From positions 62,001 to 126,000 of the forward strand of contig JAMPHY010000005.1 of assembly GCA_023663185.1 (NCBI GenBank): a stretch of DNA of 64,000 nucleotides, read 5' to 3'. A program made the translations under genes and the position numbers. This document shows positions 1-64,000 of the stretch, in pieces. The notes under the pieces are model-generated. The model saw only the letters and a list, made by a program, of their open reading frames with translations. It searched no databases and was not told where the DNA came from. Each line of letters opens with the position of its first letter. Position 1 is the first letter of the stretch. Source of the DNA: Clostridiales bacterium. GTDB lineage: Bacteria; Bacillota; Clostridia; Lachnospirales; Lachnospiraceae.

Positions 1-436
1 GACGCTAGGTTCTCCGATGGGAGCCGATACAATAGTGGAAGTGGGTAACGATCCGCGGCTTGCTGCAAGACTTAAGGAACTGCAGAAGCAGATTGAAGAA
101 GAGAATGCGGCAATACAGTCTATTCAGCAGATTTTGATATCGACTAAGCAGAAAATTGCTAAAGGAGTGAAGCTTACTCCGGAGCAGCTTCAATATTTGC
201 AGACTTTGGCAGCCGCTAATCAGCAGAAAGCGGCGTTAGTCAACGAATGTACGCAGGAAGTGGAAGCGATTCAGGGGCAGATGAAGGGTAAGGAAGGCGC
301 TAACGTTATCGTGCGCGATACGGTGTACCCCGGAACCAAAATTTGTATAGGCGACGTCTCAATGACGGTGCAGAAATCCGCTCAATATTGCCGGTTTATT
401 AAATCGCGCGGCGACGTCAAGCTGACCGGCATATAA
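1..436 (+). CDS. FapA/DUF342 family protein, 3' part only
   Basis: The reading frame is open to the left edge of the window, so the gene is 5'-truncated here and the ATG at 17 is internal. The visible ~145 residues begin with a G-S-P-M-G-A-D-T segment followed by V-E-V-G, typical of the start of the C-terminal region of DUF342/FapA proteins. A long Glu/Gln-rich helical coiled coil comes next, then a short beta-rich end containing VYPGTKICIGD. FapA-type proteins are polymer-forming beta-helix proteins linked to flagellar assembly and cell-envelope roles. The next three genes run in the same direction with short gaps, suggesting an operon tail. Family call is fairly secure; the cellular role is inferred. 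Confidence 0.8.
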   Translation, partial: TLGSPMGADTIVEVGNDPRLAARLKELQKQIEEENAAIQSIQQILISTKQKIAKGVKLTPEQLQYLQTLAAANQQKAALVNECTQEVEAIQGQMKGKEGANVIVRDTVYPGTKICIGDVSMTVQKSAQYCRFIKSRGDVKLTGI

Positions 437-495
437 TAGTATGAATTTTTACACATGTTTACATGTATGTCTGAATGGCAAAGGGGGAATTATAG

Positions 496-816
496 ATGGC
501 AATCGGACAGATTGAGCTGCAGGGACAGATTACCAGAGCACAGGATTTTACAAGCATTAAACACCATGAAGATACAAAGGGCTCGGTAGAGCAGGCGAAT
601 GTAAGCGTGCAGTTCTCCAAGCAGGTTGAGTCGCAGGTTACTAAGGTGAACCGCGGCAGCCAGCCGGAATATTATAATAAGAAATTTGACGCTAAGGACA
701 AGGGCAGTAACGAATATCACGGAGACGGCGGGGCGAACCGCAAGAAGAAGGAGAATAAGGAGCCGGACGGCAAAGTGCTGCTAAAGCGAGTGGGAAATTT
801 CGATATAAGCGGATAA
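496..816 (+). CDS. Small hypothetical protein in flagellar-type operon tail
   Basis: A 106-residue hydrophilic protein with no signal peptide or membrane segment. The start is set by AAGGGGG about 10 bases before the ATG. The middle and C-terminal half are very rich in Lys, Glu, Asp, Gly and Asn and are probably disordered; the N-terminus (GQIELQGQITRAQDF) looks ordered and may bind a partner. It lies 59 bp after the FapA-like gene and 27 bp before the DUF6115-like gene. I do not recognise a family. Conserved context would suggest a structural or scaffolding partner of its neighbours, which is inference only. Confidence 0.7.
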   Translation: MAIGQIELQGQITRAQDFTSIKHHEDTKGSVEQANVSVQFSKQVESQVTKVNRGSQPEYYNKKFDAKDKGSNEYHGDGGANRKKKENKEPDGKVLLKRVGNFDISG

Positions 817-843
817 GAATAGGACGGAGGATAAAGTGACTCT

Positions 844-1632
844 ATGGAGATACTTTTAATCATAGTGGGCGTGGTTATTTTGGCACTGGGATATTTTATG
901 CCTGATAGAAAAGGCGACGTGGACGAGGACATTCAGGTAATAGGCGAGGACGAGGTCAGGAAGCTTGTCGATAATGAGTTGGAAAATATTAAAGGGCAGA
1001 TTTCGGACATTATTGACGAGTCGATAACTTACTCCATAGAAAAGACTGAGCGTTCGATGGAAAGACTTTCCAATGAGAAGATAATGGCTATCAACGAGTA
1101 TTCGGACACGGTTCTTGAGGAAATTAATAAAAATCATAAAGAAGTGCTTTTTCTATATGATATGCTCAACGACAAGCATGAGAATATAAAAACTACGATG
1201 TCGGAGGCGGCAAAAACTGCTGAAGAAGTGAAACAGAAAGTCAAAGACGCAGAGATAACCGTAAAAGAGGCAATCTCGGTAGATGTGGACGATTTTGTTC
1301 CGATAACTCCGCCGAGGGTAAAAGTGGTGCATAATCCGGACAGCGATTATGATTATGTTGCCGACGGACAGGACGATAATTCCAAAATGACGGCGGCGAA
1401 AAACATGGAAGCTTTGCTGGCGGATATGACCAATATGGAAGAAATATTTCCCGAAGATATCCGCTTTGAAAGCAGCAGCGACGTATTGACGGATATAAAC
1501 GATAACACCAGAAACAGTAATGAGAGGATTCTGGAACTTCATAAGGCGGGTAAATCCGATGTGGCAATCGCTAAAGACTTAGGGCTTGGAATAGGCGAGG
1601 TTAAGTTTGTTATAGACTTGTTTGAGGGATAA
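844..1632 (+). CDS. DUF6115-like membrane-anchored coiled-coil protein
   Basis: 262 residues. Residues 1-19 form one N-terminal transmembrane helix (MEILLIIVGVVILALGYF). Residues ~40-145 are charged heptad-rich coiled coil, and 145-215 an acidic linker. The last ~40 residues (NERILELHKAGKSDVAIAKD, then LGLGIGEVKFVIDLF) form a helix-turn-helix-like module of the type found at the C-terminus of DUF6115 proteins (rhythm: hxLhxxGxSxxxIAxxLxhxxGEV). Similar domains occur beside flagellar and chemotaxis genes in Clostridia. The architecture suggests an inner-membrane anchored protein with a cytosolic HTH-like tail. DNA binding is not shown; the module may be a protein-interaction domain. Confidence 0.75.
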   Translation: MEILLIIVGVVILALGYFMPDRKGDVDEDIQVIGEDEVRKLVDNELENIKGQISDIIDESITYSIEKTERSMERLSNEKIMAINEYSDTVLEEINKNHKEVLFLYDMLNDKHENIKTTMSEAAKTAEEVKQKVKDAEITVKEAISVDVDDFVPITPPRVKVVHNPDSDYDYVADGQDDNSKMTAAKNMEALLADMTNMEEIFPEDIRFESSSDVLTDINDNTRNSNERILELHKAGKSDVAIAKDLGLGIGEVKFVIDLFEG

Positions 1633-1703
1633 TTTTTTATTGATTGTAAGGAGTATTAACCATAAAATATATTGCTGTAGAGAGATGAAGCGTCAGGTGG
1701 GTT

Positions 1704-2456
1704 ATGAAACTTAATTTAAAATACTATTTAAGAGGTCTGGGACTGGGAATAGTCGTAACGGCGGTTATAATGTGTATCTTGAATGCGGGCGATGATAAAA
1801 TGACCAACGAAGAGATTATCGCACGGGCTAAACAGCTTGGAATGATAGAAGATACGGTGCTGACAGACGGTTTGAATAATGAAAATCAAGACAATGAAGC
1901 CGCTTTGGATAAAGAACAGGATGATAATGGTTCTTTAGGCGAGGGGCAGGACGACGGCACGGGCATACAGACTGATAATAATACGGGCTTGCAGAATGAT
2001 AACAATACGGACTTGCAGACTGATGGTAGTGAAAATGGAGATAATAACGAAACGGGAACGGAAGGACAAGGCGATACAGAGCCACAGCCTGCCAAACCTT
2101 TACTGCCTGATTCATGGACCGGCGCAAGCACGGTTGAGGCGGCGGAAGCTGGTACGCTAGACGAAGGTGGTAGCAGCGACGAAGAGCAGGACGATGACGG
2201 CATGGCAGAAGCGGGTTCACAAGATGAGCCTGTAGTTTTTCCTAAGGTGCTAATCATATCCAGCGGAGAGGGCTCGTATACGGTCAGCAAGAAGCTTGCA
2301 CAGATAGGCGCGGTTGAGTCCGCAGAGGAATTTGACACATATTTGTGTGAGAATGGTTATGATAAGAAAATCAGGGCAGGAACATACACTATCCCGGTAG
2401 GCGCGACCAACGAACAGATGGCAAAAATCGTTACCGGTGCGAAAGTGACAGAATAA
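1704..2456 (+). CDS. MltG/YceG-like N-terminal-domain membrane protein
   Basis: 250 residues. One N-terminal transmembrane helix (residues ~8-27) is followed by TNEEIIARAKQLGMIED, then a ~110-residue low-complexity region rich in Asp, Asn, Gln, Gly and Glu. The C-terminal ~70 residues resemble the LysM-like substrate-binding subdomain of endolytic transglycosylase MltG: a GEGSYTVSKKLAQIGAV element, a FDTYLCENGY element and IRAGTYTIPVGATNEQM. The catalytic domain of true MltG is absent, so this is a binding-only relative with an extended linker. It closes the operon and is followed by a strong terminator. Envelope localisation is inferred from the helix and this domain. Confidence 0.65.
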   Translation: MKLNLKYYLRGLGLGIVVTAVIMCILNAGDDKMTNEEIIARAKQLGMIEDTVLTDGLNNENQDNEAALDKEQDDNGSLGEGQDDGTGIQTDNNTGLQNDNNTDLQTDGSENGDNNETGTEGQGDTEPQPAKPLLPDSWTGASTVEAAEAGTLDEGGSSDEEQDDDGMAEAGSQDEPVVFPKVLIISSGEGSYTVSKKLAQIGAVESAEEFDTYLCENGYDKKIRAGTYTIPVGATNEQMAKIVTGAKVTE

Positions 2457-2470
2457 CAGTGAAATAACGG

Positions 2471-2498
2471 AAAAAGGGCTTGCATAAGCTCTTTTTTT
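2471..2498 (+). terminator. Intrinsic terminator closing the FapA-DUF6115 operon
   Basis: An 11-bp stem (AAAAAGGGCTT / AAGCTCTTTTT, one G-T pair) with a GCAT loop runs into a T-run. It lies 14 bp after the stop of the preceding gene and separates that operon from rpsB. Confidence 0.85.
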
Positions 2499-2548
2499 AT
2501 GATATATTAATTAAGCGTGCGTGGATATTTATGCCATGTACAAAAAAA

Positions 2549-2626
2549 CACATATGTCCATTGTCTGTCGGTGCCCTAATGATAAGGGGTTAGCAGACGA
2601 GCCGGTATGCCGTTAAGACATATGGG
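2549..2626 (+). promoter_or_regulatory. Structured 5' leader of rpsB
   Basis: A long-range 8-bp helix (CATATGTC at 2551-2558 with GACATATG at 2617-2624) encloses a GTCTG/CAGAC stem (2563-2567 with 2594-2598), a CCCT/AGGG inner helix (2574-2577 with 2585-2588) and a CGG-TATG-CCG hairpin (2603-2612). This is a multibranch fold ending ~15 bases before the GGAGG of rpsB. Ribosomal protein operons in Bacillota are often autoregulated through such leaders; binding by S2 is inference here. Confidence 0.55.
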
Positions 2627-2654
2627 AGAAAACAACTAAATGGAGGAAAGAAAC

Positions 2655-3446
2655 ATGAGCGTTATTTCAATGAAACAGTTACTTGAGGCAGGTGTTCACT
2701 TCGGACATCAGACAAGAAGATGGAATCCTAAGATGGCTCCTTATATCTTCACAGAGAGAAACGGAATCCATATTATCGACTTACAGAAGTCTGTAGGTAA
2801 AGTGGACGAAGCGTACAAGGCAGTATTTGACGTAGCTTCACAGGGCGGAACCATTCTTTTCGTCGGTACTAAGAAACAGGCGCAGGACGCTGTTAAGACA
2901 GAGGCAGAGCGCTGCGGTATGTACTATGTCAATGAGAGATGGTTAGGCGGTATGCTGACTAACTTCAAGACAATCCGTTCTAGAATCGAGAGATTAAAAG
3001 CTATAGAAACAATGTCCGAGGACGGTACATTTGACGTACTTCCTAAGAAGGAAGTAATTAAACTTAAGAAAGAATGGGATAAATTAGAGAAGAATCTGGG
3101 CGGAATCAAGCAAATGACAAGGATTCCGGATTGTATCTTCGTAGTCGATCCTAAGAAAGAAAGAATCTGTGTTCAGGAGGCGCATTCGCTTGGAATTACC
3201 TTAATCGGTATCGGCGATACAAACTGTGATCCTGAAGAACTTGATTATATCATTCCCGGCAACGACGACGCTATCAGAGCCGTTAAGCTGATTGTATCCA
3301 AGATGGCTGACGCCGTTATCGAGGCAAATCAGGGTGAAGAAGTATATACAGAAAAAGAAGAAGCTGCAACGGAAGAGGTAAGCGAAGCTCCGGCAACGGA
3401 TATCGAAGAAATCGTGGCACAGGAATCAGAAGAAACAGAGGCATAA
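2655..3446 (+). CDS. rpsB: 30S ribosomal protein S2
   Basis: 263 residues. The N-terminus [20 protein letters not shown] is characteristic of S2, followed by [12 protein letters not shown], and [12 protein letters not shown] and [11 protein letters not shown] further on. I chose the ATG at 2655 because GGAGG at 2641-2645 sits at proper spacing; the upstream in-frame ATG at 2640 overlaps that site. S2 is a small-subunit protein bound late in assembly near the S1 site. The C-terminal ~35 residues are a Glu-rich acidic tail. tsf follows after 27 bp, the usual rpsB-tsf operon. The upstream folded leader may mediate feedback control. Confidence 0.98.
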
Positions 3447-3473
3447 AATTTGATTATACAGGAGGGAATATAG

Positions 3474-4412
3474 ATGGCTATCACAGCAGCAATGGTAAAA
3501 GAATTAAGAGAAATGACCGGTGCGGGTATGATGGATTGCAAGAAGGCTCTTGGAGAGACTGACGGCGACATGGAGGCAGCGGTAGAATATTTGAGAAAGA
3601 ACGGACAGGCAAAAGCTGAAAAGAAGGCAGGCAGAATCGCAGCCGAGGGACTTTGCCGCGTAGCCGTTAAAGATGATATGACGGCAGCAGTTGTAGAAGT
3701 TAATTCAGAGACAGACTTTGTCGCAAAGAATGAAGATTTTCAGGCGTATGTCGAAGCAGTTGCTACACAGGCAGTTAATTCAGATGCGGCTGATTTGGAC
3801 GCTTTTCTGGCAGAAAGCTGGCATTTAGATTCAGCTAAGACCGTAAAAGAAGCTTTGGTTGAGAAGATTTCAGTAATCGGTGAGAACTTAAATATCAGAA
3901 GATTTGCTAAAGTTACCGCAAATGATGGCTGCGTAGTTACTTATGTACATGGCGGCGGAAGAATCGGCGTTATCGTAGAAGCAGCTACCAATGTCGTAAA
4001 CGATGCAATTAAAGAAGCGCTGATGAACATCGCTATGCAGGTTGCAGCTCTTTCACCTAAGTATGTGTCTACGGAGGACGTATCCGAGGAATACAAGGCG
4101 CATGAGAAAGAGATTATTGCCGAGCAGATTAAGAACGATCCTAAGATGGCAGGCAAGCCTGAAAAGGTAATCGAGGGCGCAGTAACAGGGCGTCTCAACA
4201 AAGAGCTTAAGGAAGTATGTCTCTTAGAGCAGGTATATGTAAAGGCTGAGGACGGAAAGCAGCCTGTAGCGAAATATATCGAGCAGGTAGCAAAGGAAAA
4301 CAATGCTAACCTCTCCATCAAATCTTTTGTCCGTTTCGAGACCGGAGAAGGAATCGAGAAGAAGGAAGAGAACTTTGCCGAAGAAGTGGCAAAGCAGATG
4401 GCAGGGAACTAA
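3474..4412 (+). CDS. tsf: Translation elongation factor Ts
   Basis: 312 residues, normal for the family. The N-terminal UBA-like domain carries MVKELREMTGAGMMDCKKAL; the core holds EVNSETDFVAKNEDF, the segment that contacts EF-Tu. EF-Ts is the guanine-nucleotide exchange factor for EF-Tu. RBS GGAGG precedes the ATG. Transcription is probably shared with rpsB and ends at the strong hairpin 37 bp downstream. The last 22 bases around the stop recur almost exactly 1.7 kb further on (6092-6113), flanking an AT-rich cassette; the end of this gene may have served as an insertion site. Confidence 0.98.
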   Translation: MAITAAMVKELREMTGAGMMDCKKALGETDGDMEAAVEYLRKNGQAKAEKKAGRIAAEGLCRVAVKDDMTAAVVEVNSETDFVAKNEDFQAYVEAVATQAVNSDAADLDAFLAESWHLDSAKTVKEALVEKISVIGENLNIRRFAKVTANDGCVVTYVHGGGRIGVIVEAATNVVNDAIKEALMNIAMQVAALSPKYVSTEDVSEEYKAHEKEIIAEQIKNDPKMAGKPEKVIEGAVTGRLNKELKEVCLLEQVYVKAEDGKQPVAKYIEQVAKENNANLSIKSFVRFETGEGIEKKEENFAEEVAKQMAGN

Positions 4413-4414
4413 GA
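4393..4414 (+). repeat. Direct repeat, left copy (end of tsf)
   Basis: AGCAGATGGCAGGGAA then CTAAGA. It matches 6092-6113 at 21 of 22 positions (C/G at position 17), with the stop codon in the same place. Candidate attachment-site-like repeat bordering the AT-rich cassette. Confidence 0.6.
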
Positions 4415-4448
4415 AGTATTTCTTAGAACTGTAAAAATAAGAGATAAT

Positions 4449-4492
4449 AAGACACCATTACTTGTAGAAATATGAGTGATGGTGTCTTTTTT
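4449..4492 (+). terminator. Intrinsic terminator of rpsB-tsf
   Basis: A 14-bp stem, AAGACACCATTACT with AGTGATGGTGTCTT (one G-T pair), has a 10-base loop and is followed by TTTTTT. Confidence 0.9.
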
Positions 4493-4579
4493 ATGTCGGG
4501 ATAGTTGGTATTTAATGCGGTAGTATTATGCTGCTGAAATAGTATATCTGATATATTTATATGTGGGACGAAAATGTTA

Positions 4580-4795
4580 TTAAGGGCGTTTATATTCAAT
4601 CAAATCATTTACGTCTATATCAAAATACCAACACAATTTACAAATTAGTCCAGTGTCAAAACGAGTAACGCCGTCGCGACAATATTTGTTGAAATTAGTA
4701 CGTGGAATATCAAGGTCTTTACAAATCCTATTCTTGCTAATGCCTTTTTCTTCAAGCAATTCATTTATACGCAAATGCAAATTACCATAATTCAT
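4580..4795 (-). CDS. Small XRE-family helix-turn-helix regulator
   Basis: 71 residues on the minus strand. The start is set by AAGGAGA 7 bases upstream of ATG at 4795-4793, giving MNYGNLHLRINELLEEKGIS. The HTH reads ISKNRICKDLDIPRTNFNKY, followed by ICKLCWYFDIDVNDLIEY, the usual final helices of Cro/CI-type domains of the YozG kind. It is nothing but a DNA-binding domain. It is divergent from the unknown gene at 4896, with a 100-bp AT-rich gap, the arrangement of a repressor controlling itself and its neighbour. It is clearly more AT-rich than rpsB-tsf, consistent with acquisition. Confidence 0.85.
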   Translation of the reverse strand: MNYGNLHLRINELLEEKGISKNRICKDLDIPRTNFNKYCRDGVTRFDTGLICKLCWYFDIDVNDLIEYKRP

Positions 4796-4895
4796 AGAGA
4801 AATCTCCTTTACTTTTCAATAATTATTCTATATAATAGGTAACAGAAATATAACTCATAGATATGTGACTCATAAAAGTATTAGGTGGCAAAATA

Positions 4896-5933
4896 ATGCA
4901 GAAGATTGTCGAATTTTTATTGAAAGAAACCCCAGAGCATGCAAAAGAGATTTATTCTGCCATAGGTTTATTATTAAACAGTATTGAAAATACTCAAAGC
5001 GCTATTGAAGGCATGATGAAATCAATAGATAAAAATGATTATGCCAAGCTTGGCGAGTATTATTCAATGGGTAAAGAAGTTGGTAAATTAAAAGAAAAAT
5101 TATCAGAAATTGAAAAATGTTTTGGATTTGAGAAAAATATATTTCAAGGAAATGAAGAGAAACTTAAAGATTATGAAGCTTGTCGTGTTGACGAGACAGT
5201 AGCGCATGGGGTGTTTGAGAATTTTATTCATAAAAGACCGGCAGCATTTTCCTTAGAAGGTCAAAAATATTATGTAAGAGATTGGAAACAGGTTTTGCGC
5301 ATGATTTGTGAATTGCTTAACCAAAGGGATTCAGAAATATTTGACTCATTCACTAGGGATACGAATATGCAGGGAAGCAGCAGAACTTATTTTGCATACA
5401 CTGATAATAATATGAATAATGGCATAAGAATTTCGGGAAGCAATGTATATATAGAAACTGCTCGTAATGCTGATTGTATATGCAAAACAATTGTAAAAAT
5501 GCTGGATAAATATAATATACCGGTTACGTCAGTGCAGATTTATTTGCGTTCAGATTATACATCATTGCATGAGGACAGCAGTTTTAAAAAATCAGATGGT
5601 GATAAAACCGGACAAGATGGCACAGGAATGAAAATAGGCAAATATGCCAAAGAATATTTTACAGCATATTTTAATGATAAGAATAAATCTTATGATTTGA
5701 AGAATTTTTTGAATAAGTATTGGTGTAATGATAAATTTGGTATTTCTTACCCGCTATTGAAAGAAGTAAATTCATCAGTTCGTATTTTGCAGCAATGGGG
5801 ATATGATAAAGAGTGTACATATTATTGGGCAAAACCTGTTTTGGAGATTAATGGTAAACAATATATTATGTGTAAACAATGGTATAAGAAATGTCAGGAA
5901 AAATTGGATAAGTGGATTGAAGAGAATGGTTAG
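4896..5933 (+). CDS. Unknown protein of AT-rich cassette
   Basis: 345 residues, start supported by AGGTGG upstream. No signal peptide or membrane helix. Residues 1-90 are helical with probable coiled coil (KEVGKLKEKLSEIEKCF). The middle contains YYVRDWKQVLRMICELLNQR, then F-D-S-F and R-T-Y-F, followed by a beta-rich stretch with ISGSNVYIETARNADCICKT and a hydrophobic helix. That block resembles, from memory only, a winged-helix-like accessory module seen at the end of some restriction-associated proteins; I cannot confirm it. The C-terminal third is Lys/Tyr/Asn rich. Codon use is much more AT-rich than the flanking operons. Function not recognised. Confidence 0.7.
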   Translation: MQKIVEFLLKETPEHAKEIYSAIGLLLNSIENTQSAIEGMMKSIDKNDYAKLGEYYSMGKEVGKLKEKLSEIEKCFGFEKNIFQGNEEKLKDYEACRVDETVAHGVFENFIHKRPAAFSLEGQKYYVRDWKQVLRMICELLNQRDSEIFDSFTRDTNMQGSSRTYFAYTDNNMNNGIRISGSNVYIETARNADCICKTIVKMLDKYNIPVTSVQIYLRSDYTSLHEDSSFKKSDGDKTGQDGTGMKIGKYAKEYFTAYFNDKNKSYDLKNFLNKYWCNDKFGISYPLLKEVNSSVRILQQWGYDKECTYYWAKPVLEINGKQYIMCKQWYKKCQEKLDKWIEENG

Positions 5934-6069
5934 ATTATGCAGAAAGAAATCCATGATTAGCATTGCACATTATACTTTTGTGATTTATTAAAAATTTCAT
6001 TGCAAAGCAGATGATAAATCAGTAAAATATAATTAAAGATGTAGTTAAATTCAAGGGGGAAGTGAACTT

Positions 6070-6111
6070 ATGGCAGAACATTTAACCAGAGAGCAGATGG
6101 CAGGGAAGTAA
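6070..6111 (+). other. Mini-ORF (13 codons) containing the right repeat
   Basis: AAGGGGGAAGTG precedes an ATG that opens MAEHLTREQMAGK and a stop. Its last residues mirror the end of EF-Ts (AKQMAGN), in the same frame and with the same stop position. It could be a remnant of a displaced tsf 3' end or a leader peptide; coding status is unknown. Confidence 0.35.
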
Positions 6112-6113
6112 GA
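6092..6113 (+). repeat. Direct repeat, right copy
   Basis: AGCAGATGGCAGGGAA then GTAAGA, 21 of 22 bases identical to 4393-4414. Together the two copies bracket about 1.68 kb of AT-rich DNA carrying the XRE gene and the unknown gene. Confidence 0.6.
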
Positions 6114-6125
6114 CTGCTTCTTAAA

Positions 6126-6171
6126 AAGGTGTAAAATCTTAATGACTCAATAGACTTTACACCTTTATTTA
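6126..6171 (+). terminator. Terminator-like hairpin, repeat copy A
   Basis: AAGGTGTAAAATCT pairs with AGACTTTACACCTT (one mismatch) and is followed by TATTT. A near copy lies at 51715-51753. Probably ends transcription from the cassette; it may also serve the minus-strand gene at 6190. Confidence 0.7.
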
Positions 6172-6189
6172 CTGATTAGCCGTTAGCGT

Positions 6190-6381
6190 TTATTCTTTTA
6201 TTATATCAATGTCAATCAAGTTCACTCCTATGACATTTAATAATGCTTTTAAGGAAAGATATTCTGATTTCAATTCAGCATATGTTTCAGTAGCATTTTC
6301 TTTTCTTGCTACCGTCATATATCTTTGAATTTTCTTAAACTGTTCAATTGTATCTTTTGCGATTTCTGCTGAACTTGGCAT
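6190..6381 (-). CDS. Small hypothetical helical protein
   Basis: 63 residues, minus strand, with AAAAGGATGG a few bases upstream of the ATG on that strand. Composition suggests two amphipathic helices (EQFKKIQRYMTVARKEN, and TETYAELKSEYLSLKALLNV) and no membrane segment. AT-rich like the neighbouring cassette. Family not recognised; the good ribosome binding site and stop near a terminator-like hairpin make it a plausible real gene, but a chance ORF is not excluded. Confidence 0.5.
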   Translation of the reverse strand: MPSSAEIAKDTIEQFKKIQRYMTVARKENATETYAELKSEYLSLKALLNVIGVNLIDIDIIKE

Positions 6382-6519
6382 ATAATCACCATCCTTTTAA
6401 TATATGCGTTGTTTGTTATTATAATCATTATAACGGATTATTTAAAAGATGTAAAGCTATTCAATTATTCTATTTTCCATACTATACACATTCCAGCCAA
6501 TGTGGTAAAATGCAGATTG

Positions 6520-6582
6520 AATTGAAAATAAGAATTAAAATTGTATTAGAAATTGAAAACTGAGAATTAAAATTGTATTAGA
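6520..6582 (+). repeat. Two-unit tandem repeat upstream of the DUF6020 gene
   Basis: Two units of 31 and 32 bases share AATTGAAAA and the 19-base core GAATTAAAATTGTATTAGA (at 6532-6550 and 6564-6582). It is AT-rich, ends 35 bp before the next start codon and may overlap its promoter. Confidence 0.7.
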
Positions 6583-6617
6583 GCTGCACTGATTATGTGC
6601 AGACACAGGAGCATTTG

Positions 6618-8477
6618 ATGCAGGAACAGGAAAAAGAGCTGGAAAAAGGTTTAGCAAAAGAGCTTATAAAAGAAATGCCCGCGAAGTTGAGAAAGCAGAA
6701 GCTGCTTGGAATTTGCGGCATTGTTGTCGCAGTCTGTGAAGCGCTGGGGCTGGTTCTTACAGGCTTGGCGTCGGAAGGAAAGGCATATCTGCTAAAGCCC
6801 CAAAATATGCTGTTGCTTGCCTTCGCCACAGTTGCGACGTTTATCTTGACAACGGCGGCGCTGTATTTTATGTGGTACGGCGGGCGGCGTTTTGTCAATT
6901 CTGATGAAAAGCATTTAGGTCTGCTTTCGCGTCCCTGCTTTTATTGGGCGGCGGTTTTAATAGGCTGGCTTCCGTGCTATCTGGCGTATTTTCCGGCGAT
7001 TTATTCTTATGATGGCGAGCCGCAGCTTTTACAGTATACGCAGCATGCTTTCAATAATCACCACCCGCTTGCACATACATTGTTTCTGGGTGCGTGTTAT
7101 GATGTCGGACAATTTTTACAACAGCAGTTACATTTAAACTTAGACGGCATGGCAATTTATGCTTTTCTTCAGATGGTATTGCTTTCGGGGGCGTTTGCCT
7201 ATGGGTTTACATTTTTGATTCGGCGTAAGGCTCCGAGGCGGCTGCTTATTGCGGCGCTTCTTTGGTGTATATTGTTTCCGGTGCATTCGCTTATGGCAGT
7301 CAGCACTACGAAGGACACTTTTTTTACGGCGTTATTTTTGCTGGATTTCCTTATGCTTGCTCAGGCGATGGAGAGTAAAGACGGGCTTAAGCGCAATGAG
7401 CTAATACTCTTTTGCATAGTGAATGTAGCATTGATGCTTTTTCGTAAAAACGGCGTGTATATAGAGATTGCGCTGCTGATTATTTTTATAGCGCTGGTCT
7501 TGTATAATCTGAGAATGCAGAAAAAAATGCAGTCAGAAGAAATCTCTCAGCCGGAAGAAAGCCGTAAGTTAGAAGAAAGCCGTAAGTTAGAAGAAAGCCG
7601 TAAGTTAGAAGAAAGTCGGCAGCCTAAGAATAGTTCGCAGTTGGAAAGAAGCTTGCGGATTAAAAATAACATAAATTTGTGGACAAGGCTTGCAGCAGTC
7701 ACGTTTATAAGCATAGCCATTTTCTTAGGAGCGGAGCGTGCATTGACATACTTTACAAATGCACAGCCCGGCGAATCGGCGGAAGCGTTAAGCATTCCAT
7801 TGCAGCAGCTTGCCAGAGCCTATAAGAGTAACGGAGAACAGATGAGCGCGGAGGACTTGGAACAGCTTACCGCCTATCTGTCTGTGAAAGGCATGGAAAA
7901 TTATCGCCTCTACATTTCCGACGGCGTAAAGATGTATTTCAATAATGATTTATTCAGGGAGGCTCCGCTTGGTTTTCTGAAAATATACTTGCGTCTGGCA
8001 GCTAAATACCCCGGCTCATATTTATTGGCGCCGTTATATCAGACGATGGGAGACTGGTTTATGACAGATGTGTCACATAGCCTTGTATATCAGGATTGGT
8101 GGCGCGACAGGACGGGATATCTGATTACCGACGCAACTCCGGTTTTTGCCGGAAATTTTATGAAGAAAGAAAATCTTCTGCCGGCAGTAAGAAGCATATA
8201 CGAAGCGATAGCGACAGACTGCGTGCACCAGCGTTTTTTGCCTGCTCAAATTTTATTTGCGCCTGCTTTATATTGTTTTCTCATGGTGTTCGCCGGGATT
8301 GCCTTTTGTAAAAAGAAGCATTATCGCCAGTTGATTCCGTGGGCGGCAGTAATGGTCTATTTGTTGACGATGGCGGCGGGACCGTGTGTGCTAATCAGGT
8401 ATGTTTATCCGTTTATGGCGTTGCTGCCGTTTATGGCGTTTCAGGTTTTGAAAGAAGAAAAGGCGGCTTTATTTTAG
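6618..8477 (+). CDS. DUF6020 family polytopic membrane protein
   Basis: 619 residues. I prefer the ATG at 6618, which follows AGGAG at 6 bases, over the GTG at 6597. The family signature is YFPAIYSYDGEPQLLQYTQH followed by AFNNHHPLAHTLFLGACYD. About ten to twelve hydrophobic helices and a soluble extracytoplasmic portion in the second half suggest a GT-C-like fold, as in lipid-linked sugar transferases; that is inference. A cytoplasmic loop carries a tandem hexapeptide L-E-E-S-R-K. The 3' end overlaps the convergent pepD by 9 bp. Substrate unknown. Confidence 0.8.
   Translation: MQEQEKELEKGLAKELIKEMPAKLRKQKLLGICGIVVAVCEALGLVLTGLASEGKAYLLKPQNMLLLAFATVATFILTTAALYFMWYGGRRFVNSDEKHLGLLSRPCFYWAAVLIGWLPCYLAYFPAIYSYDGEPQLLQYTQHAFNNHHPLAHTLFLGACYDVGQFLQQQLHLNLDGMAIYAFLQMVLLSGAFAYGFTFLIRRKAPRRLLIAALLWCILFPVHSLMAVSTTKDTFFTALFLLDFLMLAQAMESKDGLKRNELILFCIVNVALMLFRKNGVYIEIALLIIFIALVLYNLRMQKKMQSEEISQPEESRKLEESRKLEESRKLEESRQPKNSSQLERSLRIKNNINLWTRLAAVTFISIAIFLGAERALTYFTNAQPGESAEALSIPLQQLARAYKSNGEQMSAEDLEQLTAYLSVKGMENYRLYISDGVKMYFNNDLFREAPLGFLKIYLRLAAKYPGSYLLAPLYQTMGDWFMTDVSHSLVYQDWWRDRTGYLITDATPVFAGNFMKKENLLPAVRSIYEAIATDCVHQRFLPAQILFAPALYCFLMVFAGIAFCKKKHYRQLIPWAAVMVYLLTMAAGPCVLIRYVYPFMALLPFMAFQVLKEEKAALF
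7554..7616 (+). repeat. 18-bp in-frame tandem repeat
   Basis: Three exact copies and one partial copy of GAAGAAAGCCGTAAGTTA encode (E-E-S-R-K-L)n in a predicted loop of the DUF6020 protein. Likely to vary in copy number between strains. Confidence 0.85.
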
Positions 8478-8484
8478 CCGCCTT
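8460..8484 (-). terminator. pepD terminator embedded in overlapping gene ends
   Basis: AAGGCGGCT pairs perfectly with AGCCGCCTT around a 7-base loop. On the minus strand it runs into TTTTCTTCTTTC, so it best serves pepD. It lies inside the last codons of the opposing DUF6020 gene and includes both stop codons. Confidence 0.75.
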
Positions 8485-9920
8485 AAGATTTCTAATAAAT
8501 AGTTCCATGTCCTTAGTGTGCTGTCTGCGCTTAAGGCTTCCTGTGGAGTATGCGCGCCTTGTATATCGGGGCCGAAGGATACGCAGTCGAGACCTTTTAG
8601 CTTGCCAGAGAGCAGACCGCATTCGACTCCTGCGTGCATTGCTTGTACTATGGGCTTTTCGCCGTACTGCTCTTCGTATATATTTATCATAAGCTTGCGC
8701 AAAGGTGAGTCTTCGCGGTATTCCCATGCGGGATATGCGCCGCTGCAGCTTATGTTTCCACCCATTTCTTCTATCAGACATTTTATGCGTTCCACCAGCT
8801 CGTCTTTTTCACTTTCCACGCTGCTGCGCACAGCAAAAGAATATCTGACATCTGTGTCAGTAGTTGAAAGTATGCCAAGATTTAAGGAAGTCTGTACCAA
8901 GCCTTTGATATTGCTGCTCATGCGCTGTATGCCGTTAGGAAGGCTGACAAGCGCGGTGATGGCTTTTGCTGTTGAGTCCGCAGTCATAGCTAAGATAGAA
9001 GCTGCACCCTTATCGCAAATGTCGAGTTTAATTTCAGAGTCGGTCAGTTTATATTCTGCGTTATAGATTTTGACTAACTCACGGAGCGTCTTTTCAAGTG
9101 CCGTAATATCTGTATCTTTGGAAAAAAGAATCTGTGCCGACGCTTCTCTTGGAATTGCGTTATCCATAAGACCGCCGTTTAACGAAACCAGCCTAAACGT
9201 ATAATTGTTATTAAGCTTATAAAGGGTGCGTCCGAGCAGCTTACAGGCGTTAGCGCGTCCTTTGTCGATTTCCACGCCCGAATGTCCGCCCATCAGACCG
9301 GATAATTTTATGTCAACCAATATTCCGACAGTTTCTTCTTTTTCAAGCGGAAGAGAGGCGTTTACCCTGATTCCGCCCGCACAGCTTACAAGCAGATAAC
9401 CTTCTTCTTCGGAATCCAGATTCAGCATAATGCGTGAGCGCAAAGAAGAGCAGTCTATGGCGGCAGCCCCCAGCATACCGATTTCTTCGTCCGATGTAAA
9501 TATGACTTCAAGCGGCGGGTGCGGGATATCCTTAGAATCCAGAATGGCAAGGGCGTAGGCAATGGCAATACCGTCGTCGGCTCCAAGCGTAGTCCCCTGC
9601 GCTGTGATAATATTATCATGAAGCCTAAGCGTCAAGCCGTCTTTGTTAAAATCAATGTCGCAGTCGGAAGCTTTTTCACAGACCATGTCCAGATGACCTT
9701 GAAGTATAACGGGAGCAGACTGCTCATAACATGCGGTTCCTTCCTTAAAAATAATCACGTTGTCAGAATCGTCCTGAATATATCTTAATCCATGCGCTTT
9801 GGCAAAATTGGCGCAGTAGTCGCTGATTGCTTTGGTATTAGAAGAACCGTGCGGAATGGCGCAGATTTCTTCAAAGTAGTGAAATACTGGTTTGGGTTCT
9901 AAATTTGCTAGAATGTTCAT
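8469..9920 (-). CDS. pepD: Aminoacyl-histidine dipeptidase (M20 family)
   Basis: 483 residues, normal for PepD. It hydrolyses Xaa-His and other dipeptides using two metal ions. Visible metal-site segments are LQGHLDMVCEK, LGADDGIAIAYAL, FTSDEEIGMLGA, and a C-terminal GPDIQGAHTPQE carrying the last histidine ligand. The Glu-Glu pair in the third segment holds the catalytic base. No signal peptide, so it is cytosolic. A ribosome binding site (AAAGGAAC) precedes the ATG on the minus strand. It is divergent from the M20D gene at 10039 and convergent with the DUF6020 gene. Two peptidase-family genes back to back suggest peptide or amide scavenging. Confidence 0.95.
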   Translation of the reverse strand: MNILANLEPKPVFHYFEEICAIPHGSSNTKAISDYCANFAKAHGLRYIQDDSDNVIIFKEGTACYEQSAPVILQGHLDMVCEKASDCDIDFNKDGLTLRLHDNIITAQGTTLGADDGIAIAYALAILDSKDIPHPPLEVIFTSDEEIGMLGAAAIDCSSLRSRIMLNLDSEEEGYLLVSCAGGIRVNASLPLEKEETVGILVDIKLSGLMGGHSGVEIDKGRANACKLLGRTLYKLNNNYTFRLVSLNGGLMDNAIPREASAQILFSKDTDITALEKTLRELVKIYNAEYKLTDSEIKLDICDKGAASILAMTADSTAKAITALVSLPNGIQRMSSNIKGLVQTSLNLGILSTTDTDVRYSFAVRSSVESEKDELVERIKCLIEEMGGNISCSGAYPAWEYREDSPLRKLMINIYEEQYGEKPIVQAMHAGVECGLLSGKLKGLDCVSFGPDIQGAHTPQEALSADSTLRTWNYLLEILRRLK

Positions 9921-10038
9921 GAGCGAGTTCCTTTCGCAATTACTTTCTCATATAATATTCCCAGATATTGTAACATAAAACAGAAGATTGTGGTATAATA
10001 TTTTCTGAGAAAATTTAGCATAAGAAAGGAGTCACAAC

Positions 10039-11292
10039 ATGTACGAAGAACTATTATCAGAAGCCGTTAAACTTAAAGAAACAATTATAACCGACAGGCG
10101 CTTCCTTCATCTGCACCCCGGAACAGGATTTGATATACAGGACACGGTCGCATATGTAAAGAAGCAGCTTACCGATATGGGATACGAACCGCAGCCTTGC
10201 GGCAGGGCGGGACTGGTCGCGACGATAGGAAATGGAAAAACAACAGGAAAATCAGAAACAGGACAGGCAGGAAAAGTATTTATGCTCCGCGCCGACATGG
10301 ACGCACTTCCCATCAATGAAGAAGCAGACGTGGAGTTTGCTTCTAAGAATGGAAAAATGCACGCCTGCGGACACGATATGCACACGGCAATGTTGCTGGG
10401 AGCGGCGCGTCTGCTTAAAAAGCATGAGGATGAGATAGAAGGAACTATCAAGCTGATGTTCCAGCCAGCAGAAGAGATATTTGAGGGTTCTAATGATATG
10501 ATAGAGTCAGGTGTTTTGCAAAATCCAGACGTGGACGCAGCGTTAATGATTCATGTTATGGCGGGAATGCCTTTTCCGGCAGGAGCGGTCATTGTGGCGA
10601 CGCCCGGAGTCAGCGCTCCGGCAGCCGATTATTTTGAAATCAGGGTGAAAGGCAAGGGCTGTCATGGCTCAATGCCGAATATGGGAGTGGACCCGATTAC
10701 CGTCGCGGCGCATATCGTGATTGCGCTTCAGGAAATTCAGGCAAGAGAGCTTGGAATAGTTGAGCAGGCGGTATTGACGATAGGAACGATAAACGCCGGA
10801 AATGCCGCCAATGTTATACCCGATGTGGTAGTGATGGGCGGCAGCATACGGACTTTTGACGAAGAGACACGCTCCTTTATTAAGCAGAGAATGTGTGAGA
10901 TTGCACAGGGCGTCGCGCAGTCGTTTAGGGCAAAGGCGGAGGTTGAGTTTGGCAGCGGCTGTCCTACGCTTGTAAATGATAAGACGCTCACTGATGAAGC
11001 TTATCAATATGCTAAAGAGCTTTTAGGGGAAGGAAAAGCCTTTTCCTCGAAAGATTTAAGCAGCTCGGCAGACGGGCGCAAGACTTCTAAGACGGCGGGC
11101 TCGGAAGATTTCGCCTATGTGAGCCATAAAGTGCCGTCCGTAATGCTTGCGCTTGCCGCTGGAACAGCAGAAAAAGGCTATATCTATCCACAGCACCACC
11201 CAAAAGTTAAATTCGATGAGGACGCTTTATCCGCAGGAAGTGCCGTTTATGCTTATATGGCGATGCGCTGGCTGAAAGAGCATGGTGTGTGA
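10039..11292 (+). CDS. M20D-family amidohydrolase
   Basis: 417 residues, start after AAAGGAG. Diagnostic segments are MLRADMDALPINEEA, HACGHDMHTAMLLGAA, MFQPAEE and a final GSEDFAYV. These are the metal-binding Cys-Gly-His and Glu-Glu motifs of the IAA-amino-acid hydrolase / hippurate hydrolase / N-acyl-amino-acid deacetylase group. The dimerisation domain lies at about residues 190-300. Cytosolic. The exact N-acyl substrate cannot be told. Near the start the usual HRHPE-type segment reads LHLHPGTGFD, a modest departure. Confidence 0.9.
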   Translation: MYEELLSEAVKLKETIITDRRFLHLHPGTGFDIQDTVAYVKKQLTDMGYEPQPCGRAGLVATIGNGKTTGKSETGQAGKVFMLRADMDALPINEEADVEFASKNGKMHACGHDMHTAMLLGAARLLKKHEDEIEGTIKLMFQPAEEIFEGSNDMIESGVLQNPDVDAALMIHVMAGMPFPAGAVIVATPGVSAPAADYFEIRVKGKGCHGSMPNMGVDPITVAAHIVIALQEIQARELGIVEQAVLTIGTINAGNAANVIPDVVVMGGSIRTFDEETRSFIKQRMCEIAQGVAQSFRAKAEVEFGSGCPTLVNDKTLTDEAYQYAKELLGEGKAFSSKDLSSSADGRKTSKTAGSEDFAYVSHKVPSVMLALAAGTAEKGYIYPQHHPKVKFDEDALSAGSAVYAYMAMRWLKEHGV

Positions 11293-11409
11293 CCTAAAGA
11301 AATCCCTTAAACTATCCGATATATACAATAAGGCATTATATATTTTTAATAGGTCTGCTTAATTTTAAAAAGAAACGGATTTCGGTCAAAAGTCAAAGGA
11401 GGACGAACA

Positions 11410-12123
11410 ATGAGCAAAATTAACGGTTACGGCATCAACCAGAGCAGCATTTATGCGAACACGACGAAGAATAAGGCTGCTAAAGAGACAAAGGATAAGG
11501 ACAAGGCGGAAAAAGCCGAGAAGAAAAATTCTCAGGTGCAGCTTAGTTCACAGGCTAAGAAACTCTTAGACGAGTTAAAAAAGAAATATTCAAACATGGA
11601 TTTCATCGTGGCGGATTATGAGAACGACGAAGAGGCGGCTGAATATCTTTCCAGAGGAACGAAGGAGTTCAGCGTACTTATCGATACCGAGACATTAGAA
11701 GAGATGGCGTCTGATGAAGAGGCAAAGGCTAAGTATACGGGAATACTTGAGGACTCCGTAGGACAGCTTAAGGATATGTCGGAGAAGCTTGGAGATAAAA
11801 AAGACGAAGTTAAGCATATGGGAGTGTCCATCGGCAAAGACGGCAGCGTTTCGTATTTCGCAGAGCTTGAGAAGATGGGCGAGAAGCAGAAGGAATGGAT
11901 AGAAAAGACCAGAGAGAACAGAAAAGAAGAAAAAGCAGCGAAAGAAAAGAGTGCGCTTGAGAAAAAGACGCAGGAAATAGCAGGTCATGAAAAGACTCAG
12001 ACTACAAGAGTGACGGCTGACTCCGTGGAAGAACTGCTTGAGAAGATAAACGCTGTGGACTGGACTCAAATAAAGGCGCAGGAGAAGCAAGAAGAGGGAG
12101 GCAGATTTGACTTCAGCATATAA
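11410..12123 (+). CDS. DUF6033 family protein
   Basis: 237 residues, start after AAAGGAGG. The N-terminus MSKINGYGINQSSIYANTTK, a Lys/Glu/Ala-rich linker, then LSSQAKKLLDELKKKYSNMD followed by FIVADYENDEEA matches the DUF6033 pattern common in Lachnospiraceae. A long charged coiled-coil C-terminal half follows (KMGEKQKEWIEKTRENRKEE and on). No membrane segment. Its 3' end overlaps the next gene by 17 bp, implying translational coupling with the MFS/spermidine synthase fusion. Function unknown; the SSQAKKLLDEL element is reminiscent of N-termini of flagellar-export-associated proteins, which is only suggestive. Confidence 0.75.
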   Translation: MSKINGYGINQSSIYANTTKNKAAKETKDKDKAEKAEKKNSQVQLSSQAKKLLDELKKKYSNMDFIVADYENDEEAAEYLSRGTKEFSVLIDTETLEEMASDEEAKAKYTGILEDSVGQLKDMSEKLGDKKDEVKHMGVSIGKDGSVSYFAELEKMGEKQKEWIEKTRENRKEEKAAKEKSALEKKTQEIAGHEKTQTTRVTADSVEELLEKINAVDWTQIKAQEKQEEGGRFDFSI

Positions 12124-13687
12124 ATATTATTTGTATCTTACGGAATTTTTTGCGGGAATGTCCGTTATGGCAGTGGAGCTTGGCGCAAGCCGGCTCCTTG
12201 CTCCGTATTTCAGCTCTTCTCAGATTGTATGGACCATCATTATCGGCACGATTATGATTGCGATGGCACTTGGGAATATCTGGGGCGGCAGGAGCGCGGA
12301 CAAAAATCCTAATCCTGATAAACTGTATATCAGGATTATCATAGCGGCGGTATGGATTGCCGCTATACCCGTTCTGGGAAAATATATAATAGTAGCGATT
12401 TCAGCGGCGCTTGTATTTACAATCAGTAATAATTTTCTGATTTGCGCGGCGTTTTTGTCGTGTATGATTATTTTTGTCTTTCCGCTATTTTTGCTTGGCA
12501 CGGTGACTCCGTCGTTAGTAAAATATACGGTGGACAGCCTTGACGACAGCGGCAGGACGGTAGGTAATCTTGGCGCGTTTAATACCATAGGCAGCATAAT
12601 CGGCACATTTCTTCCGACCTTCGTAACGATACCGGCGGTGGGAACTTCCGTGACATTTTTGCTTTTCTCAGGTATTCTCTTAATTCTGGCGCTTATATAT
12701 TTTATCAGAGTTAAAAGAAAGAAGAAACAATGTGTAGTGGGAATTATTTTATTTCTTATATTCAGCGCACTTGGAGCCTCCAGCCGTTTCGCGTTTTGGG
12801 AGAGCGACCTTTTATATGAAGGGGAATCCATATATAATTATCTGCAAGTGAAAGAAACTGACGACAGTGTCATTCTTTCCACCAATGTGCTGTTTGGCGT
12901 ACAGTCGATTATGAAAAAGGACGGAGGAGCTACGGGCATGTACTATGATTATGCGATGGCGGCTCCGCCAATGTCCGGCAAAGTGGACGGCGACATGTTG
13001 ATTTTGGGAATGGGCACAGGCACTTATGCGAAACAGTGTGCACATTATTACGGGGCGACGTCTATAAAGGGCGTGGAGATTGATGAAAAGATTACCAAGC
13101 TTGCCGGAGATTATTTTGAATTGCCTGATTCGGTTCCGGTAACTACCTATGACGGGCGCGCGTATCTGGCGGCGGATAAGGGAAAATATGACGTTATTAT
13201 GGTGGACGCTTATCAGGATATAACCATTCCGTTCCAGATGTCTTCGATAGAGTTTTTTACGCTGGTAAAAGAGCATCTTAATGAGAACGGCGTGATGGTC
13301 GTAAATATGAATATGTATTCGGACGCGGACGGAAATATAAACGATTATCTTTCCGATACGATTGCGGACGTTTTTGACTATGTGTATACCGTAGATGTGC
13401 GGGGCTCGACTAACAGGGAACTTTTTGCTACGCAAAATCCTGACGCCATAGCGGAGTTTGAAGCTATAAGGGCAGAGCTTGAAGATGAAGAGCTTAAATC
13501 TATGCTTGCGAAGGTGTCCGAGGGGATTATCCCTTATGAAAAAGGCGAGAGAGTGTTGACGGACGATAAAGCGCCTGTTGAACTCTTAGGAATGCAGGTC
13601 ATTGACGCGCTTATTCAGAACGAACTCGCGTATTATAAAGGGTTATTTAAGCAAAAAGGGATAAAAGGTTTTTTGGAAGATATGTGA
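12107..13687 (+). CDS. Fused MFS / spermidine synthase-like membrane protein
   Basis: 526 residues. TTG start at 12107 is supported by GGGAGG 6 bases upstream and by overlap with the preceding gene. Residues 1-225 hold about six to seven transmembrane helices in the MFS-like half. Residues ~240-520 form a polyamine-synthase-like Rossmann domain: LILGMGTGTYAKQC (nucleotide-binding Gly loop), GVEIDEKI, DGRAYLAADKGKYDVIMVDA. Members are widespread but few are characterised. The SpeE catalytic Asp region (MVDAYQD) is present, so aminopropyl or methyl transfer is possible but unproven. Confidence 0.85.
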   Translation: MTSAYKYYLYLTEFFAGMSVMAVELGASRLLAPYFSSSQIVWTIIIGTIMIAMALGNIWGGRSADKNPNPDKLYIRIIIAAVWIAAIPVLGKYIIVAISAALVFTISNNFLICAAFLSCMIIFVFPLFLLGTVTPSLVKYTVDSLDDSGRTVGNLGAFNTIGSIIGTFLPTFVTIPAVGTSVTFLLFSGILLILALIYFIRVKRKKKQCVVGIILFLIFSALGASSRFAFWESDLLYEGESIYNYLQVKETDDSVILSTNVLFGVQSIMKKDGGATGMYYDYAMAAPPMSGKVDGDMLILGMGTGTYAKQCAHYYGATSIKGVEIDEKITKLAGDYFELPDSVPVTTYDGRAYLAADKGKYDVIMVDAYQDITIPFQMSSIEFFTLVKEHLNENGVMVVNMNMYSDADGNINDYLSDTIADVFDYVYTVDVRGSTNRELFATQNPDAIAEFEAIRAELEDEELKSMLAKVSEGIIPYEKGERVLTDDKAPVELLGMQVIDALIQNELAYYKGLFKQKGIKGFLEDM

Positions 13688-13769
13688 TAGTTGCTTTTGG
13701 GGTTATGATTAAAGAGGCTTCTTTGGGGGAATGATATAGATAATCTAAACCCGAAAGGAGCTTTTTAAT

Positions 13770-14375
13770 ATGGATTTTAGGAATAGCGAAACTAAGGACA
13801 ATCTTATGCGCGCTTTTGCGGGCGAAAGTCAGGCAAGAAACAGATATACCATTGCGGCGGGGCAGGCGAGAGATGAAAAGCTATATGTAGTCGAGGCGGT
13901 ATTCCGTTTTACCGCAGAGCAGGAGAGAGAGCATGCGGAAGTGTTCTATAAGCACCTTAATGAGATGGCAGGGGAAAACATTGCGATTGACGGCGCATAT
14001 CCTGTAGACATTGCCAAAAATTCGGCGTCGCTTCTTAGAATGGCGCAGCACAACGAATATGAGGAACACGGCGACGTATATCCAAACTTTGCCAGAAAAG
14101 CGGAAGAGGAGGGGTTTTTCGCGGTAGCGGATTCTTTTAGGCAGATAGCTGAGATTGAGAAGGTACATGGAAATAGGTTCAGTCAGTTTGCAGATTGGCT
14201 TGAAGAAGGGAAGCTTTTCGTATCCGATGTAGAGACGGCATGGATGTGTATGGAGTGTGGACACATCTACAGGGGAACCGAGGTTCCGCCCGTATGTCCG
14301 GTATGCCACAGCGACAGGGGCTATTTTGTCCGCTTGGAGCTTGCACCATATACGGCGAGCTGTTGTATAAAGTAG
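13770..14375 (+). CDS. Rubrerythrin
   Basis: 201 residues, start after CGAAAGGAGC. Residues 1-150 form the ferritin-like diiron four-helix domain (NLMRAFAGESQARNRYTIAA; FTAEQEREHAEVFYKHL; AEIEKVHGNRF), supplying the Glu and His iron ligands. Residues 155-190 are a rubredoxin-like Fe-Cys4 site, CMECGHIY plus CPVCHSDRG. Rubrerythrin reduces hydrogen peroxide in anaerobes. A single-gene unit, followed by a hairpin terminator of the ACATATGT-loop family. The pair of Cys near the very C-terminus (SCCIK) is unusual. Confidence 0.95.
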   Translation: MDFRNSETKDNLMRAFAGESQARNRYTIAAGQARDEKLYVVEAVFRFTAEQEREHAEVFYKHLNEMAGENIAIDGAYPVDIAKNSASLLRMAQHNEYEEHGDVYPNFARKAEEEGFFAVADSFRQIAEIEKVHGNRFSQFADWLEEGKLFVSDVETAWMCMECGHIYRGTEVPPVCPVCHSDRGYFVRLELAPYTASCCIK

Positions 14376-14390
14376 GAAAGTAACTGTTCA

Positions 14391-14445
14391 GCCATCAGGC
14401 GCACGGAAACATATGTGTCCATGCGCCTGATGGCTTAATTTTTAC
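14391..14445 (+). terminator. Long hairpin terminator, ACATATGT-loop family
   Basis: A 17-bp stem (GCCATCAGGCGCACGGA with TCCATGCGCCTGATGGC, one C-A mismatch) caps a loop AACATATGTG that is itself self-complementary, followed by TTAATTTTT. The loop recurs in hairpins at 22280 and 37564. Confidence 0.8.
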
Positions 14446-14569
14446 TCCCTAAAAAATTTTCGTAATGTTTTTTTGAAAATTCCTTTTCGTAATTGACAAT
14501 CTGTGTTATTATATATAGGTAGCTTAAAAATTAAAAAATATTATAATAGTCAGGGACCGGTGTGACGGA

Positions 14570-15529
14570 ATGGAAGAGGGACAGGCATATAGTGGGAAGA
14601 GCGGTTTTTCAAAGGGCGCGCTCATCTTAATCATAGGTATGTTGATACTGATTCCTACTGCACTTTCCGTTTTTCTGGGGATTAGGCTTCATACAGTGCA
14701 GAAGGAACTGGAAGAGCTTAAGGCACAGGCTAAGGAGGCGGCGTCGATTAGGAGCGCAGAGCTTCCGAGAGAAGAAGCCCCCGATTCTGAGACGGAAGAT
14801 TTTCAGAGCGTGTATACCGCAGACAGTGTAAATGTTTCTAAACGAGACAGCACAGGAGCGCAGGCGACGGATATTACAGAGCAGTCTATTCAGGACGGCG
14901 ATGTTAGGAAGGTGTATTTAACCTTTGATGATGGGCCCAGCGGCAATACCTCGCGGATTCTGGATATTCTGGCGGAATATGATGTGAAGGCGACTTTCTT
15001 CGTAGTAGGTAAGGAAGACGAAAAGTATAAGGAAGTGTATAACAGGATTGTGGACGAGGGGCATACGCTCGGAATGCACTCATACAGTCATAAGTATGAT
15101 GAGATATATCAGTCTGTAGAAAGTTATGCGCAGGATTTGAGCAGATTACAGGAGTTTTTGTATGAGACTACAGGAGTATGGTGCAGGTATTGCAGATTTC
15201 CGGGAGGCAGCAGTAATACGGTCAGTACGGTGGATATGAATGAGCTTATCGCCTATTTGGACGAGCAGGATATCACATATTTTGACTGGAATATTGCCTC
15301 AGGAGACGCTTCAAGCAGTTATATCAGTGCGGACGCGATATTGAATAACTGTATACCGCAGATACCTAAATTCAATGAATGTATGATACTGATGCATGAC
15401 GCATCAAATAAAAATACAACGGTAGAGGCATTGCCAAGATTGATAGAAAGAATACAGGCAATGGAGGACACAATAATCGTTCCGATTACTGAAGATACGG
15501 AACTGATACAACATATAAGCAATGAATAA
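14570..15529 (+). CDS. Membrane-anchored polysaccharide deacetylase
   Basis: 319 residues. An N-terminal transmembrane helix (about residues 17-38) places the enzyme outside the membrane. A short coiled coil and linker lead to a NodB domain from residue ~120: VYLTFDDGPSG (catalytic Asp and metal Asp), GHTLGMHSYSH (two metal His), RFPGGSSNT, FDWNIASGDA and ILMHD. CE4 enzymes remove N-acetyl groups from peptidoglycan or other amino-sugar polymers. The stop overlaps the region just before the bactofilin gene, suggesting co-transcription. Substrate is probably peptidoglycan, by analogy with PgdA-type proteins. Confidence 0.9.
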   Translation: MEEGQAYSGKSGFSKGALILIIGMLILIPTALSVFLGIRLHTVQKELEELKAQAKEAASIRSAELPREEAPDSETEDFQSVYTADSVNVSKRDSTGAQATDITEQSIQDGDVRKVYLTFDDGPSGNTSRILDILAEYDVKATFFVVGKEDEKYKEVYNRIVDEGHTLGMHSYSHKYDEIYQSVESYAQDLSRLQEFLYETTGVWCRYCRFPGGSSNTVSTVDMNELIAYLDEQDITYFDWNIASGDASSSYISADAILNNCIPQIPKFNECMILMHDASNKNTTVEALPRLIERIQAMEDTIIVPITEDTELIQHISNE

Positions 15530-15548
15530 GAAATGGAGGACTTATAGA

Positions 15549-16694
15549 ATGGGTTTTTTCTCGGATTTAAAGGAAGACTTAAACCAAGCCGTGAATGAGC
15601 TTAAACCGGAAGGCGAGCTTGACATAGCGGCTGCCGATGATGAATTGGCAAACGAGAGCGCTATTAATGCGGACACTTTGAGCGATATGCTTGATATGGT
15701 AGACGCATTCAGCGCTGAGAACGGGTTAGAAATACCCGGTGAGGAACTTACTGATACTGCCGCTATGGAGACAGAGGCAGGATTTACGGACGATGTACTG
15801 ACAGAAGAAAATACGGAGCTTTCTGGTGATGAGGCTCTAGCTCCGGAGATGGAAGTTTCAGACGCAGTACCGGACGTACAGGAGATGGAAGTTTCGTATA
15901 GCGAAATGGAAGCACAGGAGACAGAAATTCCGTACAGTGAAGTTGGGACACAGGAAATGGAAGCTCCATACAGTGATGTTGGAACGCAGGAAACGGAAAT
16001 CACGTATAGCGAGATGGAAGCACAGGAGACGGAAGCTTCGTATGCCGGAACGGAGGCTCAGGAAACAGGAACATATGATATGGGGCTTGCTGCTGAAAGT
16101 GTAGAGCAGGGGCAGCCGATAGAGGAAGAAACAAAACCACTTTGGGAGAATGAAGGAGAAGAGAATAACATGGAAGAGAATATGAGTATGGAAATGGGTA
16201 TTGAATCAAAAGTTGTATCAGACGAGACTGCAGTTGTAACAGAGGGAATGTCAATCACAGGCGACATTACTTCTGGAGGTTCTTTAGAACTTATCGGTAA
16301 TGTGATGGGTAACATTGAAATTCTTGGTAAGCTGAATATTACCGGCGGAATTCAGGGAAATTCCAAAGCTGCAGAGATTTATGCAGAGGGAGCAAGAATA
16401 AATGGAGAGGTAATCAGTCAGGGCAGCGTAAAAATCGGACAGAGCTCTGTTGTAATCGGTAACATTACCGCTAACAGCGCAGTTGTAGCAGGCGCGGTAA
16501 AGGGCGATATCGACGTACACGGTCCTGTTATTCTGGATACTTCCGCAATCGTTATGGGTAACATTAAATCTAAATCAGTTCAGATTAACAATGGAGCTGT
16601 TATTGAAGGTATGTGCTCACAGTGCTATGCAGACGTAAGCCCTACATCTTTCTTTGATGAAATCAGCAAGAAGGGTAAGAAGAAAGACAAATAG
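15549..16694 (+). CDS. Bactofilin with long N-terminal repeat region
   Basis: 381 residues; ATG 15549 follows GGAGG. Bactofilins (DUF583) form cytoskeletal filaments from a right-handed beta-helix. The core is residues ~230-365: GMSITGDITSGGSLELIGNV, ILGKLNITGGIQGNSKAAEI and KIGQSSVVIGNITANSAVVA, ending in a Lys-rich tail. Typical bactofilins are 100-200 residues; this one has an extra ~220-residue acidic N-terminus with a phosphatase-resistant-looking Glu/Tyr/Ser repeat (five 12-residue units, residues ~111-170). The start MGFFSDLKEDLNQAV is amphipathic and may bind membrane. Coupled to a wall deacetylase upstream, a fitting partner for wall-localised filaments. Confidence 0.88.
   Translation: MGFFSDLKEDLNQAVNELKPEGELDIAAADDELANESAINADTLSDMLDMVDAFSAENGLEIPGEELTDTAAMETEAGFTDDVLTEENTELSGDEALAPEMEVSDAVPDVQEMEVSYSEMEAQETEIPYSEVGTQEMEAPYSDVGTQETEITYSEMEAQETEASYAGTEAQETGTYDMGLAAESVEQGQPIEEETKPLWENEGEENNMEENMSMEMGIESKVVSDETAVVTEGMSITGDITSGGSLELIGNVMGNIEILGKLNITGGIQGNSKAAEIYAEGARINGEVISQGSVKIGQSSVVIGNITANSAVVAGAVKGDIDVHGPVILDTSAIVMGNIKSKSVQINNGAVIEGMCSQCYADVSPTSFFDEISKKGKKKDK
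15879..16058 (+). repeat. 36-bp in-frame tandem repeat, five units
   Basis: Five consecutive units encode the pattern Q-E-(M/T)-E-x-x-Y-(S/A)-x-(M/V/T)-(E/G)-(A/T), starting at 15879, 15915, 15951, 15987 and 16023. Units differ at third positions, so the array is not newly expanded. Confidence 0.85.
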
Positions 16695-16723
16695 TATATA
16701 GTTTATCGAAAGGAGCATGGATA

Positions 16724-17425
16724 TTGAAGATGCGGCGTGTTCTATTGAAGTTAAGCGGGGAAGCATTAGCCGGTGAAAAAAAGACCGGATTTGATGAAGA
16801 GACCGTGCGCGATGTTGCAATGCAGGTGAAACAGCTCGTAGACGACGGGATTCAGGTTGGCATTGTAATAGGAGGCGGAAATTTTTGGCGGGGACGCTCC
16901 AGTGAAAACATTGACAGAACCAAAGCGGACCAGATTGGTATGCTTGCTACGGTTATGAACTGTATCTATGTGTCCGAAATTTTCCGCTCCGTAGGTTTAA
17001 TGACCAGCATTCTGACTCCATTTGAATGCGGCTCTTTTACTAAATTGTTTTCTAAGGACAGGGCAAATAAATACTTTGGCAAGAATATGGTAGTATTTTT
17101 TGCCGGAGGCACGGGACACCCTTATTTTTCAACGGATACGGGAGTCGTGTTGCGTGCGGTGGAGGTTGACGCCGATGTGATACTGCTTGCGAAGTCGGTT
17201 GACGGCGTATATGACGCTGATCCTAAGACGCACCCGGAGGCAAAGAAATATGATGAAATCACGATTGATGAAGTGATTGAGAAAAATCTTCAGGTGGTGG
17301 ACATGACCGCTTCAATTCTGGCGCGGGACAATAAAATGCCTATGTGGGTGTTTGGCTTGAACGAGAAGAACAGCATTGTAAATACGATGAACGGTTCATT
17401 TAAGGGAACTAAAGTTACGGTATAG
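16724..17425 (+). CDS. pyrH: UMP kinase
   Basis: 233 residues. The TTG at 16724 is chosen because AGGAG lies 8 bases upstream; ATG 16730 would be 14 bases away. Amino-acid kinase fold: RRVLLKLSGEALAG, GIVIGGGNFWRGR, FAGGTGHPYFSTDTG (uridylate kinase signature), ILLAKSVDGVYDADP. It phosphorylates UMP to UDP and is typically GTP-activated and UTP-inhibited. It starts the pyrH-frr-uppS run. In most Bacillota it directly follows tsf; here 12 kb separates them. Confidence 0.97.
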   Translation: MKMRRVLLKLSGEALAGEKKTGFDEETVRDVAMQVKQLVDDGIQVGIVIGGGNFWRGRSSENIDRTKADQIGMLATVMNCIYVSEIFRSVGLMTSILTPFECGSFTKLFSKDRANKYFGKNMVVFFAGGTGHPYFSTDTGVVLRAVEVDADVILLAKSVDGVYDADPKTHPEAKKYDEITIDEVIEKNLQVVDMTASILARDNKMPMWVFGLNEKNSIVNTMNGSFKGTKVTV

Positions 17426-17467
17426 GATACGATGATTCGCGAAAGAAAGGAAGGTATATTTTTAGGA

Positions 17468-18019
17468 ATGGACGATAGAATAAAAACATATGATGAAAAA
17501 ATGAAAAAGGCATATGACTTTTTAGTAACGGATCTGGCGGCAGTCCGCGCAGGGCGCGCTAATCCGCATGTGCTCGACAGAATTAAAGTGGATTATTACG
17601 GAACGCCGACGCCGATTCAGCAGGTGGGGAATATTTCCGTTCCCGATCCGCGAATGATTCAGATTGCACCGTGGGATAAGAGTCTGATTAAGAATATTGA
17701 AAAGGCGATTATGATGTCAGATGTAGGTATAACTCCCAGCAATGACGGAGCTGTTATCCGTCTGGTATTTCCAGAGCTTACGGAAGAGCGCAGAAAAGAT
17801 TTGGTAAAGGATATCAAGAAGAAGGGCGAAGAAAATAAAGTCGCTATCAGAAATGCAAGACGCGACGGAATGGACGCCTTTAAGAAACTTGCCAAGACTG
17901 AGGTTTCCGAGGACGAGATAAAGGAGCTGGAGGATCAGTTACAGAAGCTGACGGATAAATATGTCAAAGATGTTGACGCTCTGGTAGAAGAGAAGTCAAA
18001 AGAAATCATGACAGTTTAA
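17468..18019 (+). CDS. frr: Ribosome recycling factor
   Basis: 183 residues from the ATG at 17468 (MDDRIKTYDEKMKKAYDFLV); the frame is open to 17432 but family proteins start at this point. RRF dismantles post-termination ribosomes together with EF-G. Signature segments are LAAVRAGRANPHVLDRIKVD, TPIQQVGNISVPDPR and VRLVFPELTEERRKDLVK-like text in the middle. The three-helix bundle C-terminus is intact. It lies 42 bp after pyrH and ends in a terminator, so part of its expression is separated from uppS. Confidence 0.97.
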   Translation: MDDRIKTYDEKMKKAYDFLVTDLAAVRAGRANPHVLDRIKVDYYGTPTPIQQVGNISVPDPRMIQIAPWDKSLIKNIEKAIMMSDVGITPSNDGAVIRLVFPELTEERRKDLVKDIKKKGEENKVAIRNARRDGMDAFKKLAKTEVSEDEIKELEDQLQKLTDKYVKDVDALVEEKSKEIMTV

Positions 18020-18041
18020 TAACAGAACATAAAATATTGAG

Positions 18042-18082
18042 AAGGGGATTGTAGAGTGGTAGGTATTCTGCTATCCCCTTTT
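18042..18082 (+). terminator. Terminator between frr and uppS
   Basis: AAGGGGAT and ATCCCCTT pair around a ~23-base loop, followed by TTTT. The loop is long, so termination may be partial and allow read-through to uppS. Confidence 0.65.
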
Positions 18083-18114
18083 GCCATAGAATAAAAAGTG
18101 AAAGGAGCGGCAGC

Positions 18115-18819
18115 GTGAATATACCGAATCATGTAGCAATAATTCTGGACGGTAACGGCAGATGGGCGAAAAGCAAGGGTATGCCGAGAAATTACGGACA
18201 TACGCAGGGAGCGAAGACTGTAGAGGTAATCTGTGAAGATGCCTATAAGATGGGTATACAATATCTGACAGTTTACGCTTTTTCCACGGAAAATTGGAGC
18301 AGACCTAAGGACGAGGTAGACGCGCTTATGAAGCTGCTTAGAAATTATATGAAGACCTGCTTAAAAACGGCGGAAAAGAATAATATGTGTGTGCGCGTTA
18401 TAGGCGATAAAACAGGTCTTGATGAAGATATTAGAACCAGAATCGAACAGCTTGAAGCAGCGACCGTAAATAATACGGGGCTTCATTTTCAGATAGCCAT
18501 CAACTATGGAGGCAGGGACGAAATAGTGCGCGCCGTAAAGAAACTTGCGGCAAAGGTGGAAGAAGGAGAGCTGAAAAAAGAAGATATCACTGAGCAGACG
18601 CTTAGCGAGGCGCTTGATACGCATGGGATTCCGGAGCCTGATTTATTGATTCGCACCTGCAATGAAATGCGGATTTCTAATTTTCTTTTATGGGAGCTTG
18701 CGTATACGGAGTTTTATTTTACAGAGATAGCATGGCCCGATTTTACTAAAGAAGAATTGGAAAAAGCTATCGAGGCATATAATAAGAGGGATAGGAAATA
18801 TGGGGCTGTGAAAGAGTGA
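18115..18819 (+). CDS. uppS: Undecaprenyl diphosphate synthase
   Basis: 234 residues, GTG start after AAAGGAG. Cis-prenyltransferase motifs: IILDGNGRWAKSKGMPRNYG and HTQGAKT (diphosphate-binding Asp and Arg/His), TVYAFSTENWSRP, and the C-terminal PDLLIRTCNEMRISNFLLWE. The last motif usually reads R-T-S-G-E; here it is R-T-C-N-E, altering two residues that line the IPP diphosphate pocket. The product makes the C55 carrier for wall synthesis. cdsA, dxr and rseP follow in the same direction after a 145-bp palindromic element. Confidence 0.95.
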   Translation: MNIPNHVAIILDGNGRWAKSKGMPRNYGHTQGAKTVEVICEDAYKMGIQYLTVYAFSTENWSRPKDEVDALMKLLRNYMKTCLKTAEKNNMCVRVIGDKTGLDEDIRTRIEQLEAATVNNTGLHFQIAINYGGRDEIVRAVKKLAAKVEEGELKKEDITEQTLSEALDTHGIPEPDLLIRTCNEMRISNFLLWELAYTEFYFTEIAWPDFTKEELEKAIEAYNKRDRKYGAVKE

Positions 18820-18838
18820 GAAATGGCATTTTAATGAG

Positions 18839-18983
18839 ATACGTTGTACAATATATACAAAACAACGTAGGGCACGCTTTCGCTGCGTTGCCGCCAGTAG
18901 CGGTACTAAGCTCGAAAATACCTCGCTAAGTACCGACGGCGGCAGAGCACCCTGCATTGTTTTGTATATATTGTACAACTTAT
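18839..18983. repeat. 145-bp palindromic intergenic element (MITE-like)
   Basis: Perfect 23-bp outer inverted repeats (start GTTGTACAATATATACAAAA at 18843, ending at 18979) enclose a second imperfect arm pair: TTGCCGCC with GGCGGCA, and CGGTACT with AGTACCG. The two ends can be extended by ATA/TAT. The centre is CTCGAAAATACCTCG-like. No ORF or obvious target duplication was found. It separates uppS from cdsA and would form a very stable RNA hairpin if transcribed. Confidence 0.75.
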
Positions 18984-19049
18984 GCTATGAAATAAGGGAT
19001 TTTGTAATTGCTTAGATAATGATTATACGAAAGGAGCATTGTTATTGAA

Positions 19050-19949
19050 ATGTTTCGTACAAGGCTGATAAGTGGGATTGTGCTGGTGATACTTGCTTTT
19101 GCGGTTATTTTTGCGGGCGGGTATGTGATGGCGGGAGTATTATGCGCTATTTCCATTATTGCTTTTTTTGAACTTACGAAGGCGACGGGGGTGCATACGC
19201 CGGAGAAGAAGATAAACGGTCTGGAAATAGCAGGGGTTGCCATGATAGTGCTTTATTATCTGGGATTGTATGCAGGCATGGCAATGATTCAGGCAAATCA
19301 TGTATTGCATGAAACACCGGTTTATAAGATGAGTGATTTTGACGAGTCCTTGATTTATTTTGTGTTGACATTCAGCATGGTAATGTTTTTAATTGTTTTT
19401 ATGCTTGTATATGTATTCAGTTTTCCAAAGTTTAAAGCAGGAAAAGTAATGGCGTGTTTTTTTGAAATAATATATGCTCCGGTTCTTTTATCATTTCTTT
19501 TTATCATAAGGGAGGGCTTGTCGTATGGAATATATTTGGTGTGGTTAGTGTTCTTATGTTCATGGGGGAGCGATACCTGCGCTTATTGTGTCGGGATTCT
19601 GTTCGGAAAACATAAGATGACTCCTAAGTTAAGCCCTAAGAAATCGGTAGAGGGTGGAATCGGTGGAGTAGTGGGTGCAGCATTGCTGTTTGGACTGTAT
19701 ACTTATTTTGTAATAAATAAGTTTTCGCCGGAACAGTTGCAGATGGACTTAATCGGCGCGATGTGCTTAGGCGCAGTCGGTGCGTTGATTTCAATGATAG
19801 GCGATTTGGCGGCGTCGGGGATTAAGAGAGATTATGAAATCAAAGACTACGGAAAGCTGATTCCCGGACATGGCGGCATTATGGACCGTTTCGACAGTGT
19901 TATTATGGTGGCGCCGGTTATATTTTTCGGGCTGGCGTTGATTGCATAA
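19050..19949 (+). CDS. cdsA: Phosphatidate cytidylyltransferase
   Basis: 299 residues, about eight transmembrane helices. It makes CDP-diacylglycerol from phosphatidate and CTP, the branch point of phospholipid synthesis. The C-terminal signature is present: SMIGDLAASGIKRDYEIKDY followed by GKLIPGHGGIMDRFDS, with SWGSDTCAYCVGILFGKHK and LSPKKSVEGGIGG upstream. The AAAGGAG is about 13 bases before the ATG, a little long. It sits in the classic uppS-cdsA-dxr-rseP order. Confidence 0.96.
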   Translation: MFRTRLISGIVLVILAFAVIFAGGYVMAGVLCAISIIAFFELTKATGVHTPEKKINGLEIAGVAMIVLYYLGLYAGMAMIQANHVLHETPVYKMSDFDESLIYFVLTFSMVMFLIVFMLVYVFSFPKFKAGKVMACFFEIIYAPVLLSFLFIIREGLSYGIYLVWLVFLCSWGSDTCAYCVGILFGKHKMTPKLSPKKSVEGGIGGVVGAALLFGLYTYFVINKFSPEQLQMDLIGAMCLGAVGALISMIGDLAASGIKRDYEIKDYGKLIPGHGGIMDRFDSVIMVAPVIFFGLALIA

Positions 19950-19999
19950 TATAAAATTAATTTTATACACACAGGTTGAACAAGGAGTATAATCGTTAA

Positions 20000-21145
20000 A
20001 TGAAAAAAATATCAATACTGGGTTCTACGGGCTCGATTGGGACTCAGACGCTTGAGATAGTAAGAAACAATACGGATTTGGAAGTCGTAGGGCTTGCCGC
20101 AGGGAGCAATGTAGAACTGCTTGAGAAACAGATAAGGGAATTTCACCCGAAAAAAGCAGCAATGTGGAGCGAGAAAGCCGCTGTCGATTTATCCTTAAGA
20201 ATTGCGGATACTGATACTAAGGTGGTAAGCGGCATGGAGGGGCTTATAGAAATCTCTACGATGGAAGAGATGGAAGTATTGGTGACTGCAATAGTGGGCA
20301 TGATTGGCATAAGACCTACTATCGCCGCGATTGAGCAGGGCAAGACGATTGCGCTGGCGAATAAGGAGACGCTTGTTACCGCCGGACATATTATAATGCC
20401 GCTTGCTAATAAGCACGGCGTTCCAATTCTTCCGGTGGATAGCGAGCATAGCGCTATTTTTCAGTCCATGAACGGAGAGAACAGACAGAGAGTGAGTAAG
20501 ATAATACTTACGGCGTCGGGCGGTCCTTTCCGTAGAAAGACTAAAGACGAACTTAAAAATATGACGATTGAGGACGCGCTGAAACACCCGAACTGGTCTA
20601 TGGGTAAAAAGGTGACAATAGACTCAGCCACGCTTGTGAATAAGGGGCTGGAAGTGATGGAAGCCGGCTGGCTTTTTGATGTTCCTATCGAGAAAATTCA
20701 AGTGGTGGTGCACCCACAGAGCATAATACACTCGGCAGTAGAATACGTTGACGGCAGCATTATGGCGCAGTTAGGCATGCCGGATATGAAACTCCCCATA
20801 CAGTATGCCTTGTTTTATCCGGATAGAAGGTCTATGCAGGGAAAAAGGGTGGATTTTTTTGAAATAGCGCAGCTTACATTTGAAAAGCCGGATATAGAGA
20901 CTTTTACAGGACTTAAATTAGCATACGAGGCGGCGCGCGCAGGCGGCAGTATGCCGACGGTGTTCAATGCGGCTAATGAAATGGCGGTTGCGGCGTTTTT
21001 ACAGAAGAAAATTGGATTTTTAAGGATTACGGAACTAATTGAAGAGGCAATGGGACATCATAAGGTGGTAAATAATCCTTCGGTTGATGAAATCTTGCAG
21101 GCGGAAGCAGAAACATATGAACATATAAAGCAGGTGATGAAGTGA
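20000..21145 (+). CDS. dxr: 1-deoxy-D-xylulose 5-phosphate reductoisomerase
   Basis: 381 residues. The NADPH-binding N-terminus reads KKISILGSTGSIGTQTLEIV; ALANKETLVTAG and VDSEHSAIFQ mark the active site; ILTASGGPFR and SMGKKVTIDSATLVNKGLEV are further family blocks. It catalyses the second step of the MEP isoprenoid pathway, whose later step ispG is encoded at 24753. Its stop overlaps the GTG of rseP by four bases, indicating translational coupling. Confidence 0.97.
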   Translation: MKKISILGSTGSIGTQTLEIVRNNTDLEVVGLAAGSNVELLEKQIREFHPKKAAMWSEKAAVDLSLRIADTDTKVVSGMEGLIEISTMEEMEVLVTAIVGMIGIRPTIAAIEQGKTIALANKETLVTAGHIIMPLANKHGVPILPVDSEHSAIFQSMNGENRQRVSKIILTASGGPFRRKTKDELKNMTIEDALKHPNWSMGKKVTIDSATLVNKGLEVMEAGWLFDVPIEKIQVVVHPQSIIHSAVEYVDGSIMAQLGMPDMKLPIQYALFYPDRRSMQGKRVDFFEIAQLTFEKPDIETFTGLKLAYEAARAGGSMPTVFNAANEMAVAAFLQKKIGFLRITELIEEAMGHHKVVNNPSVDEILQAEAETYEHIKQVMK

Positions 21146-22197
21146 TAGCGACAATTATATTATTTTTGATTATTTTCGGCATAGTGGTAATATCGCATGA
21201 GTTCGGGCATTTTATAATAGGAAAACGAAACGGCATACGAGTAGTGGAATTTGCCGTAGGAATGGGACCGACGCTGTTTTCTTTCCAAAAAGGAGAGACA
21301 AAATATTCCCTGAAACTTTTGCCGCTTGGCGGCGCGTGCATGTTTGACGGTGAGGACGGAGTTGCGGAGGAAGGGGGAGTCATAGACGAACATTCTTTCG
21401 TTAGGGCTAACGTATGGGCGCGGATTGCGACTGTCTTTGCAGGACCGTTTTTTAACTTTATACTTGCATTTGCTTTTTCATTGATATTGGTTGCTTTTAC
21501 AGGGGCGGACAGACCGGTGGTGCAGAAGATTACCGAAGATTCGGCAGCGGAAGCGGCAGGCATTCTTGCAGGCGATGAAATCCGCAGGATTAACGGAGAA
21601 AGAGTCCACATATACAGGGAAGTAAGCCTGATATCAGCCCTAAATCAAGGTGAAACGATGGAAATAGAGATAGAGCGCGGCGGAGAAATCTTTAATATAA
21701 CGCTTACCCCTGCTTACAGCGAGGCGGACGGTAGATATTATATCGGCTTTACGGGTTCGGGAGAACTGATAAAGTGTAATCCGGCGCAGGTCTTTCAGTA
21801 CGGAGCTTACGAGGTGCGTTATTGGATAAAGGCGACCTATAAAAGCCTGATAATGCTATTGCAGGGAAGGGCGAAAAAAGAAGATGTGTCCGGACCGATT
21901 GGAATAGCGCAGTTTGTGGGGGATAATTACGAAGAAGCGAAAGAATATGGAACTTCCACGGTTATCTTCACGATGATGAATATAGTTATTCTTTTGTCGG
22001 TCAATCTTGGTATATTTAATCTATTGCCGATTCCGGCGCTTGACGGCGGACGGCTGGTATTTTTGTTCTTAGAGGTTATCCGCGGCAAGCCGATACCGCC
22101 CGAAAAAGAGGGTATGGTGCATTTCGCGGGGCTTGTGGTATTGATGATTTTGATGGTATTTGTCATGTATAATGATATAATGCGGATTGTGCGGTAG
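21142..22197 (+). CDS. rseP: Site-2 protease RseP/RasP
   Basis: 351 residues, GTG start in a GTGA overlap with dxr. Membrane zinc metalloprotease: the first helix carries VVISHEFGHFIIGKRNGI (HExxH), and the last part NLLPIPALDGGRL provides the third zinc ligand. A PDZ domain lies at about residues 120-200 (AAEAAGILAGDEIRRINGER). It cleaves transmembrane substrates such as anti-sigma factors; an ECF sigma operon lies at 48325 in this window, though no link is shown. Four transmembrane segments. Confidence 0.96.
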   Translation: MIATIILFLIIFGIVVISHEFGHFIIGKRNGIRVVEFAVGMGPTLFSFQKGETKYSLKLLPLGGACMFDGEDGVAEEGGVIDEHSFVRANVWARIATVFAGPFFNFILAFAFSLILVAFTGADRPVVQKITEDSAAEAAGILAGDEIRRINGERVHIYREVSLISALNQGETMEIEIERGGEIFNITLTPAYSEADGRYYIGFTGSGELIKCNPAQVFQYGAYEVRYWIKATYKSLIMLLQGRAKKEDVSGPIGIAQFVGDNYEEAKEYGTSTVIFTMMNIVILLSVNLGIFNLLPIPALDGGRLVFLFLEVIRGKPIPPEKEGMVHFAGLVVLMILMVFVMYNDIMRIVR

Positions 22198-22279
22198 ATA
22201 TTATAAATTACTAAATCCCCCCTTGAAAATTTGGGTATTTTGTATTCTTGTATTAAGTGTGGTTTTGGAGTATTATTGT

Positions 22280-22347
22280 AACCAGTTCGGGTTGTGACGG
22301 CAGGAAGAACATATGTGTCCCTGCCGTTGTGGGTTGAACTGGTTTTA
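22280..22347 (+). terminator. Hairpin terminator, ACATATGT-loop family
   Basis: Outer arms AACCAGTTC / GAACTGGTT and inner arms ACGGCAGGGA-like / TCCCTGCCGT enclose AGAACATATGTG, followed by TTTT. It ends the pyrH-to-rseP block. The loop is shared with hairpins at 14391 and 37564. Confidence 0.75.
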
Positions 22348-22462
22348 ATAATATGGAAATTCTGATTGTTTTTCTATAAGAAGTCTTGAAAATCTTTGCG
22401 GGTTTCGCCGTGGATATCGGGATAAGGGTTAGTAGGATTAGTAATGGGGTGGATTAAATTAT

Positions 22463-23335
22463 ATGTATTATGATACAGCGATATATTGGAATGAAGCAAA
22501 GACAAGCGGCGTAAATAAAGCTTCTATGCTTGTGCTGCAGGCGTTGACTGTGCAAGGAAGGGTGCTTATGGCGGCGCTCTGTGATGGGACGGGTGAGATA
22601 GGAGAATATGCGGGCGGTTATCTTACGAAAGAACTTATGGAATGGTTCTATGATGGACTGCCCGAAGCGCTTGTAAAGAGAAATTCGCTGTCTGTAATAA
22701 AGCGTCATGTCGAGAGAGCAGTATATAAGGCGCAGCGCAGAATGTACGAATATGTTGAAGCTCACGGAGAAGAATATCACGAAGCAAAAGATTACGGAGT
22801 AGAATATCATGAAACAGAAGATTATGAAGTAGAATATCACGAAGCAAAAGATTATGGAGTAAAGGAATGTGTAGTAAGTTTAGAAACGACGGTATCTTTG
22901 CTGATTTTGTGGGAGAAGAAATATCTGCTATGGAATTATGGAGATAACCATGTATATAGATTTTCGGCAGACGGCAGAACAAAATGTCCACTGTCGGATT
23001 TTGAGATGGGAATGGTAAGAAATAAAGATATGTTTTTAATTTGTTCCAATACATTTATACATAGGGTTTCAGAGCATGAGATAGCGGATATTCTGGAACT
23101 GAATACAATAACGGGTATTCCGTCACTAAATAAGATAGGGCGGATTTTGGCATCGAAAGGAATAACAAGCATTTTGACGCTGAATGTGTTGTCGATGGAA
23201 AGGTGCAGAAGGCGGCTTAAAGAAATCGGGGAAGCCGCCATACGTAAGGGAGAGAGCGGGAGTATGTCGGCGGTATGCGTCAGAATTTCGTCGCATAAAA
23301 GAAGAATGGAGGGTAAGCATGCAGGATTTATGTGA
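22463..23335 (+). CDS. Degenerate PP2C-like phosphatase domain protein
   Basis: 290 residues, cytosolic. A PP2C-like layout is visible: LMAALCDGTGEIGEYAGGYL corresponds to the first metal motif, MFLICSNTF to the usual LLCSDG motif, and GSMSAVCVRI to the terminal D-N-x-T-x-hhhh strand. In the last two motifs the metal-binding Asp is replaced (Asn and Ser), so phosphatase activity is doubtful. Residues 104-133 are three 10-residue repeats (E-Y-H-E-x-x-D-Y-x-V). It overlaps the kinase gene by 17 bp, the normal phosphatase-kinase pairing of Bacillota. It may be a pseudo-phosphatase regulator. Confidence 0.6.
   Translation: MYYDTAIYWNEAKTSGVNKASMLVLQALTVQGRVLMAALCDGTGEIGEYAGGYLTKELMEWFYDGLPEALVKRNSLSVIKRHVERAVYKAQRRMYEYVEAHGEEYHEAKDYGVEYHETEDYEVEYHEAKDYGVKECVVSLETTVSLLILWEKKYLLWNYGDNHVYRFSADGRTKCPLSDFEMGMVRNKDMFLICSNTFIHRVSEHEIADILELNTITGIPSLNKIGRILASKGITSILTLNVLSMERCRRRLKEIGEAAIRKGESGSMSAVCVRISSHKRRMEGKHAGFM
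22772..22861 (+). repeat. 30-bp in-frame tandem repeat, three units
   Basis: Units at 22772, 22802 and 22832 encode EYHEAKDYGV, EYHETEDYEV, EYHEAKDYGV. Inserted between the first and second PP2C-like blocks. Confidence 0.85.
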
Positions 23336-24596
23336 GCGGAGCGATATGGTTCTGGCTGGAAGATATGAGTTGCAAAAGCAAATTGGTGAAGGTGGTTTCA
23401 GCATAGTGTATCTGGCGTGGGATAAGCATATATGCAGGCAGGTTGCTATTAAGGCGCAGAAGGAGCCGGAAGAGGCTAAGACAGAAGATGTGCTTAGAAA
23501 TGAAATGGAAATGCTAAGGGAGTTGAAGCATTCCATGCTTACAGAAGTGTATGATTTTTTCTATGAGGACAGATGGTATTTGGTTATGGAATATATAGAT
23601 GGGGTAAGTTTACATAATATCATAGAGCAGGAAGGAAAAATTTCCGTCCTAAAAGCATGCGAATGGGCTTTGGAGATTTTACGGCTTTTTTCTTATCTCC
23701 ACGGACATGGAACGCCCATAGTCTATCAGGATTTAAAGCCGGAGAATATCATGGTGTGCGGGGACGGAAGCCTGAAAGTAGTGGATTTTGGGGCAGCTTT
23801 TTCCCTGAAAGATTATTATGGCGGCAAATCTGGGGAAAAGAGGGCGGGTACTATCGGATATGCCGCACCCGAACAGATAGAAGGAGAGAGTTTTGAATAC
23901 GGGGTGGACGAAAGAAGCGATATTTATACTTTTGGGGCAGTTTTGTATCATATGCTGACGGGGGATATTCCGAATAGCAATAGGAAATATGGTTTATCGG
24001 TTAAATCTGCTCATGCTGGAGTAGCACAGGAATTAGAACGGAAGATAAGAAAGTATAATGCTGCGCGCATATGGCACAGGGGAAAGCACACTGAACTCAG
24101 GCGCGTCAATGCCGATATACCGCAGGAATTAGAACGGATTGTAAAAAAATGTACGGCTGTTGATAAGTCCATGCGGTATCAGACTGTGGAAGATATAATA
24201 ACAGATTTGGAGTATGTGAGATATAAAGAGGGACAGAACCGCAGGCAGCTTCTATATAGTATGGAAAAAAGAGTATGGTTGACGGATAATAAAGCAGTCG
24301 GCTTGTTGACAATAGGCATACTGCTTGTAAGTATGTTTATCGGCAGCTTCACGCTTCAGGCAAAAGGCAGGGGAGCGGAGCTGCCTGTGATAGTATATAA
24401 TAAGCAGGGGCAGAGGCTTGTCATACGCCATGACAGCACTTATAAGACAGAAGGAAATCTGGTATTTGAGCTGGAACGCAAACTTTTTACAGGGGAAGAT
24501 ATACATACGCTCAATATAAGCCTGACAAATAGTGAAACAGGTCAAATGCAGGAGAGGACGTTTTATATACAGGGGGCAGCGGTAGAAACTGATTAA
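23319..24596 (+). CDS. Membrane Ser/Thr protein kinase (PrkC-like, no PASTA)
   Basis: 425 residues from the ATG at 23319, which has GGAGG upstream; the longer frame lies inside the phosphatase gene. Hanks-type kinase: Gly loop GEGGFSIVY (23-31), Lys45, YQDLKPENIM (136-145, Tyr-Gln in place of His-Arg, common in Bacillota), DFG at 156-158, and GTIGYAAPEQIEGESFEYGV. One transmembrane helix (~326-346) leads to a ~79-residue extracellular beta-rich tail with no PASTA repeats. It probably senses an envelope cue and phosphorylates cytosolic targets. Confidence 0.92.
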   Translation: MQDLCERSDMVLAGRYELQKQIGEGGFSIVYLAWDKHICRQVAIKAQKEPEEAKTEDVLRNEMEMLRELKHSMLTEVYDFFYEDRWYLVMEYIDGVSLHNIIEQEGKISVLKACEWALEILRLFSYLHGHGTPIVYQDLKPENIMVCGDGSLKVVDFGAAFSLKDYYGGKSGEKRAGTIGYAAPEQIEGESFEYGVDERSDIYTFGAVLYHMLTGDIPNSNRKYGLSVKSAHAGVAQELERKIRKYNAARIWHRGKHTELRRVNADIPQELERIVKKCTAVDKSMRYQTVEDIITDLEYVRYKEGQNRRQLLYSMEKRVWLTDNKAVGLLTIGILLVSMFIGSFTLQAKGRGAELPVIVYNKQGQRLVIRHDSTYKTEGNLVFELERKLFTGEDIHTLNISLTNSETGQMQERTFYIQGAAVETD

Positions 24597-24752
24597 AGAA
24601 AATTTCATGAAAATTGAGTTTTCAAAAGATATTGTCCGAGGTATAATAAAAGAGATAAAGGCAGGCGTTCTGTCAGCATGATTAGGGTTGATTTTTCTAA
24701 TTGATATGGAAGAATTATTTTTGCAAATTGCAGAATGGAAGGAAGAAAATAA

Positions 24753-25823
24753 ATGATGGCAAGGATTATGCACCGTGAACATACCAAAACAGTAAAAATC
24801 GGAGACAAAATAATCGGCGGGGGCAATCCGATTTTAATCCAGTCTATGACCAATACAAAAACCGACGATGTAGAGGCGACGGTAGAGCAGATACTACGCT
24901 TAGAGCACGCAGGCTGCGAGATTATCCGCGTCACAGTGCCGACCATAAAGGCGGCGCAGGCGATAAAGGAGATTAAGAAGCGGATTCATATTCCGCTTGT
25001 CGCGGATATACATTTTGATTATAAAATGGCGATAGCAGCGATAGAAAACGGAGCTGACAAGATACGCATAAATCCCGGAAATATCGGCAGTACTGATAAA
25101 GTAAAGGCAGTAGTAGATGTTGCGAAGCATAAAAATATTCCGATAAGAGTAGGAGTAAACAGCGGCTCTTTGGAAAAGGAACTCATAGAGAAATATCATG
25201 GAGTGACGGCGGAGGGAATTGTCGAGAGCGCGCTCGACAAGGTACATATTATAGAAGATATGGGATATGACAATCTTGTCATAAGTATCAAATCATCGGA
25301 CGTCATGATGTGCATAAAGGCGCATGAGCTTCTTGCTGAAAAAACTTCCTATCCGCTGCATGTGGGTATAACTGAATCAGGCACCCTGCTTAGCGGCAAC
25401 ATTAAGTCGGGGATTGGTCTTGGCATCATATTGTATCAGGGAATTGGTGACACGATAAGGGTTTCACTGACGGGAGATCCCGTGGAAGAGATTAAGTCCG
25501 CCAAGCTTATCTTGCGCACGCTGGGCTTAAGAAAAGGCGGTATAGAAGTGGTGTCATGCCCTACATGTGGCAGAACCAGAATTGATTTGATAGGCTTAGC
25601 GAATCAGGTAGAAGCGATGGTGGCGGATATTCCGCTGGATATCAAGGTGGCGGTCATGGGCTGCGCCGTAAACGGTCCGGGCGAGGCGAAAGAGGCGGAC
25701 ATAGGGATAGCCGGCGGTGACGGCGAAGGTCTTTTGATAAAGCGCGGTGAGATTGTTAAGAAGGTTCCGGAAGCGGAGCTATTAAACACACTTAAGGAAG
25801 AATTGCTTAACTGGGAGAAATAA
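24753..25823 (+). CDS. ispG: 4-hydroxy-3-methylbut-2-enyl diphosphate synthase
   Basis: 356 residues, start after GGAAGGAAG. MEP pathway step converting MEcPP to HMBPP with a 4Fe-4S cluster. Family blocks: [54 protein letters not shown] and the cluster ligands [11 protein letters not shown] and [11 protein letters not shown]. Directly followed (26 bp) by polC, an order seen in many Clostridia. Confidence 0.97.
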
Positions 25824-25849
25824 TTACAGGAAAGAGTACGGTTGATAGT

Positions 25850-28800
25850 ATGTCGAAAAAGTTTTTTGAAGTTTTTCCAACATTAAAACTGGATACGGGA
25901 ATAGAAGATTTGTTTGAACAGGTCATGGTGGAGAAGGTTTCCGCGACCAAGAGAAAAGATTTTTTAAGGATATATATTTCTTCCGACAGGCTGATTCAGA
26001 AGGAAGATATATTCAGGGTTGAGCGTGAGATGAAGAAGCAGTTTTTCCCTAATGCTTTTATGACTATCCGCATATATGAGCGGTACAATCTGTCCACGCA
26101 GTATAATCCGGAGAAACTTATGAATATTTACCGCGACAGTATTTTGCTGGAGCTTAAGGAATATTCGCCGATAGAGTATAACCTTTTTAAGAACGCCGAT
26201 ATTACATATCCTGACGATAATAAGCTTTTATTAACGATAGAAGACTCCGTTATAGCGAAAGAAAAATCCGAAGAACTGTTGCGCATTCTGGAAAAAATCT
26301 ATACTGAGCGCTGCGGCATGCCGGTTGATATTCTGGCGGTATATAAGGAGAAAAAGAAAAGCAGGAACGAAGAGAACGAGCAGAAATTTGCTATGCAGGT
26401 GGCTGAGATTTCCGCAAGGAACAGGGCGGGAAATGGCGGATTGACCGATATAGTCAATAGCGCAGACGCTTTAAATGATGCAGGAAATACTGCCGAAAAT
26501 GCAGATATTGCCGCTAAGCCTGCGGGTGATAGTTTTGCCAATAAATCTGAAAGTGATGTTGCTGCCACCAAATCCGCAGGCACCGATATTTCCGCTAAAT
26601 CTGCGGGCAGTGTAAATAAATATGCAGACAGTTCAATTAAACCATTTAAAAAAGGCAGGAATGACGGTAACAGCTTTAAGAAGCCGTTTAAGCGCTCAGA
26701 CAATCCCGACGTTATCTATGGCAGGGATTTTGAAGAAGACGCGATGCGTATGGACGAGGTCATAGGCGAGATTGGCGATGTAGTTGTACGCGGCAAGGTC
26801 ATTAATTTTGACAAGCGTGAAATCAAAAACGAGCGGACGATTTTGATTTATGATATCACGGATTTTACCGATACCATGACGGTTAAGCTATTTGCAGCTA
26901 ATGAACAAGTCGCTGAAATTACGGATAGAATGAAGCCCGGAGCGTTTGTGAAGCTAAAGGGCATGGCGACGATAGACAAGTTCGACCATGAGCTGACAAT
27001 AGGTTCGATTTATGGGATAAAAGCGATTCCCGACTTTACGACTTCGCGTTCTGATAACGCCATAAATAAGCGCGTGGAGCTGCACTGTCATACTAAAATG
27101 AGCGATATGGACGGAGTATCGGAAGCAAAGGATATTGTTAAGCGGGCTTATAAATGGGGGCATAAGGCGATTGCGATTACGGACCACGGCGTACTGCAGG
27201 CTTATCCCGACGCCAATCATGTCTGGGAAGATTTGTGGAAAGCAGAAAAAGGAAAAAGGAAGGAAGCAGGAGAGGAAGAGCTGGATAAACAGGACTTTTT
27301 TAAGGTCATATATGGCGTGGAAGCCTATCTTGTAGACGACTTAAAAGAAATCGTTACCAATGATAAAGGACAGGACTTAAGGGGGACGTTTGTTGTTTTT
27401 GATATAGAGACGACAGGTTTTTCCCCGATTAATAACAGGATAATAGAAATCGGCGCCGTTAAGGTTATAAACGGAGAGATTACCGAGAGGTTTTCTTCCT
27501 TTGTGAATCCCGATGTGCCGATTCCGTTTGAAATAGAGAAGTTGACGGGAATAAATGACGATATGGTGATTAGCGCGCCGCAGATTGACGTGGTGCTGCC
27601 GCAGTTTATGGAGTTCTGCGATAGCGCGGTAATGGTGGCACACAATGCTAATTTCGATATGAGTTTTATCATGGAGAATTGCGATAGACTTGGAATGACG
27701 CATGATTTTACCTATGTGGATACGGTCGGTATTGCAAGAGTCCTTTTGCCAAATCAGGCGAAGCATACCTTAGACGCGGTGGCTAAGACGCTTGGCGTCT
27801 CGCTTGAGAATCATCATCGTGCTGTAGACGACGCCGAAGCTACGGCAGAGATTTTTGTTAAATTTATAAAAATGCTTGAAGATAGGGGCGACGATACGCT
27901 TAAGAAGGTCAACGACATGGGCGGCTCCAATCCCGATATCGTGAAGAAGCTGCCTACTTACCATGCGATAATTCTTGCCAAAAACAATGTCGGCAGAATG
28001 AATCTGTATAGACTGGTATCGGAGTCACATCTGAATTATTTTGCCAGAAGACCGAGAATCCCTAAGAGTCTTTTACAGAAGTACAGGGAAGGGCTGATTT
28101 TGGGAAGCGCATGCGAGGCGGGAGAGGTATATCGCGCGCTGGTAGAAGGAAAATCGAATGCTGAGATTGCCAGACTGGTGCGCTTTTATGATTATCTGGA
28201 AATTCAGCCGCTTGGTAATAATAAGTTCATGATTAACTCGGAAAAAATTACTAACGTAAACTCTATGGAAGATATTATGGAGTTAAACCGCAGGGTAGTG
28301 AAGCTGGGAGAAGAATTTCATAAGCCGGTGGCGGCTACCTGCGACGTGCATTTTCTTGATCCCGAAGATGAAATATACCGCCGCATTATTATGTCGTGGC
28401 AGCGTTTTGCGGATGCTGACGAACAGGCGCCGCTCTATTTTAGGACTACGGAGGAAATGCTTGAGGAATTTGCTTATCTTGGCAGCGATAAAGCGCAGGA
28501 GGTTGTAATTACCAACACGAATCTGATTGCGGATATGATAGAATCCATGTCGCCCGTGCGTCCGGATAAATGTCCGCCCATTATTGCCGACAGCGATAAA
28601 ATCCTTACCGATATCTGTTATAAAAAAGCACATGAGCTGTATGGAGATGAACTTCCTGAGATTGTCAAGGCACGGCTTGAAAGGGAGCTTAATTCCATTA
28701 TATCGAACGGCTTTGCAGTCATGTATATTATTGCTCAGAAGCTGGTGTGGAAGTCGGTAGAGGACGGATATCTGGTGGGTTCAAGAGGTTCAGTAGGCTC

Positions 28801-30472
28801 CTCGTTTGTCGCTAATATGGCGGGAATTACAGAGGTTAATTCATTAAGCCCGCATTATCTGTGTCCTAAGTGTCATTATTATGACTTTGACTCGGAAGAG
28901 GTAAAAGCATACAGCGGCGGAGCCGGCTGTGATATGCCGGATAAGGCATGCCCTGTGTGCGGAACTATGCTTAATAAAGAAGGATTTGATATTCCTTTTG
29001 AGACATTTTTAGGCTTTAAAGGTGATAAGGAGCCGGATATCGACTTAAACTTTTCCGGTGAATATCAGAGTAAGGCGCATAAATATACAGAGGTAATTTT
29101 CGGGGCGGGACAGACCTTCCGCGCGGGCACGATAGCTACGCTGGCGGATAAGACTGCGTTCGGCTATGTGAAGAAATATTATGAAGAGCATGAGCAGAAA
29201 AAAAGAATATGTGAAATTAACCGTATCGTTTCGGGTTGTACGGGCGTTAGACGAAGCACCGGCCAGCACCCCGGCGGAATAGTCGTACTGCCTGTGGGCG
29301 AGGATATCAATTCTTTTACCCCTGTGCAGCATCCGGCAAACGATATGACTACCGATATTGTGACGACACATTTTGATTATCACTCAATCGACCACAATCT
29401 TTTGAAGTTGGATATTCTCGGACATGATGATCCGACCATGATTCGTATGCTGCAAGATTTGACGGGCATAGATCCGACTAAGATTCCGCTCGACGATAAG
29501 GGCGTAATGTCGTTATTTGCATCTACGGAGGCGCTCGGCATTACTCCGGAGCAGATAGGCGGCTGCAAGCTGGGCTGTCTGGGGGTTCCTGAGTTCGGTA
29601 CGGAGTTTGCTATGCAGATGGTTATCGACGCCAAGCCTAAATGCTTTACCGATTTAGTGCGTATCGCGGGGTTGGCGCATGGAACAGACGTATGGTTGGG
29701 AAATGCGCAGACCTTGATTGAAGAGGGCAAAGCGACGATATCAACGGCAATCTGCTGCAGGGACGATATAATGATTTACCTTATCCAGATGGGCGTGGAT
29801 CCGGCGCTGTCATTCACCATTATGGAAAGCGTGCGTAAGGGAAAAGGGCTTAAACCGGAATGGGAAGAGGCGATGTTAGAAAAAAATGTGCCGGACTGGT
29901 ATATCTGGTCGTGCAAGAAAATCAAGTATATGTTCCCGAAGGCGCATGCGGCGGCGTATGTTATGATGGCGTGGCGTATCGCCTATTGCAAGATAAATTA
30001 TCCGCTGGCGTATTATACGTCGTTTTTCAGTATCCGTGCTTCAGGCTTTTCATATGAGATGATGTGTCAGGGGAAGGCTCATCTTGACTCGGTAATGGCT
30101 GATTATAAGCGCAGAAGCGACGAACTCACGCAGAAAGAGCAGGATTCGTATAAGGATATGAAAATAGTGCGGGAGATGTATGCAAGGGGCTTTGAGTTTG
30201 TGCCTATTGATATTTTTACCGCAAAGTCAAGGCTTTTCCAGATAGTTGACGATAAAAGGATTATGCCGTCGCTAAAAAGTATCGACGGTCTGGGTGAAAA
30301 AGCGGCGGACGCGATAGTGGAGGCGGCAAAGGACGGACCGTTCCTGTCAAAAGATGATTTTAGACAGAGAACGAAGGTTTCCGTAACTATTATAGAGCAG
30401 ATGGCTTCGATGGGGCTTTTGGGAGATTTGCCGGAGTCCAATCAGCTTAGTTTGTTTGATTTTGCGATGTAG
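25850..30472 (+). CDS. polC: DNA polymerase III alpha subunit, Gram-positive type
   Basis: 1540 residues. Main replicative polymerase of Bacillota. Order: N-terminal domain; low-complexity Ala/Asp/Ser/Asn linker (residues ~180-285); OB fold (~300-400); PHP domain beginning ELHCHTKMSDMDGVSEA (~410); an inserted DEDD proofreading exonuclease FVVFDIETTGFSP (~515) with HNANFDMSF; four-Cys zinc site CPKC and CPVC (~1004-1040); catalytic Asp pair in PDIDLNFSGEYQ (~1062); and the C-terminal thumb/HhH region (IDGLGEKAADAIVEA) ending NQLSLFDFAM, a clamp-binding-like QLSLF motif. Longer than the usual ~1440 because of the linker. Confidence 0.98.
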   Translation: MSKKFFEVFPTLKLDTGIEDLFEQVMVEKVSATKRKDFLRIYISSDRLIQKEDIFRVEREMKKQFFPNAFMTIRIYERYNLSTQYNPEKLMNIYRDSILLELKEYSPIEYNLFKNADITYPDDNKLLLTIEDSVIAKEKSEELLRILEKIYTERCGMPVDILAVYKEKKKSRNEENEQKFAMQVAEISARNRAGNGGLTDIVNSADALNDAGNTAENADIAAKPAGDSFANKSESDVAATKSAGTDISAKSAGSVNKYADSSIKPFKKGRNDGNSFKKPFKRSDNPDVIYGRDFEEDAMRMDEVIGEIGDVVVRGKVINFDKREIKNERTILIYDITDFTDTMTVKLFAANEQVAEITDRMKPGAFVKLKGMATIDKFDHELTIGSIYGIKAIPDFTTSRSDNAINKRVELHCHTKMSDMDGVSEAKDIVKRAYKWGHKAIAITDHGVLQAYPDANHVWEDLWKAEKGKRKEAGEEELDKQDFFKVIYGVEAYLVDDLKEIVTNDKGQDLRGTFVVFDIETTGFSPINNRIIEIGAVKVINGEITERFSSFVNPDVPIPFEIEKLTGINDDMVISAPQIDVVLPQFMEFCDSAVMVAHNANFDMSFIMENCDRLGMTHDFTYVDTVGIARVLLPNQAKHTLDAVAKTLGVSLENHHRAVDDAEATAEIFVKFIKMLEDRGDDTLKKVNDMGGSNPDIVKKLPTYHAIILAKNNVGRMNLYRLVSESHLNYFARRPRIPKSLLQKYREGLILGSACEAGEVYRALVEGKSNAEIARLVRFYDYLEIQPLGNNKFMINSEKITNVNSMEDIMELNRRVVKLGEEFHKPVAATCDVHFLDPEDEIYRRIIMSWQRFADADEQAPLYFRTTEEMLEEFAYLGSDKAQEVVITNTNLIADMIESMSPVRPDKCPPIIADSDKILTDICYKKAHELYGDELPEIVKARLERELNSIISNGFAVMYIIAQKLVWKSVEDGYLVGSRGSVGSSFVANMAGITEVNSLSPHYLCPKCHYYDFDSEEVKAYSGGAGCDMPDKACPVCGTMLNKEGFDIPFETFLGFKGDKEPDIDLNFSGEYQSKAHKYTEVIFGAGQTFRAGTIATLADKTAFGYVKKYYEEHEQKKRICEINRIVSGCTGVRRSTGQHPGGIVVLPVGEDINSFTPVQHPANDMTTDIVTTHFDYHSIDHNLLKLDILGHDDPTMIRMLQDLTGIDPTKIPLDDKGVMSLFASTEALGITPEQIGGCKLGCLGVPEFGTEFAMQMVIDAKPKCFTDLVRIAGLAHGTDVWLGNAQTLIEEGKATISTAICCRDDIMIYLIQMGVDPALSFTIMESVRKGKGLKPEWEEAMLEKNVPDWYIWSCKKIKYMFPKAHAAAYVMMAWRIAYCKINYPLAYYTSFFSIRASGFSYEMMCQGKAHLDSVMADYKRRSDELTQKEQDSYKDMKIVREMYARGFEFVPIDIFTAKSRLFQIVDDKRIMPSLKSIDGLGEKAADAIVEAAKDGPFLSKDDFRQRTKVSVTIIEQMASMGLLGDLPESNQLSLFDFAM

Positions 30473-30497
30473 ATAAATATAGAGAGGAAATATTTTA

Positions 30498-32468
30498 ATG
30501 AAAAAGTACAGTTTTAGTCTGACGAAAAGAGAAATCATAGAATTTAGCATAAAGTCTATGTTAGAGCAGATACGGCTGCAGATTATTACATGGCTTTTAA
30601 TATTGTTGATAGCTGTTTTGGAAATATCCGTAATGCATTGGATAGGAGTGTTTTTTTTATTTTTTATATTTGCTGTGCTTGGCTTAGTAGTGTTGCGTAC
30701 ATATAAAATAGCGAAAGCGCGTTTTTTTGAAAAGACACGGACGGTGTGGGCGGAAAACGGAGTGTTGATAACTGTGTCCGGTACAGCTCGTGAAGAAATG
30801 CCATATGGAGGCGTTCATGTAGTAAGACGGACAAAGAACCTGCTTATGCTTGGACATTATCAGTCGAAGAAAGTGCTGGCGTGGTATGCAATGCCGTTAC
30901 GGATATTTTCCGGCAGACAGGAAGTAGACGAGTTTGTTAGGAGTATATATAACCAGCAGGCGACGTACAATCAGCAGGAAACTTACAATGCGCAGAGAGC
31001 CGATAGCCAGCAGGCAGGATACAATCAACAGATGGCAGATAGTCAACAAGTGTCAGGCGGCATGGGCGGATATGGTGCGGAGGACGCTACACCGGAAACA
31101 CAAGGAAAAGAACTGCTCCACGTTAATTTTTGGCTTGAAGAGAGCAGATGGCAGCAAGTCTGTTTTGATACGACGGAGATTGTCCAATCCGGAATCATGG
31201 GAAAAAATAATAAAGTTATGGTGTTATGGATTATATTTGCCATAAACTGTGTTCTTTTCCTGTATGAGTGTCTTGCAGGCGGAAGCTTTATCATTATGTC
31301 ATGCTTATTTTTGCTGTTAATCTTCGTAACGACAATTTTAAACAATGTAAGTGTTAATCCGAAGAAAAGGATAAAGAAACAGTTGAAAAAAGGCATGCTG
31401 CAGGATAGCATTTACGGAAACTGGGATATATCCGTAATGGAGACAGGCATAGAATGTAACAATCCGAAAGAAGGCAGGATATATATGTCGTGGGATAAAT
31501 TCTCATGGCTTATAGAGAGTGAAACAGCTTTTTATCTTTTCTGGGAAGATAAAAGGCATTTTCAGATGTTCCTGAAAGAGGCGCTCGGAAGTTATGAACG
31601 AGGAGAAGAACTTAAGCGGATATGTGCGGAAAAGAATGTAACATATGCAGTAGGGAAAAAGGTTAAATATATACCTTACTGGGCATATATTTTGTTTAAT
31701 ATTGTTATAATCATTATGTTTTTTTACGGCTGTATCAAAGTGGGGATAAAAGACGGCAGCAGTATAAATAGTGAGAGTATGGGAGCAGATGAAGAGGTAA
31801 CATATGGCTACGATGATATAACATACGGGCAATATGAGGAGATTGATGTGACTGATTATCCGGATTATGTTCCGCTTGAAGAACAGGTGAAAATTCTTAG
31901 GTCACATAATTTTACGATATCCGACGAGATTGTGGAAGCAGCGCAGGATAGCATGGACGAGTATGAGCACATGCGTATCTATATAGAAGGATATCCGTAT
32001 ACATGGCTTTTGACGCAGATAGGAGCGCCTGCTCGTAATGATGAATGGGAAATCACCGGATATTCCGATGAAGTGTTCTGGTTTGATTTTGAAGGCTGGG
32101 ATATCAGTACGGATTATATTACAGTACTGGAAGGAATGTTATCACTTGCGCAAGGCAGCGCAATAAACAGTGTGAGCAATATCCGCGAGGATACGTCAGC
32201 TGTGGATTGGGATAAGGGTACAGGCAGCATTGACGTTGTGCTGGAATGGAACGGCGAAGAATATCAATGGACTATGGATATGGATTATGACTGGATTGAT
32301 GAAAAAGTCTTAGGGATATTGAACGAACTGCTTGATAAGACAGATGATGAGGAGCGTTTCTATGTAACCGGCGACAACGGGCAGGGGGCAATCATTTTCT
32401 ACCGCGACAGTGAGTGGGCGAAAGATTTTGAAAAGGATACGGGGCTGGAGTTGTCTGTGTGTAAATGA
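30498..32468 (+). CDS. Large YcxB-like membrane protein
   Basis: 656 residues. The first ~150 residues hold two transmembrane helices and a YcxB-like soluble block (VWAENGVLITVSGTAREEMP; Y-G-G-V-H-V; MPLRIFSG). A Gln/Tyr/Asn-rich linker (residues ~150-185, repeats of YNQQ and DSQQ) leads to a second similar unit with two helices and a matching beta block (MSWDKFSWLIESETAFYLFW). A further helix near 395-415 precedes a ~240-residue acidic extracytoplasmic region. The internal duplication of the YcxB module is clear by eye. Function unknown; probably an envelope protein. Confidence 0.7.
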   Translation: MKKYSFSLTKREIIEFSIKSMLEQIRLQIITWLLILLIAVLEISVMHWIGVFFLFFIFAVLGLVVLRTYKIAKARFFEKTRTVWAENGVLITVSGTAREEMPYGGVHVVRRTKNLLMLGHYQSKKVLAWYAMPLRIFSGRQEVDEFVRSIYNQQATYNQQETYNAQRADSQQAGYNQQMADSQQVSGGMGGYGAEDATPETQGKELLHVNFWLEESRWQQVCFDTTEIVQSGIMGKNNKVMVLWIIFAINCVLFLYECLAGGSFIIMSCLFLLLIFVTTILNNVSVNPKKRIKKQLKKGMLQDSIYGNWDISVMETGIECNNPKEGRIYMSWDKFSWLIESETAFYLFWEDKRHFQMFLKEALGSYERGEELKRICAEKNVTYAVGKKVKYIPYWAYILFNIVIIIMFFYGCIKVGIKDGSSINSESMGADEEVTYGYDDITYGQYEEIDVTDYPDYVPLEEQVKILRSHNFTISDEIVEAAQDSMDEYEHMRIYIEGYPYTWLLTQIGAPARNDEWEITGYSDEVFWFDFEGWDISTDYITVLEGMLSLAQGSAINSVSNIREDTSAVDWDKGTGSIDVVLEWNGEEYQWTMDMDYDWIDEKVLGILNELLDKTDDEERFYVTGDNGQGAIIFYRDSEWAKDFEKDTGLELSVCK

Positions 32469-32570
32469 ATGTGAAAAATTATGTTGTCATATCGGTGTAT
32501 CTTGATGGACTTTGAGGAATGGATATGGTATATTTACTACAAAATACATACTACAAGGAGGTTACAAATT

Positions 32571-33152
32571 ATGTCACACAATGTAAATGCCGCAGCTATT
32601 TCGGCTGATGAGGCGATGAGCAAGTTAAAAGAAGGGAATGCGAAGTATCTGAGCGCATCAACATGTACGGGCGATATTTCCCCCGCAATTCGTAAAGATA
32701 CCTGCGAGAATGGTCAGTATCCATATGCGGTCGTAGTTACATGCTCTGATTCCCGCGTAATACCGGAGAGCATATTTATGACGGGTATCGGAGAACTGTT
32801 TGTTATCCGCGTAGCCGGAAACGTAATCAACGATTTTCAGCTTGGAAGCGTCGAGTATGCAACAGGACATCTTGGCAGCAAGCTGGTAGTGGTTCTCGGA
32901 CACACTAACTGCGGAGCTGTGGGAGCGGCAATGGAAGGACATGCAGACGGTTTTATCAAGGCAATCACCGATGAGATTAAATCGGCAATAGGCACTGAAA
33001 GCGATGGATATAAGGCGTGCTGCTTAAATGTAAACCACGGCGTAGAGAAGCTTCGCAAGAATCTGAATATTTCTAAGGACGGCGATGAAAACGGCGTTAA
33101 GGTCGTAGGCGCGGTATATCACATAAATGACGGACATGTAGAGTTTATCTGA
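32571..33152 (+). CDS. Beta-carbonic anhydrase
   Basis: 193 residues. The ATG at 32571 follows AAGGAGG at 8 bases; the in-frame ATG at 32481 lacks one. Zinc ligands are visible as C58 and D60/R62 in TCSDSRV and H111/C114 in GHTNCGAVGAA, the beta-class signature. It interconverts CO2 and bicarbonate, supplying bicarbonate to carboxylases. No signal peptide. Monocistronic, with a terminator directly after it. Confidence 0.95.
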   Translation: MSHNVNAAAISADEAMSKLKEGNAKYLSASTCTGDISPAIRKDTCENGQYPYAVVVTCSDSRVIPESIFMTGIGELFVIRVAGNVINDFQLGSVEYATGHLGSKLVVVLGHTNCGAVGAAMEGHADGFIKAITDEIKSAIGTESDGYKACCLNVNHGVEKLRKNLNISKDGDENGVKVVGAVYHINDGHVEFI

Positions 33153-33192
33153 TTAATGATAAAATTAAATAATCCGTAATGACTTTAATTTT

Positions 33193-33230
33193 AAAAAGGT
33201 TCTATTGTAGAAATACAGTAGGACTTTTTT
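33193..33230 (+). terminator. Terminator of carbonic anhydrase gene
   Basis: AAAAAGG-TTCTATTGTA and TACAGTAGG-ACTTTTTT form a long stem with a GAAA tetraloop, followed by a T-run. Confidence 0.85.
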
Positions 33231-33248
33231 ATTCATTCTTAAAAATTA

Positions 33249-33277
33249 TTGACGCTGAATAAGGCACTACTTATAAT
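33249..33277 (+). promoter_or_regulatory. Sigma-A promoter of TPR/DUF4037 operon
   Basis: TTGACG (33249-33254) and TATAAT (33272-33277) are separated by 17 bases, close to consensus. Predicted start near 33284 leaves a ~95-base AT-rich leader. Confidence 0.85.
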
Positions 33278-33379
33278 ATAAATCAAAGATGCACAAAATA
33301 CGAATACTACAATCGTATTTAGCATTGTAAAGCATATAGTTAATAATAACAAATAACATACTGGCAAAGAGTGATATAT

Positions 33380-35149
33380 ATGGATATAGTTAAAGTTTTA
33401 AATGAATACGACGCAATGTACGGGAATGTGTCGCTGGATAAAGTAGAGGATTTCCTGTTTGATAAGATAAAGGAAGCCATGAACGAGGAAGACACGTCTT
33501 CGCTTATCACCTTATTAAATGAAATGATAGGCTTATGCCGCGATACGACGCAGAAGGATAAGGCGCTTATCTATTGCAATGAGCTGCAGAAGCTGCTTGA
33601 GCGTCTTGGCTTACAGGAGACATTAAGTTATGCCACTTCCACGCTTAACATTGCAAACGCATACAGGGCATTCGGTTTACATAATGATGCCTTGAATGCT
33701 TTTAGCATGGTGGAAGACTGCTATAAAAAATGCCTTGAAAGCGACGATTCACTTTTTGCAAGCCTATATAATAACTGGGGGCTGCTATATCAAGAAATCG
33801 GTGATTATGTTAAGGCGAAGGAAGTCCTTTTGCTTGCGCTTGGCATAGTGGATAAAGAAAAAGGCGCTAAAATGAAGAAAGCCTCTACCCTTGCCAATCT
33901 GGGAGCCGCAATGATACAGCTTCCTAATAAGGAAGATAAAGACAGGGCGGCAGAGTATATAAAAGAGGCGCTTACGCTATTTGAAGAGGACGGCGGAAGG
34001 GATTTTCATTATGGCGCGGCGCTATCGGCAATGGGAGATGTATATTATGGAGAAAAAGATTATATAAACGCCGCCGCCTATTATCAACGCGCGCTTTTGG
34101 AAGTCTATAAGCATACGGGCAGGAATGATAATTATAACAGGGTATACGAGAAATATCTAAGCGCGGTAAAGGCGGCGGGCGGCAAAGATATCTGGGTATC
34201 CAATATGGAGCGCAGCCGCAAGTTTTATGAAGAATATGGAAAAGATATGATTTATACTCAGTTTGGTGATTATGAGAAACGTATAGCTGTAGGAGTGGTC
34301 GGAGAGGGTTCGGACTGCTTTGGTTTTGACGACGCTGTTTCTATGGACCACGATTATGCGCCGGGCTTTTGCATGTGGCTTATTGATGAAGACTATGCTA
34401 AGATAGGAAAGAGCCTGCAGTGCGCCTATGATGAACTGGTTAAACAGTGCGGAGTCGGCAATATGAGCGGCGATTTTCTGGAGCGCAGAAGGGGAGTAAG
34501 TTCTGTTGCGGATTTTTATAACAGGCTGCTTGCACAGGATATTTCATTCGAGGAGCCTTTTACGATAGACTATGCCAAAGTGCAGGAGTATCAGCTTGCG
34601 CAGGCGGTAAACGGTGAAGTGTTCCGCGATGACTTGGGCGTTTTTACAGGCATAAGGGAGAAGCTGGCGGCATATTATCCCGATGAGATATGGCGGATTA
34701 AGCTTGCGCAGTCTATGCACGACTTTTCACAGTATGCGCAGAGCAACTATCCGCGCATGATGGCAAGGCGGGATTATGTGAGCGCGTCGATGTGCATCTC
34801 TAAAGCGATGGAGAGCATAATGGATATCATGTATCTTTTGAACAGGAGATATGCGCCGTACTATAAATGGAAGAAGAAGGGGCTTGAAAAGCTTGCGAAG
34901 CTAAAGGAGATAGTGCCTTTATTGGAGAAGCTTGCCGTACTTCCGTCTCAGGCGGGGGCATGGGAGAATGGTGTATATACTTCGGATACTGTGAATACAA
35001 ATGATGAGGCGGTTGTCTTATTTGAGCAAGCGGCGGAATATATTTTAAAGGAAATGACAGGACAGGGAATAGTGGAAGGAAGCGATAATTTTCTTGAATT
35101 GTATGTGGCGCGGATTCTTAATTGTGAAAATGACGAGTTCAGATTATAA
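33380..35149 (+). CDS. TPR protein with DUF4037 nucleotidyltransferase-like domain
   Basis: 589 residues from ATG 33380 (GTG 33371 is also possible). Residues ~40-275 are tetratricopeptide repeats (ASLYNNWGLLYQEIGDYVKA; MGDVYYGEKDYINAAAYYQR). From ~300 a DUF4037-like domain follows: VGEGSDCFGFDDAVSMDHDY resembles the G-S-x(n)-D-x-D active-site strand-turn-strand of minimal nucleotidyltransferases, and the last ~130 helical residues resemble an NTase substrate-binding bundle. Translationally adjacent to the DUF4125 gene, with which DUF4037 proteins are commonly paired. Substrate unknown; nucleotidyl transfer is inferred. Confidence 0.75.
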   Translation: MDIVKVLNEYDAMYGNVSLDKVEDFLFDKIKEAMNEEDTSSLITLLNEMIGLCRDTTQKDKALIYCNELQKLLERLGLQETLSYATSTLNIANAYRAFGLHNDALNAFSMVEDCYKKCLESDDSLFASLYNNWGLLYQEIGDYVKAKEVLLLALGIVDKEKGAKMKKASTLANLGAAMIQLPNKEDKDRAAEYIKEALTLFEEDGGRDFHYGAALSAMGDVYYGEKDYINAAAYYQRALLEVYKHTGRNDNYNRVYEKYLSAVKAAGGKDIWVSNMERSRKFYEEYGKDMIYTQFGDYEKRIAVGVVGEGSDCFGFDDAVSMDHDYAPGFCMWLIDEDYAKIGKSLQCAYDELVKQCGVGNMSGDFLERRRGVSSVADFYNRLLAQDISFEEPFTIDYAKVQEYQLAQAVNGEVFRDDLGVFTGIREKLAAYYPDEIWRIKLAQSMHDFSQYAQSNYPRMMARRDYVSASMCISKAMESIMDIMYLLNRRYAPYYKWKKKGLEKLAKLKEIVPLLEKLAVLPSQAGAWENGVYTSDTVNTNDEAVVLFEQAAEYILKEMTGQGIVEGSDNFLELYVARILNCENDEFRL

Positions 35150-35193
35150 GTTCTGGTTACTGGAAAAAGTATGAAGGGAGAGAAAGCATTAAA

Positions 35194-35802
35194 ATGAACA
35201 CGGAAATAATTGAAAAAATAGTAGAGCTTGAGTGGCAGCAGTTTGACAAGGTGGTAAACGAGGGCGGAAGAGCGGATTGTCAGGACGATTTTGAGACTTT
35301 TTCCATTATGCGTAAAAGCCAGTACATGACATGGAATGACGAGTTGCTTGCAAGCTATCTGGAAGATTTACAAACGGCGGATAAAGAAGGGCGGAATCTT
35401 ATAACAGAGAAATATGCGCGCATGATGGAAAGCACCGCGCCAAAGAAATACGAAGAACTTAAGGCAATGCTGCCCGTGCTTGATGAGGAAAGAGTAAAAA
35501 TTCAGGAAGAAATAATTAAAATCCAGATGGGCTGGATGGAAGATTTCGCAGGGAAGTTTCCGGTAATGGCGGGAAGGGCGAGGACGCTGCACACATTTGA
35601 AGATAAGGAATACGATACTTCATATGAGACTTACCTAAGGGGCGAGCTTGGCACTTATGGCGATGATACGTTTGTGCTTTACGGAAGATTTATCGCCGCT
35701 TATGCCAAAGAAGGAAAAAATCTTGCCTACGATATCATGAACAATACGGCGAAGCTGTATGGATATGAGTCGGTAGAAGCGGCGGAGAAGCAGAATGCTT
35801 AA
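35194..35802 (+). CDS. DUF4125 family protein
   Basis: 202 residues, start after AAGGGAGAG. Almost entirely helical, cytosolic, with the family-like pattern IVELEWQQFDKVVNEGGRAD and MRKSQYMTW near the N-terminus and TYLRGELGTYGDDTFVLYGR near the end. It lies 44 bp after the TPR-DUF4037 gene in the same transcription unit, suggesting the two act together. No known catalytic motif. Confidence 0.8.
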   Translation: MNTEIIEKIVELEWQQFDKVVNEGGRADCQDDFETFSIMRKSQYMTWNDELLASYLEDLQTADKEGRNLITEKYARMMESTAPKKYEELKAMLPVLDEERVKIQEEIIKIQMGWMEDFAGKFPVMAGRARTLHTFEDKEYDTSYETYLRGELGTYGDDTFVLYGRFIAAYAKEGKNLAYDIMNNTAKLYGYESVEAAEKQNA

Positions 35803-35874
35803 AAATTTTTATCACTATATGACAGTCATGAATATAATGAAATAAGCGAAAATATAAGGGAGTAATCCAGATTT

Positions 35875-37542
35875 ATGGCGGTTGGTTACTTAATTGTACA
35901 GGCGAGGACTGCGCAGGATGCCATTCCGATTGCGGGTGCCAATATTCAGGTGCTTGATGATGAAGGCGGAAGCGTCTATGAGCTTATTTCTGATGAAAGC
36001 GGGGAAACGCAGAGGGTTCCGTTAGAAACCGTGGATAAAAGCCTTTCACTCGATTCAAACTACTCAGGCACGCCGTATTTAAGATACGATATAACGGCGC
36101 AGGCGGAAGGGTATAAGTCTTTTCATATTATAGGGGTTCCTATATTTGACGGCGAAACGGCGATTCAGACGCTTGCGTTTGAGCCGCTGCAGTCTACATC
36201 GGCGCGGAGTAATGCACCTGTGACTGAAATAACGATGGGGAATTTTGCCATTGATATTCCTGAGTGGCGCTCGCAGGAAGGTCCGGCGATACGTCCGTAT
36301 GTGCTGCGTTATGTGGCTATTCCCAATCCGATTACGGTACATCTTGGCAGCCCTTCGTCATATGCTTCTAATGTCAGGGTATCTTTTTCTGATTATGTGA
36401 AAAATGTAGCAAGCAGCGAGATATACCCTACGTGGCCGGACGCATCGTTAAGGGCGAATATTTACGCAATTATCACCTTTGCGCTGAACAGGGTTTTTAC
36501 GGAATGGTATAGGAGTCAGGGGTATAGCTTTGACATTACCAATAGCACCGCCTATGACCAATATTTTGTATATGGGCGCACGATTTATGAATCTATAAGC
36601 AGGATTGTGGACGAGATTTTTAATGAATATGTAAGAAGGGCGGGACAGAACGCGCCGTATTTTACGTCCTTTTGCAACGGAACCAGCGCTGTCTGCGCCG
36701 GACTTTCGCAGTGGGGGACGGTTTCATTAGCGAACAGTGGGTATACGCCGCTGCAGATTCTTAGATATTATTATCCGAACGATGTGGAAATAGCGGAAAC
36801 CAACGTTATTACAGACGTATTATCTTCATATCCGGGAACTGCGCTTAGGGTAGGCAGCAGCGGGCTTGACGTAGAGACTATTCAGACCTATCTTGGCAGG
36901 ATACGCAGAAACTATCCTGCAATTCCGGTTATCACGGACGCAGCGGGGACGTTTGGAGAAAGCACCAGAGCGGCGGTAAGTAAATTCCAAAGTATTTTTA
37001 ATTTACAGGTGGACGGAATCGTTGGAAAGGCTACATGGTATAAATTATCAAGCCTGTATGCCGCAGTCACAAGGCTGGCGGAACTTGACAGCGAAGGGAC
37101 TTCGTTAGGTATCGGCACAGTGCCGCCGTCTGCCGTCTTAAGACAGGGTTCAAGGGGAGCAGACGTTGTTACGCTGCAATATATTCTGTCTGCGATTGCG
37201 GAATTTTATCCGTCTATTCCAGTTATATCACAGGACGGAATCTTCGGGAGCATGACGCGGCAGGCGGTAGTAGCTTATCAGAGAATGATGAACTTATCTC
37301 CCGATGGAATAGTGGGGAACGCCACATGGCGCTCGTTATATGAAACTTATCTCGGAATTGTGGAAAATGTGCCGCCCCCAGCTACAAATCCCGGAACATT
37401 TAAATATACCGTGCGTTCGGGGGATACTTTGTGGCTGCTTTCTAGAAGGTTCGGGACTACCGTAGATGAAATAAAGAGATTGAACGGACTTAGCAGCGAT
37501 TTGCTGAATATCGGGCAGGTCTTGTTAATTCCGGAGACGTAA
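35875..37542 (+). CDS. SpoIID-like, peptidoglycan-binding and LysM protein
   Basis: 555 residues without a classical signal peptide. Residues ~1-95 look like a carboxypeptidase-regulatory-type beta domain (GANIQVLDDEGGSVYELISD). Residues ~185-310 resemble a SpoIID/LytB domain (RANIYAIITFALNRVFTEWY, then FDITNSTAYDQ and QWGTVSLANSGYTPLQILRY). Two PG_binding_1 repeats follow (LRVGSSGLDVETIQTYLGRI; LRQGSRGADVVTLQYILSAI), and a C-terminal LysM (YTVRSGDTLWLLSRRFGTTV). This architecture suits spore cortex or coat remodelling in Clostridia. Not clearly in an operon with its neighbours. Confidence 0.85.
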   Translation: MAVGYLIVQARTAQDAIPIAGANIQVLDDEGGSVYELISDESGETQRVPLETVDKSLSLDSNYSGTPYLRYDITAQAEGYKSFHIIGVPIFDGETAIQTLAFEPLQSTSARSNAPVTEITMGNFAIDIPEWRSQEGPAIRPYVLRYVAIPNPITVHLGSPSSYASNVRVSFSDYVKNVASSEIYPTWPDASLRANIYAIITFALNRVFTEWYRSQGYSFDITNSTAYDQYFVYGRTIYESISRIVDEIFNEYVRRAGQNAPYFTSFCNGTSAVCAGLSQWGTVSLANSGYTPLQILRYYYPNDVEIAETNVITDVLSSYPGTALRVGSSGLDVETIQTYLGRIRRNYPAIPVITDAAGTFGESTRAAVSKFQSIFNLQVDGIVGKATWYKLSSLYAAVTRLAELDSEGTSLGIGTVPPSAVLRQGSRGADVVTLQYILSAIAEFYPSIPVISQDGIFGSMTRQAVVAYQRMMNLSPDGIVGNATWRSLYETYLGIVENVPPPATNPGTFKYTVRSGDTLWLLSRRFGTTVDEIKRLNGLSSDLLNIGQVLLIPET

Positions 37543-37563
37543 TGTAGAAAGAATTTAAATTAC

Positions 37564-37602
37564 GGCGGCATGGACATATATGTTTCCATGCCGCCTGTGA
37601 AA
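37564..37602 (+). terminator. Hairpin terminator, ACATATGT-loop family
   Basis: A perfect 11-bp stem GGCGGCATGGA / TCCATGCCGCC holds the loop CATATATGTT and lies between two convergent gene ends (stops at 37542 and 37605). In reverse orientation the loop region differs by one base in 16 from that at 14405. Confidence 0.75.
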
Positions 37603-37604
37603 TT

Positions 37605-38105
37605 TTATTCAATGTTGAATAGTTCATCAAATGTAATTTTGAAGTTAGGAAACATAACGAGCTGCAAATCATCTTTGTTTTGAGTAGTGATAGTCTCATA
37701 AAGATATGGATAAGCCGTATCGTCATCTTTCCAGTCAAACATATATATTTCAACTTGCTTTTTACGCCAGTCAGCAATCCAATATTCAGACACACCTACT
37801 TTACAATATATTTGCATTTTTTCATTACGGTCATATTCTTCTGTGGAGTCAGAGAGAACTTCCATAACAAAGCGGGGAATTCCAGTAAATGATACATTTT
37901 TTCTATCACGCATATTACAGATTATGGATACGTCAGGTATGACAATGTTATCATTATTTTCACGCCACTGATATTGTACACTGTCACCAAATACACGACA
38001 CAGACTGTCTTTAATCTGACTGCCTATTTTTATGACAAAGTTATGGATGACCATTGAATGTTCAAGATAAGTTTTGCTCATATCTTCTATTGGCAAGGCA
38101 TTCAT
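37605..38105 (-). CDS. Uma2-family (DUF820) putative endonuclease
   Basis: 166 residues; the ATG at 38105 is preceded by GGAGGTG on the minus strand, so I shorten the frame by six codons. PD-(D/E)xK-like core: VIPDVSIICN (Asp), RFVMEVLSDSTEEYDRNEK (Glu and Lys) and YCKVGVSEYWIADWR. Uma2 proteins are abundant in cyanobacteria and sporadic elsewhere, usually of unknown role; nuclease activity is inferred from the fold. AT-rich and isolated, consistent with horizontal acquisition. Confidence 0.85.
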   Translation of the reverse strand: MNALPIEDMSKTYLEHSMVIHNFVIKIGSQIKDSLCRVFGDSVQYQWRENNDNIVIPDVSIICNMRDRKNVSFTGIPRFVMEVLSDSTEEYDRNEKMQIYCKVGVSEYWIADWRKKQVEIYMFDWKDDDTAYPYLYETITTQNKDDLQLVMFPNFKITFDELFNIE

Positions 38106-38265
38106 TATGTTTGTCACCTCCATTAGTTACTGTATTATGCTTAGTATAACATGCTTGAGTGATAAAGTCTATTAATTTTCAAGGCAAAACCGATTGACAG
38201 ATAATATAATAACCACTAAACTATCAATTAAATATAGCATATACTAAAAAGGAGCATAAACGATA

Positions 38266-38748
38266 ATGAAAGCGGGGATTATGAAATATAAAAAAATCAT
38301 GCTGGTTATTTGCGACATATTGGAGATGGCGGCAGCTTTGCTTGTATTGGGGGGAATCCTGCTGTCAACGTACAGCCTTTTAAAAAACTTCGATGTTTTC
38401 TTTGAACTGCTAGATGATATGTCCTTGTTTAAAGACTATCTGGCAAAGATTTTTATACTGGTTATCGGAATCGAGTTTTTACAGATGCTTTGCCGTCCGA
38501 ACGCAGATAATATTATCGAAGTGCTGCTGTTTCTGGTAGCGCGCCATATGATTGTTTACGATACCACGACGCTGGAAGATTTTGTGTCCGTTATCAGTAT
38601 CGCGATTTTATGCGTGCTTAGAAGATATCTGCATGTGTCGGAGAAAAAGGTGAAAAATGAAGTGGAAGAATGCGACGACGAAAGTATGGATATGGCAGAA
38701 AATGCGGGTACTGCGGGAAACGTTGACGCGATAAAGAAGGAAGTATGA
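38266..38748 (+). CDS. PsiE-like small membrane protein
   Basis: 160 residues with four predicted transmembrane helices (about 10-35, 55-75, 85-100, 108-125) and an acidic cytosolic tail. The segment FILVIGIEFLQML followed by NIIEVLLFLVARHMIVY matches the phosphate-starvation-inducible PsiE pattern. The ATG at 38266 follows AAGGAG at a long 12 bases; the internal ATG at 38281 is an alternative. It abuts the phosphodiesterase gene (3-bp gap), so they are probably co-transcribed. Role unknown. Confidence 0.65.
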   Translation: MKAGIMKYKKIMLVICDILEMAAALLVLGGILLSTYSLLKNFDVFFELLDDMSLFKDYLAKIFILVIGIEFLQMLCRPNADNIIEVLLFLVARHMIVYDTTTLEDFVSVISIAILCVLRRYLHVSEKKVKNEVEECDDESMDMAENAGTAGNVDAIKKEV

Positions 38749-38751
38749 TAA

Positions 38752-39471
38752 ATGCAAAGAATAGGAATTATTTCCGATACGCATGGACTGCTGCGCCCGC
38801 AGGTAAGCGAAATACTAAGCGGCTGCTCTGCAATCCTGCATGGCGGAGATATCGATAAACAGGAAATACTGGCTTCACTTAAGCGTATCGCGCCTACTTA
38901 CGCAGTCCGTGGAAACACTGACGGCGAGTGGGCGGCTGCGCTTCCGGAGAGTTTGACGCTTGAGCTGCACGGAATAAAATTCTACATGACACATAACAGA
39001 AAGAGCATTCCTAAAACGCTTCCCGACGCTGACATTATTATATTCGGGCATTCACATATGTATGAGGAAAAGCGTGAGGGCGGAAGGTTATTTCTTAATC
39101 CGGGGAGCTGCGGTCCAAAAAGGTTCGTGCTGCCTGTTACGATGGCGGTGCTTAATATAACGGACTCAGGTTCTTATGATGTGGAGAAAATTGAGATACC
39201 TGTAAAGCCGCTTACAGATAGCAAAAATAAAATGTCTGAAAATCAGCAATCAAAAGACGGCGGACAACAAACCTTAGACGAAGCCGCCATACCAAAAGAC
39301 CTTAAACAGATAATCATTGCCGTAATGAAAGATACGGACCGTAAAATACCGGTAGACGAAATTGCCAGAAAAAACGGCATAAGCATACAGCTTGCAGAGC
39401 AGATATGCCGCCTGTATCTGACGCATCCGGGTGTGAGTGCAGACGGCATTATGGCGAAAATGGGAATCTGA
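38752..39471 (+). CDS. YfcE-type metallophosphoesterase with extra C-terminal domain
   Basis: 239 residues. Residues 1-150 hold the calcineurin-like fold: IISDTHG (metal Asp and His), LHGGDID, VRGNTDGEW, MTHNRK (variant of the usual G-H-x-H block) and FGHSHMYEE, then LNPGSCGPKR. Such enzymes cleave phosphodiesters. Residues ~175-239 add a helical tail (VDEIARKNGISIQLAEQICR; THPGVSADGIMAKMGI) resembling a small winged/HTH module seen in related Lachnospiraceae proteins. The T-H-N replacement of G-H may weaken one metal site. Confidence 0.85.
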   Translation: MQRIGIISDTHGLLRPQVSEILSGCSAILHGGDIDKQEILASLKRIAPTYAVRGNTDGEWAAALPESLTLELHGIKFYMTHNRKSIPKTLPDADIIIFGHSHMYEEKREGGRLFLNPGSCGPKRFVLPVTMAVLNITDSGSYDVEKIEIPVKPLTDSKNKMSENQQSKDGGQQTLDEAAIPKDLKQIIIAVMKDTDRKIPVDEIARKNGISIQLAEQICRLYLTHPGVSADGIMAKMGI

Positions 39472-39500
39472 TGGGCTTTAATCAATTCTTTTAGATTTGT

Positions 39501-39544
39501 TAAGAAAAAGTTTTGTTTTTTATACATAACTTTTTCTTTTTTTT
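39501..39544 (+). terminator. Terminator of phosphodiesterase operon
   Basis: TAAGAAAAAGTT and AACTTTTTCTT pair around a ~15-base loop, followed by a long T-run. Confidence 0.8.
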
Positions 39545-39720
39545 ATTCTATTATCTCTATATGTTCATAGCGAACCTCATGTATTTATTAAATTTATATT
39601 GGTGGGAAAGGTGCATTTGCTTATGGAAAGTTGAAGATTTTAAGAAAGCGCAGACGTTATTTATATTGTACAACGTGGCTCTACAATTACTTAATACAGA
39701 GAAAGGAGATTAAACATAAA

Positions 39721-40230
39721 ATGGACATAAGCACAATAACACTATACTTCACCAAATACGGAGCGATTGCGATTTTTGTAATCGTACTGCTTGAATACAT
39801 GAACCTTCCCGGATTTCCGGCGGGAGTAATAATGCCGCTTTCGGGAATATGGGCGGCGAAAGGAAATATCAATTTTCTCTCGGTAATGCTTATTACGCTC
39901 TTAGCGGGAGTGGTCGGAAGCTGGATACTTTATTTCTTAGGCTGGACGGGCGGCAGTCTGTTCCTTGAAAAGTACCTGAAAAAATTTCCGAAAAGCAAGG
40001 AAGCCATCGACAGGAATTTTGAACTGATTAGGCAAAAGGGGTATGTCGGGATTTTTATAAGCAAGCTTATCCCCATGATTAGAACGCTGATATCCATTCC
40101 TGCGGGCGTGATGAAAATGAACTTTGTGAAATATACCATAAGCTCTGCGCTCGGCGTGTTCGTTTGGAATCTGGTGTTCGTGGGAGCCGGCTATTATTTC
40201 GGCGATATGGTTTTGAACTATCTGGGTTAG
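39721..40230 (+). CDS. DedA-family membrane protein
   Basis: 169 residues from ATG 39721, after AAAGGAG. Five hydrophobic segments and the family blocks FLGWTGGSLFLEKYLKK, then EKKG-equivalent RQKGYVGIFISKLIPMIRTL and SIPAGVMKMNFVKYT. DedA/SNARE-associated proteins act in membrane lipid flipping, including C55-P and phosphatidylethanolamine carriers. The glycosyltransferase starts 14 bp later, so they are likely co-expressed in envelope lipid metabolism. Confidence 0.92.
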   Translation: MDISTITLYFTKYGAIAIFVIVLLEYMNLPGFPAGVIMPLSGIWAAKGNINFLSVMLITLLAGVVGSWILYFLGWTGGSLFLEKYLKKFPKSKEAIDRNFELIRQKGYVGIFISKLIPMIRTLISIPAGVMKMNFVKYTISSALGVFVWNLVFVGAGYYFGDMVLNYLG

Positions 40231-40243
40231 GGGGACAGAAGAG

Positions 40244-41446
40244 ATGAGAATAGCAATGATGACTAACAATTACAAACCGTTTATAGGCGGCGTGCCTATC
40301 TCGATTGAACGCTTAAGCGAAGGGCTTAGGGCAATCGGACATGAAGTGGTGGTATTTGCCCCCGAATACGATAATCAGGACGAAGATGAGAATGTTGTAC
40401 GCTACCGTGCCTTTATTAAAGGAATCGTGAACGGCGTATCCGTGCCCGACAGCTTTGATACGGAGATTGAAAGGCGTTTCAGGGAAGGAAAGTTCGACCT
40501 TATCCATGTCCATCACCCTATGCTGATTGGCAGGACGGCGCTGTATCTGTCTAAGAAATACAACGTGCCTTTATGCTTTACATACCATACAAGGTATGAA
40601 CAGTACCTTCACTATGTTAAAGCAGCTTTTCTTGCAAATCTGGTGCCGTACTATATTAATGACTATATTAGTCAATGCAATATGGTATTCGCGCCTACGC
40701 CGTCCATGCGGGACTATCTCTTAGAAATCGGCGGCAGCGTGAGCGTGGCTGTCCTGCCTACCGGAATTAGCAGTGACAATTTCACCACGGCTAAGACCGT
40801 AGTGGAGAACCTGCGACAAAAACTTCTCGGCGGAAAGAAATATTTATTCTGCACGGTGGCAAGACTGGCGAAAGAGAAAAACATCGACTTTTTACTGCGC
40901 TCACTTGCCATAAGGAAAAAGGAGACAGCCGCGGATTTTAAACTTGCCATAGTAGGCGAAGGACCATGCAGGAGCGAACTTGAAAAGCTGGCGGAAAAGC
41001 TTGGTATAGGCGACGAAATCATATTTGTCGGGAAGGTTGCGAATAACGAGATTAAGAATTACTGTAAGGCGGCGGATTTGTTTCTTTTTGCTTCACAATC
41101 AGAGACGCAGGGCATAGTCATTCTTGAGGCGATGGCGGCGGCAACGCCCGTGCTTGCCGTAAATGCGACGGGAGTACGCGATATAGTGGTAAACGGCAGA
41201 AACGGATATATGACAGGCTTATCCGAAGAAGAATACAGTCATAAGCTTAACCGGCTTCTTAATCAGGATTTGGAGCATCTTAGCAGGGGCGCGTTAGAGA
41301 CCGCCGGAAAATATGAGACTTTAGAAATTGCTAAATGTGCGGCAGTTTATTATAATACTGCTATACAAAGCCATAGACAGAATCCTGAAAGAGTAAGCGG
41401 AATAAGAAGGTTCGTCGCCCGCGCGGATTTTGGCAGGCTGCATTAA
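40244..41446 (+). CDS. GT4 glycosyltransferase, probably diacylglycerol glucosyltransferase-like
   Basis: 400 residues. Family GT4, GT-B fold: RIAMMTNNYKPFIGGVPISI near the N-terminus, HVHHPMLIGRTAL, FTYHTRYEQYLHYV, ARLAKEKNIDFLL, and the donor-site Glu block LFASQSETQGIVILEAMAAA. The N-terminal pattern matches 1,2-diacylglycerol 3-glucosyltransferases that make membrane glycolipid. No signal peptide; likely peripheral on the membrane. Its DedA neighbour supports an envelope-lipid role. Precise acceptor is inferred. Confidence 0.85.
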   Translation: MRIAMMTNNYKPFIGGVPISIERLSEGLRAIGHEVVVFAPEYDNQDEDENVVRYRAFIKGIVNGVSVPDSFDTEIERRFREGKFDLIHVHHPMLIGRTALYLSKKYNVPLCFTYHTRYEQYLHYVKAAFLANLVPYYINDYISQCNMVFAPTPSMRDYLLEIGGSVSVAVLPTGISSDNFTTAKTVVENLRQKLLGGKKYLFCTVARLAKEKNIDFLLRSLAIRKKETAADFKLAIVGEGPCRSELEKLAEKLGIGDEIIFVGKVANNEIKNYCKAADLFLFASQSETQGIVILEAMAAATPVLAVNATGVRDIVVNGRNGYMTGLSEEEYSHKLNRLLNQDLEHLSRGALETAGKYETLEIAKCAAVYYNTAIQSHRQNPERVSGIRRFVARADFGRLH

Positions 41447-41496
41447 GCTATAGTTAAAGGAATTGCCATTTACTATAAGTACAGGGGGAAAGATAA

Positions 41497-42204
41497 GTGG
41501 AAGCTTTTCATATTTTGATTGTAGAAGATGATAAGGAAATACGGGAAGGGATAGAGATATACCTTAAAAATCAGGGTTATCAGGTATCGCAGGCAGCAGA
41601 TGGCATTGAGGGCTTAGAGAAAATCGAGGCAGAAACGATACATCTGGCGATTGTGGACGTCATGATGCCGAGAATGGACGGGATAACCATGATGATGAAA
41701 GTGCGGGAGAAAGGCTATGACTTTCCGGTGATAATGCTTTCCGCCAAATCCGAAGAAGTGGATAAAATCATGGGGCTTAACATGGGGGCGGACGATTATG
41801 TCACTAAGCCTTTTACAACGATGGAACTGCTTGCAAGAGTCAATTCACACCTTAGGCGTTACCGCAGATATCTCGACGCCGTAGACAGCAGGCAGAATAA
41901 TGAAAAAGTCTATATAATAGGCGGACTCGAACTTAATGAAGATACTGTAGAAGTCACTGTGGACGGTGCGCCGGTTAAGCTTACGCCGATGGAGTTTAAG
42001 ATTTTACTTCTTCTTGTTAAAAATCCGGGGCGCGTGTTCAGTGCAGAAGAAATCTATGAGCGCGTCTGGAATGAACAGGCGGTAAATACTGATACAATCA
42101 TGGTACATGTCAGAAGGATTCGGGAAAAAATAGAAATCAACCCGAAGGAACCAAAATATTTAAAGGTGGTGTGGGGAGTTGGATATAAAATCGAAAAAAT
42201 CTAA
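41497..42204 (+). CDS. OmpR-family response regulator
   Basis: 235 residues, GTG start after AGGGGGAAAG. Receiver domain with acidic pair E10-D11-D12, phospho-acceptor D54 (VDVMMPRMDG) and K near 104 (YVTKPF). The C-terminal winged helix begins ~150 (LTPMEFKILLLLVKNPGRVF; TIMVHVRRIREKIE). It overlaps the kinase gene by 26 bp. It probably controls the ABC genes that follow. Confidence 0.95.
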   Translation: MEAFHILIVEDDKEIREGIEIYLKNQGYQVSQAADGIEGLEKIEAETIHLAIVDVMMPRMDGITMMMKVREKGYDFPVIMLSAKSEEVDKIMGLNMGADDYVTKPFTTMELLARVNSHLRRYRRYLDAVDSRQNNEKVYIIGGLELNEDTVEVTVDGAPVKLTPMEFKILLLLVKNPGRVFSAEEIYERVWNEQAVNTDTIMVHVRRIREKIEINPKEPKYLKVVWGVGYKIEKI

Positions 42205-44620
42205 CAGAAAGTATAATAAGGCTTTATTAACAGGGATAATCATAACAATATTTACATCGGCGTTGTTTGTGGCGTTTTTCCCATATTTCAGTAGACAGGC
42301 GGCGCAGTTTCGGGCAAGGGAAGGAAAGGAGACGCTTGAGAACGAAGCGTTTGTCAGCCTGCTGTTTCGCTGCAACTATGTCCTGTATAAAGATGTAATG
42401 GATAAGGGCGGCAATAGGGACGGTGCGATTGAAGAACTCTATGATACTATTATAAAGGACGCGGACGAGAATACCGTCGATTATAATGCCGTGGAAGAAT
42501 ACAAACAGTACAATTTAGACTGGCAGGACAGCACTACTACAGTTGCCGATATAGATGAACTAAACAACATTATTTCCTATTATTCAGATATGGTTAAATG
42601 TAAAATTGACGATATGCGCGTGAATATAATGGCGGATATCGGAATACTGATGGACTATTATGTCTTGGATAAAAGCACGGGGGCGGGCATTAAAAATACG
42701 TCGCTTCCGATTGACGAGCTGCTTAGGGTTAAAGGCTATGCCGGAAATGCTAATGAAAACGGAAATTCTGACTCTGACGGCAAAGAAACCCCTGCTATCG
42801 AAAATATAGAGTCACTCTATGATTACTATGTTATTATGGACTATGACAGTCTGGGCAACCTTCAGAATATCAGCGTAAAAGGACAGGAACCGGATAAACT
42901 GCTTAAGCTTGTACGCAGTCTGGACGGAAGCAGCAACACAAGACTTATGCGAAGCGAATCTGAAACAGTAACTTATGACCTTTATGACTGGGATAAAGAA
43001 AAAGTAACCAAACAGCTTACGTTTGTGCAGAAAAAACCCGCTGACACTGTTTTCGTATATGCACTTACAAGTGAGCAGATGGAGTTAATAAAAAGCGGCA
43101 AAGACGGATATATAGGATATTATAACCTTGGTTCTTCAACTATAAATGCTGTGCTGCCGATTTCGACGGCTTTTAGTTTCCACTGGTCAAGTGCAGAGAA
43201 TTTATATTTAGTAATCTTATTGGGGATTTTTGCTATAACGTTTATTCTTGCCATATTTTGTCCGGTTATGCTGGAAGGAAAAAGAGAGCGGAAAGCGCCT
43301 TTTGAAATCATGGCGATAATTGCCTTATTCTTTATTGCATTCAGCTATGGCGATGACCAAGTGATTTATTTTGTTGCGTGGATAGAGAGGACAGAAGCTT
43401 ATTTGTGGGGCGATATAAAATATGCCGCAGCCTTCGGGGTTATGGCGCTTGTATTTGGGTTATGGTACTTCTTATGCCTTGAAGTGTCCGACATAATGCG
43501 CGGGTTTAAGCAATACCTTCAAACAAGATGCCTGATTTATAAGTGTTTTAGAAAAGCGTTTTTATACATTAAAAGCGGCTATGCTAAATTCCGCGCCGAG
43601 ATAGCGGGAGCCGATTTGGAAGAAGGCGTTGACAAACAGATTAAAAAGCTGGTTATCATTAACTGCTGCCTGCTGTGTGTTATTTTGTGGTTCTGGGGGT
43701 TTGGCATACCGATAATTATTATATACTCGCTTGCTTTATATTATCTGATAAAGAAATACATCGGGAAAGTCCGTATGCAGTATAAAAATCTTTTAAACGC
43801 CATAGGTTCGATAGCGGACGGAAACCTTAACAATACTTTTGAAGAAGACTTCGGCGTATTTGAGTCGTCCAAAAAAGAACTTTATGAAATCCAGAACGGC
43901 TTTAAGAACGCCGTGGATAAGGAAGTCAAAAGCCAGATGATGAAGACCGAGCTGATTACCAATGTGTCGCACGACTTAAAAACTCCGCTGACGGCTATTA
44001 TCACCTACATTGATTTGATGAAAAATGAAAATATAACGGAAGAGCAGAGAAAAGTTTATCTCGCGACATTGGAACAGAAATCCCTAAGACTTAAAGTGCT
44101 TATTGAAGATTTGTTTGAAGTGAGCAGGGCAAACAGCGGCAATATCAACCTTGAGCCTGTTCCTGTGGACATCTGCAATCTGGTGCGGCAGGCGTATTTG
44201 GAGAATGAAGATAAGATTAAAGAAGCGGGACTGCAAGTGCGTTTCACGATGCCGGACGAGAAGGTTATATTACAGCTGGATTCGCAGAAAACTTATCGTA
44301 TTTTTGAAAACCTGTACGGAAATATCATTAAATATGCGCTGCATGACACAAGAGTATTTGTCAGTGCGCAGAAACTGCTGTATAATGAAAGGGAAGGCAG
44401 CGTTATACGCATTGAAATCAAAAACATATCGGCGCAGGAGCTTGAAGGCGATGCGCAGTATCTTTCGGAACGCTTTGTGCGCGGCGACTCGTCAAGGAAT
44501 ACCGAAGGCAGCGGTCTTGGGCTTGCGATAGCAAGGAGTTTTACGGAGCTGCAAGGTGGGACTTTTAAGATAGAGATTGATGGGGATTTGTTTAAGGTTA
44601 TTTTGGAGTGGGGGATATAA
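42179..44620 (+). CDS. Large multi-spanning sensor histidine kinase
   Basis: 813 residues, TTG start (GGTGG about 8 bases upstream) overlapping the regulator. Helix 1 at about 15-38 is followed by a ~300-residue extracytoplasmic domain; then five or six further helices (~340-550), a short HAMP-like linker, HisKA with H598 in NVSHDLKTPLTAI, and HATPase with the N-box Asn in FENLYGNIIKYAL and EGSGLGLAIARSF. The many helices between the sensor and catalytic parts are unusual for an OmpR-type partner. The signal is unknown. Confidence 0.92.
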   Translation: MDIKSKKSNRKYNKALLTGIIITIFTSALFVAFFPYFSRQAAQFRAREGKETLENEAFVSLLFRCNYVLYKDVMDKGGNRDGAIEELYDTIIKDADENTVDYNAVEEYKQYNLDWQDSTTTVADIDELNNIISYYSDMVKCKIDDMRVNIMADIGILMDYYVLDKSTGAGIKNTSLPIDELLRVKGYAGNANENGNSDSDGKETPAIENIESLYDYYVIMDYDSLGNLQNISVKGQEPDKLLKLVRSLDGSSNTRLMRSESETVTYDLYDWDKEKVTKQLTFVQKKPADTVFVYALTSEQMELIKSGKDGYIGYYNLGSSTINAVLPISTAFSFHWSSAENLYLVILLGIFAITFILAIFCPVMLEGKRERKAPFEIMAIIALFFIAFSYGDDQVIYFVAWIERTEAYLWGDIKYAAAFGVMALVFGLWYFLCLEVSDIMRGFKQYLQTRCLIYKCFRKAFLYIKSGYAKFRAEIAGADLEEGVDKQIKKLVIINCCLLCVILWFWGFGIPIIIIYSLALYYLIKKYIGKVRMQYKNLLNAIGSIADGNLNNTFEEDFGVFESSKKELYEIQNGFKNAVDKEVKSQMMKTELITNVSHDLKTPLTAIITYIDLMKNENITEEQRKVYLATLEQKSLRLKVLIEDLFEVSRANSGNINLEPVPVDICNLVRQAYLENEDKIKEAGLQVRFTMPDEKVILQLDSQKTYRIFENLYGNIIKYALHDTRVFVSAQKLLYNEREGSVIRIEIKNISAQELEGDAQYLSERFVRGDSSRNTEGSGLGLAIARSFTELQGGTFKIEIDGDLFKVILEWGI

Positions 44621-44637
44621 CTAAAAGGAAAATAGTG

Positions 44638-45807
44638 ATGCTTAAAGATTTTAAAATCGGTTTGGGTATCTGGAAAAGGCTGACGGATTTAAGGTATGTG
44701 GCAATAAAAGCTGTTGTGGCTATGGCGTCAGGCTGTGTGGCGGTTGTGTATGTGGCGCCAATGCTATATGAACGGGTAACTGAAATTGTATCGTCGCTTA
44801 ATTTAGATGAGGTCAATAACCCCGTTGTTCGCAGCGATAAAGTGATTATAGTATTGGCGTTGGTTCATATTGTGACCTTTGGCGTTGCGGCGAAAGGGAT
44901 TGTGTATAGGGCGTACGATAGAAATAAGGATTTGTTTTATCAGCTTGCGGTTAGTAAGCGGGCAGGGTGTATCTGCACGATGTTCCAACAATTTAACTGG
45001 TACGCCTATGCGCTTGTCATGTTGCTTGCAATATGCGGCGATATTGTGATGCCGTGGTATTTGCTGATTCTGGTATATACGTTGATTTATAGTATTGGAT
45101 TTTATATTTATTATAGTATGGCGGACTCAGGAGTTGGAATTTATAGTCGTGTGATGGACGCTGAGATTTGTATAAATGAGAGAATAAATTTCAGGTCTTT
45201 TTTTAGATGTGTTTCCAAGTTTTTTGCAGGTTCTTTCCAAGATAACATATTTAAAAAGTACCCATTACTTGAAGTCTTTAAAATTACAATCTATAGACTG
45301 TATCAGTCAAAAAGTTTGACAGCGGCTAAAATTATCCTGCTTATTTTTATTATCTATTGTGGCAGGATACATATGCTGCATGGCATTATTTTTCTTTTAG
45401 CGGACGCATTTTTGATTTTACTTAATGATTGTTACTGGAAAAAAGAGAGCGGTAATTTCCAATATTTTTCAGAAATCGGGATTCCGTTTTCCAAATATTT
45501 GCGTGTGCATTTTGCCGCAGGGATATGCTTCAATATTGCCGTTCCTTTGCTGCTTTTTTTGATTATGGGTGGAGAGTTTACAGCGGCAGCAGTCAGCTTT
45601 TGTCTGCTATCGTACCTATTGATATTTTGGTACATGGCGCAGATTTATATTTACCTTAACATAGGAAAGGATAAAGAAGGAATAATTTTACTGTGTGAAA
45701 TAATTTTTTTGGCTATGGCGCTTTTGCTGCCGGCTGGCCTGCTTATGCTGGTTTGGCTGTATAAAAAGAGTGCATGTGCATGGAGGGAAAATCAATGCTT
45801 GCGATAA
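44638..45807 (+). CDS. ABC transporter membrane subunit
   Basis: 389 residues from ATG 44638, which follows AAAGGAAAA; the frame is open to GTG 44608. Around eight to ten hydrophobic segments (for example AVVAMASGCVAVVYVAPML near the start and ILLCEIIFLAMALLLPAGLL near the end) and no extracellular domain. No strong family signature; the assignment rests on its position directly before, and 13-bp overlap with, an ABC ATPase gene. Probably an exporter under control of the upstream two-component system. Confidence 0.75.
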   Translation: MLKDFKIGLGIWKRLTDLRYVAIKAVVAMASGCVAVVYVAPMLYERVTEIVSSLNLDEVNNPVVRSDKVIIVLALVHIVTFGVAAKGIVYRAYDRNKDLFYQLAVSKRAGCICTMFQQFNWYAYALVMLLAICGDIVMPWYLLILVYTLIYSIGFYIYYSMADSGVGIYSRVMDAEICINERINFRSFFRCVSKFFAGSFQDNIFKKYPLLEVFKITIYRLYQSKSLTAAKIILLIFIIYCGRIHMLHGIIFLLADAFLILLNDCYWKKESGNFQYFSEIGIPFSKYLRVHFAAGICFNIAVPLLLFLIMGGEFTAAAVSFCLLSYLLIFWYMAQIYIYLNIGKDKEGIILLCEIIFLAMALLLPAGLLMLVWLYKKSACAWRENQCLR

Positions 45808-46475
45808 ACGGCGTGACTAAATGCTATGATGGACAAAACGGAATCAGGGATATTGATTTTTCCTGCAAAAAGGGGGAAGTGATTGCGCTGATTGGTCCCA
45901 ATGGAGCCGGAAAAAGTACCCTGCTTAAAGTTATGGCGGGTGTATTAAAGGCAGATAAAGGCTGTGTGCTTCTTGATGGCTGCGATACGAGGGAGTACGA
46001 AAATCGAAAGCAAATCGGGTATATGCCGGATAAGATGGAGCTTGCTTACGGACTGACGCTAAAGGATTTTCTACATATGGCGTCTGATTATAAATACGAC
46101 GGACGCTTTAGGGAAGAAATCGGGCAAGCTCTTAGCATGTTTGGCTTGAGCGATTATCAAAATCAAGAGTTTTGCAAACTTTCAATGGGCAATCAGAAAA
46201 AAACGGCGATTATTGCGGCTTTTATGGGGAACCCGCCCCTGATAATCTTAGACGAGCCAACGAACGGCATAGATACAATGGGGATTATTGCGCTCAAGCA
46301 GGCTATTAAGGCAGCGCAGGAAGCGGGGAGTATCGTATTTGTATCAAGCCATATTTTAGATTTTGTCAGTACGATTTCCGATAACAATATTTTCTTAAAA
46401 GACGGAAGAATCGCGGCGGTTGAAAAAGACAATTTGAAACTGGAAGAGAAGTATAAGATGTTGTATAATTACTAA
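45795..46475 (+). CDS. ABC transporter ATP-binding protein
   Basis: 226 residues from ATG 45795, placed 7 bases after GGAGG. Walker A LIGPNGAGKSTLLKVM, signature KLSMGNQKKTAI (S-M-G-N in place of S-G-G-Q, as in many ABC-2 exporters of Bacillota) and Walker B LIILDEPTNGID. The switch His lies in VSSHILDFV. Energises the membrane subunit encoded just upstream. Confidence 0.95.
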   Translation: MLAINGVTKCYDGQNGIRDIDFSCKKGEVIALIGPNGAGKSTLLKVMAGVLKADKGCVLLDGCDTREYENRKQIGYMPDKMELAYGLTLKDFLHMASDYKYDGRFREEIGQALSMFGLSDYQNQEFCKLSMGNQKKTAIIAAFMGNPPLIILDEPTNGIDTMGIIALKQAIKAAQEAGSIVFVSSHILDFVSTISDNNIFLKDGRIAAVEKDNLKLEEKYKMLYNY

Positions 46476-46557
46476 TTTTACATAATATAATCACACTTAT
46501 TGCAATGACTCACAGATTTATTTAACCATTATGATTTTAGACATCTTTCTTAATAAC

Positions 46558-46603
46558 AAAAAACACTGTAATCACCGTAGCATCGGCATTTTCAGTGTTT
46601 TCT
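46558..46603. terminator. Bidirectional terminator, ABC gene / tRNA-Glu
   Basis: AAAACACTG and CAGTGTTTT pair around a ~26-base loop. T-runs flank it on both strands, best on the minus strand (TTTTTTGTT), where it ends the tRNA-Glu transcript. Confidence 0.75.
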
Positions 46604-46631
46604 TTAGGGTTGGGCTGTTATAAACAGTCAA

Positions 46632-46703
46632 CAGCTCGTAGGGGAATCGAACCCCTGTTTCCGCCGTGAGAGGGCGGCGTCTTAACCGCTTGACCAACGA
46701 GCC
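46632..46703 (-). tRNA. tRNA-Glu (CTC)
   Basis: On the minus strand the cloverleaf reads GGCTCGT for the acceptor 5' arm and ACGAGCT for the 3' arm, anticodon stem CCGCC/GGCGG with loop CTCTCAC (anticodon CTC), and T-arm AGGGG-TTCGATT-CCCCT. The first acceptor pair is G-U. No CCA is encoded. Confidence 0.93.
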
Positions 46704-46772
46704 ATGAACTTGCACTTGCTTATTTTATTATAGATTAGTACAAAATGCAAGTCTTTTTTTGAATTTTTTGTA

Positions 46773-46800
46773 TTGATTTTTTTAATTTCTATGATATACT
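46773..46800 (+). promoter_or_regulatory. Promoter of tRNA-Ala
   Basis: TTGATT (46773-46778), 16-base spacer, TATACT (46795-46800), ending nine bases before the mature tRNA 5' end. Confidence 0.7.
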
Positions 46801-46809
46801 TTCTTTTAT

Positions 46810-46882
46810 GGGGCATTAGCGCAGTTGGGAGCGCGCAACATTCGCATTGTTGAGGTCACGGGTTCGAATCCCGTATGCTCCA
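46810..46882 (+). tRNA. tRNA-Ala (CGC)
   Basis: Acceptor arms GGGGCAT and ATGCTCC, D-arm GCGC/GCGC, anticodon stem CAACA/TGTTG with loop TTCGCAT (anticodon CGC, reading GCG), T-arm ACGGG-TTCGAAT-CCCGT, discriminator A. No CCA encoded. The DUF3800-RNA locus follows directly. Confidence 0.93.
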
Positions 46883-47095
46883 TTAAATTAATTATGAGCT
46901 TTTCTGATATCTGCTTATCTAAGGAAATACTTGTATATGGTTTTATGATTTTTTATGGAAAATGTCTTGAATAGCTGCCATATCCCAAATATAATATAAT
47001 TTTCGGTTGAAATAAGGACATATGCTCTGAATAGTATTCTATCGGTTTATGGTATATAATAGAAATTAATTATATATGATTGTGGGGAAGTGATT

Positions 47096-47839
47096 ATGGA
47101 AGAAATAAAAACTTCAGTTTATGAAGATTTGTCCGTGTTTATAGACGAATCTGGCAGTATAACCAAGACTGATATATCATATAATAGATATTTTGTTGTT
47201 GCTATTTTGTTTACACGGAAGTATAGCAGACTGCAAAGGTATTTTCAGAAAGGAATTGCGTCTTTAATACAAAATCCAAAATATAAAACAATGTTGGAAC
47301 AAAATGGAGAAATAAAAGGAAGTAAACTGTCAGAAACAAAAAAAGAGCCTATTTATGAACGTATTATAAGGAATTGTTCGGATGATTTTGAATTAGGTAT
47401 TATTGTTTTGGATAATACTTATACCACTGATGAGTTTATAAAAAATCATGCCAGAACATTCAATTACATATTACAACTTTATTTAGACAATATGTTTAGA
47501 CATTGTAGTAAATACGCTAAAAATACGAGAGATATAAGGATATTGCTTGACGAACAAAACATTTCTACAGATGCGAAATATACACTGGCTGATTATCTGG
47601 AACAGCATTTTACTGTTATGAATCCTTTATGCCGTAATGTAGATGTTAAATATACAGATTCTAAAAATCATCCTATGATTCAATTAATTGATTTTATTTC
47701 TAATACATTTTATAGAAATCTTGAAAAACATGACAAAACAAGCATAAAAACAGTAAAAATGTTACTTCCATATGTTTGTGGAGGAAAAATTTTTGACTTT
47801 TCGACTAATCATAACACAAAATTATTATTGAATGAATAA
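47096..47839 (+). CDS. DUF3800 domain protein
   Basis: 247 residues from ATG 47096, after GGGGAAG (GTG 47090 is possible). DUF3800 marks: VFIDESGSI at the N-terminus (Asp-Glu), an E-I-K-G-S-K-L block, ILLDEQN in the middle, and the closing HPMIQLIDFISNTFYR with a late Asp. The acidic residues and alternating strands suit an RNase-H-like fold; nuclease activity is inferred. AT-rich, and inserted next to a tRNA. A strong promoter and a compact folded RNA follow the stop codon; published structured-RNA families are named for proximity to DUF3800 genes. Confidence 0.9.
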   Translation: MEEIKTSVYEDLSVFIDESGSITKTDISYNRYFVVAILFTRKYSRLQRYFQKGIASLIQNPKYKTMLEQNGEIKGSKLSETKKEPIYERIIRNCSDDFELGIIVLDNTYTTDEFIKNHARTFNYILQLYLDNMFRHCSKYAKNTRDIRILLDEQNISTDAKYTLADYLEQHFTVMNPLCRNVDVKYTDSKNHPMIQLIDFISNTFYRNLEKHDKTSIKTVKMLLPYVCGGKIFDFSTNHNTKLLLNE

Positions 47840-47851
47840 TATACAATATAC

Positions 47852-47881
47852 TTGACAACACTATTTATGGTATGTTATATT
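47852..47881 (+). promoter_or_regulatory. Sigma-A promoter of DUF3800-associated RNA
   Basis: Consensus TTGACA (47852-47857) and TATATT (47876-47881) with an 18-base spacer (17 if TTATAT is used). Starts 12 bp after the DUF3800 stop. Predicted transcription start is near 47888. Confidence 0.75.
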
Positions 47882-47884
47882 TAC

Positions 47885-47991
47885 TTTACCAAGTAATTTC
47901 CCTTATACGGTGCATGAGGATGTAAGGCGGCTGTAATGTCGTCCACCATAGGGTTTTGGTAGAAAGGCATTCCAGATATGGGATGTTTTTT
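47885..47991 (+). ncRNA. Candidate DUF3800-associated structured RNA
   Basis: About 105 bases, promoter and terminator of its own, no ORF. By hand: P1 TTTACCAA (47885-47892) with TTGGTAGA (47956-47963); P2 CCCT-x-AT-xx-GGTG (47900-47912) with CACC-AT-AGGG (47944-47953); P3 GGCGGC (47926-47931) with GTCGTC (47938-47943), hexaloop TGTAAT; a 13-base one-sided strand 47913-47925; then terminator stem GCATTCC/GGGATGT and six T. Several G-U pairs keep helices intact. Belonging to one of the described DUF3800 RNA families is likely from position but untested. Confidence 0.65.
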
Positions 47992-48022
47992 CGCTTTGTA
48001 GGTAAATATTTTCATAATATAT

Positions 48023-48056
48023 AAAGAGGCGGAACTGATCATCCCGTCTCTTTTAT
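48023..48056. terminator. Second hairpin terminator after the RNA
   Basis: AAAGAGGCGG and CCGTCTCTTT pair (one G-T) around a ~10-base loop, flanked by A and T runs. Acts as a backstop for the RNA. From here to 48324 there is no gene, only the two promoter-like sites and a hairpin listed below. Confidence 0.75.
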
Positions 48057-48165
48057 TGTATTACTTTTCTATTCACAACACAATCTTCAACGTAAATCAC
48101 CATCTTTCACTAAAATGGGGCAAAACGTCCATATTTCTTGCAGAAAGCCATAATGGTTTATGGAT

Positions 48166-48250
48166 TTGAAAAAGATATAGTAGAGTAGTATGATTTTATA
48201 GATAAATACTTAAAGAGATTCAACGAGATGGCGTATGGCTCTCTTTTTTT
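48166..48250 (+). promoter_or_regulatory. Promoter plus early hairpin upstream of ECF sigma gene
   Basis: TTGAAA (48166-48171), 17-base spacer, TATGAT (48189-48194). About 12 bases after the predicted start, AAAGAGA (48212-48218) pairs with TCTCTTT (48240-48246) and a T-run follows, so the transcript would end after ~50 bases unless anti-terminated. A second promoter-like pair, TTGACT (48275) and TTATAC (48299), lies nearer the gene. Confidence 0.5.
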
Positions 48251-48324
48251 GTTACAATAAAAATAACTTCTTTTTTGACTTTTCCATTCATTCAGTCGTT
48301 ATACAGGATAGAGGGGGTGATGAT

Positions 48325-48795
48325 GTGCTTGAGAAAATCATACGGAAGTATTATGACGAAATTTTCCGCTACTGCTATCATCATGTGGCAAGCCGCGCCG
48401 CTGCGGAGGATTTGTGTCAAGATACTTTTATGAGTTTTATCGAGCACTATGAAGATTACCGCCATGAAGGTAAAGTAAAGAATTACTTGTATGTGATTGC
48501 CAAAAATAAATGCCGTGACTATTACAAGAAACACACGCCGCTTCTTATTGAAGATATTCCCGAATATGAGAGCAGGGAGTGTATAGAAGAGACGGTTGTT
48601 ATCAGGCAGATGGTTATGAGTCTGCCGGAAGAGTTTAGGGAAGCAGTCATATTGCGGTATTTTCAGAACCTTCGCTATAGTGATATTGCAGCATTTTTCA
48701 ATGTCAGCCCTTCGCTTGCTAAATACAGGGTGAAAAGGGGACTGGAGCTGTTAGCCGAAATGGAAGGAGGAGCCGATGGAACAAAAGGAGATTAA
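48325..48795 (+). CDS. ECF RNA polymerase sigma factor
   Basis: 156 residues from GTG 48325, seven bases after GAGGGGG; the longer frame starting at 48235 has no such site. Region 2: EIFRYCYHHVASRAAAEDLC and QDTFMSFIEHY; region 4: LPEEFREAVILRYFQNLRYS followed by DIAAFFNVSPSLAKYRVKRG. It overlaps the next gene by 20 bp, which encodes a membrane protein that could be its anti-sigma factor. Target is probably this ABC operon; TGACTT and CGTTA upstream may be an autoregulated promoter. Confidence 0.93.
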   Translation: MLEKIIRKYYDEIFRYCYHHVASRAAAEDLCQDTFMSFIEHYEDYRHEGKVKNYLYVIAKNKCRDYYKKHTPLLIEDIPEYESRECIEETVVIRQMVMSLPEEFREAVILRYFQNLRYSDIAAFFNVSPSLAKYRVKRGLELLAEMEGGADGTKGD

Positions 48796-49639
48796 GCGAA
48801 AATTAAGACAATATGCGTCTGCAAGTAAGAAAATCGTACCGATAGAAAAAGAGAGCAATGTTCAGAAACTTTTGCAAATTGAAAAAGAAGTCAAAACGCA
48901 AGAACTTATGAAGTTAAAATCCGAAACCAAAATGCAGGAAATCTTGCATGGTGAAAATACTGCCGATATTGCGCTGAATACCAGAGGCAGCGTATGGACT
49001 TTTATCATAGAGCAGCTTGGCTATCTGGGAAGATACTGTCTATTCTGGCAGGCGGTGTGGCTTGCGGTATTCTGTTATGTGATGTTAAACGGAGTGCCGG
49101 CGCTTCTTGGAAAAAGCGGGCAAAACGGAGTTCTGATGGCAGTTTCGCTTTTGACTCCGCTGCTTGTACTGTTGACGGTAGAAGAGGTTATGAAAGTGTA
49201 CCAGAGGAGTATGTTGGAAATCGAGTACGCAACGAAATATTCCCTGCGGAGTGCGGTGATGGTACGCATGGCGGCTTTATGCGCGGTACATTTTCTTATG
49301 CTGCTTACATGTATTTTCTGTCTGCACTCACGGCTTGAGTCGAATGCAGGACGGCTGCTTATATATGGAATTACGCCGATGATTATTATGACGGGGATTA
49401 TTTTGAAATTAATGCAGCATTGTCAGGGCGAGACTTTGCGAAATGTGGCAGCAGGGGTATATTTGTTCATGGCAGTTTTGGTAATTGCCGCAGACACAGA
49501 GCGTTTTGGCTGGTATCAGCCTATCTGTTTCAAAGTCTGGTGTATAACGTGTGTGGCAGGCGTTATCTTCGATGTGTGGCAGTTTATATGCCTGAATAAA
49601 AAATTAGAGGCTTATGAGCAAATTGTGTGTCATGAATAG
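48776..49639 (+). CDS. Membrane protein, possible anti-sigma factor
   Basis: 287 residues; ATG inside the sigma gene, preceded by AAGGAGGAG. The N-terminal ~85 residues are charged and helical (KKIVPIEKESNVQKLLQIEK); six or so hydrophobic helices follow from about residue 95, ending near 280. The soluble cytosolic head before a membrane domain, and overlap with an ECF sigma gene, fit an anti-sigma factor, but no zinc anti-sigma motif is present. An ABC accessory membrane protein is an alternative. Confidence 0.65.
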   Translation: MEQKEIKRKLRQYASASKKIVPIEKESNVQKLLQIEKEVKTQELMKLKSETKMQEILHGENTADIALNTRGSVWTFIIEQLGYLGRYCLFWQAVWLAVFCYVMLNGVPALLGKSGQNGVLMAVSLLTPLLVLLTVEEVMKVYQRSMLEIEYATKYSLRSAVMVRMAALCAVHFLMLLTCIFCLHSRLESNAGRLLIYGITPMIIMTGIILKLMQHCQGETLRNVAAGVYLFMAVLVIAADTERFGWYQPICFKVWCITCVAGVIFDVWQFICLNKKLEAYEQIVCHE

Positions 49640-49695
49640 CATTATTAGGTACGAAGCTTCGTAATTGCCAAATAGTTATAGAAAGGAACTTTAAC

Positions 49696-50439
49696 ATGGA
49701 ACTAACATTAGACAGAGTAACAAAGCAGTATAAAAATAAAATTGCCGTAGACCGCCTGAGCGTAACGTTAAGCGAAGGAGTCTACGGGCTGCTCGGCGCA
49801 AACGGAGCAGGTAAAACAACCCTTATGCGTATGATTTGCGGAATCGCGGAGATTAGCAGCGGCGAGATTAGGCTTGATGGTGAAGAGATTGGCGCGATGA
49901 AGGACAGATATCGCGAACTTTTAGGATATCTGCCGCAGGACTTCGGCTATTATCCTAATTTTACCGCGATGGAATTTATGTTATATATCGCTTCGCTAAA
50001 AGGACTTAACCGTAAATATGCGAGAAAACGAAGCGAGTATCTTTTGTGCAAAGTGGGGCTTGATAGTGAGATGCGGCATAAGATTAAAACTTTTTCGGGC
50101 GGTATGCGGCAGCGTCTCGGTATCGCGCAGGCACTTTTAAACGAGCCGAAGATTCTTGTGCTGGACGAACCTACCGCGGGATTAGATCCAAAAGAGAGGG
50201 TGCGTTTCCGCAATATGATTGCAGACTTAGGTAAGGAGCGGATTGTCATTCTTTCCACGCATATTGTTTCGGACGTGGAAGAAATTGCGGATTGGATTTT
50301 TCTAATGAAGCAGGGGCAGTTTATCGCGCAGGGGACGCTTAATAATTTAAGGGAGCATTATCTTAAAGTGGCAGGTACAGATACGGCGGCGGAGTTTAAC
50401 TTGGAAAAACTTTATCTGTATTATTTTGAGGAAGAGTAA
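49696..50439 (+). CDS. ABC transporter ATP-binding protein
   Basis: 247 residues, start after GAAAGGAAC. Walker A LLGANGAGKTTLMRMI, Q-loop YLPQDFGYYP, signature FSGGMRQRLGIAQALL, Walker B ILVLDEPTAGLD, switch STHIVSDVEEIA. Matches ABC-2 exporter ATPases of the CcmA/bacitracin type. Partner membrane protein is the next gene; expression probably depends on the sigma factor upstream. Confidence 0.95.
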   Translation: MELTLDRVTKQYKNKIAVDRLSVTLSEGVYGLLGANGAGKTTLMRMICGIAEISSGEIRLDGEEIGAMKDRYRELLGYLPQDFGYYPNFTAMEFMLYIASLKGLNRKYARKRSEYLLCKVGLDSEMRHKIKTFSGGMRQRLGIAQALLNEPKILVLDEPTAGLDPKERVRFRNMIADLGKERIVILSTHIVSDVEEIADWIFLMKQGQFIAQGTLNNLREHYLKVAGTDTAAEFNLEKLYLYYFEEE

Positions 50440-50503
50440 TTATTCAGCAGGTCTACGCACTTATTGCGCTGACTGCATGAAAATGATGAAGGAGAGAATA
50501 GCG

Positions 50504-51709
50504 ATGATGCGATATGAGTGGAAGAAAATATTTGAACGCAGGCTGAACGTAGCGGCAATGCTGCTGGGGTACGCCCTGATTATCATATGTATATTTTCCT
50601 ATTTGGCGCAGGAGAGTTTCTATGATGAAAAGAGCGGCAGTTATATAGAGGGGGCGGAAGCGCTGCGCTTGAATCAGGAAAGGGCAAAAATGCAGACCGA
50701 TATAATCACTGAGGAATATGTAACTAAGCTAATAAGCGAAATACAGAGTCATGGTATGGACTTAGAGAGCGACAAGGCATATGCCGAAATTATCAGACCG
50801 CTTGGCAATATATTTTATTTTGTCTCCAAAAATTATACGGATATGCGGGAGAAAAATACGGATATCGGCGCGCTTGGCAGAGTCGATTTAACTGACGGCG
50901 CAAGGTTTTATGAAATGCGCATGGAGAAGATTTCCAATTATTTAAACTGCGATTTTTCCTTTGGAAATTATAAAGAAATAGAGAAAGAATACTGGATTAA
51001 AAAAGCGCAAAACACTAACATTCCGTTTCGCTGGGGGAGCATGAGCGTTATGGATAGCCTGCTTAGTCTTACTTTCGTGGGCTTGTATCTGCAGCTTGTG
51101 ATTGTAATATGTGTAAGTTCAGTTTTTTCATATGAGTATGAACAAGGCGCAGCGTCGCTTTTGCTTACGACGAAGCATGGAAAAAGTAAAATGATTCTTA
51201 ATAAAATCGCAGTTTCCCTGATTTTTACAGTGGGGTATTTATCGGGCGGGGCGTTGCTTGCGGTAGGAGTGACCGCTGCGCTTGCAGGTTTGCCGGGGGC
51301 TGATTTGCCGATACAGTTATGGAACTCCGTGATACCGTATAATCTCACTGTGGGGCAGACTCTGCTCGCCGCAGTTGCAGTCAATCTTATGATTGGCGTT
51401 ACGATAACATTAGTATTGCTGTGCTGTTCTGCTGGATTGCGCTCTTCGTTTGTAACATTGGTTATTGGTGCGGCAATCATTATTGCGCCGGCGTTTTTTG
51501 ATATGAGCAGGGAAAGCGGCGTATGGAACCACATCAATTATCTTTTTCCGGTCAGGGTATTTGATATTAAGAATGTGATAGGCTCGTATGTGAGTTATAC
51601 GCTTGGAGACATCGTGATTCCGTATCTGGAAATGGCGGTTATTGTGTATGTCGTGATTAGTGCTGTGGCGTTTCTGTTTATAAAGAAGGGGTTTGTAAAG
51701 GCGGGATAG
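50504..51709 (+). CDS. ABC-2 type transporter permease
   Basis: 401 residues from ATG 50504 (nine bases after AAGGAG; the ATG at 50507 is equally possible). Helix 1 at ~15-35, then a ~150-residue extracytoplasmic loop, then five helices in the C-terminal half (VGLYLQLVIVICVSSVFSYE; LSGGALLAVGVTAALAG; TLVIGAAIIIAPAFF; and others). This layout is usual for ABC-2 exporters. Ends the sigma-ABC operon at a repeat-type terminator. Confidence 0.85.
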   Translation: MMRYEWKKIFERRLNVAAMLLGYALIIICIFSYLAQESFYDEKSGSYIEGAEALRLNQERAKMQTDIITEEYVTKLISEIQSHGMDLESDKAYAEIIRPLGNIFYFVSKNYTDMREKNTDIGALGRVDLTDGARFYEMRMEKISNYLNCDFSFGNYKEIEKEYWIKKAQNTNIPFRWGSMSVMDSLLSLTFVGLYLQLVIVICVSSVFSYEYEQGAASLLLTTKHGKSKMILNKIAVSLIFTVGYLSGGALLAVGVTAALAGLPGADLPIQLWNSVIPYNLTVGQTLLAAVAVNLMIGVTITLVLLCCSAGLRSSFVTLVIGAAIIIAPAFFDMSRESGVWNHINYLFPVRVFDIKNVIGSYVSYTLGDIVIPYLEMAVIVYVVISAVAFLFIKKGFVKAG

Positions 51710-51714
51710 ATTAA

Positions 51715-51758
51715 AAGGTGTAAAGTTCTAATAATCAATGGACTTTACACCTTATTTA
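51715..51758. terminator. Terminator-like hairpin, repeat copy B
   Basis: AAGGTGTAAAGTTC pairs with GGACTTTACACCTT (one G-T) and ATTTAT follows. Nearly the same sequence as 6126-6165, 45 kb away. Lies between convergent genes and can serve both. Confidence 0.8.
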
Positions 51759-51778
51759 TATTCTATGACTTTGTATTT

Positions 51779-52258
51779 TCAATGCGCCTGCGGAAATGGT
51801 GTGGAACGATGCCGCTCCATTTTCACAACATACTCGCTCGTTCCTTCTTCAAGTTGACGTTCACCGGTCAATGAAAAACCATGACGTCTATAAAAACGAA
51901 TTGCATCAGTATTCTTTTCTAAGACAAATAAGGTCGAAATATCAAACGTTTGAATTGCAAATTCGACTAACTTTGCACCGATGCCTTCGTTTTGGAAGAA
52001 TGAGTCTACATATAGCTCAATAAGCTCGTTGCCTTCTATATGAAACATTCCCTTTACAAAATCATCATCATATACCCAGATGTTTTCAAGCTTTTCCGGG
52101 TTGTTGATATAATCCTGCGCTAAAGGTAGAACCTGCATTTCTCCGAAGGAAACCTTATCGTTGCAAAAAATTCTCCTATAGTTCATTCTTTTTGTAAATA
52201 TCAATATTTCTGCGATTCTCGAAGCATCTTGTATTGTTGCTTTTCTGATATTGTCCAT
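51779..52258 (-). CDS. GNAT-family N-acetyltransferase
   Basis: 159 residues, minus strand, AGGGGAAATTTC before the ATG. GNAT fold: ELIELYVDSFFQNEGIGAKL carries the Q/R-x-x-G-x-G/A acetyl-CoA loop (here Q-N-E-G-I-G-A), followed by FVLEKNTDAIRFYRRHGFSL. Closest in feel to phosphinothricin/amino-acid acetyltransferase-like members. Acceptor unknown. Stand-alone gene. Confidence 0.9.
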   Translation of the reverse strand: MDNIRKATIQDASRIAEILIFTKRMNYRRIFCNDKVSFGEMQVLPLAQDYINNPEKLENIWVYDDDFVKGMFHIEGNELIELYVDSFFQNEGIGAKLVEFAIQTFDISTLFVLEKNTDAIRFYRRHGFSLTGERQLEEGTSEYVVKMERHRSTPFPQAH

Positions 52259-52422
52259 GAAATTTCCCCTAATACTGACTTTGATTTTCTTGATTTCCGA
52301 AATATAATTTTACCACAACATTATTTATATTGCCATTAGAAAAGATAGTCTGCCTTGACATTAGCTTTTATTTCTGACATCATATAACCATGTGGCGTAT
52401 TTGATATGGAGATAATTTTACA

Positions 52423-53250
52423 ATGAAAAATCTGATTAGCTTAAGCGATTATACGCTAGACGAAATAAATGAAATATATAAAATAGCAGACGAACTTGAA
52501 CAGGGAAAGCATAGTGGAGATTTGGCGGGTAAAACCGCAGTTATGTTTTTTCCAAGTACCAGCATCAGGACAAGGGTTACTTATGAAAAAGGAATATATT
52601 TACTAGGCGGACAGAGCATCCTTTTTTCCACAGAGACGCTTGATAAAAAAGAAGACCTGCAGGACGTTGTCGGCTATCTGAATAATTGGGCTGATTTACT
52701 TATTGTGCGGCATAGCGAGATAAGGATAATAGAAACGATAGCAAAGTATGCAAAAGTTCCGGTAATCAATGCAATGACGGCGTTAAACCACCCTTGTGAA
52801 ATCCTTTCAGACTTGTATGCGCTGTCGAAAATTAAAGGCGATATTACAAAATATAAGTTTCTCTTTTGCGGGGTAGACGGAAATATAGGAAGGGCGTGGA
52901 AAGAAGCATCTAAGACGGTAGGATTTGAATTAGAGCAATGTTGTCCCGTGGGCTATGAGATTGAAGGGCTGACCGTATACCACGACATCGAAACTGCAAT
53001 AGTGGGAAAAGATATTGTCTGCACTGATTCGCTGCCTGCGGCGGTGATTGATGATTTTAAAAGGTGTCGGGTTACAAAAGAAGTTATGGAAAAAGCAAAC
53101 AAAGGCGCAATACTAAACCCTTGTCCGCCGTTTTACAGAGGGGAAGAAGTTTCACAAGATGTAATTAATTCCGAATACTTTGCTGGATATGAGTTTAAGA
53201 AATGTCTGCTTTATGTTCAGCAGGCGATAATGTTATATTGCTTATCATGA
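52423..53250 (+). CDS. Ornithine/aspartate carbamoyltransferase-like protein
   Basis: 275 residues, shorter than OTCase (~310-330). N-terminal carbamoyl-phosphate site FPSTSIRTRVTYEKG matches the S-x-R-T-R motif; MTALNHPCEILSDLYAL corresponds to H-P-x-Q-x-L-x-D (Glu for Gln); but the C-terminal ornithine motif H-C-L-P is replaced by NPCPPFYRGEEV, and the second part of the Rossmann fold is short. Real OTCase activity is therefore uncertain; it may use another amine acceptor. Isolated from other arginine genes. Confidence 0.75.
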   Translation: MKNLISLSDYTLDEINEIYKIADELEQGKHSGDLAGKTAVMFFPSTSIRTRVTYEKGIYLLGGQSILFSTETLDKKEDLQDVVGYLNNWADLLIVRHSEIRIIETIAKYAKVPVINAMTALNHPCEILSDLYALSKIKGDITKYKFLFCGVDGNIGRAWKEASKTVGFELEQCCPVGYEIEGLTVYHDIETAIVGKDIVCTDSLPAAVIDDFKRCRVTKEVMEKANKGAILNPCPPFYRGEEVSQDVINSEYFAGYEFKKCLLYVQQAIMLYCLS

Positions 53251-53331
53251 ATTAAGGATAATAGATGATTATGAAATTATAGTTTCACAAAAGCCGAACA
53301 ATAGATAATTGCAAAAGGAGTACAAGAATAT

Positions 53332-54024
53332 ATGCTGACAAATGAAATACAAAACGAATTATTTAGAATGCAGGATAAAAAGTACCGAGATTTTCATAGT
53401 AAACTTATACCGACGGTTGATTATGATACCATAATAGGCGTGAGGACTCCAAAGCTGCGGGGGTATGCGAAGCAGCTTATAAAAAGGGCTGATATCTCTG
53501 AATTCCTGAATGCGCTGCCACATCAGTATTATGATGAGAACCAGCTTCATGCCTTTATTATCTCGGAGATTAAAGACTTCGGGCAATGTATAAAGGAGGT
53601 ATGCCGTTTCCTTCCATTTATTGATAATTGGGCAACCTGCGACCAGTTATCTCCGAAAGCGTTCAAAAAACATCAAGATGAACTTCTTACATATATAGAG
53701 GAATGGATAACTTCCGATAAGACATATACTGTACGGTTTGCCATAGAAATGTTGATGGTACATTTTCTTGACGAGAGCTTTGATATTAAGTATACTGAAA
53801 GGATAGCGGAAATCAGGTCGGACGAGTATTATATAAACATGATGATTGCATGGTATTTTGCAACGGCGTTGGCAAAGCAGTATGAGAAAGTTCTGCCATA
53901 TATAGAAAACAGGCGGCTGGATATCTGGACGCACAATAAAGCGATTCAGAAATCGATTGAAAGCAACCGCATTACGCCAGAGCAGAAGGAATACCTAAGA
54001 AGCTTGAAAATTTCAAAAAAATGA
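53332..54024 (+). CDS. DNA alkylation repair (AlkD-like) protein
   Basis: 230 residues, start after AAAGGAG. All-helical HEAT-like repeat protein: VDYDTIIGVRTPKLRGYAKQ, IDNWATCDQLSPKAFKKH, EEWITSDKTYTVRFAIEMLM and RRLDIWTHNKAIQKSIESNR. The W-x-x-C/D-Q and late N-K-A-I-Q-K positions fit AlkD-type glycosylases that remove N3- and N7-alkyl purines without base flipping. Cytosolic. Not in an obvious operon. Confidence 0.9.
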   Translation: MLTNEIQNELFRMQDKKYRDFHSKLIPTVDYDTIIGVRTPKLRGYAKQLIKRADISEFLNALPHQYYDENQLHAFIISEIKDFGQCIKEVCRFLPFIDNWATCDQLSPKAFKKHQDELLTYIEEWITSDKTYTVRFAIEMLMVHFLDESFDIKYTERIAEIRSDEYYINMMIAWYFATALAKQYEKVLPYIENRRLDIWTHNKAIQKSIESNRITPEQKEYLRSLKISKK

Positions 54025-54169
54025 ATGGAAATACTTATAGAAGGAAAATATTGATAATTAATATTCATAACCTATGTGCTACAATGTAATAGCCACAAGG
54101 AAACAAGTGGTGCAAGGCGCATTTGTCTTCTGGTGGAAAAACATAATAACATAATAGGTGGAGGTACTT

Positions 54170-54337
54170 ATGAATATTAAGACAATGAACATATTGGCAG
54201 GCGTATTGTTTGCGCTTGCAGGAGTTGTAACTTTGCTTGAGGGAATTTTCAATACCAGAGCGTCCAATATATGTATAGGCATAGCGCTTGTAATAGTCGG
54301 GGCGTTATATTTTGTTCAGAGGAAGAAATTGCTGTAG
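54170..54337 (+). CDS. 55-residue two-helix membrane protein
   Basis: A short frame with GGTGGAGG 5 bases before the ATG. The product has two hydrophobic helices (ILAGVLFALAGVVTLLEGIF and ICIGIALVIVGALYFV) and a RKK end, typical of small membrane proteins. Upstream, CCAC/GTGG around 54093 forms a small hairpin. No family recognised. The strong ribosome binding site and composition argue for a real gene. Confidence 0.7.
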   Translation: MNIKTMNILAGVLFALAGVVTLLEGIFNTRASNICIGIALVIVGALYFVQRKKLL

Positions 54338-54398
54338 ATTATGCTTTGCGCTTTAAAGCATGGCGGAAGTATTGAAACATTATGATGTGGAGAAAGAA

Positions 54399-57300
54399 AT
54401 GAGGCAGATAATTCAAAAAAGAACGCTGATTTTAGTAGTGGCATTATGTATAATTGCGGGGGGGGCGATTAGCTGCAGCGGCAAGAAACAGGAAAATATA
54501 GGCGAGATTACGGCGCTTACGGTAAATTATGAAGAGAACCCGCTTGGAATAGAACGGACGCCATTGTTTGGCTGGCAGATGATATCTGATGTGGAAGGGC
54601 AGCAGCAGACAGCATGTAGGATTGTTGTGTCGGAAACTGAGGAGAAGCTGGAAAAACAGGAGTATGTATGGGACAGTGGCCGGATGGAGACTGGCGTATC
54701 TGTGGCAATACAATATGCTGGTGAAGTTTTACAACCGGAAACCTGCTATGTATGGAAAGTGTATGTGTGGGATAAGGATGGAAACTGCATAGAAAGCAAT
54801 GAAAAAGCTACATTTGAGACAGGGGTGGCTGATGGCGGTTGGGAAGGCGCTTCATGGATTGGTGTAAGAAAGTCACAGGAATCAAAAAGTGGACGATGGC
54901 TTGACATCAATGATTACCAGATTGAGTATGATGTGAAGCTTGAAAGGACGACCTCGGGTTTTGTATGGGGCATGGACACAAATCAATATGGAAGATATAT
55001 GAAGTGCTGCATTAATACTCGTGGAGATAATATTGAGTTTTATATTGCAGAGTGCTTAGGTACAGAAGAGAATACAGGCGATAAGATTTTGCTGAATGAA
55101 GAATTTTCAGAGATATTTGGCAGCATGGAAGATTTTTATAATGCTGTACATCATGTTGAATTGGATATAGATGGAATTACAGTAACAGCAAGTATTGATG
55201 GAGTGCAGGTTTGGAATAAGTCTTATACGGAAAATGGCATGGAACTTGGAAATATCGGGTTGTGGACTACAAGAGGAGCTTTTTATGCCTATTATGATAA
55301 TATCATAATAACTGACAGTGAAAATAATGTCATTTGCAACGAAACGTTTGACAATGAAAACGCCCATATTTTTTCTCCATATTATGCCAAAATAGTAGAC
55401 GGTTGGTGTGAGGCGGATTCAGGTTTTATGCTTATGCAAGATGTAGAGGAACCGGCGCCAATATTGCAGCGAAGTTTTGGAAAAACAAGTGACAGCGATA
55501 TTATATCGGCAAGACTCTATGCTACTGCGCTTGGAAATTACAGGATATTCTTAAATGAAAATGATATCTGTGGAGAATACTTGACGCCGGGGAGGTCTAT
55601 TTATACTAAAGAAGTATATTACAGAACTTATGACGTTACGGAATTTATTAATGATAGCAGCGATGTGGAAAATGTTATTTGTGCTGTACTTGGTCATGGA
55701 AACTATAATAAATCCAACAATAATTGGGGAGAAGACCTTGCATTTCAGGCTAAATTAGTAATACAGTATGAGGACGATACTCGTCAGGTAATTGTTACTG
55801 ATGAAAATTGGCAGGTGAATGATGATGGTCCTATCCGTAATGATGATATGTATCAGGGGGAATATTATGATGCTGAGAAGGAAGTAATTCAGGAAGATAA
55901 GTGGAGAGCTGTAGATATATTTACTGAATATGATACGCTTTATAAAATAGCAGCAGAAACCCCGGCAGTAAAATCTATTGAAACATTGAGCCCGTTGAGT
56001 GTATCAGAACCTGTTCAGGGGCAATATGTATATGATTTTGGACAGAATTTTAATGGAAACTGTCAGATTACATTGAAAAATACGAATGGTAAAAAGGGGC
56101 AGGTCGTTATTATTCGGTATGCGGAAGCGATAAATAGTGAAAAACTTTCAGGCTGTGATGATGCTTACGGCACAATTTATACAGAAAATTTGTATACTGC
56201 TGACAATACAGATTATTATGTCATTGGAGGATATGGCGAGGAAACTTATATGCCTAGTCTTGTATGCCGGGGATTTCGCTATGTGCAGATTTCGGGAATA
56301 GATGAGGCAATTCCTATTGAAGATATAAATGGTATTGTACTCAGCACAGACAATAGACGGACTGGCACTTTTTCATGTTCAGACGAAAAGGTAAACAGGC
56401 TGTATGAAAGTATATATTGGACGCAAATCAGTAACTATCTTGATGTGCCAACAGACTGCCCGCAGCGAGACGAGCGTTTTGGCTGGACCGGAGATGCGCA
56501 GGTATTTGCCAATACAGCGGCGTATAATGCCGATGTCCATAATTATCTGCAAAGATATGTAGAAATGATAATCAGTGGACAGAGCGAGTATGGAGCATTT
56601 CCAGATATTGCACCGAGCGCAGATGGAGCCAGCAATGCAAACGGCTGGAGCGATGCAGGTATCATACTTGTATGGGAACTTTATCAACAGTATGGGGATA
56701 CTGCAATTATAAAGAAAAATTTGGATGCAATGTGCAACTATGTGGATTATCTTGTTGATACAAGTGATGATTTTATACGTTCACATTCTGGCTACGGCGA
56801 CCACAATGCAATGTCAACGCCAGATGATGATATTATAGATACTGCACAGTGCGCATATGTGGCAAAGCTTTTAGCCAAGATGAGCGAAGATATTGGTGAA
56901 GACGATATTGCTGCGAAATATACTACAGTTTATGAACAATATAAGAAAGCATGGCAGGAGCATTATATAAATGAAGATGGTTCTATTGACTGTTGGCTTC
57001 AATCAATATATGCGCTTGGACTTGCATTTGGATTGTATCCGGAAGAACTTGAAGCACAGGGCGCAGCCTGCTTAAATGCTGCAGTAGCGGCAAATGATTA
57101 TCACTTGAATACAGGATATATCGGAACACAATTCGTATTGCCAATGTTATGTAAATATGGATATGTTGACGCGGCATATCGGATTTTACAGCAGGACACA
57201 TATCCCTCATGGAACAATATACTTTCCCATGACCAAACGACGCTTACAGAGGCATGGTTTACTTGCTATGATATTGATGACGGGACATATGAAATTCGTG

Positions 57301-57626
57301 GTTCTCTGAATCATTATGCGCTGGGAACAGTAGGGCAATGGCTGTATAGTGATGTGTTAGGAATAAAAAGAGATGAGTCTAATCCGGGTTTTAAACACTT
57401 TTATATATGTCCGATGGTAGGCGGAGGATTGACCTATGCTTCAGGAAGTTATGAAAGTGTTTATGGACGAATTGAGAGTAGTTGGGAGTTTACAGGGAAT
57501 GAAGTGGTATTCCGTTTTAGTATTCCTGCCAATACGACAGCAACCGTTTCACTGCCGGATGTGCAGTATCAGAATATGGAACTTGGGGCAGGAAATTATG
57601 AGTACCATGTTGAAGTGCTGCCTTAA
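54399..57626 (+). CDS. Alpha-L-rhamnosidase, GH78, lipoprotein
   Basis: 1075 residues from ATG 54399 (GGAGAAAGA upstream; 13 extra codons if 54360 is used). N-terminal helix LILVVALCIIAGG ends in AISC, an acceptable lipobox, so it is probably lipid-anchored outside. Domain order: Bac_rhamnosid N region with fibronectin-like start (~40-130), a jelly-roll/LamG-like insert (~165-310, ending YYDNIIITDSEN), rhamnosidase N and concanavalin-like parts, the (alpha/alpha)6 catalytic domain with VPTDCPQRDERFGWTGDAQV (catalytic-site block) and TTLTEAWFTCYD, then a C-terminal beta domain. It releases rhamnose from plant or bacterial glycans. No sugar transporter adjoins. Confidence 0.93.
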   Translation: MRQIIQKRTLILVVALCIIAGGAISCSGKKQENIGEITALTVNYEENPLGIERTPLFGWQMISDVEGQQQTACRIVVSETEEKLEKQEYVWDSGRMETGVSVAIQYAGEVLQPETCYVWKVYVWDKDGNCIESNEKATFETGVADGGWEGASWIGVRKSQESKSGRWLDINDYQIEYDVKLERTTSGFVWGMDTNQYGRYMKCCINTRGDNIEFYIAECLGTEENTGDKILLNEEFSEIFGSMEDFYNAVHHVELDIDGITVTASIDGVQVWNKSYTENGMELGNIGLWTTRGAFYAYYDNIIITDSENNVICNETFDNENAHIFSPYYAKIVDGWCEADSGFMLMQDVEEPAPILQRSFGKTSDSDIISARLYATALGNYRIFLNENDICGEYLTPGRSIYTKEVYYRTYDVTEFINDSSDVENVICAVLGHGNYNKSNNNWGEDLAFQAKLVIQYEDDTRQVIVTDENWQVNDDGPIRNDDMYQGEYYDAEKEVIQEDKWRAVDIFTEYDTLYKIAAETPAVKSIETLSPLSVSEPVQGQYVYDFGQNFNGNCQITLKNTNGKKGQVVIIRYAEAINSEKLSGCDDAYGTIYTENLYTADNTDYYVIGGYGEETYMPSLVCRGFRYVQISGIDEAIPIEDINGIVLSTDNRRTGTFSCSDEKVNRLYESIYWTQISNYLDVPTDCPQRDERFGWTGDAQVFANTAAYNADVHNYLQRYVEMIISGQSEYGAFPDIAPSADGASNANGWSDAGIILVWELYQQYGDTAIIKKNLDAMCNYVDYLVDTSDDFIRSHSGYGDHNAMSTPDDDIIDTAQCAYVAKLLAKMSEDIGEDDIAAKYTTVYEQYKKAWQEHYINEDGSIDCWLQSIYALGLAFGLYPEELEAQGAACLNAAVAANDYHLNTGYIGTQFVLPMLCKYGYVDAAYRILQQDTYPSWNNILSHDQTTLTEAWFTCYDIDDGTYEIRGSLNHYALGTVGQWLYSDVLGIKRDESNPGFKHFYICPMVGGGLTYASGSYESVYGRIESSWEFTGNEVVFRFSIPANTTATVSLPDVQYQNMELGAGNYEYHVEVLP

Positions 57627-57694
57627 TTCTGTTATAAATGAAAAGATAATTTGTAATATTTTGGAACTACATATAATTTAGAAAGGTTATATCA

Positions 57695-59089
57695 ATGGCT
57701 GGTAAGTTTGCAAAAAAGTACATAGGCGATAAAGCTTTTTATAAGATGGTACTTGCCGTCGCAGTTCCTATCATGGTGCAGAACGGCATTACGAATTTCG
57801 TCGGAATGCTTGACAATATCATGGTGGGGCAGATTGGCACCGAACAGATGTCGGGCGTGGCGATTGTCAACCAACTTCTTATGATATATTACCTGTGTAT
57901 CTTTGGCGGACACGCCGGCGCGGGTATTTTTACGGCGCAGTATTACGGACAGAAGGACGTGGAGGGCATTAAGCATACCTTCCGCTATAAACTTTGGATG
58001 GCACTGATACTGACAGTGGGCGCTGTGGCTTTATTACTGCTTTTTGGCAGCAATTTGATTCAGTTGTATTTAAACGGCAGCAACGATGGCGGGGACCTAG
58101 CGGCTACATTAAACTATGGTATAAGTTATCTGCATGTAATGCTTCTGGGGCTGCCTGCATTTATGGTGGTTCAGGTATATGTAAGTATCTTACGCGAATG
58201 CGGGGAAACGGTAGTACCGATGAAAGCGGGCGTTGCCGCCGTCATCGTCAATCTGTTTTTTAATTATCTGCTGATTTATGGCAAGCTGGGGCTTCCCGCA
58301 CTCGGAGTAATAGGCGCGGCGATTGCAACCGTCATATCGAGATACGTCGAGGCGGCGCTTGTGATTGTATGGACGCATACGCATAAGGAAAAGAATCCTT
58401 ATATAGTTGGAATTTATAAAACCTTGAAAGTGCCGAAACATCTTGTGGGAAAGTTTTTTATAAAAGGCGCGCCGTTACTTATCAACGAAACCTTGTGGTC
58501 GGCGGGAATGGCAGTACTTATACAGTGTTATTCCGTAAGAGGACTCAGCGTTATAGCGGGGCTTAATATTGCCAATACAATCAATGGCGTATTCAACGTC
58601 GTCTTTATTGCGATGGGCGACGCTGTGGCGATAATCGTAGGACAGCTTCTGGGCGCGGGTAAGATGGAAGAGGCAAGGGATACCGATAATAAGATAATTG
58701 CATTTTCTGTTGGCAGTTGTATAATAGTAGCGGCGGCGATGGTCTGCATTGCGCCGTTCTTCCCGCAGATTTATAATACGACTGCTGACGTTAAGACGCT
58801 TGCCGCTGAACTTATTATTGCACAAGCGATTTTTATGCCGCAGGCGGCGTTCATGCACGCAGCTTATTTTACGCTACGTTCAGGCGGCAAGACGATAGTT
58901 ACGTTTTTATTCGACAGCGTCTTTGTCTGGTGCGTAAGCGTCCCCGTGGCTTATTCGCTAAGCCGGTTTACGCTGCTGCCTGTTATCGTTATTTTCGCGA
59001 TGGTGCAGATAGCGGACTGGATAAAGTGCATTATAGGCTTTATTCTGGTTAAAAAGGGAGTATGGCTGCAGAATATTGTGACGGAATAA
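57695..59089 (+). CDS. MATE-family multidrug/Na+ efflux transporter
   Basis: 464 residues, about twelve transmembrane helices. Start after GAAAGG. The N-terminal MVLAVAVPIMVQNGITNFVG and MLDNIMVGQIGTEQMSGVAI, with the second-half partner LINETLWSAGMAVLIQCYSV and GDAVAIIVGQLLGAGKMEEA, are the duplicated MATE repeats. It exports cationic compounds using Na+ or H+. Monocistronic. Confidence 0.94.
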   Translation: MAGKFAKKYIGDKAFYKMVLAVAVPIMVQNGITNFVGMLDNIMVGQIGTEQMSGVAIVNQLLMIYYLCIFGGHAGAGIFTAQYYGQKDVEGIKHTFRYKLWMALILTVGAVALLLLFGSNLIQLYLNGSNDGGDLAATLNYGISYLHVMLLGLPAFMVVQVYVSILRECGETVVPMKAGVAAVIVNLFFNYLLIYGKLGLPALGVIGAAIATVISRYVEAALVIVWTHTHKEKNPYIVGIYKTLKVPKHLVGKFFIKGAPLLINETLWSAGMAVLIQCYSVRGLSVIAGLNIANTINGVFNVVFIAMGDAVAIIVGQLLGAGKMEEARDTDNKIIAFSVGSCIIVAAAMVCIAPFFPQIYNTTADVKTLAAELIIAQAIFMPQAAFMHAAYFTLRSGGKTIVTFLFDSVFVWCVSVPVAYSLSRFTLLPVIVIFAMVQIADWIKCIIGFILVKKGVWLQNIVTE

Positions 59090-59123
59090 TTTTATTTTGA
59101 CGTATAATGATTAAGGTTTTAAC

Positions 59124-59173
59124 GACAGTCTTAGGCACGGCATTGAAAGCTGTTATGTCTAGGGCTGTTTTTT
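59124..59173 (+). terminator. Terminator of MATE gene
   Basis: ACAGTCTTAGGCA and ATGTCTAGGGCTGT-type arms form an imperfect stem with an inner GC/GC helix, followed by seven T. Confidence 0.65.
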
Positions 59174-59281
59174 ATATCAGAAAAAGAGTTAGGACAGGAA
59201 AAATAAATTTATTTTAAATGAAGATTTTTGCAAGGCAGCATCGTTTAAGTAAATGAAAAACATTTATATGGAGGTAGGATT

Positions 59282-59734
59282 ATGAAAAAAATAATAATTA
59301 TATTGTCTGTATGTAGTTGTTGTTTTCTATTTACAGGCTGTACGGCAGAAAATACTGTTTCTTCAAATGGTGGCATAGGCGCTGAAAATATAAGGGAAAG
59401 CGAATTGCAGAAAATGGATAATAAACTACCGGAGATAGAACCTGTTGTTGAAGATAACTGGCCTGACAGCATAGGCAGAGAAAATGAAAATACAACTGCT
59501 GAAAATCTTTCATTTGACATTCAAATTTCAAATCCAATGGTATTATATATTGCCTGCGTTACAGAGAGCGGAAAATTGAATATGGAAATAACAAGTAGCG
59601 ACGGAGAAAGGATTTTTAGCGCAAGTGATATTCAAACAGAAAATTTTGAGGTAACAATAAATTCTTCAGGAACATATAAAGTTATCATACAAGCTAAAGA
59701 ACATACAGGCAGTTTTTTAATTTCCACTGAGTAA
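59282..59734 (+). CDS. Small lipoprotein
   Basis: 150 residues, start after GGAGGTAGG. Signal peptide MKKIIIILSVCSCCFLFTGC with lipobox L-F-T-G-C, so Cys20 is probably acylated. The mature part has a disordered Asn/Glu-rich linker (~25-75) and a beta-rich C-terminal domain (NMEITSSDGERIFSASDIQT; SGTYKVIIQAKEHTGSF) resembling GOLD/pre-peptidase-type beta sandwiches. Extracytoplasmic. Function unknown. Confidence 0.75.
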   Translation: MKKIIIILSVCSCCFLFTGCTAENTVSSNGGIGAENIRESELQKMDNKLPEIEPVVEDNWPDSIGRENENTTAENLSFDIQISNPMVLYIACVTESGKLNMEITSSDGERIFSASDIQTENFEVTINSSGTYKVIIQAKEHTGSFLISTE

Positions 59735-59760
59735 TCTTTTGCGTATATCCTTTTGGACAC

Positions 59761-59804
59761 AAAAAAGCGCATGGTTCACATTTTACTGTTCCCATGCGCC
59801 TTTA
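59761..59804. terminator. Hairpin terminator between lipoprotein and regulator genes
   Basis: GCGCATGG and CCATGCGC pair perfectly around a 17-base loop. A-run on the left and T-rich right make it stronger for minus-strand transcripts; on the plus strand it can still end the lipoprotein transcript. Confidence 0.6.
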
Positions 59805-59892
59805 GTCAAGAATTGTTGTTTTTTGTGTTTCTTCATAACGCTCACTTTGGATATAAGACCACTCATTAAATTTCTTCACTAGAATAGAATGA

Positions 59893-59925
59893 TTTCACAC
59901 TCATTCCACATTAGTATGTTATACT
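59893..59925 (+). promoter_or_regulatory. Direct-repeat operator and promoter of response regulator gene
   Basis: TTTCACA (59893) and TTCCACA (59904) lie 11 bp apart, overlapping the -35 position of a TATACT -10 (59920-59925). The spacing fits an OmpR-type dimer; the same motif precedes the ABC gene at 61755. Confidence 0.6.
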
Positions 59926-59943
59926 CAAAAAGAGGTGATTTGT

Positions 59944-60609
59944 ATGGCTACATTACTTATTGTTGAAGATGACCGTAAAACAAACGAAGCAATATGTGAG
60001 TATCTTAAATCAGCAGGACATAACTTGATTCCTGCATACGATGGTTCTGACGCATTACAATTATTTGACAGCGGTATGATTGACTTGGTTGTACTTGATA
60101 TTATGCTCCCCAAAAAATCGGGGCTTTCCATCCTGCACGAAATAAGACAAAAAAGCTCTGTCCCTATACTTATGCTGACAGCGGTTGAAGATGAATATAC
60201 ACAGATTACAAGTTTTGATGAACAAGCAGACGATTATATAACGAAACCATTTTCGATGATTTTGTTAGGACGACGTATTACTGCTCTTTTGAGAAGAAGC
60301 GGAAAAGGCATAATGTCCAATACGATGACTTTTGGAAATGTAATTGTAGATTTTTCTGGTTATACGGCAAAGGATGATAATGGAAAAATTGATGTTACTC
60401 CAAAAGAAATAGATTTACTGAAGTTGCTTGTAGAACATAAAGGACTGGTACTTACCCGTTCTCAGATACTTGATGATTTATGGGGAGACAGTTATCCTAT
60501 TATCGACAGAACAGTTGATACCTATATTAAGAATCTTAGAAAGAAACTGCGGCTTGAATGTATTGTTACTGTCAAAGGCATCGGTTATAAATATGAGGTG
60601 GACGTATGA
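59944..60609 (+). CDS. OmpR-family response regulator
   Basis: 221 residues from ATG 59944 after AGAGGTG (GTG 59935 overlaps that site). Receiver acidic residues E8-D9-D10, phospho-acceptor D52 in VVLDIMLPKKSG, and Lys in YITKPFS. Winged-helix output domain: VTPKEIDLLKLLVEHKGLVL and TVDTYIKNLRKKLRLECI. It overlaps the kinase by four bases (ATGA). Probably binds the 11-bp repeats upstream of itself and of the ABC genes. Confidence 0.96.
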   Translation: MATLLIVEDDRKTNEAICEYLKSAGHNLIPAYDGSDALQLFDSGMIDLVVLDIMLPKKSGLSILHEIRQKSSVPILMLTAVEDEYTQITSFDEQADDYITKPFSMILLGRRITALLRRSGKGIMSNTMTFGNVIVDFSGYTAKDDNGKIDVTPKEIDLLKLLVEHKGLVLTRSQILDDLWGDSYPIIDRTVDTYIKNLRKKLRLECIVTVKGIGYKYEVDV

Positions 60610-61724
60610 AGAAAATGAAGATATTTCCAAAAACTTTTTTATATACTTTAGGGTTGCTGCTTTTTATAGTTGGAATCGCCCATCTTTTGCTTTATGTATT
60701 TATACCACACGAAATTATGGATATTACGATTAAGACAAATGAGCAAATATCTTTAAGCACAGATTTTAATGTAGCGCCTTATGTTAGGCAGACAATCGTA
60801 AATGCTTTGCCATTATCTTTGGTTTGCAGCATTATTATTTCCGTAGTCTGTTCTCTTCTATTTTCCAGAAAAATAACTGTTCCTATTAAGCACATCAATG
60901 CAGTAACGGGACTAATGGCGCAAATGGAAAAGGATGCTTTTTGCAATATCAGTTCAAAAGATGAAATCGGCGTGTTAGCGGATAACATTAACCATTTATA
61001 TCAGAGTTTGTTGTCAGCAATTCATAATCTTGAAATTGAAAAACAAAATGTAATAGAAAGTGAAAAATCGAAAATTGATTTTTTGCAAGCGGCTTCACAT
61101 GAATTAAAAACACCTGTTACGGCGTTGAATGCTACTTTAGAAAATATGATACTTGGTATTGGAAAATATAAAGACTATGACATTTACCTGCCAGAATGTA
61201 AAGAAATGACAGAGCAGCTTGCAAATATGATACATGATATTCTTGAAACATCACGGCTAAGTATATCATCAGAAAATGAGAAAGAGGTCGAAATTAATTT
61301 ATCAGAAATACTTTCTGTTCTATGCGAACCATATATTTTGATTGCAAAGGCAAAGGGCATTATATTTACGCTTGAGTTGTCAGAGGATTGCATGGCGGTT
61401 TTGCCACAGCGTATGTTTGAGAAAGCCGTTTCTAATATACTTGCTAATGCGATAACATATACAGAAGCAGGCAAAACAGTTTCTGTATATTTCAATGCTA
61501 AAAAACTTATTATTGAAAACGAATGTCTGCCGATTCCTGCTGAAACACTACGCCATTTGTTCGAACCGTTTTATCGTCCAGACTTTGCCCGAAACCGTGA
61601 TAGCGGTGGTAACGGACTTGGGCTATATATTGTCGCAACATTGTTTCAAGTAATGGATATTTCCTATTCTTTCAATCAGATGGAGCAACCGCAGGGAATG
61701 AGGTTTACCATCAACTTAAAGTAG
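60606..61724 (+). CDS. Sensor histidine kinase
   Basis: 372 residues. Two transmembrane helices (~11-33 and ~65-87) bracket a short ~30-residue external loop; HAMP follows (~88-140), HisKA with H165 in AASHELKTPVTALN, and HATPase with the Asn of VSNILANAITY and the G box NGLGLYIVATLF. The tiny external loop is like that of intramembrane-sensing or transporter-coupled kinases, which fits the MacB-like ABC operon 119 bp downstream. Confidence 0.95.
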   Translation: MKKMKIFPKTFLYTLGLLLFIVGIAHLLLYVFIPHEIMDITIKTNEQISLSTDFNVAPYVRQTIVNALPLSLVCSIIISVVCSLLFSRKITVPIKHINAVTGLMAQMEKDAFCNISSKDEIGVLADNINHLYQSLLSAIHNLEIEKQNVIESEKSKIDFLQAASHELKTPVTALNATLENMILGIGKYKDYDIYLPECKEMTEQLANMIHDILETSRLSISSENEKEVEINLSEILSVLCEPYILIAKAKGIIFTLELSEDCMAVLPQRMFEKAVSNILANAITYTEAGKTVSVYFNAKKLIIENECLPIPAETLRHLFEPFYRPDFARNRDSGGNGLGLYIVATLFQVMDISYSFNQMEQPQGMRFTINLK

Positions 61725-61754
61725 AATATGACAGAAAAGAAAATTTTTTGCTAA

Positions 61755-61798
61755 TTTCATATACATTTCATACTGGTTCCATATTGGAAAGATATGAT
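61755..61798 (+). promoter_or_regulatory. Triple 11-bp direct-repeat operator before ABC genes
   Basis: TTTCATA at 61755, TTTCATA at 61766 and TTCCATA at 61777 have exact 11-bp periods. A TATGAT -10 is at 61793-61798, with no good -35, as expected for an activator-dependent promoter. Confidence 0.7.
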
Positions 61799-61843
61799 AT
61801 GGCTGTCTGCTAAATAATTAATTTAGAAAATGGAGGTAGTTAA

Positions 61844-63235
61844 ATGAGTACAGTCGAGCGAGCATTTTTATATGTCACAAGAAAAAAGGGGAAAAGTATA
61901 TTGCTCTTTTTTGTCCTTCTTATTATGGCAACTTTTGTGTTGTCAGGACTTTCGGTTGGAAAAACAGCACAGTCAGAGCAAAAAAAGCTGCGGCAAACAA
62001 TGGGGGGAACATTTGAACTATCACCCGAATTTTCTGAAAAAAATCCATATTTCAAAGTAATAAACGATGGTGAAGGTGGAATGACATTATATACGGAGCG
62101 CCCTTTAACGCAGGAAATGATTGATTTAATCTTGAAAACGGACGGAATAAAAAGTTGTGATGCAGATACGCAAAGTAATGTTCAAGCAAACATCGAAATA
62201 TTTGAAGGAAATGTTGCGTTAAAGGGCGAGATAAATGATTCCGTATATGCAAGGACTGTTTATTCAAGTGAAACCAATTCCTTTTTTACCTCGCAGAGAT
62301 TGCAGTTGATTGAGGGGAGGCATATAACAAATGCCGAAAAGTATTCAGCCGTAATAAGTAAAGAATTAGCAGACAAAAACGGCTTGAAGATTGGAGACAG
62401 TTTTTCCATAAAGGCAGATTTTGAAGTTAAAGTGAATATTATCGGATTTTATAAAATCCTTGCCCCCGACTCTGCATTTGAAAACATTGCCACCTACGAA
62501 AAAATCGAAAATCAGATTTTTGTGGATTATTATACGCTGCAAAAGCTTTTTAAAGATACTCCCGTAGGCTTTTTGTCAGCAAAATTTTCGGTTGATGATC
62601 CTGCAGACCTTGAAAAAATTACCAAAGAAGTAAAGGAAAATTCTGAAATTGATTGGCAGGCGTTTACGCTTACGACCGATAATAAAGAGTATCAACAAGC
62701 TGCTGCACCGCTTGAAAAGCTACAATTTTTGGTTACATCAATTATTTTGGTCATTGCATTGGTCAGTGGAATAATTCTTGCTTTAATACTTACTATGTGG
62801 GGAAGAAGCCGTGTCCATGAAACAGGAGTGCTGCTTTCTATTGGCATTTACAAAAGTAAAATTATCGGTCAATATTTGGTTGAGGTTTTGATGATTGCCA
62901 TAATAGCTTTTGGAATATCATTTTTTACGAGTAATGCAGTTGCAAATCAACTGGCAAACGGACTTATTGAAAGTCCATCAAGTGAAGAAAATTCAAGCAC
63001 TGATAACAATGTGGTATGGAATATTAAAGACGATTATGGTCTTGATTTGGACGATGTTGATATCATAATAGCAGATGAAATCGAGGAAACCGAGAAAATC
63101 CATGTTTCAGTTGATATTTATGATATGTTTCGGCTATATTTGATTGGATTTGCAATAATCATGTTTTCGGTTCTTGTATCATCGGGTACGGTAATGCGTT
63201 TGAAGCCGAGAGAGATTCTATCAAAAATGAGTTAA
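61844..63235 (+). CDS. FtsX/MacB-type ABC transporter permease
   Basis: 463 residues, start after GGAGG. Helix 1 (~18-38), a ~240-residue MacB-like periplasmic-type domain outside the membrane, then three helices (LVTSIILVIALVSGIILALI; LVEVLMIAIIAFGISFF; YLIGFAIIMFSVLVSSGTVM) ending in RLKPREILSKMS, the usual FtsX tail. Such pairs export peptides or act in antimicrobial-peptide response. Co-transcribed with the ATPase 18 bp on. Confidence 0.93.
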   Translation: MSTVERAFLYVTRKKGKSILLFFVLLIMATFVLSGLSVGKTAQSEQKKLRQTMGGTFELSPEFSEKNPYFKVINDGEGGMTLYTERPLTQEMIDLILKTDGIKSCDADTQSNVQANIEIFEGNVALKGEINDSVYARTVYSSETNSFFTSQRLQLIEGRHITNAEKYSAVISKELADKNGLKIGDSFSIKADFEVKVNIIGFYKILAPDSAFENIATYEKIENQIFVDYYTLQKLFKDTPVGFLSAKFSVDDPADLEKITKEVKENSEIDWQAFTLTTDNKEYQQAAAPLEKLQFLVTSIILVIALVSGIILALILTMWGRSRVHETGVLLSIGIYKSKIIGQYLVEVLMIAIIAFGISFFTSNAVANQLANGLIESPSSEENSSTDNNVVWNIKDDYGLDLDDVDIIIADEIEETEKIHVSVDIYDMFRLYLIGFAIIMFSVLVSSGTVMRLKPREILSKMS

Positions 63236-63253
63236 AGAAAGGAGTTTTCACTA

Positions 63254-63883
63254 GTGTCTGTATTTGAAATTAAAGATGTATCTTACTCTTATGACAGAAG
63301 TAAAAAGATATTGACAGCGATAAATGCTGTATTTGAAACGGGAAAGATGTATGCCATACTTGGAGAATCCGGCTCTGGAAAGACTACTTTGTTATCATTG
63401 CTTGGTGGGCTTGATGTTACGCAAAAAGGTGAAATTTTATTTGATGGTGAGAGTATTTTAGAGCATAAACTTGAATATCATAGACGCCATCGAGTCTCGC
63501 TTATATTCCAAAATTATAATCTCATTGATTATATGACACCTGTTGAAAATGTAAGATTGACAGCAAAACAGGATGTTATGCCGATGTTAAAAAGGCTTGG
63601 TCTGACCGAAGATGAAACAAAACGGAATGTGCTGAAACTTTCTGGTGGACAGCAACAGCGTGTAGCAATAGCGCGAACACTTGTGGCAGATGCCCCGATT
63701 ATTCTGGCAGATGAGCCGACAGGAAATTTGGATGAAGATACTGCTGCTGAAATTACAGGTATTTTGAAAGATTGCGCCCACAGAATGAATAAATGCGTTA
63801 TTGTTGTTACTCACTCTAAGGAGCTGGCGGAGCAGGCAGATACAGTTTTTTGCTTGAAGAAAGGTAAATTGCTTCGAGTATGA
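63254..63883 (+). CDS. MacB/LolD-type ABC transporter ATP-binding protein
   Basis: 209 residues, GTG start after AAAGGAG. Walker [19 protein letters not shown]-loop [14 protein letters not shown], signature [15 protein letters not shown], Walker [13 protein letters not shown], switch [13 protein letters not shown]. Energises the FtsX-type permease. A 9-codon frame overlaps its stop; no further gene is visible before the window ends. Confidence 0.96.
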
Positions 63884-63909
63884 AATTTATTGCATTTTTA
63901 TTACGATAG
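63880..63909 (+). other. Nine-codon ORF overlapping the ABC stop
   Basis: An ATGA overlap opens MKFIAFLLR followed by TAG. The start resembles that of an FtsX-type permease, so it could be the stub of a lost second permease gene, or chance. From 63910 to 64000 I see only AT-rich sequence. Confidence 0.25.
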
Positions 63910-64000
63910 AGGAAAATGGAAAATCTCAAAAAATGATATTGAATAAAGAGAGAAAAACACATATGATAATAGTATATATATAATGAAAATCTAAAAGTAA

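Follow-up and report, generated by a model that had tools for sequence, protein, structure and literature searches.

In classical type III toxin-antitoxin systems, a tandem-repeat RNA lies upstream of the toxin gene and both are transcribed from one shared promoter. Small RNAs associated with DUF3800 genes form a series, running to XI, that reportedly originates with Weinberg in 2017; they stand in Rfam without a known function. In C. difficile, the protein AbiF is neutralised in cis and in trans by a structured RNA that binds it directly (PMC12373285). Refinements of the Rfam families DUF3800-I and -IX have been published. The pairing of a DUF3800 gene with an RNA is already known as a kind (Rfam DUF3800-I, -VII, -IX and -XI). 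A sequence-only reading of the locus described here had put it forward as a candidate for an undescribed system, a label which fits the RNA family and its phage relatives but not the kind. We did not find these two, or the evidence for action in trans, in print in a literature search judged mostly from listings, which also returned nothing joining satellite phages with DUF3800.

The window (the whole analysed stretch of DNA, 64,000 nucleotides) contains a DUF3800 gene followed by a small structured RNA with its own promoter (Table 1). With AbiF/Abi_2 and its ncRNA (RCd22; abiF motif RF03085), the locus shares the combination of a nuclease-fold protein with a structured RNA, the prophage setting and an RNA that would work in trans (PMC12373285). 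However, AbiF is a HEPN toxin whereas the window protein is RNase HII-like, and the AbiF RNA is upstream and co-transcribed whereas the window RNA lies behind the gene under its own promoter; no part of the window reaches the gathering score of RF03085. The type III systems ToxIN and AvcID likewise consist of a protein and an RNA partner, and the window's relatives share their phage setting. In contrast to them, the window RNA has no tandem repeats, is located downstream with a promoter of its own and accompanies a different protein family, and the classical type III anatomy is not found in the pair.

Table 1. Features of the DUF3800 gene and of the RNA gene behind it, in window coordinates.
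Feature	Position	Strand	Details
DUF3800 gene, 247 aa	47096-47839	+	intact ORF; PF12686 match; predicted RNase HII-like fold
RNA promoter	47852-47881	+	-35 TTGACA 47852-47857; 18-bp spacer, TG before -10; -10 TATATT 47876-47881
Small structured RNA	about 47886-47995	+	5' end inferred from promoter; 3' end from U tract
Closing helix P1	47887-47892 with 47956-47961	+	covariation alignment
Helix P2	47900-47906 (47904 bulged) with 47948-47953	+	covariation
Helix P3	47909-47912 with 47944-47947	+	covariation
Invariant 17-mer GCATGAGGATGTAAGGC	47912-47928	+	includes GAGG mini-hairpin and UGUAAG element
GAGG mini-hairpin (3 bp)	47913-47915 with 47920-47922	+	inside invariant 17-mer
Hairpin P4	47926-47931 with 47938-47943	+	covariation
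3' hairpin and U tract, terminator-like	47963-47990	+	core stem and loop sequence conserved in the clade

The DUF3800 gene is real, as the sequence-only reading had claimed: its product scored 57.3 bits (E 3.7e-15) against the PF12686 profile, for a cut-off of 21. DUF3800 was the sole Pfam family in the protein, with no HEPN (Abi_2) domain; an NCBIfam search returned no match, and a defence-system search with PADLOC returned a weak CARF-HEPN match alone (E 0.0015). The tRNA that had been noted next to the gene is a tRNA-Ala at 46809-46883, 212 bp upstream. The claimed likeness to RNase H agrees with structure prediction, which gave an RNase H-type fold overall with RNase HII as the nearest. 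From RNase HII the protein differs in its sequence (about 13% identity), in its structure (Foldseek TM-scores of only 0.42-0.46) and in a conserved E72-x-K-G-S stretch of its own. Five residues, all acidic, are invariant across 18 sequences of the window clade (D17, E18, E72, D152 and D199). The protein is thus a predicted RNase HII-like fold with putative nuclease activity.

The RNA promoter starts 12 bp after the DUF3800 gene. Between 46885 and 48300 there are 15 promoter-like sites, of which it scores highest, matching the consensus in 11 of 12 bases; the count of 15 is not clearly higher than in shuffles (9.6, sd 3.4) and proves nothing alone. What supports this promoter, and with it the near-consensus promoter proposed earlier, is its recurrence at the same place in all 18 RNA loci scored, with 9 to 11 of 12 bases. 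The 3' hairpin at the other end of the RNA was not listed by a simple terminator scan and was read from sequence and fold. A second terminator-like stem lies behind the RNA at about 48025-48051 (AGAGGCGG..CCGTCTCT, then a T run), and similar stems also come after the RNA at L011 and L013. Because of this second stem, the conserved first hairpin, which had been taken for the terminator, may have a function of its own and not be the main terminator.

By itself, the fold of the window sequence is modest evidence for an RNA: for 47880-48005, the plus strand gives a more stable fold than its shuffles (z -2.1; equalled by 8 of 200), and the minus strand does not (z -0.5). It is covariation, not this single-sequence fold, that decides that the RNA structure is real. 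A search of 27 sources, including the window, with a model built from seven RNAs (R1) returned 16 full-length copies, seven of which are R1's own building set, all with at least 75 bits; the next match had 18.9 bits. These 16 RNAs (13 distinct; five rows nearly identical) served as the covariation set. A check for covariation had been proposed with the original reading, and the helices do covary: among the 13 distinct RNAs, both partners have changed in 13 of 36 base pairs, a number that 4 of 500 shuffles reach (mean 9.1). Paired cells make up 96.7% in an RNA alignment that had been fitted to the structure, a value reached by none of 500 shuffles, and the covariation score of 0.335 compares with 0.172 in shuffles (0 of 500 reach it) and at most 0.087 in slid structures. 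Further pair types are not in excess (25 versus 24.0 in shuffles; 186 of 500 reach this). In P1, alignment rows of three distinct RNAs (L020 with two copies, L025 and L027) are shifted by one, and part of the changes counted there may be alignment artefacts. The flips in P2 and P3, e.g. GGUG/CACC to ACCG/CGGU, are independent of this shift, and these two helices show the strongest covariation of the RNA, with 8 of 10 pairs changing on both sides. The three nested helices claimed at the outset covary, but the outer closing helix P1 had been missed, and part of what had been described as a 13-base one-sided strand is the 3-bp hairpin with its GAGG loop within the invariant 17-mer. A three-codon frame (AUG-AGG-AUG-UAA) is present at 47914-47925 inside the invariant core and absent from the sister and phage RNAs read.

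Across 14 RNAs, 55 of 119 columns are invariant. In the set of 13 distinct sequences, variation touches 37 of 72 paired columns but only 8 of 35 inner unpaired ones, and the longest variable unpaired run is 2 columns. Without a longer stretch of this type, a guide RNA was rejected, and with it the earlier suggestion that the protein is guided by the RNA. We also rejected pairing with rRNA: for the RNA's first 76 bases against E. coli K-12, the longest Watson-Crick runs were 7 (16S), 9 (23S) and 6 (5S), nothing above 20 shuffles, whose means were 8.15, 8.65 and 6.05, respectively.

A protein-alignment scan of 84,980 genomes found 19 DUF3800 loci. A homologous RNA follows the gene in 15 of them and is absent at L015, L017, L019 and the gene fragment L029. 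A second model, built from 16 RNAs (R2), found one strong copy (at least 94 bits) in 18 of 19 whole genomes, or 17 of 18 distinct ones, as G135 and G410 are the same assembly; the exception, G413, has gene fragments only. The proposed pairing of protein and RNA is a true coupling: wherever the clade gene is intact, in 18 distinct genomes or records (the window and L011-L027), the RNA is present too, beside the gene in 15 and at another site in 3. A gene was counted as intact if its open frame spans residues 14-243 or more, and L021 and L022 were read at the locus only. In 397 genomes of the family, R2 found the RNA in two, and these are the very two whose protein reaches 50% identity; five further genomes carry DUF3800 relatives of 27-36% identity and no RNA by R2. 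At L011-L014, the RNA shares 97-100% of its bases with the window RNA although protein identity is only 64-69%, a sign that more than a single protein partner may constrain it.

In 41 genomes of the genus, R2 found the RNA in four. Three have intact genes (G000, G809 and G846); in G842 the RNA is kept, with 109 of 110 bases identical to the window RNA, and the gene is reduced to about residues 186-247. The RNA is also kept at L028 in G412, where the gene retains about residues 14-35 and 200-245 in one frame; this locus is otherwise identical to L027, so the break is recent and says little. G413 and G830, the same assembly, have DUF3800 fragments and no RNA. In all, the RNA stands beside two broken genes of the clade (G842 and G412) and one of the wider family (G504), and was lost with one (G413). 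Relatives in which the RNA occurs without a DUF3800 gene would speak against the pairing. The RNA does lack an intact neighbour in three genomes, but these carry the gene elsewhere, and in G842, G412 and G504, but there a gene remnant adjoins it. A weak R2 match in G401 (33.1 bits, E 0.004) has no DUF3800 gene nearby.

The strongest evidence that the RNA works as a gene of its own comes from the loci where the two are apart. At L016 and L018, dnaK, dnaJ, DUF3800, RNA and prmA follow each other in one piece. Where L015, L017 and L019 come from, the genomes likewise have the DUF3800 gene after dnaJ, and the RNA with its promoter is found at another site, the split point lying between stop codon and promoter. 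The unlinked RNAs (L045, L044 and L047) are located between an STT3/PglB-type gene and prmA, with no DUF3800 gene within 1.5 kb. All three genomes are metagenome assemblies, and a chimera is unlikely because they share the same split. At the dnaJ-prmA loci, the gene has a dN/dS of 0.02-0.07 over six pairs, an approximate value as dS is high to near saturation, and the RNA is 93-100% identical versus 60-90% for the downstream flank. Both gene and RNA have stayed under strong selection. That the two are strongly conserved while apart argues that the RNA is a separate gene which acts in trans and is coupled to the protein; for a class of RNAs known from Rfam, this is genetic evidence for action in trans and for a tie to the protein's fate.

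The split loci also bear on whether the RNA is a cis element, be it part of the DUF3800 mRNA (its 3' UTR or terminator) or the leader of the next gene. Its usual place directly behind the gene and its end in a hairpin and U tract would fit such an element, which we nevertheless regard as scarcely credible given an own promoter in every locus scored and an RNA that is unlinked yet conserved in three genomes. Moreover, the next frames fall into 12 unrelated groups among 17 loci, a grouping for which we took, on either strand, the longest frame that begins no more than 1500 bases behind the RNA (L014, L021 and L022 left out), in which some frames may not be genes. A riboswitch or leader of a fixed downstream gene was rejected on this ground.

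Beyond the clade, a sister RNA (type B) lies beside five DUF3800 genes that are about 30% identical (L006-L009 and L074). Its plan is that of the window RNA, with a UACCAA/UUGGUA closing helix, AGUAA, a GAGG element, UAAG and a hairpin; L007 has UAGG for GAGG and L008 has AGUGA. Covariation in type B is supportive only: in 5 sequences, both partners differ in 3 of 23 pairs, which 12 of 500 shuffles equal. In viral contigs, a single-protein scan found no DUF3800 relatives and a 23-base RNA core pattern gave no matches. A protein-alignment scan of them found 16 relatives, and a type B or type C RNA was readable in all 15 that have sequence behind the gene; these RNAs were judged by eye and motif, not all were scored, and at least four are near-duplicates. 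DUF3800 relatives are also present in 6 of 72,556 plasmids and in 30 of 50,697 phage records, 20 from Streptococcus and 10 from Listeria; the 30 listed for the protein of Listeria phage PSA comprise 20 satellite phages of streptococci and 10 Listeria phages. In both phage groups, the relatives carry RNAs with the plan of the window RNA. In phage PSA, the gene lies behind the endolysin gene, three small genes ahead of the integrase gene; in satellites Javan304 and Javan555 it lies between regulator-side genes and the integrase gene, and in Javan731 it adjoins a CI-like repressor gene. Two of the five satellites read, Javan276 and Javan529, have no annotated repressor or integrase beside the DUF3800 gene. 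In Javan731, the DUF3800 gene is followed after about 0.8 kb by a gene annotated as a RelE/StbE toxin.

In six RNAs taken from phages or viral contigs, 25 of 36 pairs change on both sides (0 of 500 shuffles), and the UGUAAG element of the invariant 17-mer recurs in phage RNAs. A model built solely from these six, with no window-clade RNA (R3; its E-values are rough), gave a single match in the 64-kb window, the window RNA itself (47883-47964, 19.8 bits, E 0.031). By this match, the window RNA appears to belong to the phage-borne DUF3800 RNA superfamily described here. In 30 further loci R3 gave 12 matches, each an RNA beside a DUF3800 gene or, at L045, the unlinked RNA. On four other clade loci it matched L016 (E 0.002), L026 (0.0027) and L045 (0.38) and missed L018. 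It found none at nine type B loci (L006, L007, L008, L009, L074, L114, L116, L117 and L123) and none at the true DUF3800-I loci L053, L054 and L097, and it missed the plasmid locus L131. When 259 genomes of the phylum were searched for the RNA alone, with stricter filters under which the window RNA itself was missed, R3 gave one match, in G504, adjoining an N-terminal DUF3800 remnant.

These RNA-only searches count against an independent regulatory sRNA that the DUF3800 protein would process, protect or turn over. Its own promoter, its separate location in three genomes and its survival beyond the gene in some genomes would all suit such an RNA. It was found, however, just where the protein or a remnant of it is present (R2, 2 of 397 and 4 of 41; R3, 1 of 259), and the same plan recurs beside distant phage DUF3800 proteins; we consider an independent sRNA unlikely.

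Within the window, tRNAs alone reach an Rfam gathering score, and the window RNA reaches the cut-off of no family. The Rfam DUF3800 models, whose use on the RNA interval had been proposed, stayed below their cut-offs there, DUF3800-I (RF02969) giving a weak full-length match at the right place with 21.2 of the 44.2 bits needed. In the protein tree, to be read with caution for its long branches, the window clade, type B, phage type C, L102/L076 and the DUF3800-I proteins form one group (94/93, unstarred by the program). This grouping and the weak match are what a plain member of DUF3800-I would show; the two RNAs also share a core plan (P2/P3, small hairpin, UAAG and P4). Such membership is nonetheless very improbable. 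The model had no match at L018 and L026 at E up to 10, nor any in a whole-genome search at the same limit. Five of the eight pairs of the DUF3800-I 5' hairpin are non-standard in the window alignment, and the window bases aligned to it form P1 and the P1 inner loop instead, so that a closing helix replaces the hairpin. The RNA of L053 is in front of its gene whereas the window RNA is behind, and R3, as noted, misses the true DUF3800-I loci. DUF3800-VII (RF02967) and DUF3800-XI (RF02975) resemble the window RNA in being small RNAs that adjoin a DUF3800 gene in the same bacterial family; their proteins, however, lie outside the window's group in the tree, and R3 misses the loci given for them (L082 and L101). 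None of the Rfam DUF3800 families was found at cut-off in the 14 phage-side loci scanned.

The DUF3800 gene and its RNA probably form an RNA-controlled module of protection or self-maintenance. As the best reading, though one we hold tentatively and by analogy, the RNA restrains a nuclease in a manner resembling AbiF or type III pairs. The RNA would be made as its own transcript from the promoter just behind the DUF3800 gene, fold into a closed multi-helix structure and act in trans. It would most likely bind the DUF3800 protein and keep it harmless, like the RNA antitoxin in AbiF-type or type III-like pairs. Phage or other stress might then stop RNA synthesis or destroy the RNA, and the freed, presumably toxic nuclease would halt the cell or attack nucleic acid. 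Inhibition is favoured over activation: the RNA is never missing with an intact clade protein and outlives the broken protein, an asymmetry that is expected of an antidote, and its own promoter fits one as well. The phage and satellite relatives, several of them near regulator, lysis or integrase genes, count for such a module. Against it, the asymmetry concerns few cases (three broken genes with RNA, one without), the TM-scores are low and the type III anatomy is absent; a fast arms race would hardly leave the dnaJ-prmA site so strongly conserved, and the near-identity of the RNA beside diverged proteins at L011-L014 is a further point against it.

The main rival is a ribonucleoprotein effector. 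Here the RNase HII-like protein would be armed against some conserved target by the RNA, which would serve it as obligate cofactor, as scaffold or as a sensor of fixed specificity. It is possible, though less favoured and on the doubtful side. An intact clade protein never found without the RNA, the invariant unpaired elements and 3' hairpin, and an RNA more conserved than its protein would all be explained by it. In addition, DUF3800 is an RNase H-fold accessory of Cas12a2-type and some VI-F CRISPR systems (PMC10910872 and PMC12669027), and one of these papers remarks on its ncRNA association. The RNA, however, persists beside three broken genes, has no variable segment usable as a programmable guide and shows no long complementarity to E. 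coli K-12 rRNA in its first 76 bases. If the RNA is instead an antidote that restrains the protein, the RNase HII-like fold would join HEPN (AbiF) and ToxN under RNA control. A broader and somewhat more guarded proposal is that an RNase HII-like DUF3800 lineage of temperate phages, satellite phages and gut bacteria has as its obligate trans partner a single ancient RNA superfamily, most of which Rfam does not cover. The two might form a distinct class of RNA-controlled nuclease modules in phage conflict or element maintenance, the RNA serving as antidote and infection sensor. The phage relatives, including that of Listeria phage PSA, offer a common structure and small, testable units.

Several further observations concern the site and other DUF3800 loci. 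In the nearest congener (G813, L065), the block 46885-48200 is absent and the adjoining stretches are 92% and 96% alike; a simple empty site was rejected since the flanks are rearranged, and a clean insertion is not claimed. A different 337-residue gene without a Pfam match stands at the corresponding site. The window's own genome has two more DUF3800 genes. In front of one (L003) is a DUF3800-XI RNA at 1402-1449 (58.8 bits), so that two different DUF3800 RNA types occur in one genome. At L053, the true DUF3800-I RNA and its DUF3800 gene lie behind a phage terminase large-subunit gene (Pfam), and DUF3800-I therefore appears in prophage too. Two DUF3800 lineages outside the window's protein group (L079 and L104) have an apparent TTGACA-type promoter right after the stop codon; behind it come a stretch that can fold and a hairpin resembling a terminator, where no Rfam family reaches its cut-off. 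These stretches are possibly further RNA families. At nine loci (L077, L083, L085, L086, L088, L090, L094, L098 and L099), the DUF3800 protein starts with a CDES/CDET-CH motif and, judged by eye, another ORF seems to follow its gene directly in place of an RNA; these are perhaps a different, two-protein module.
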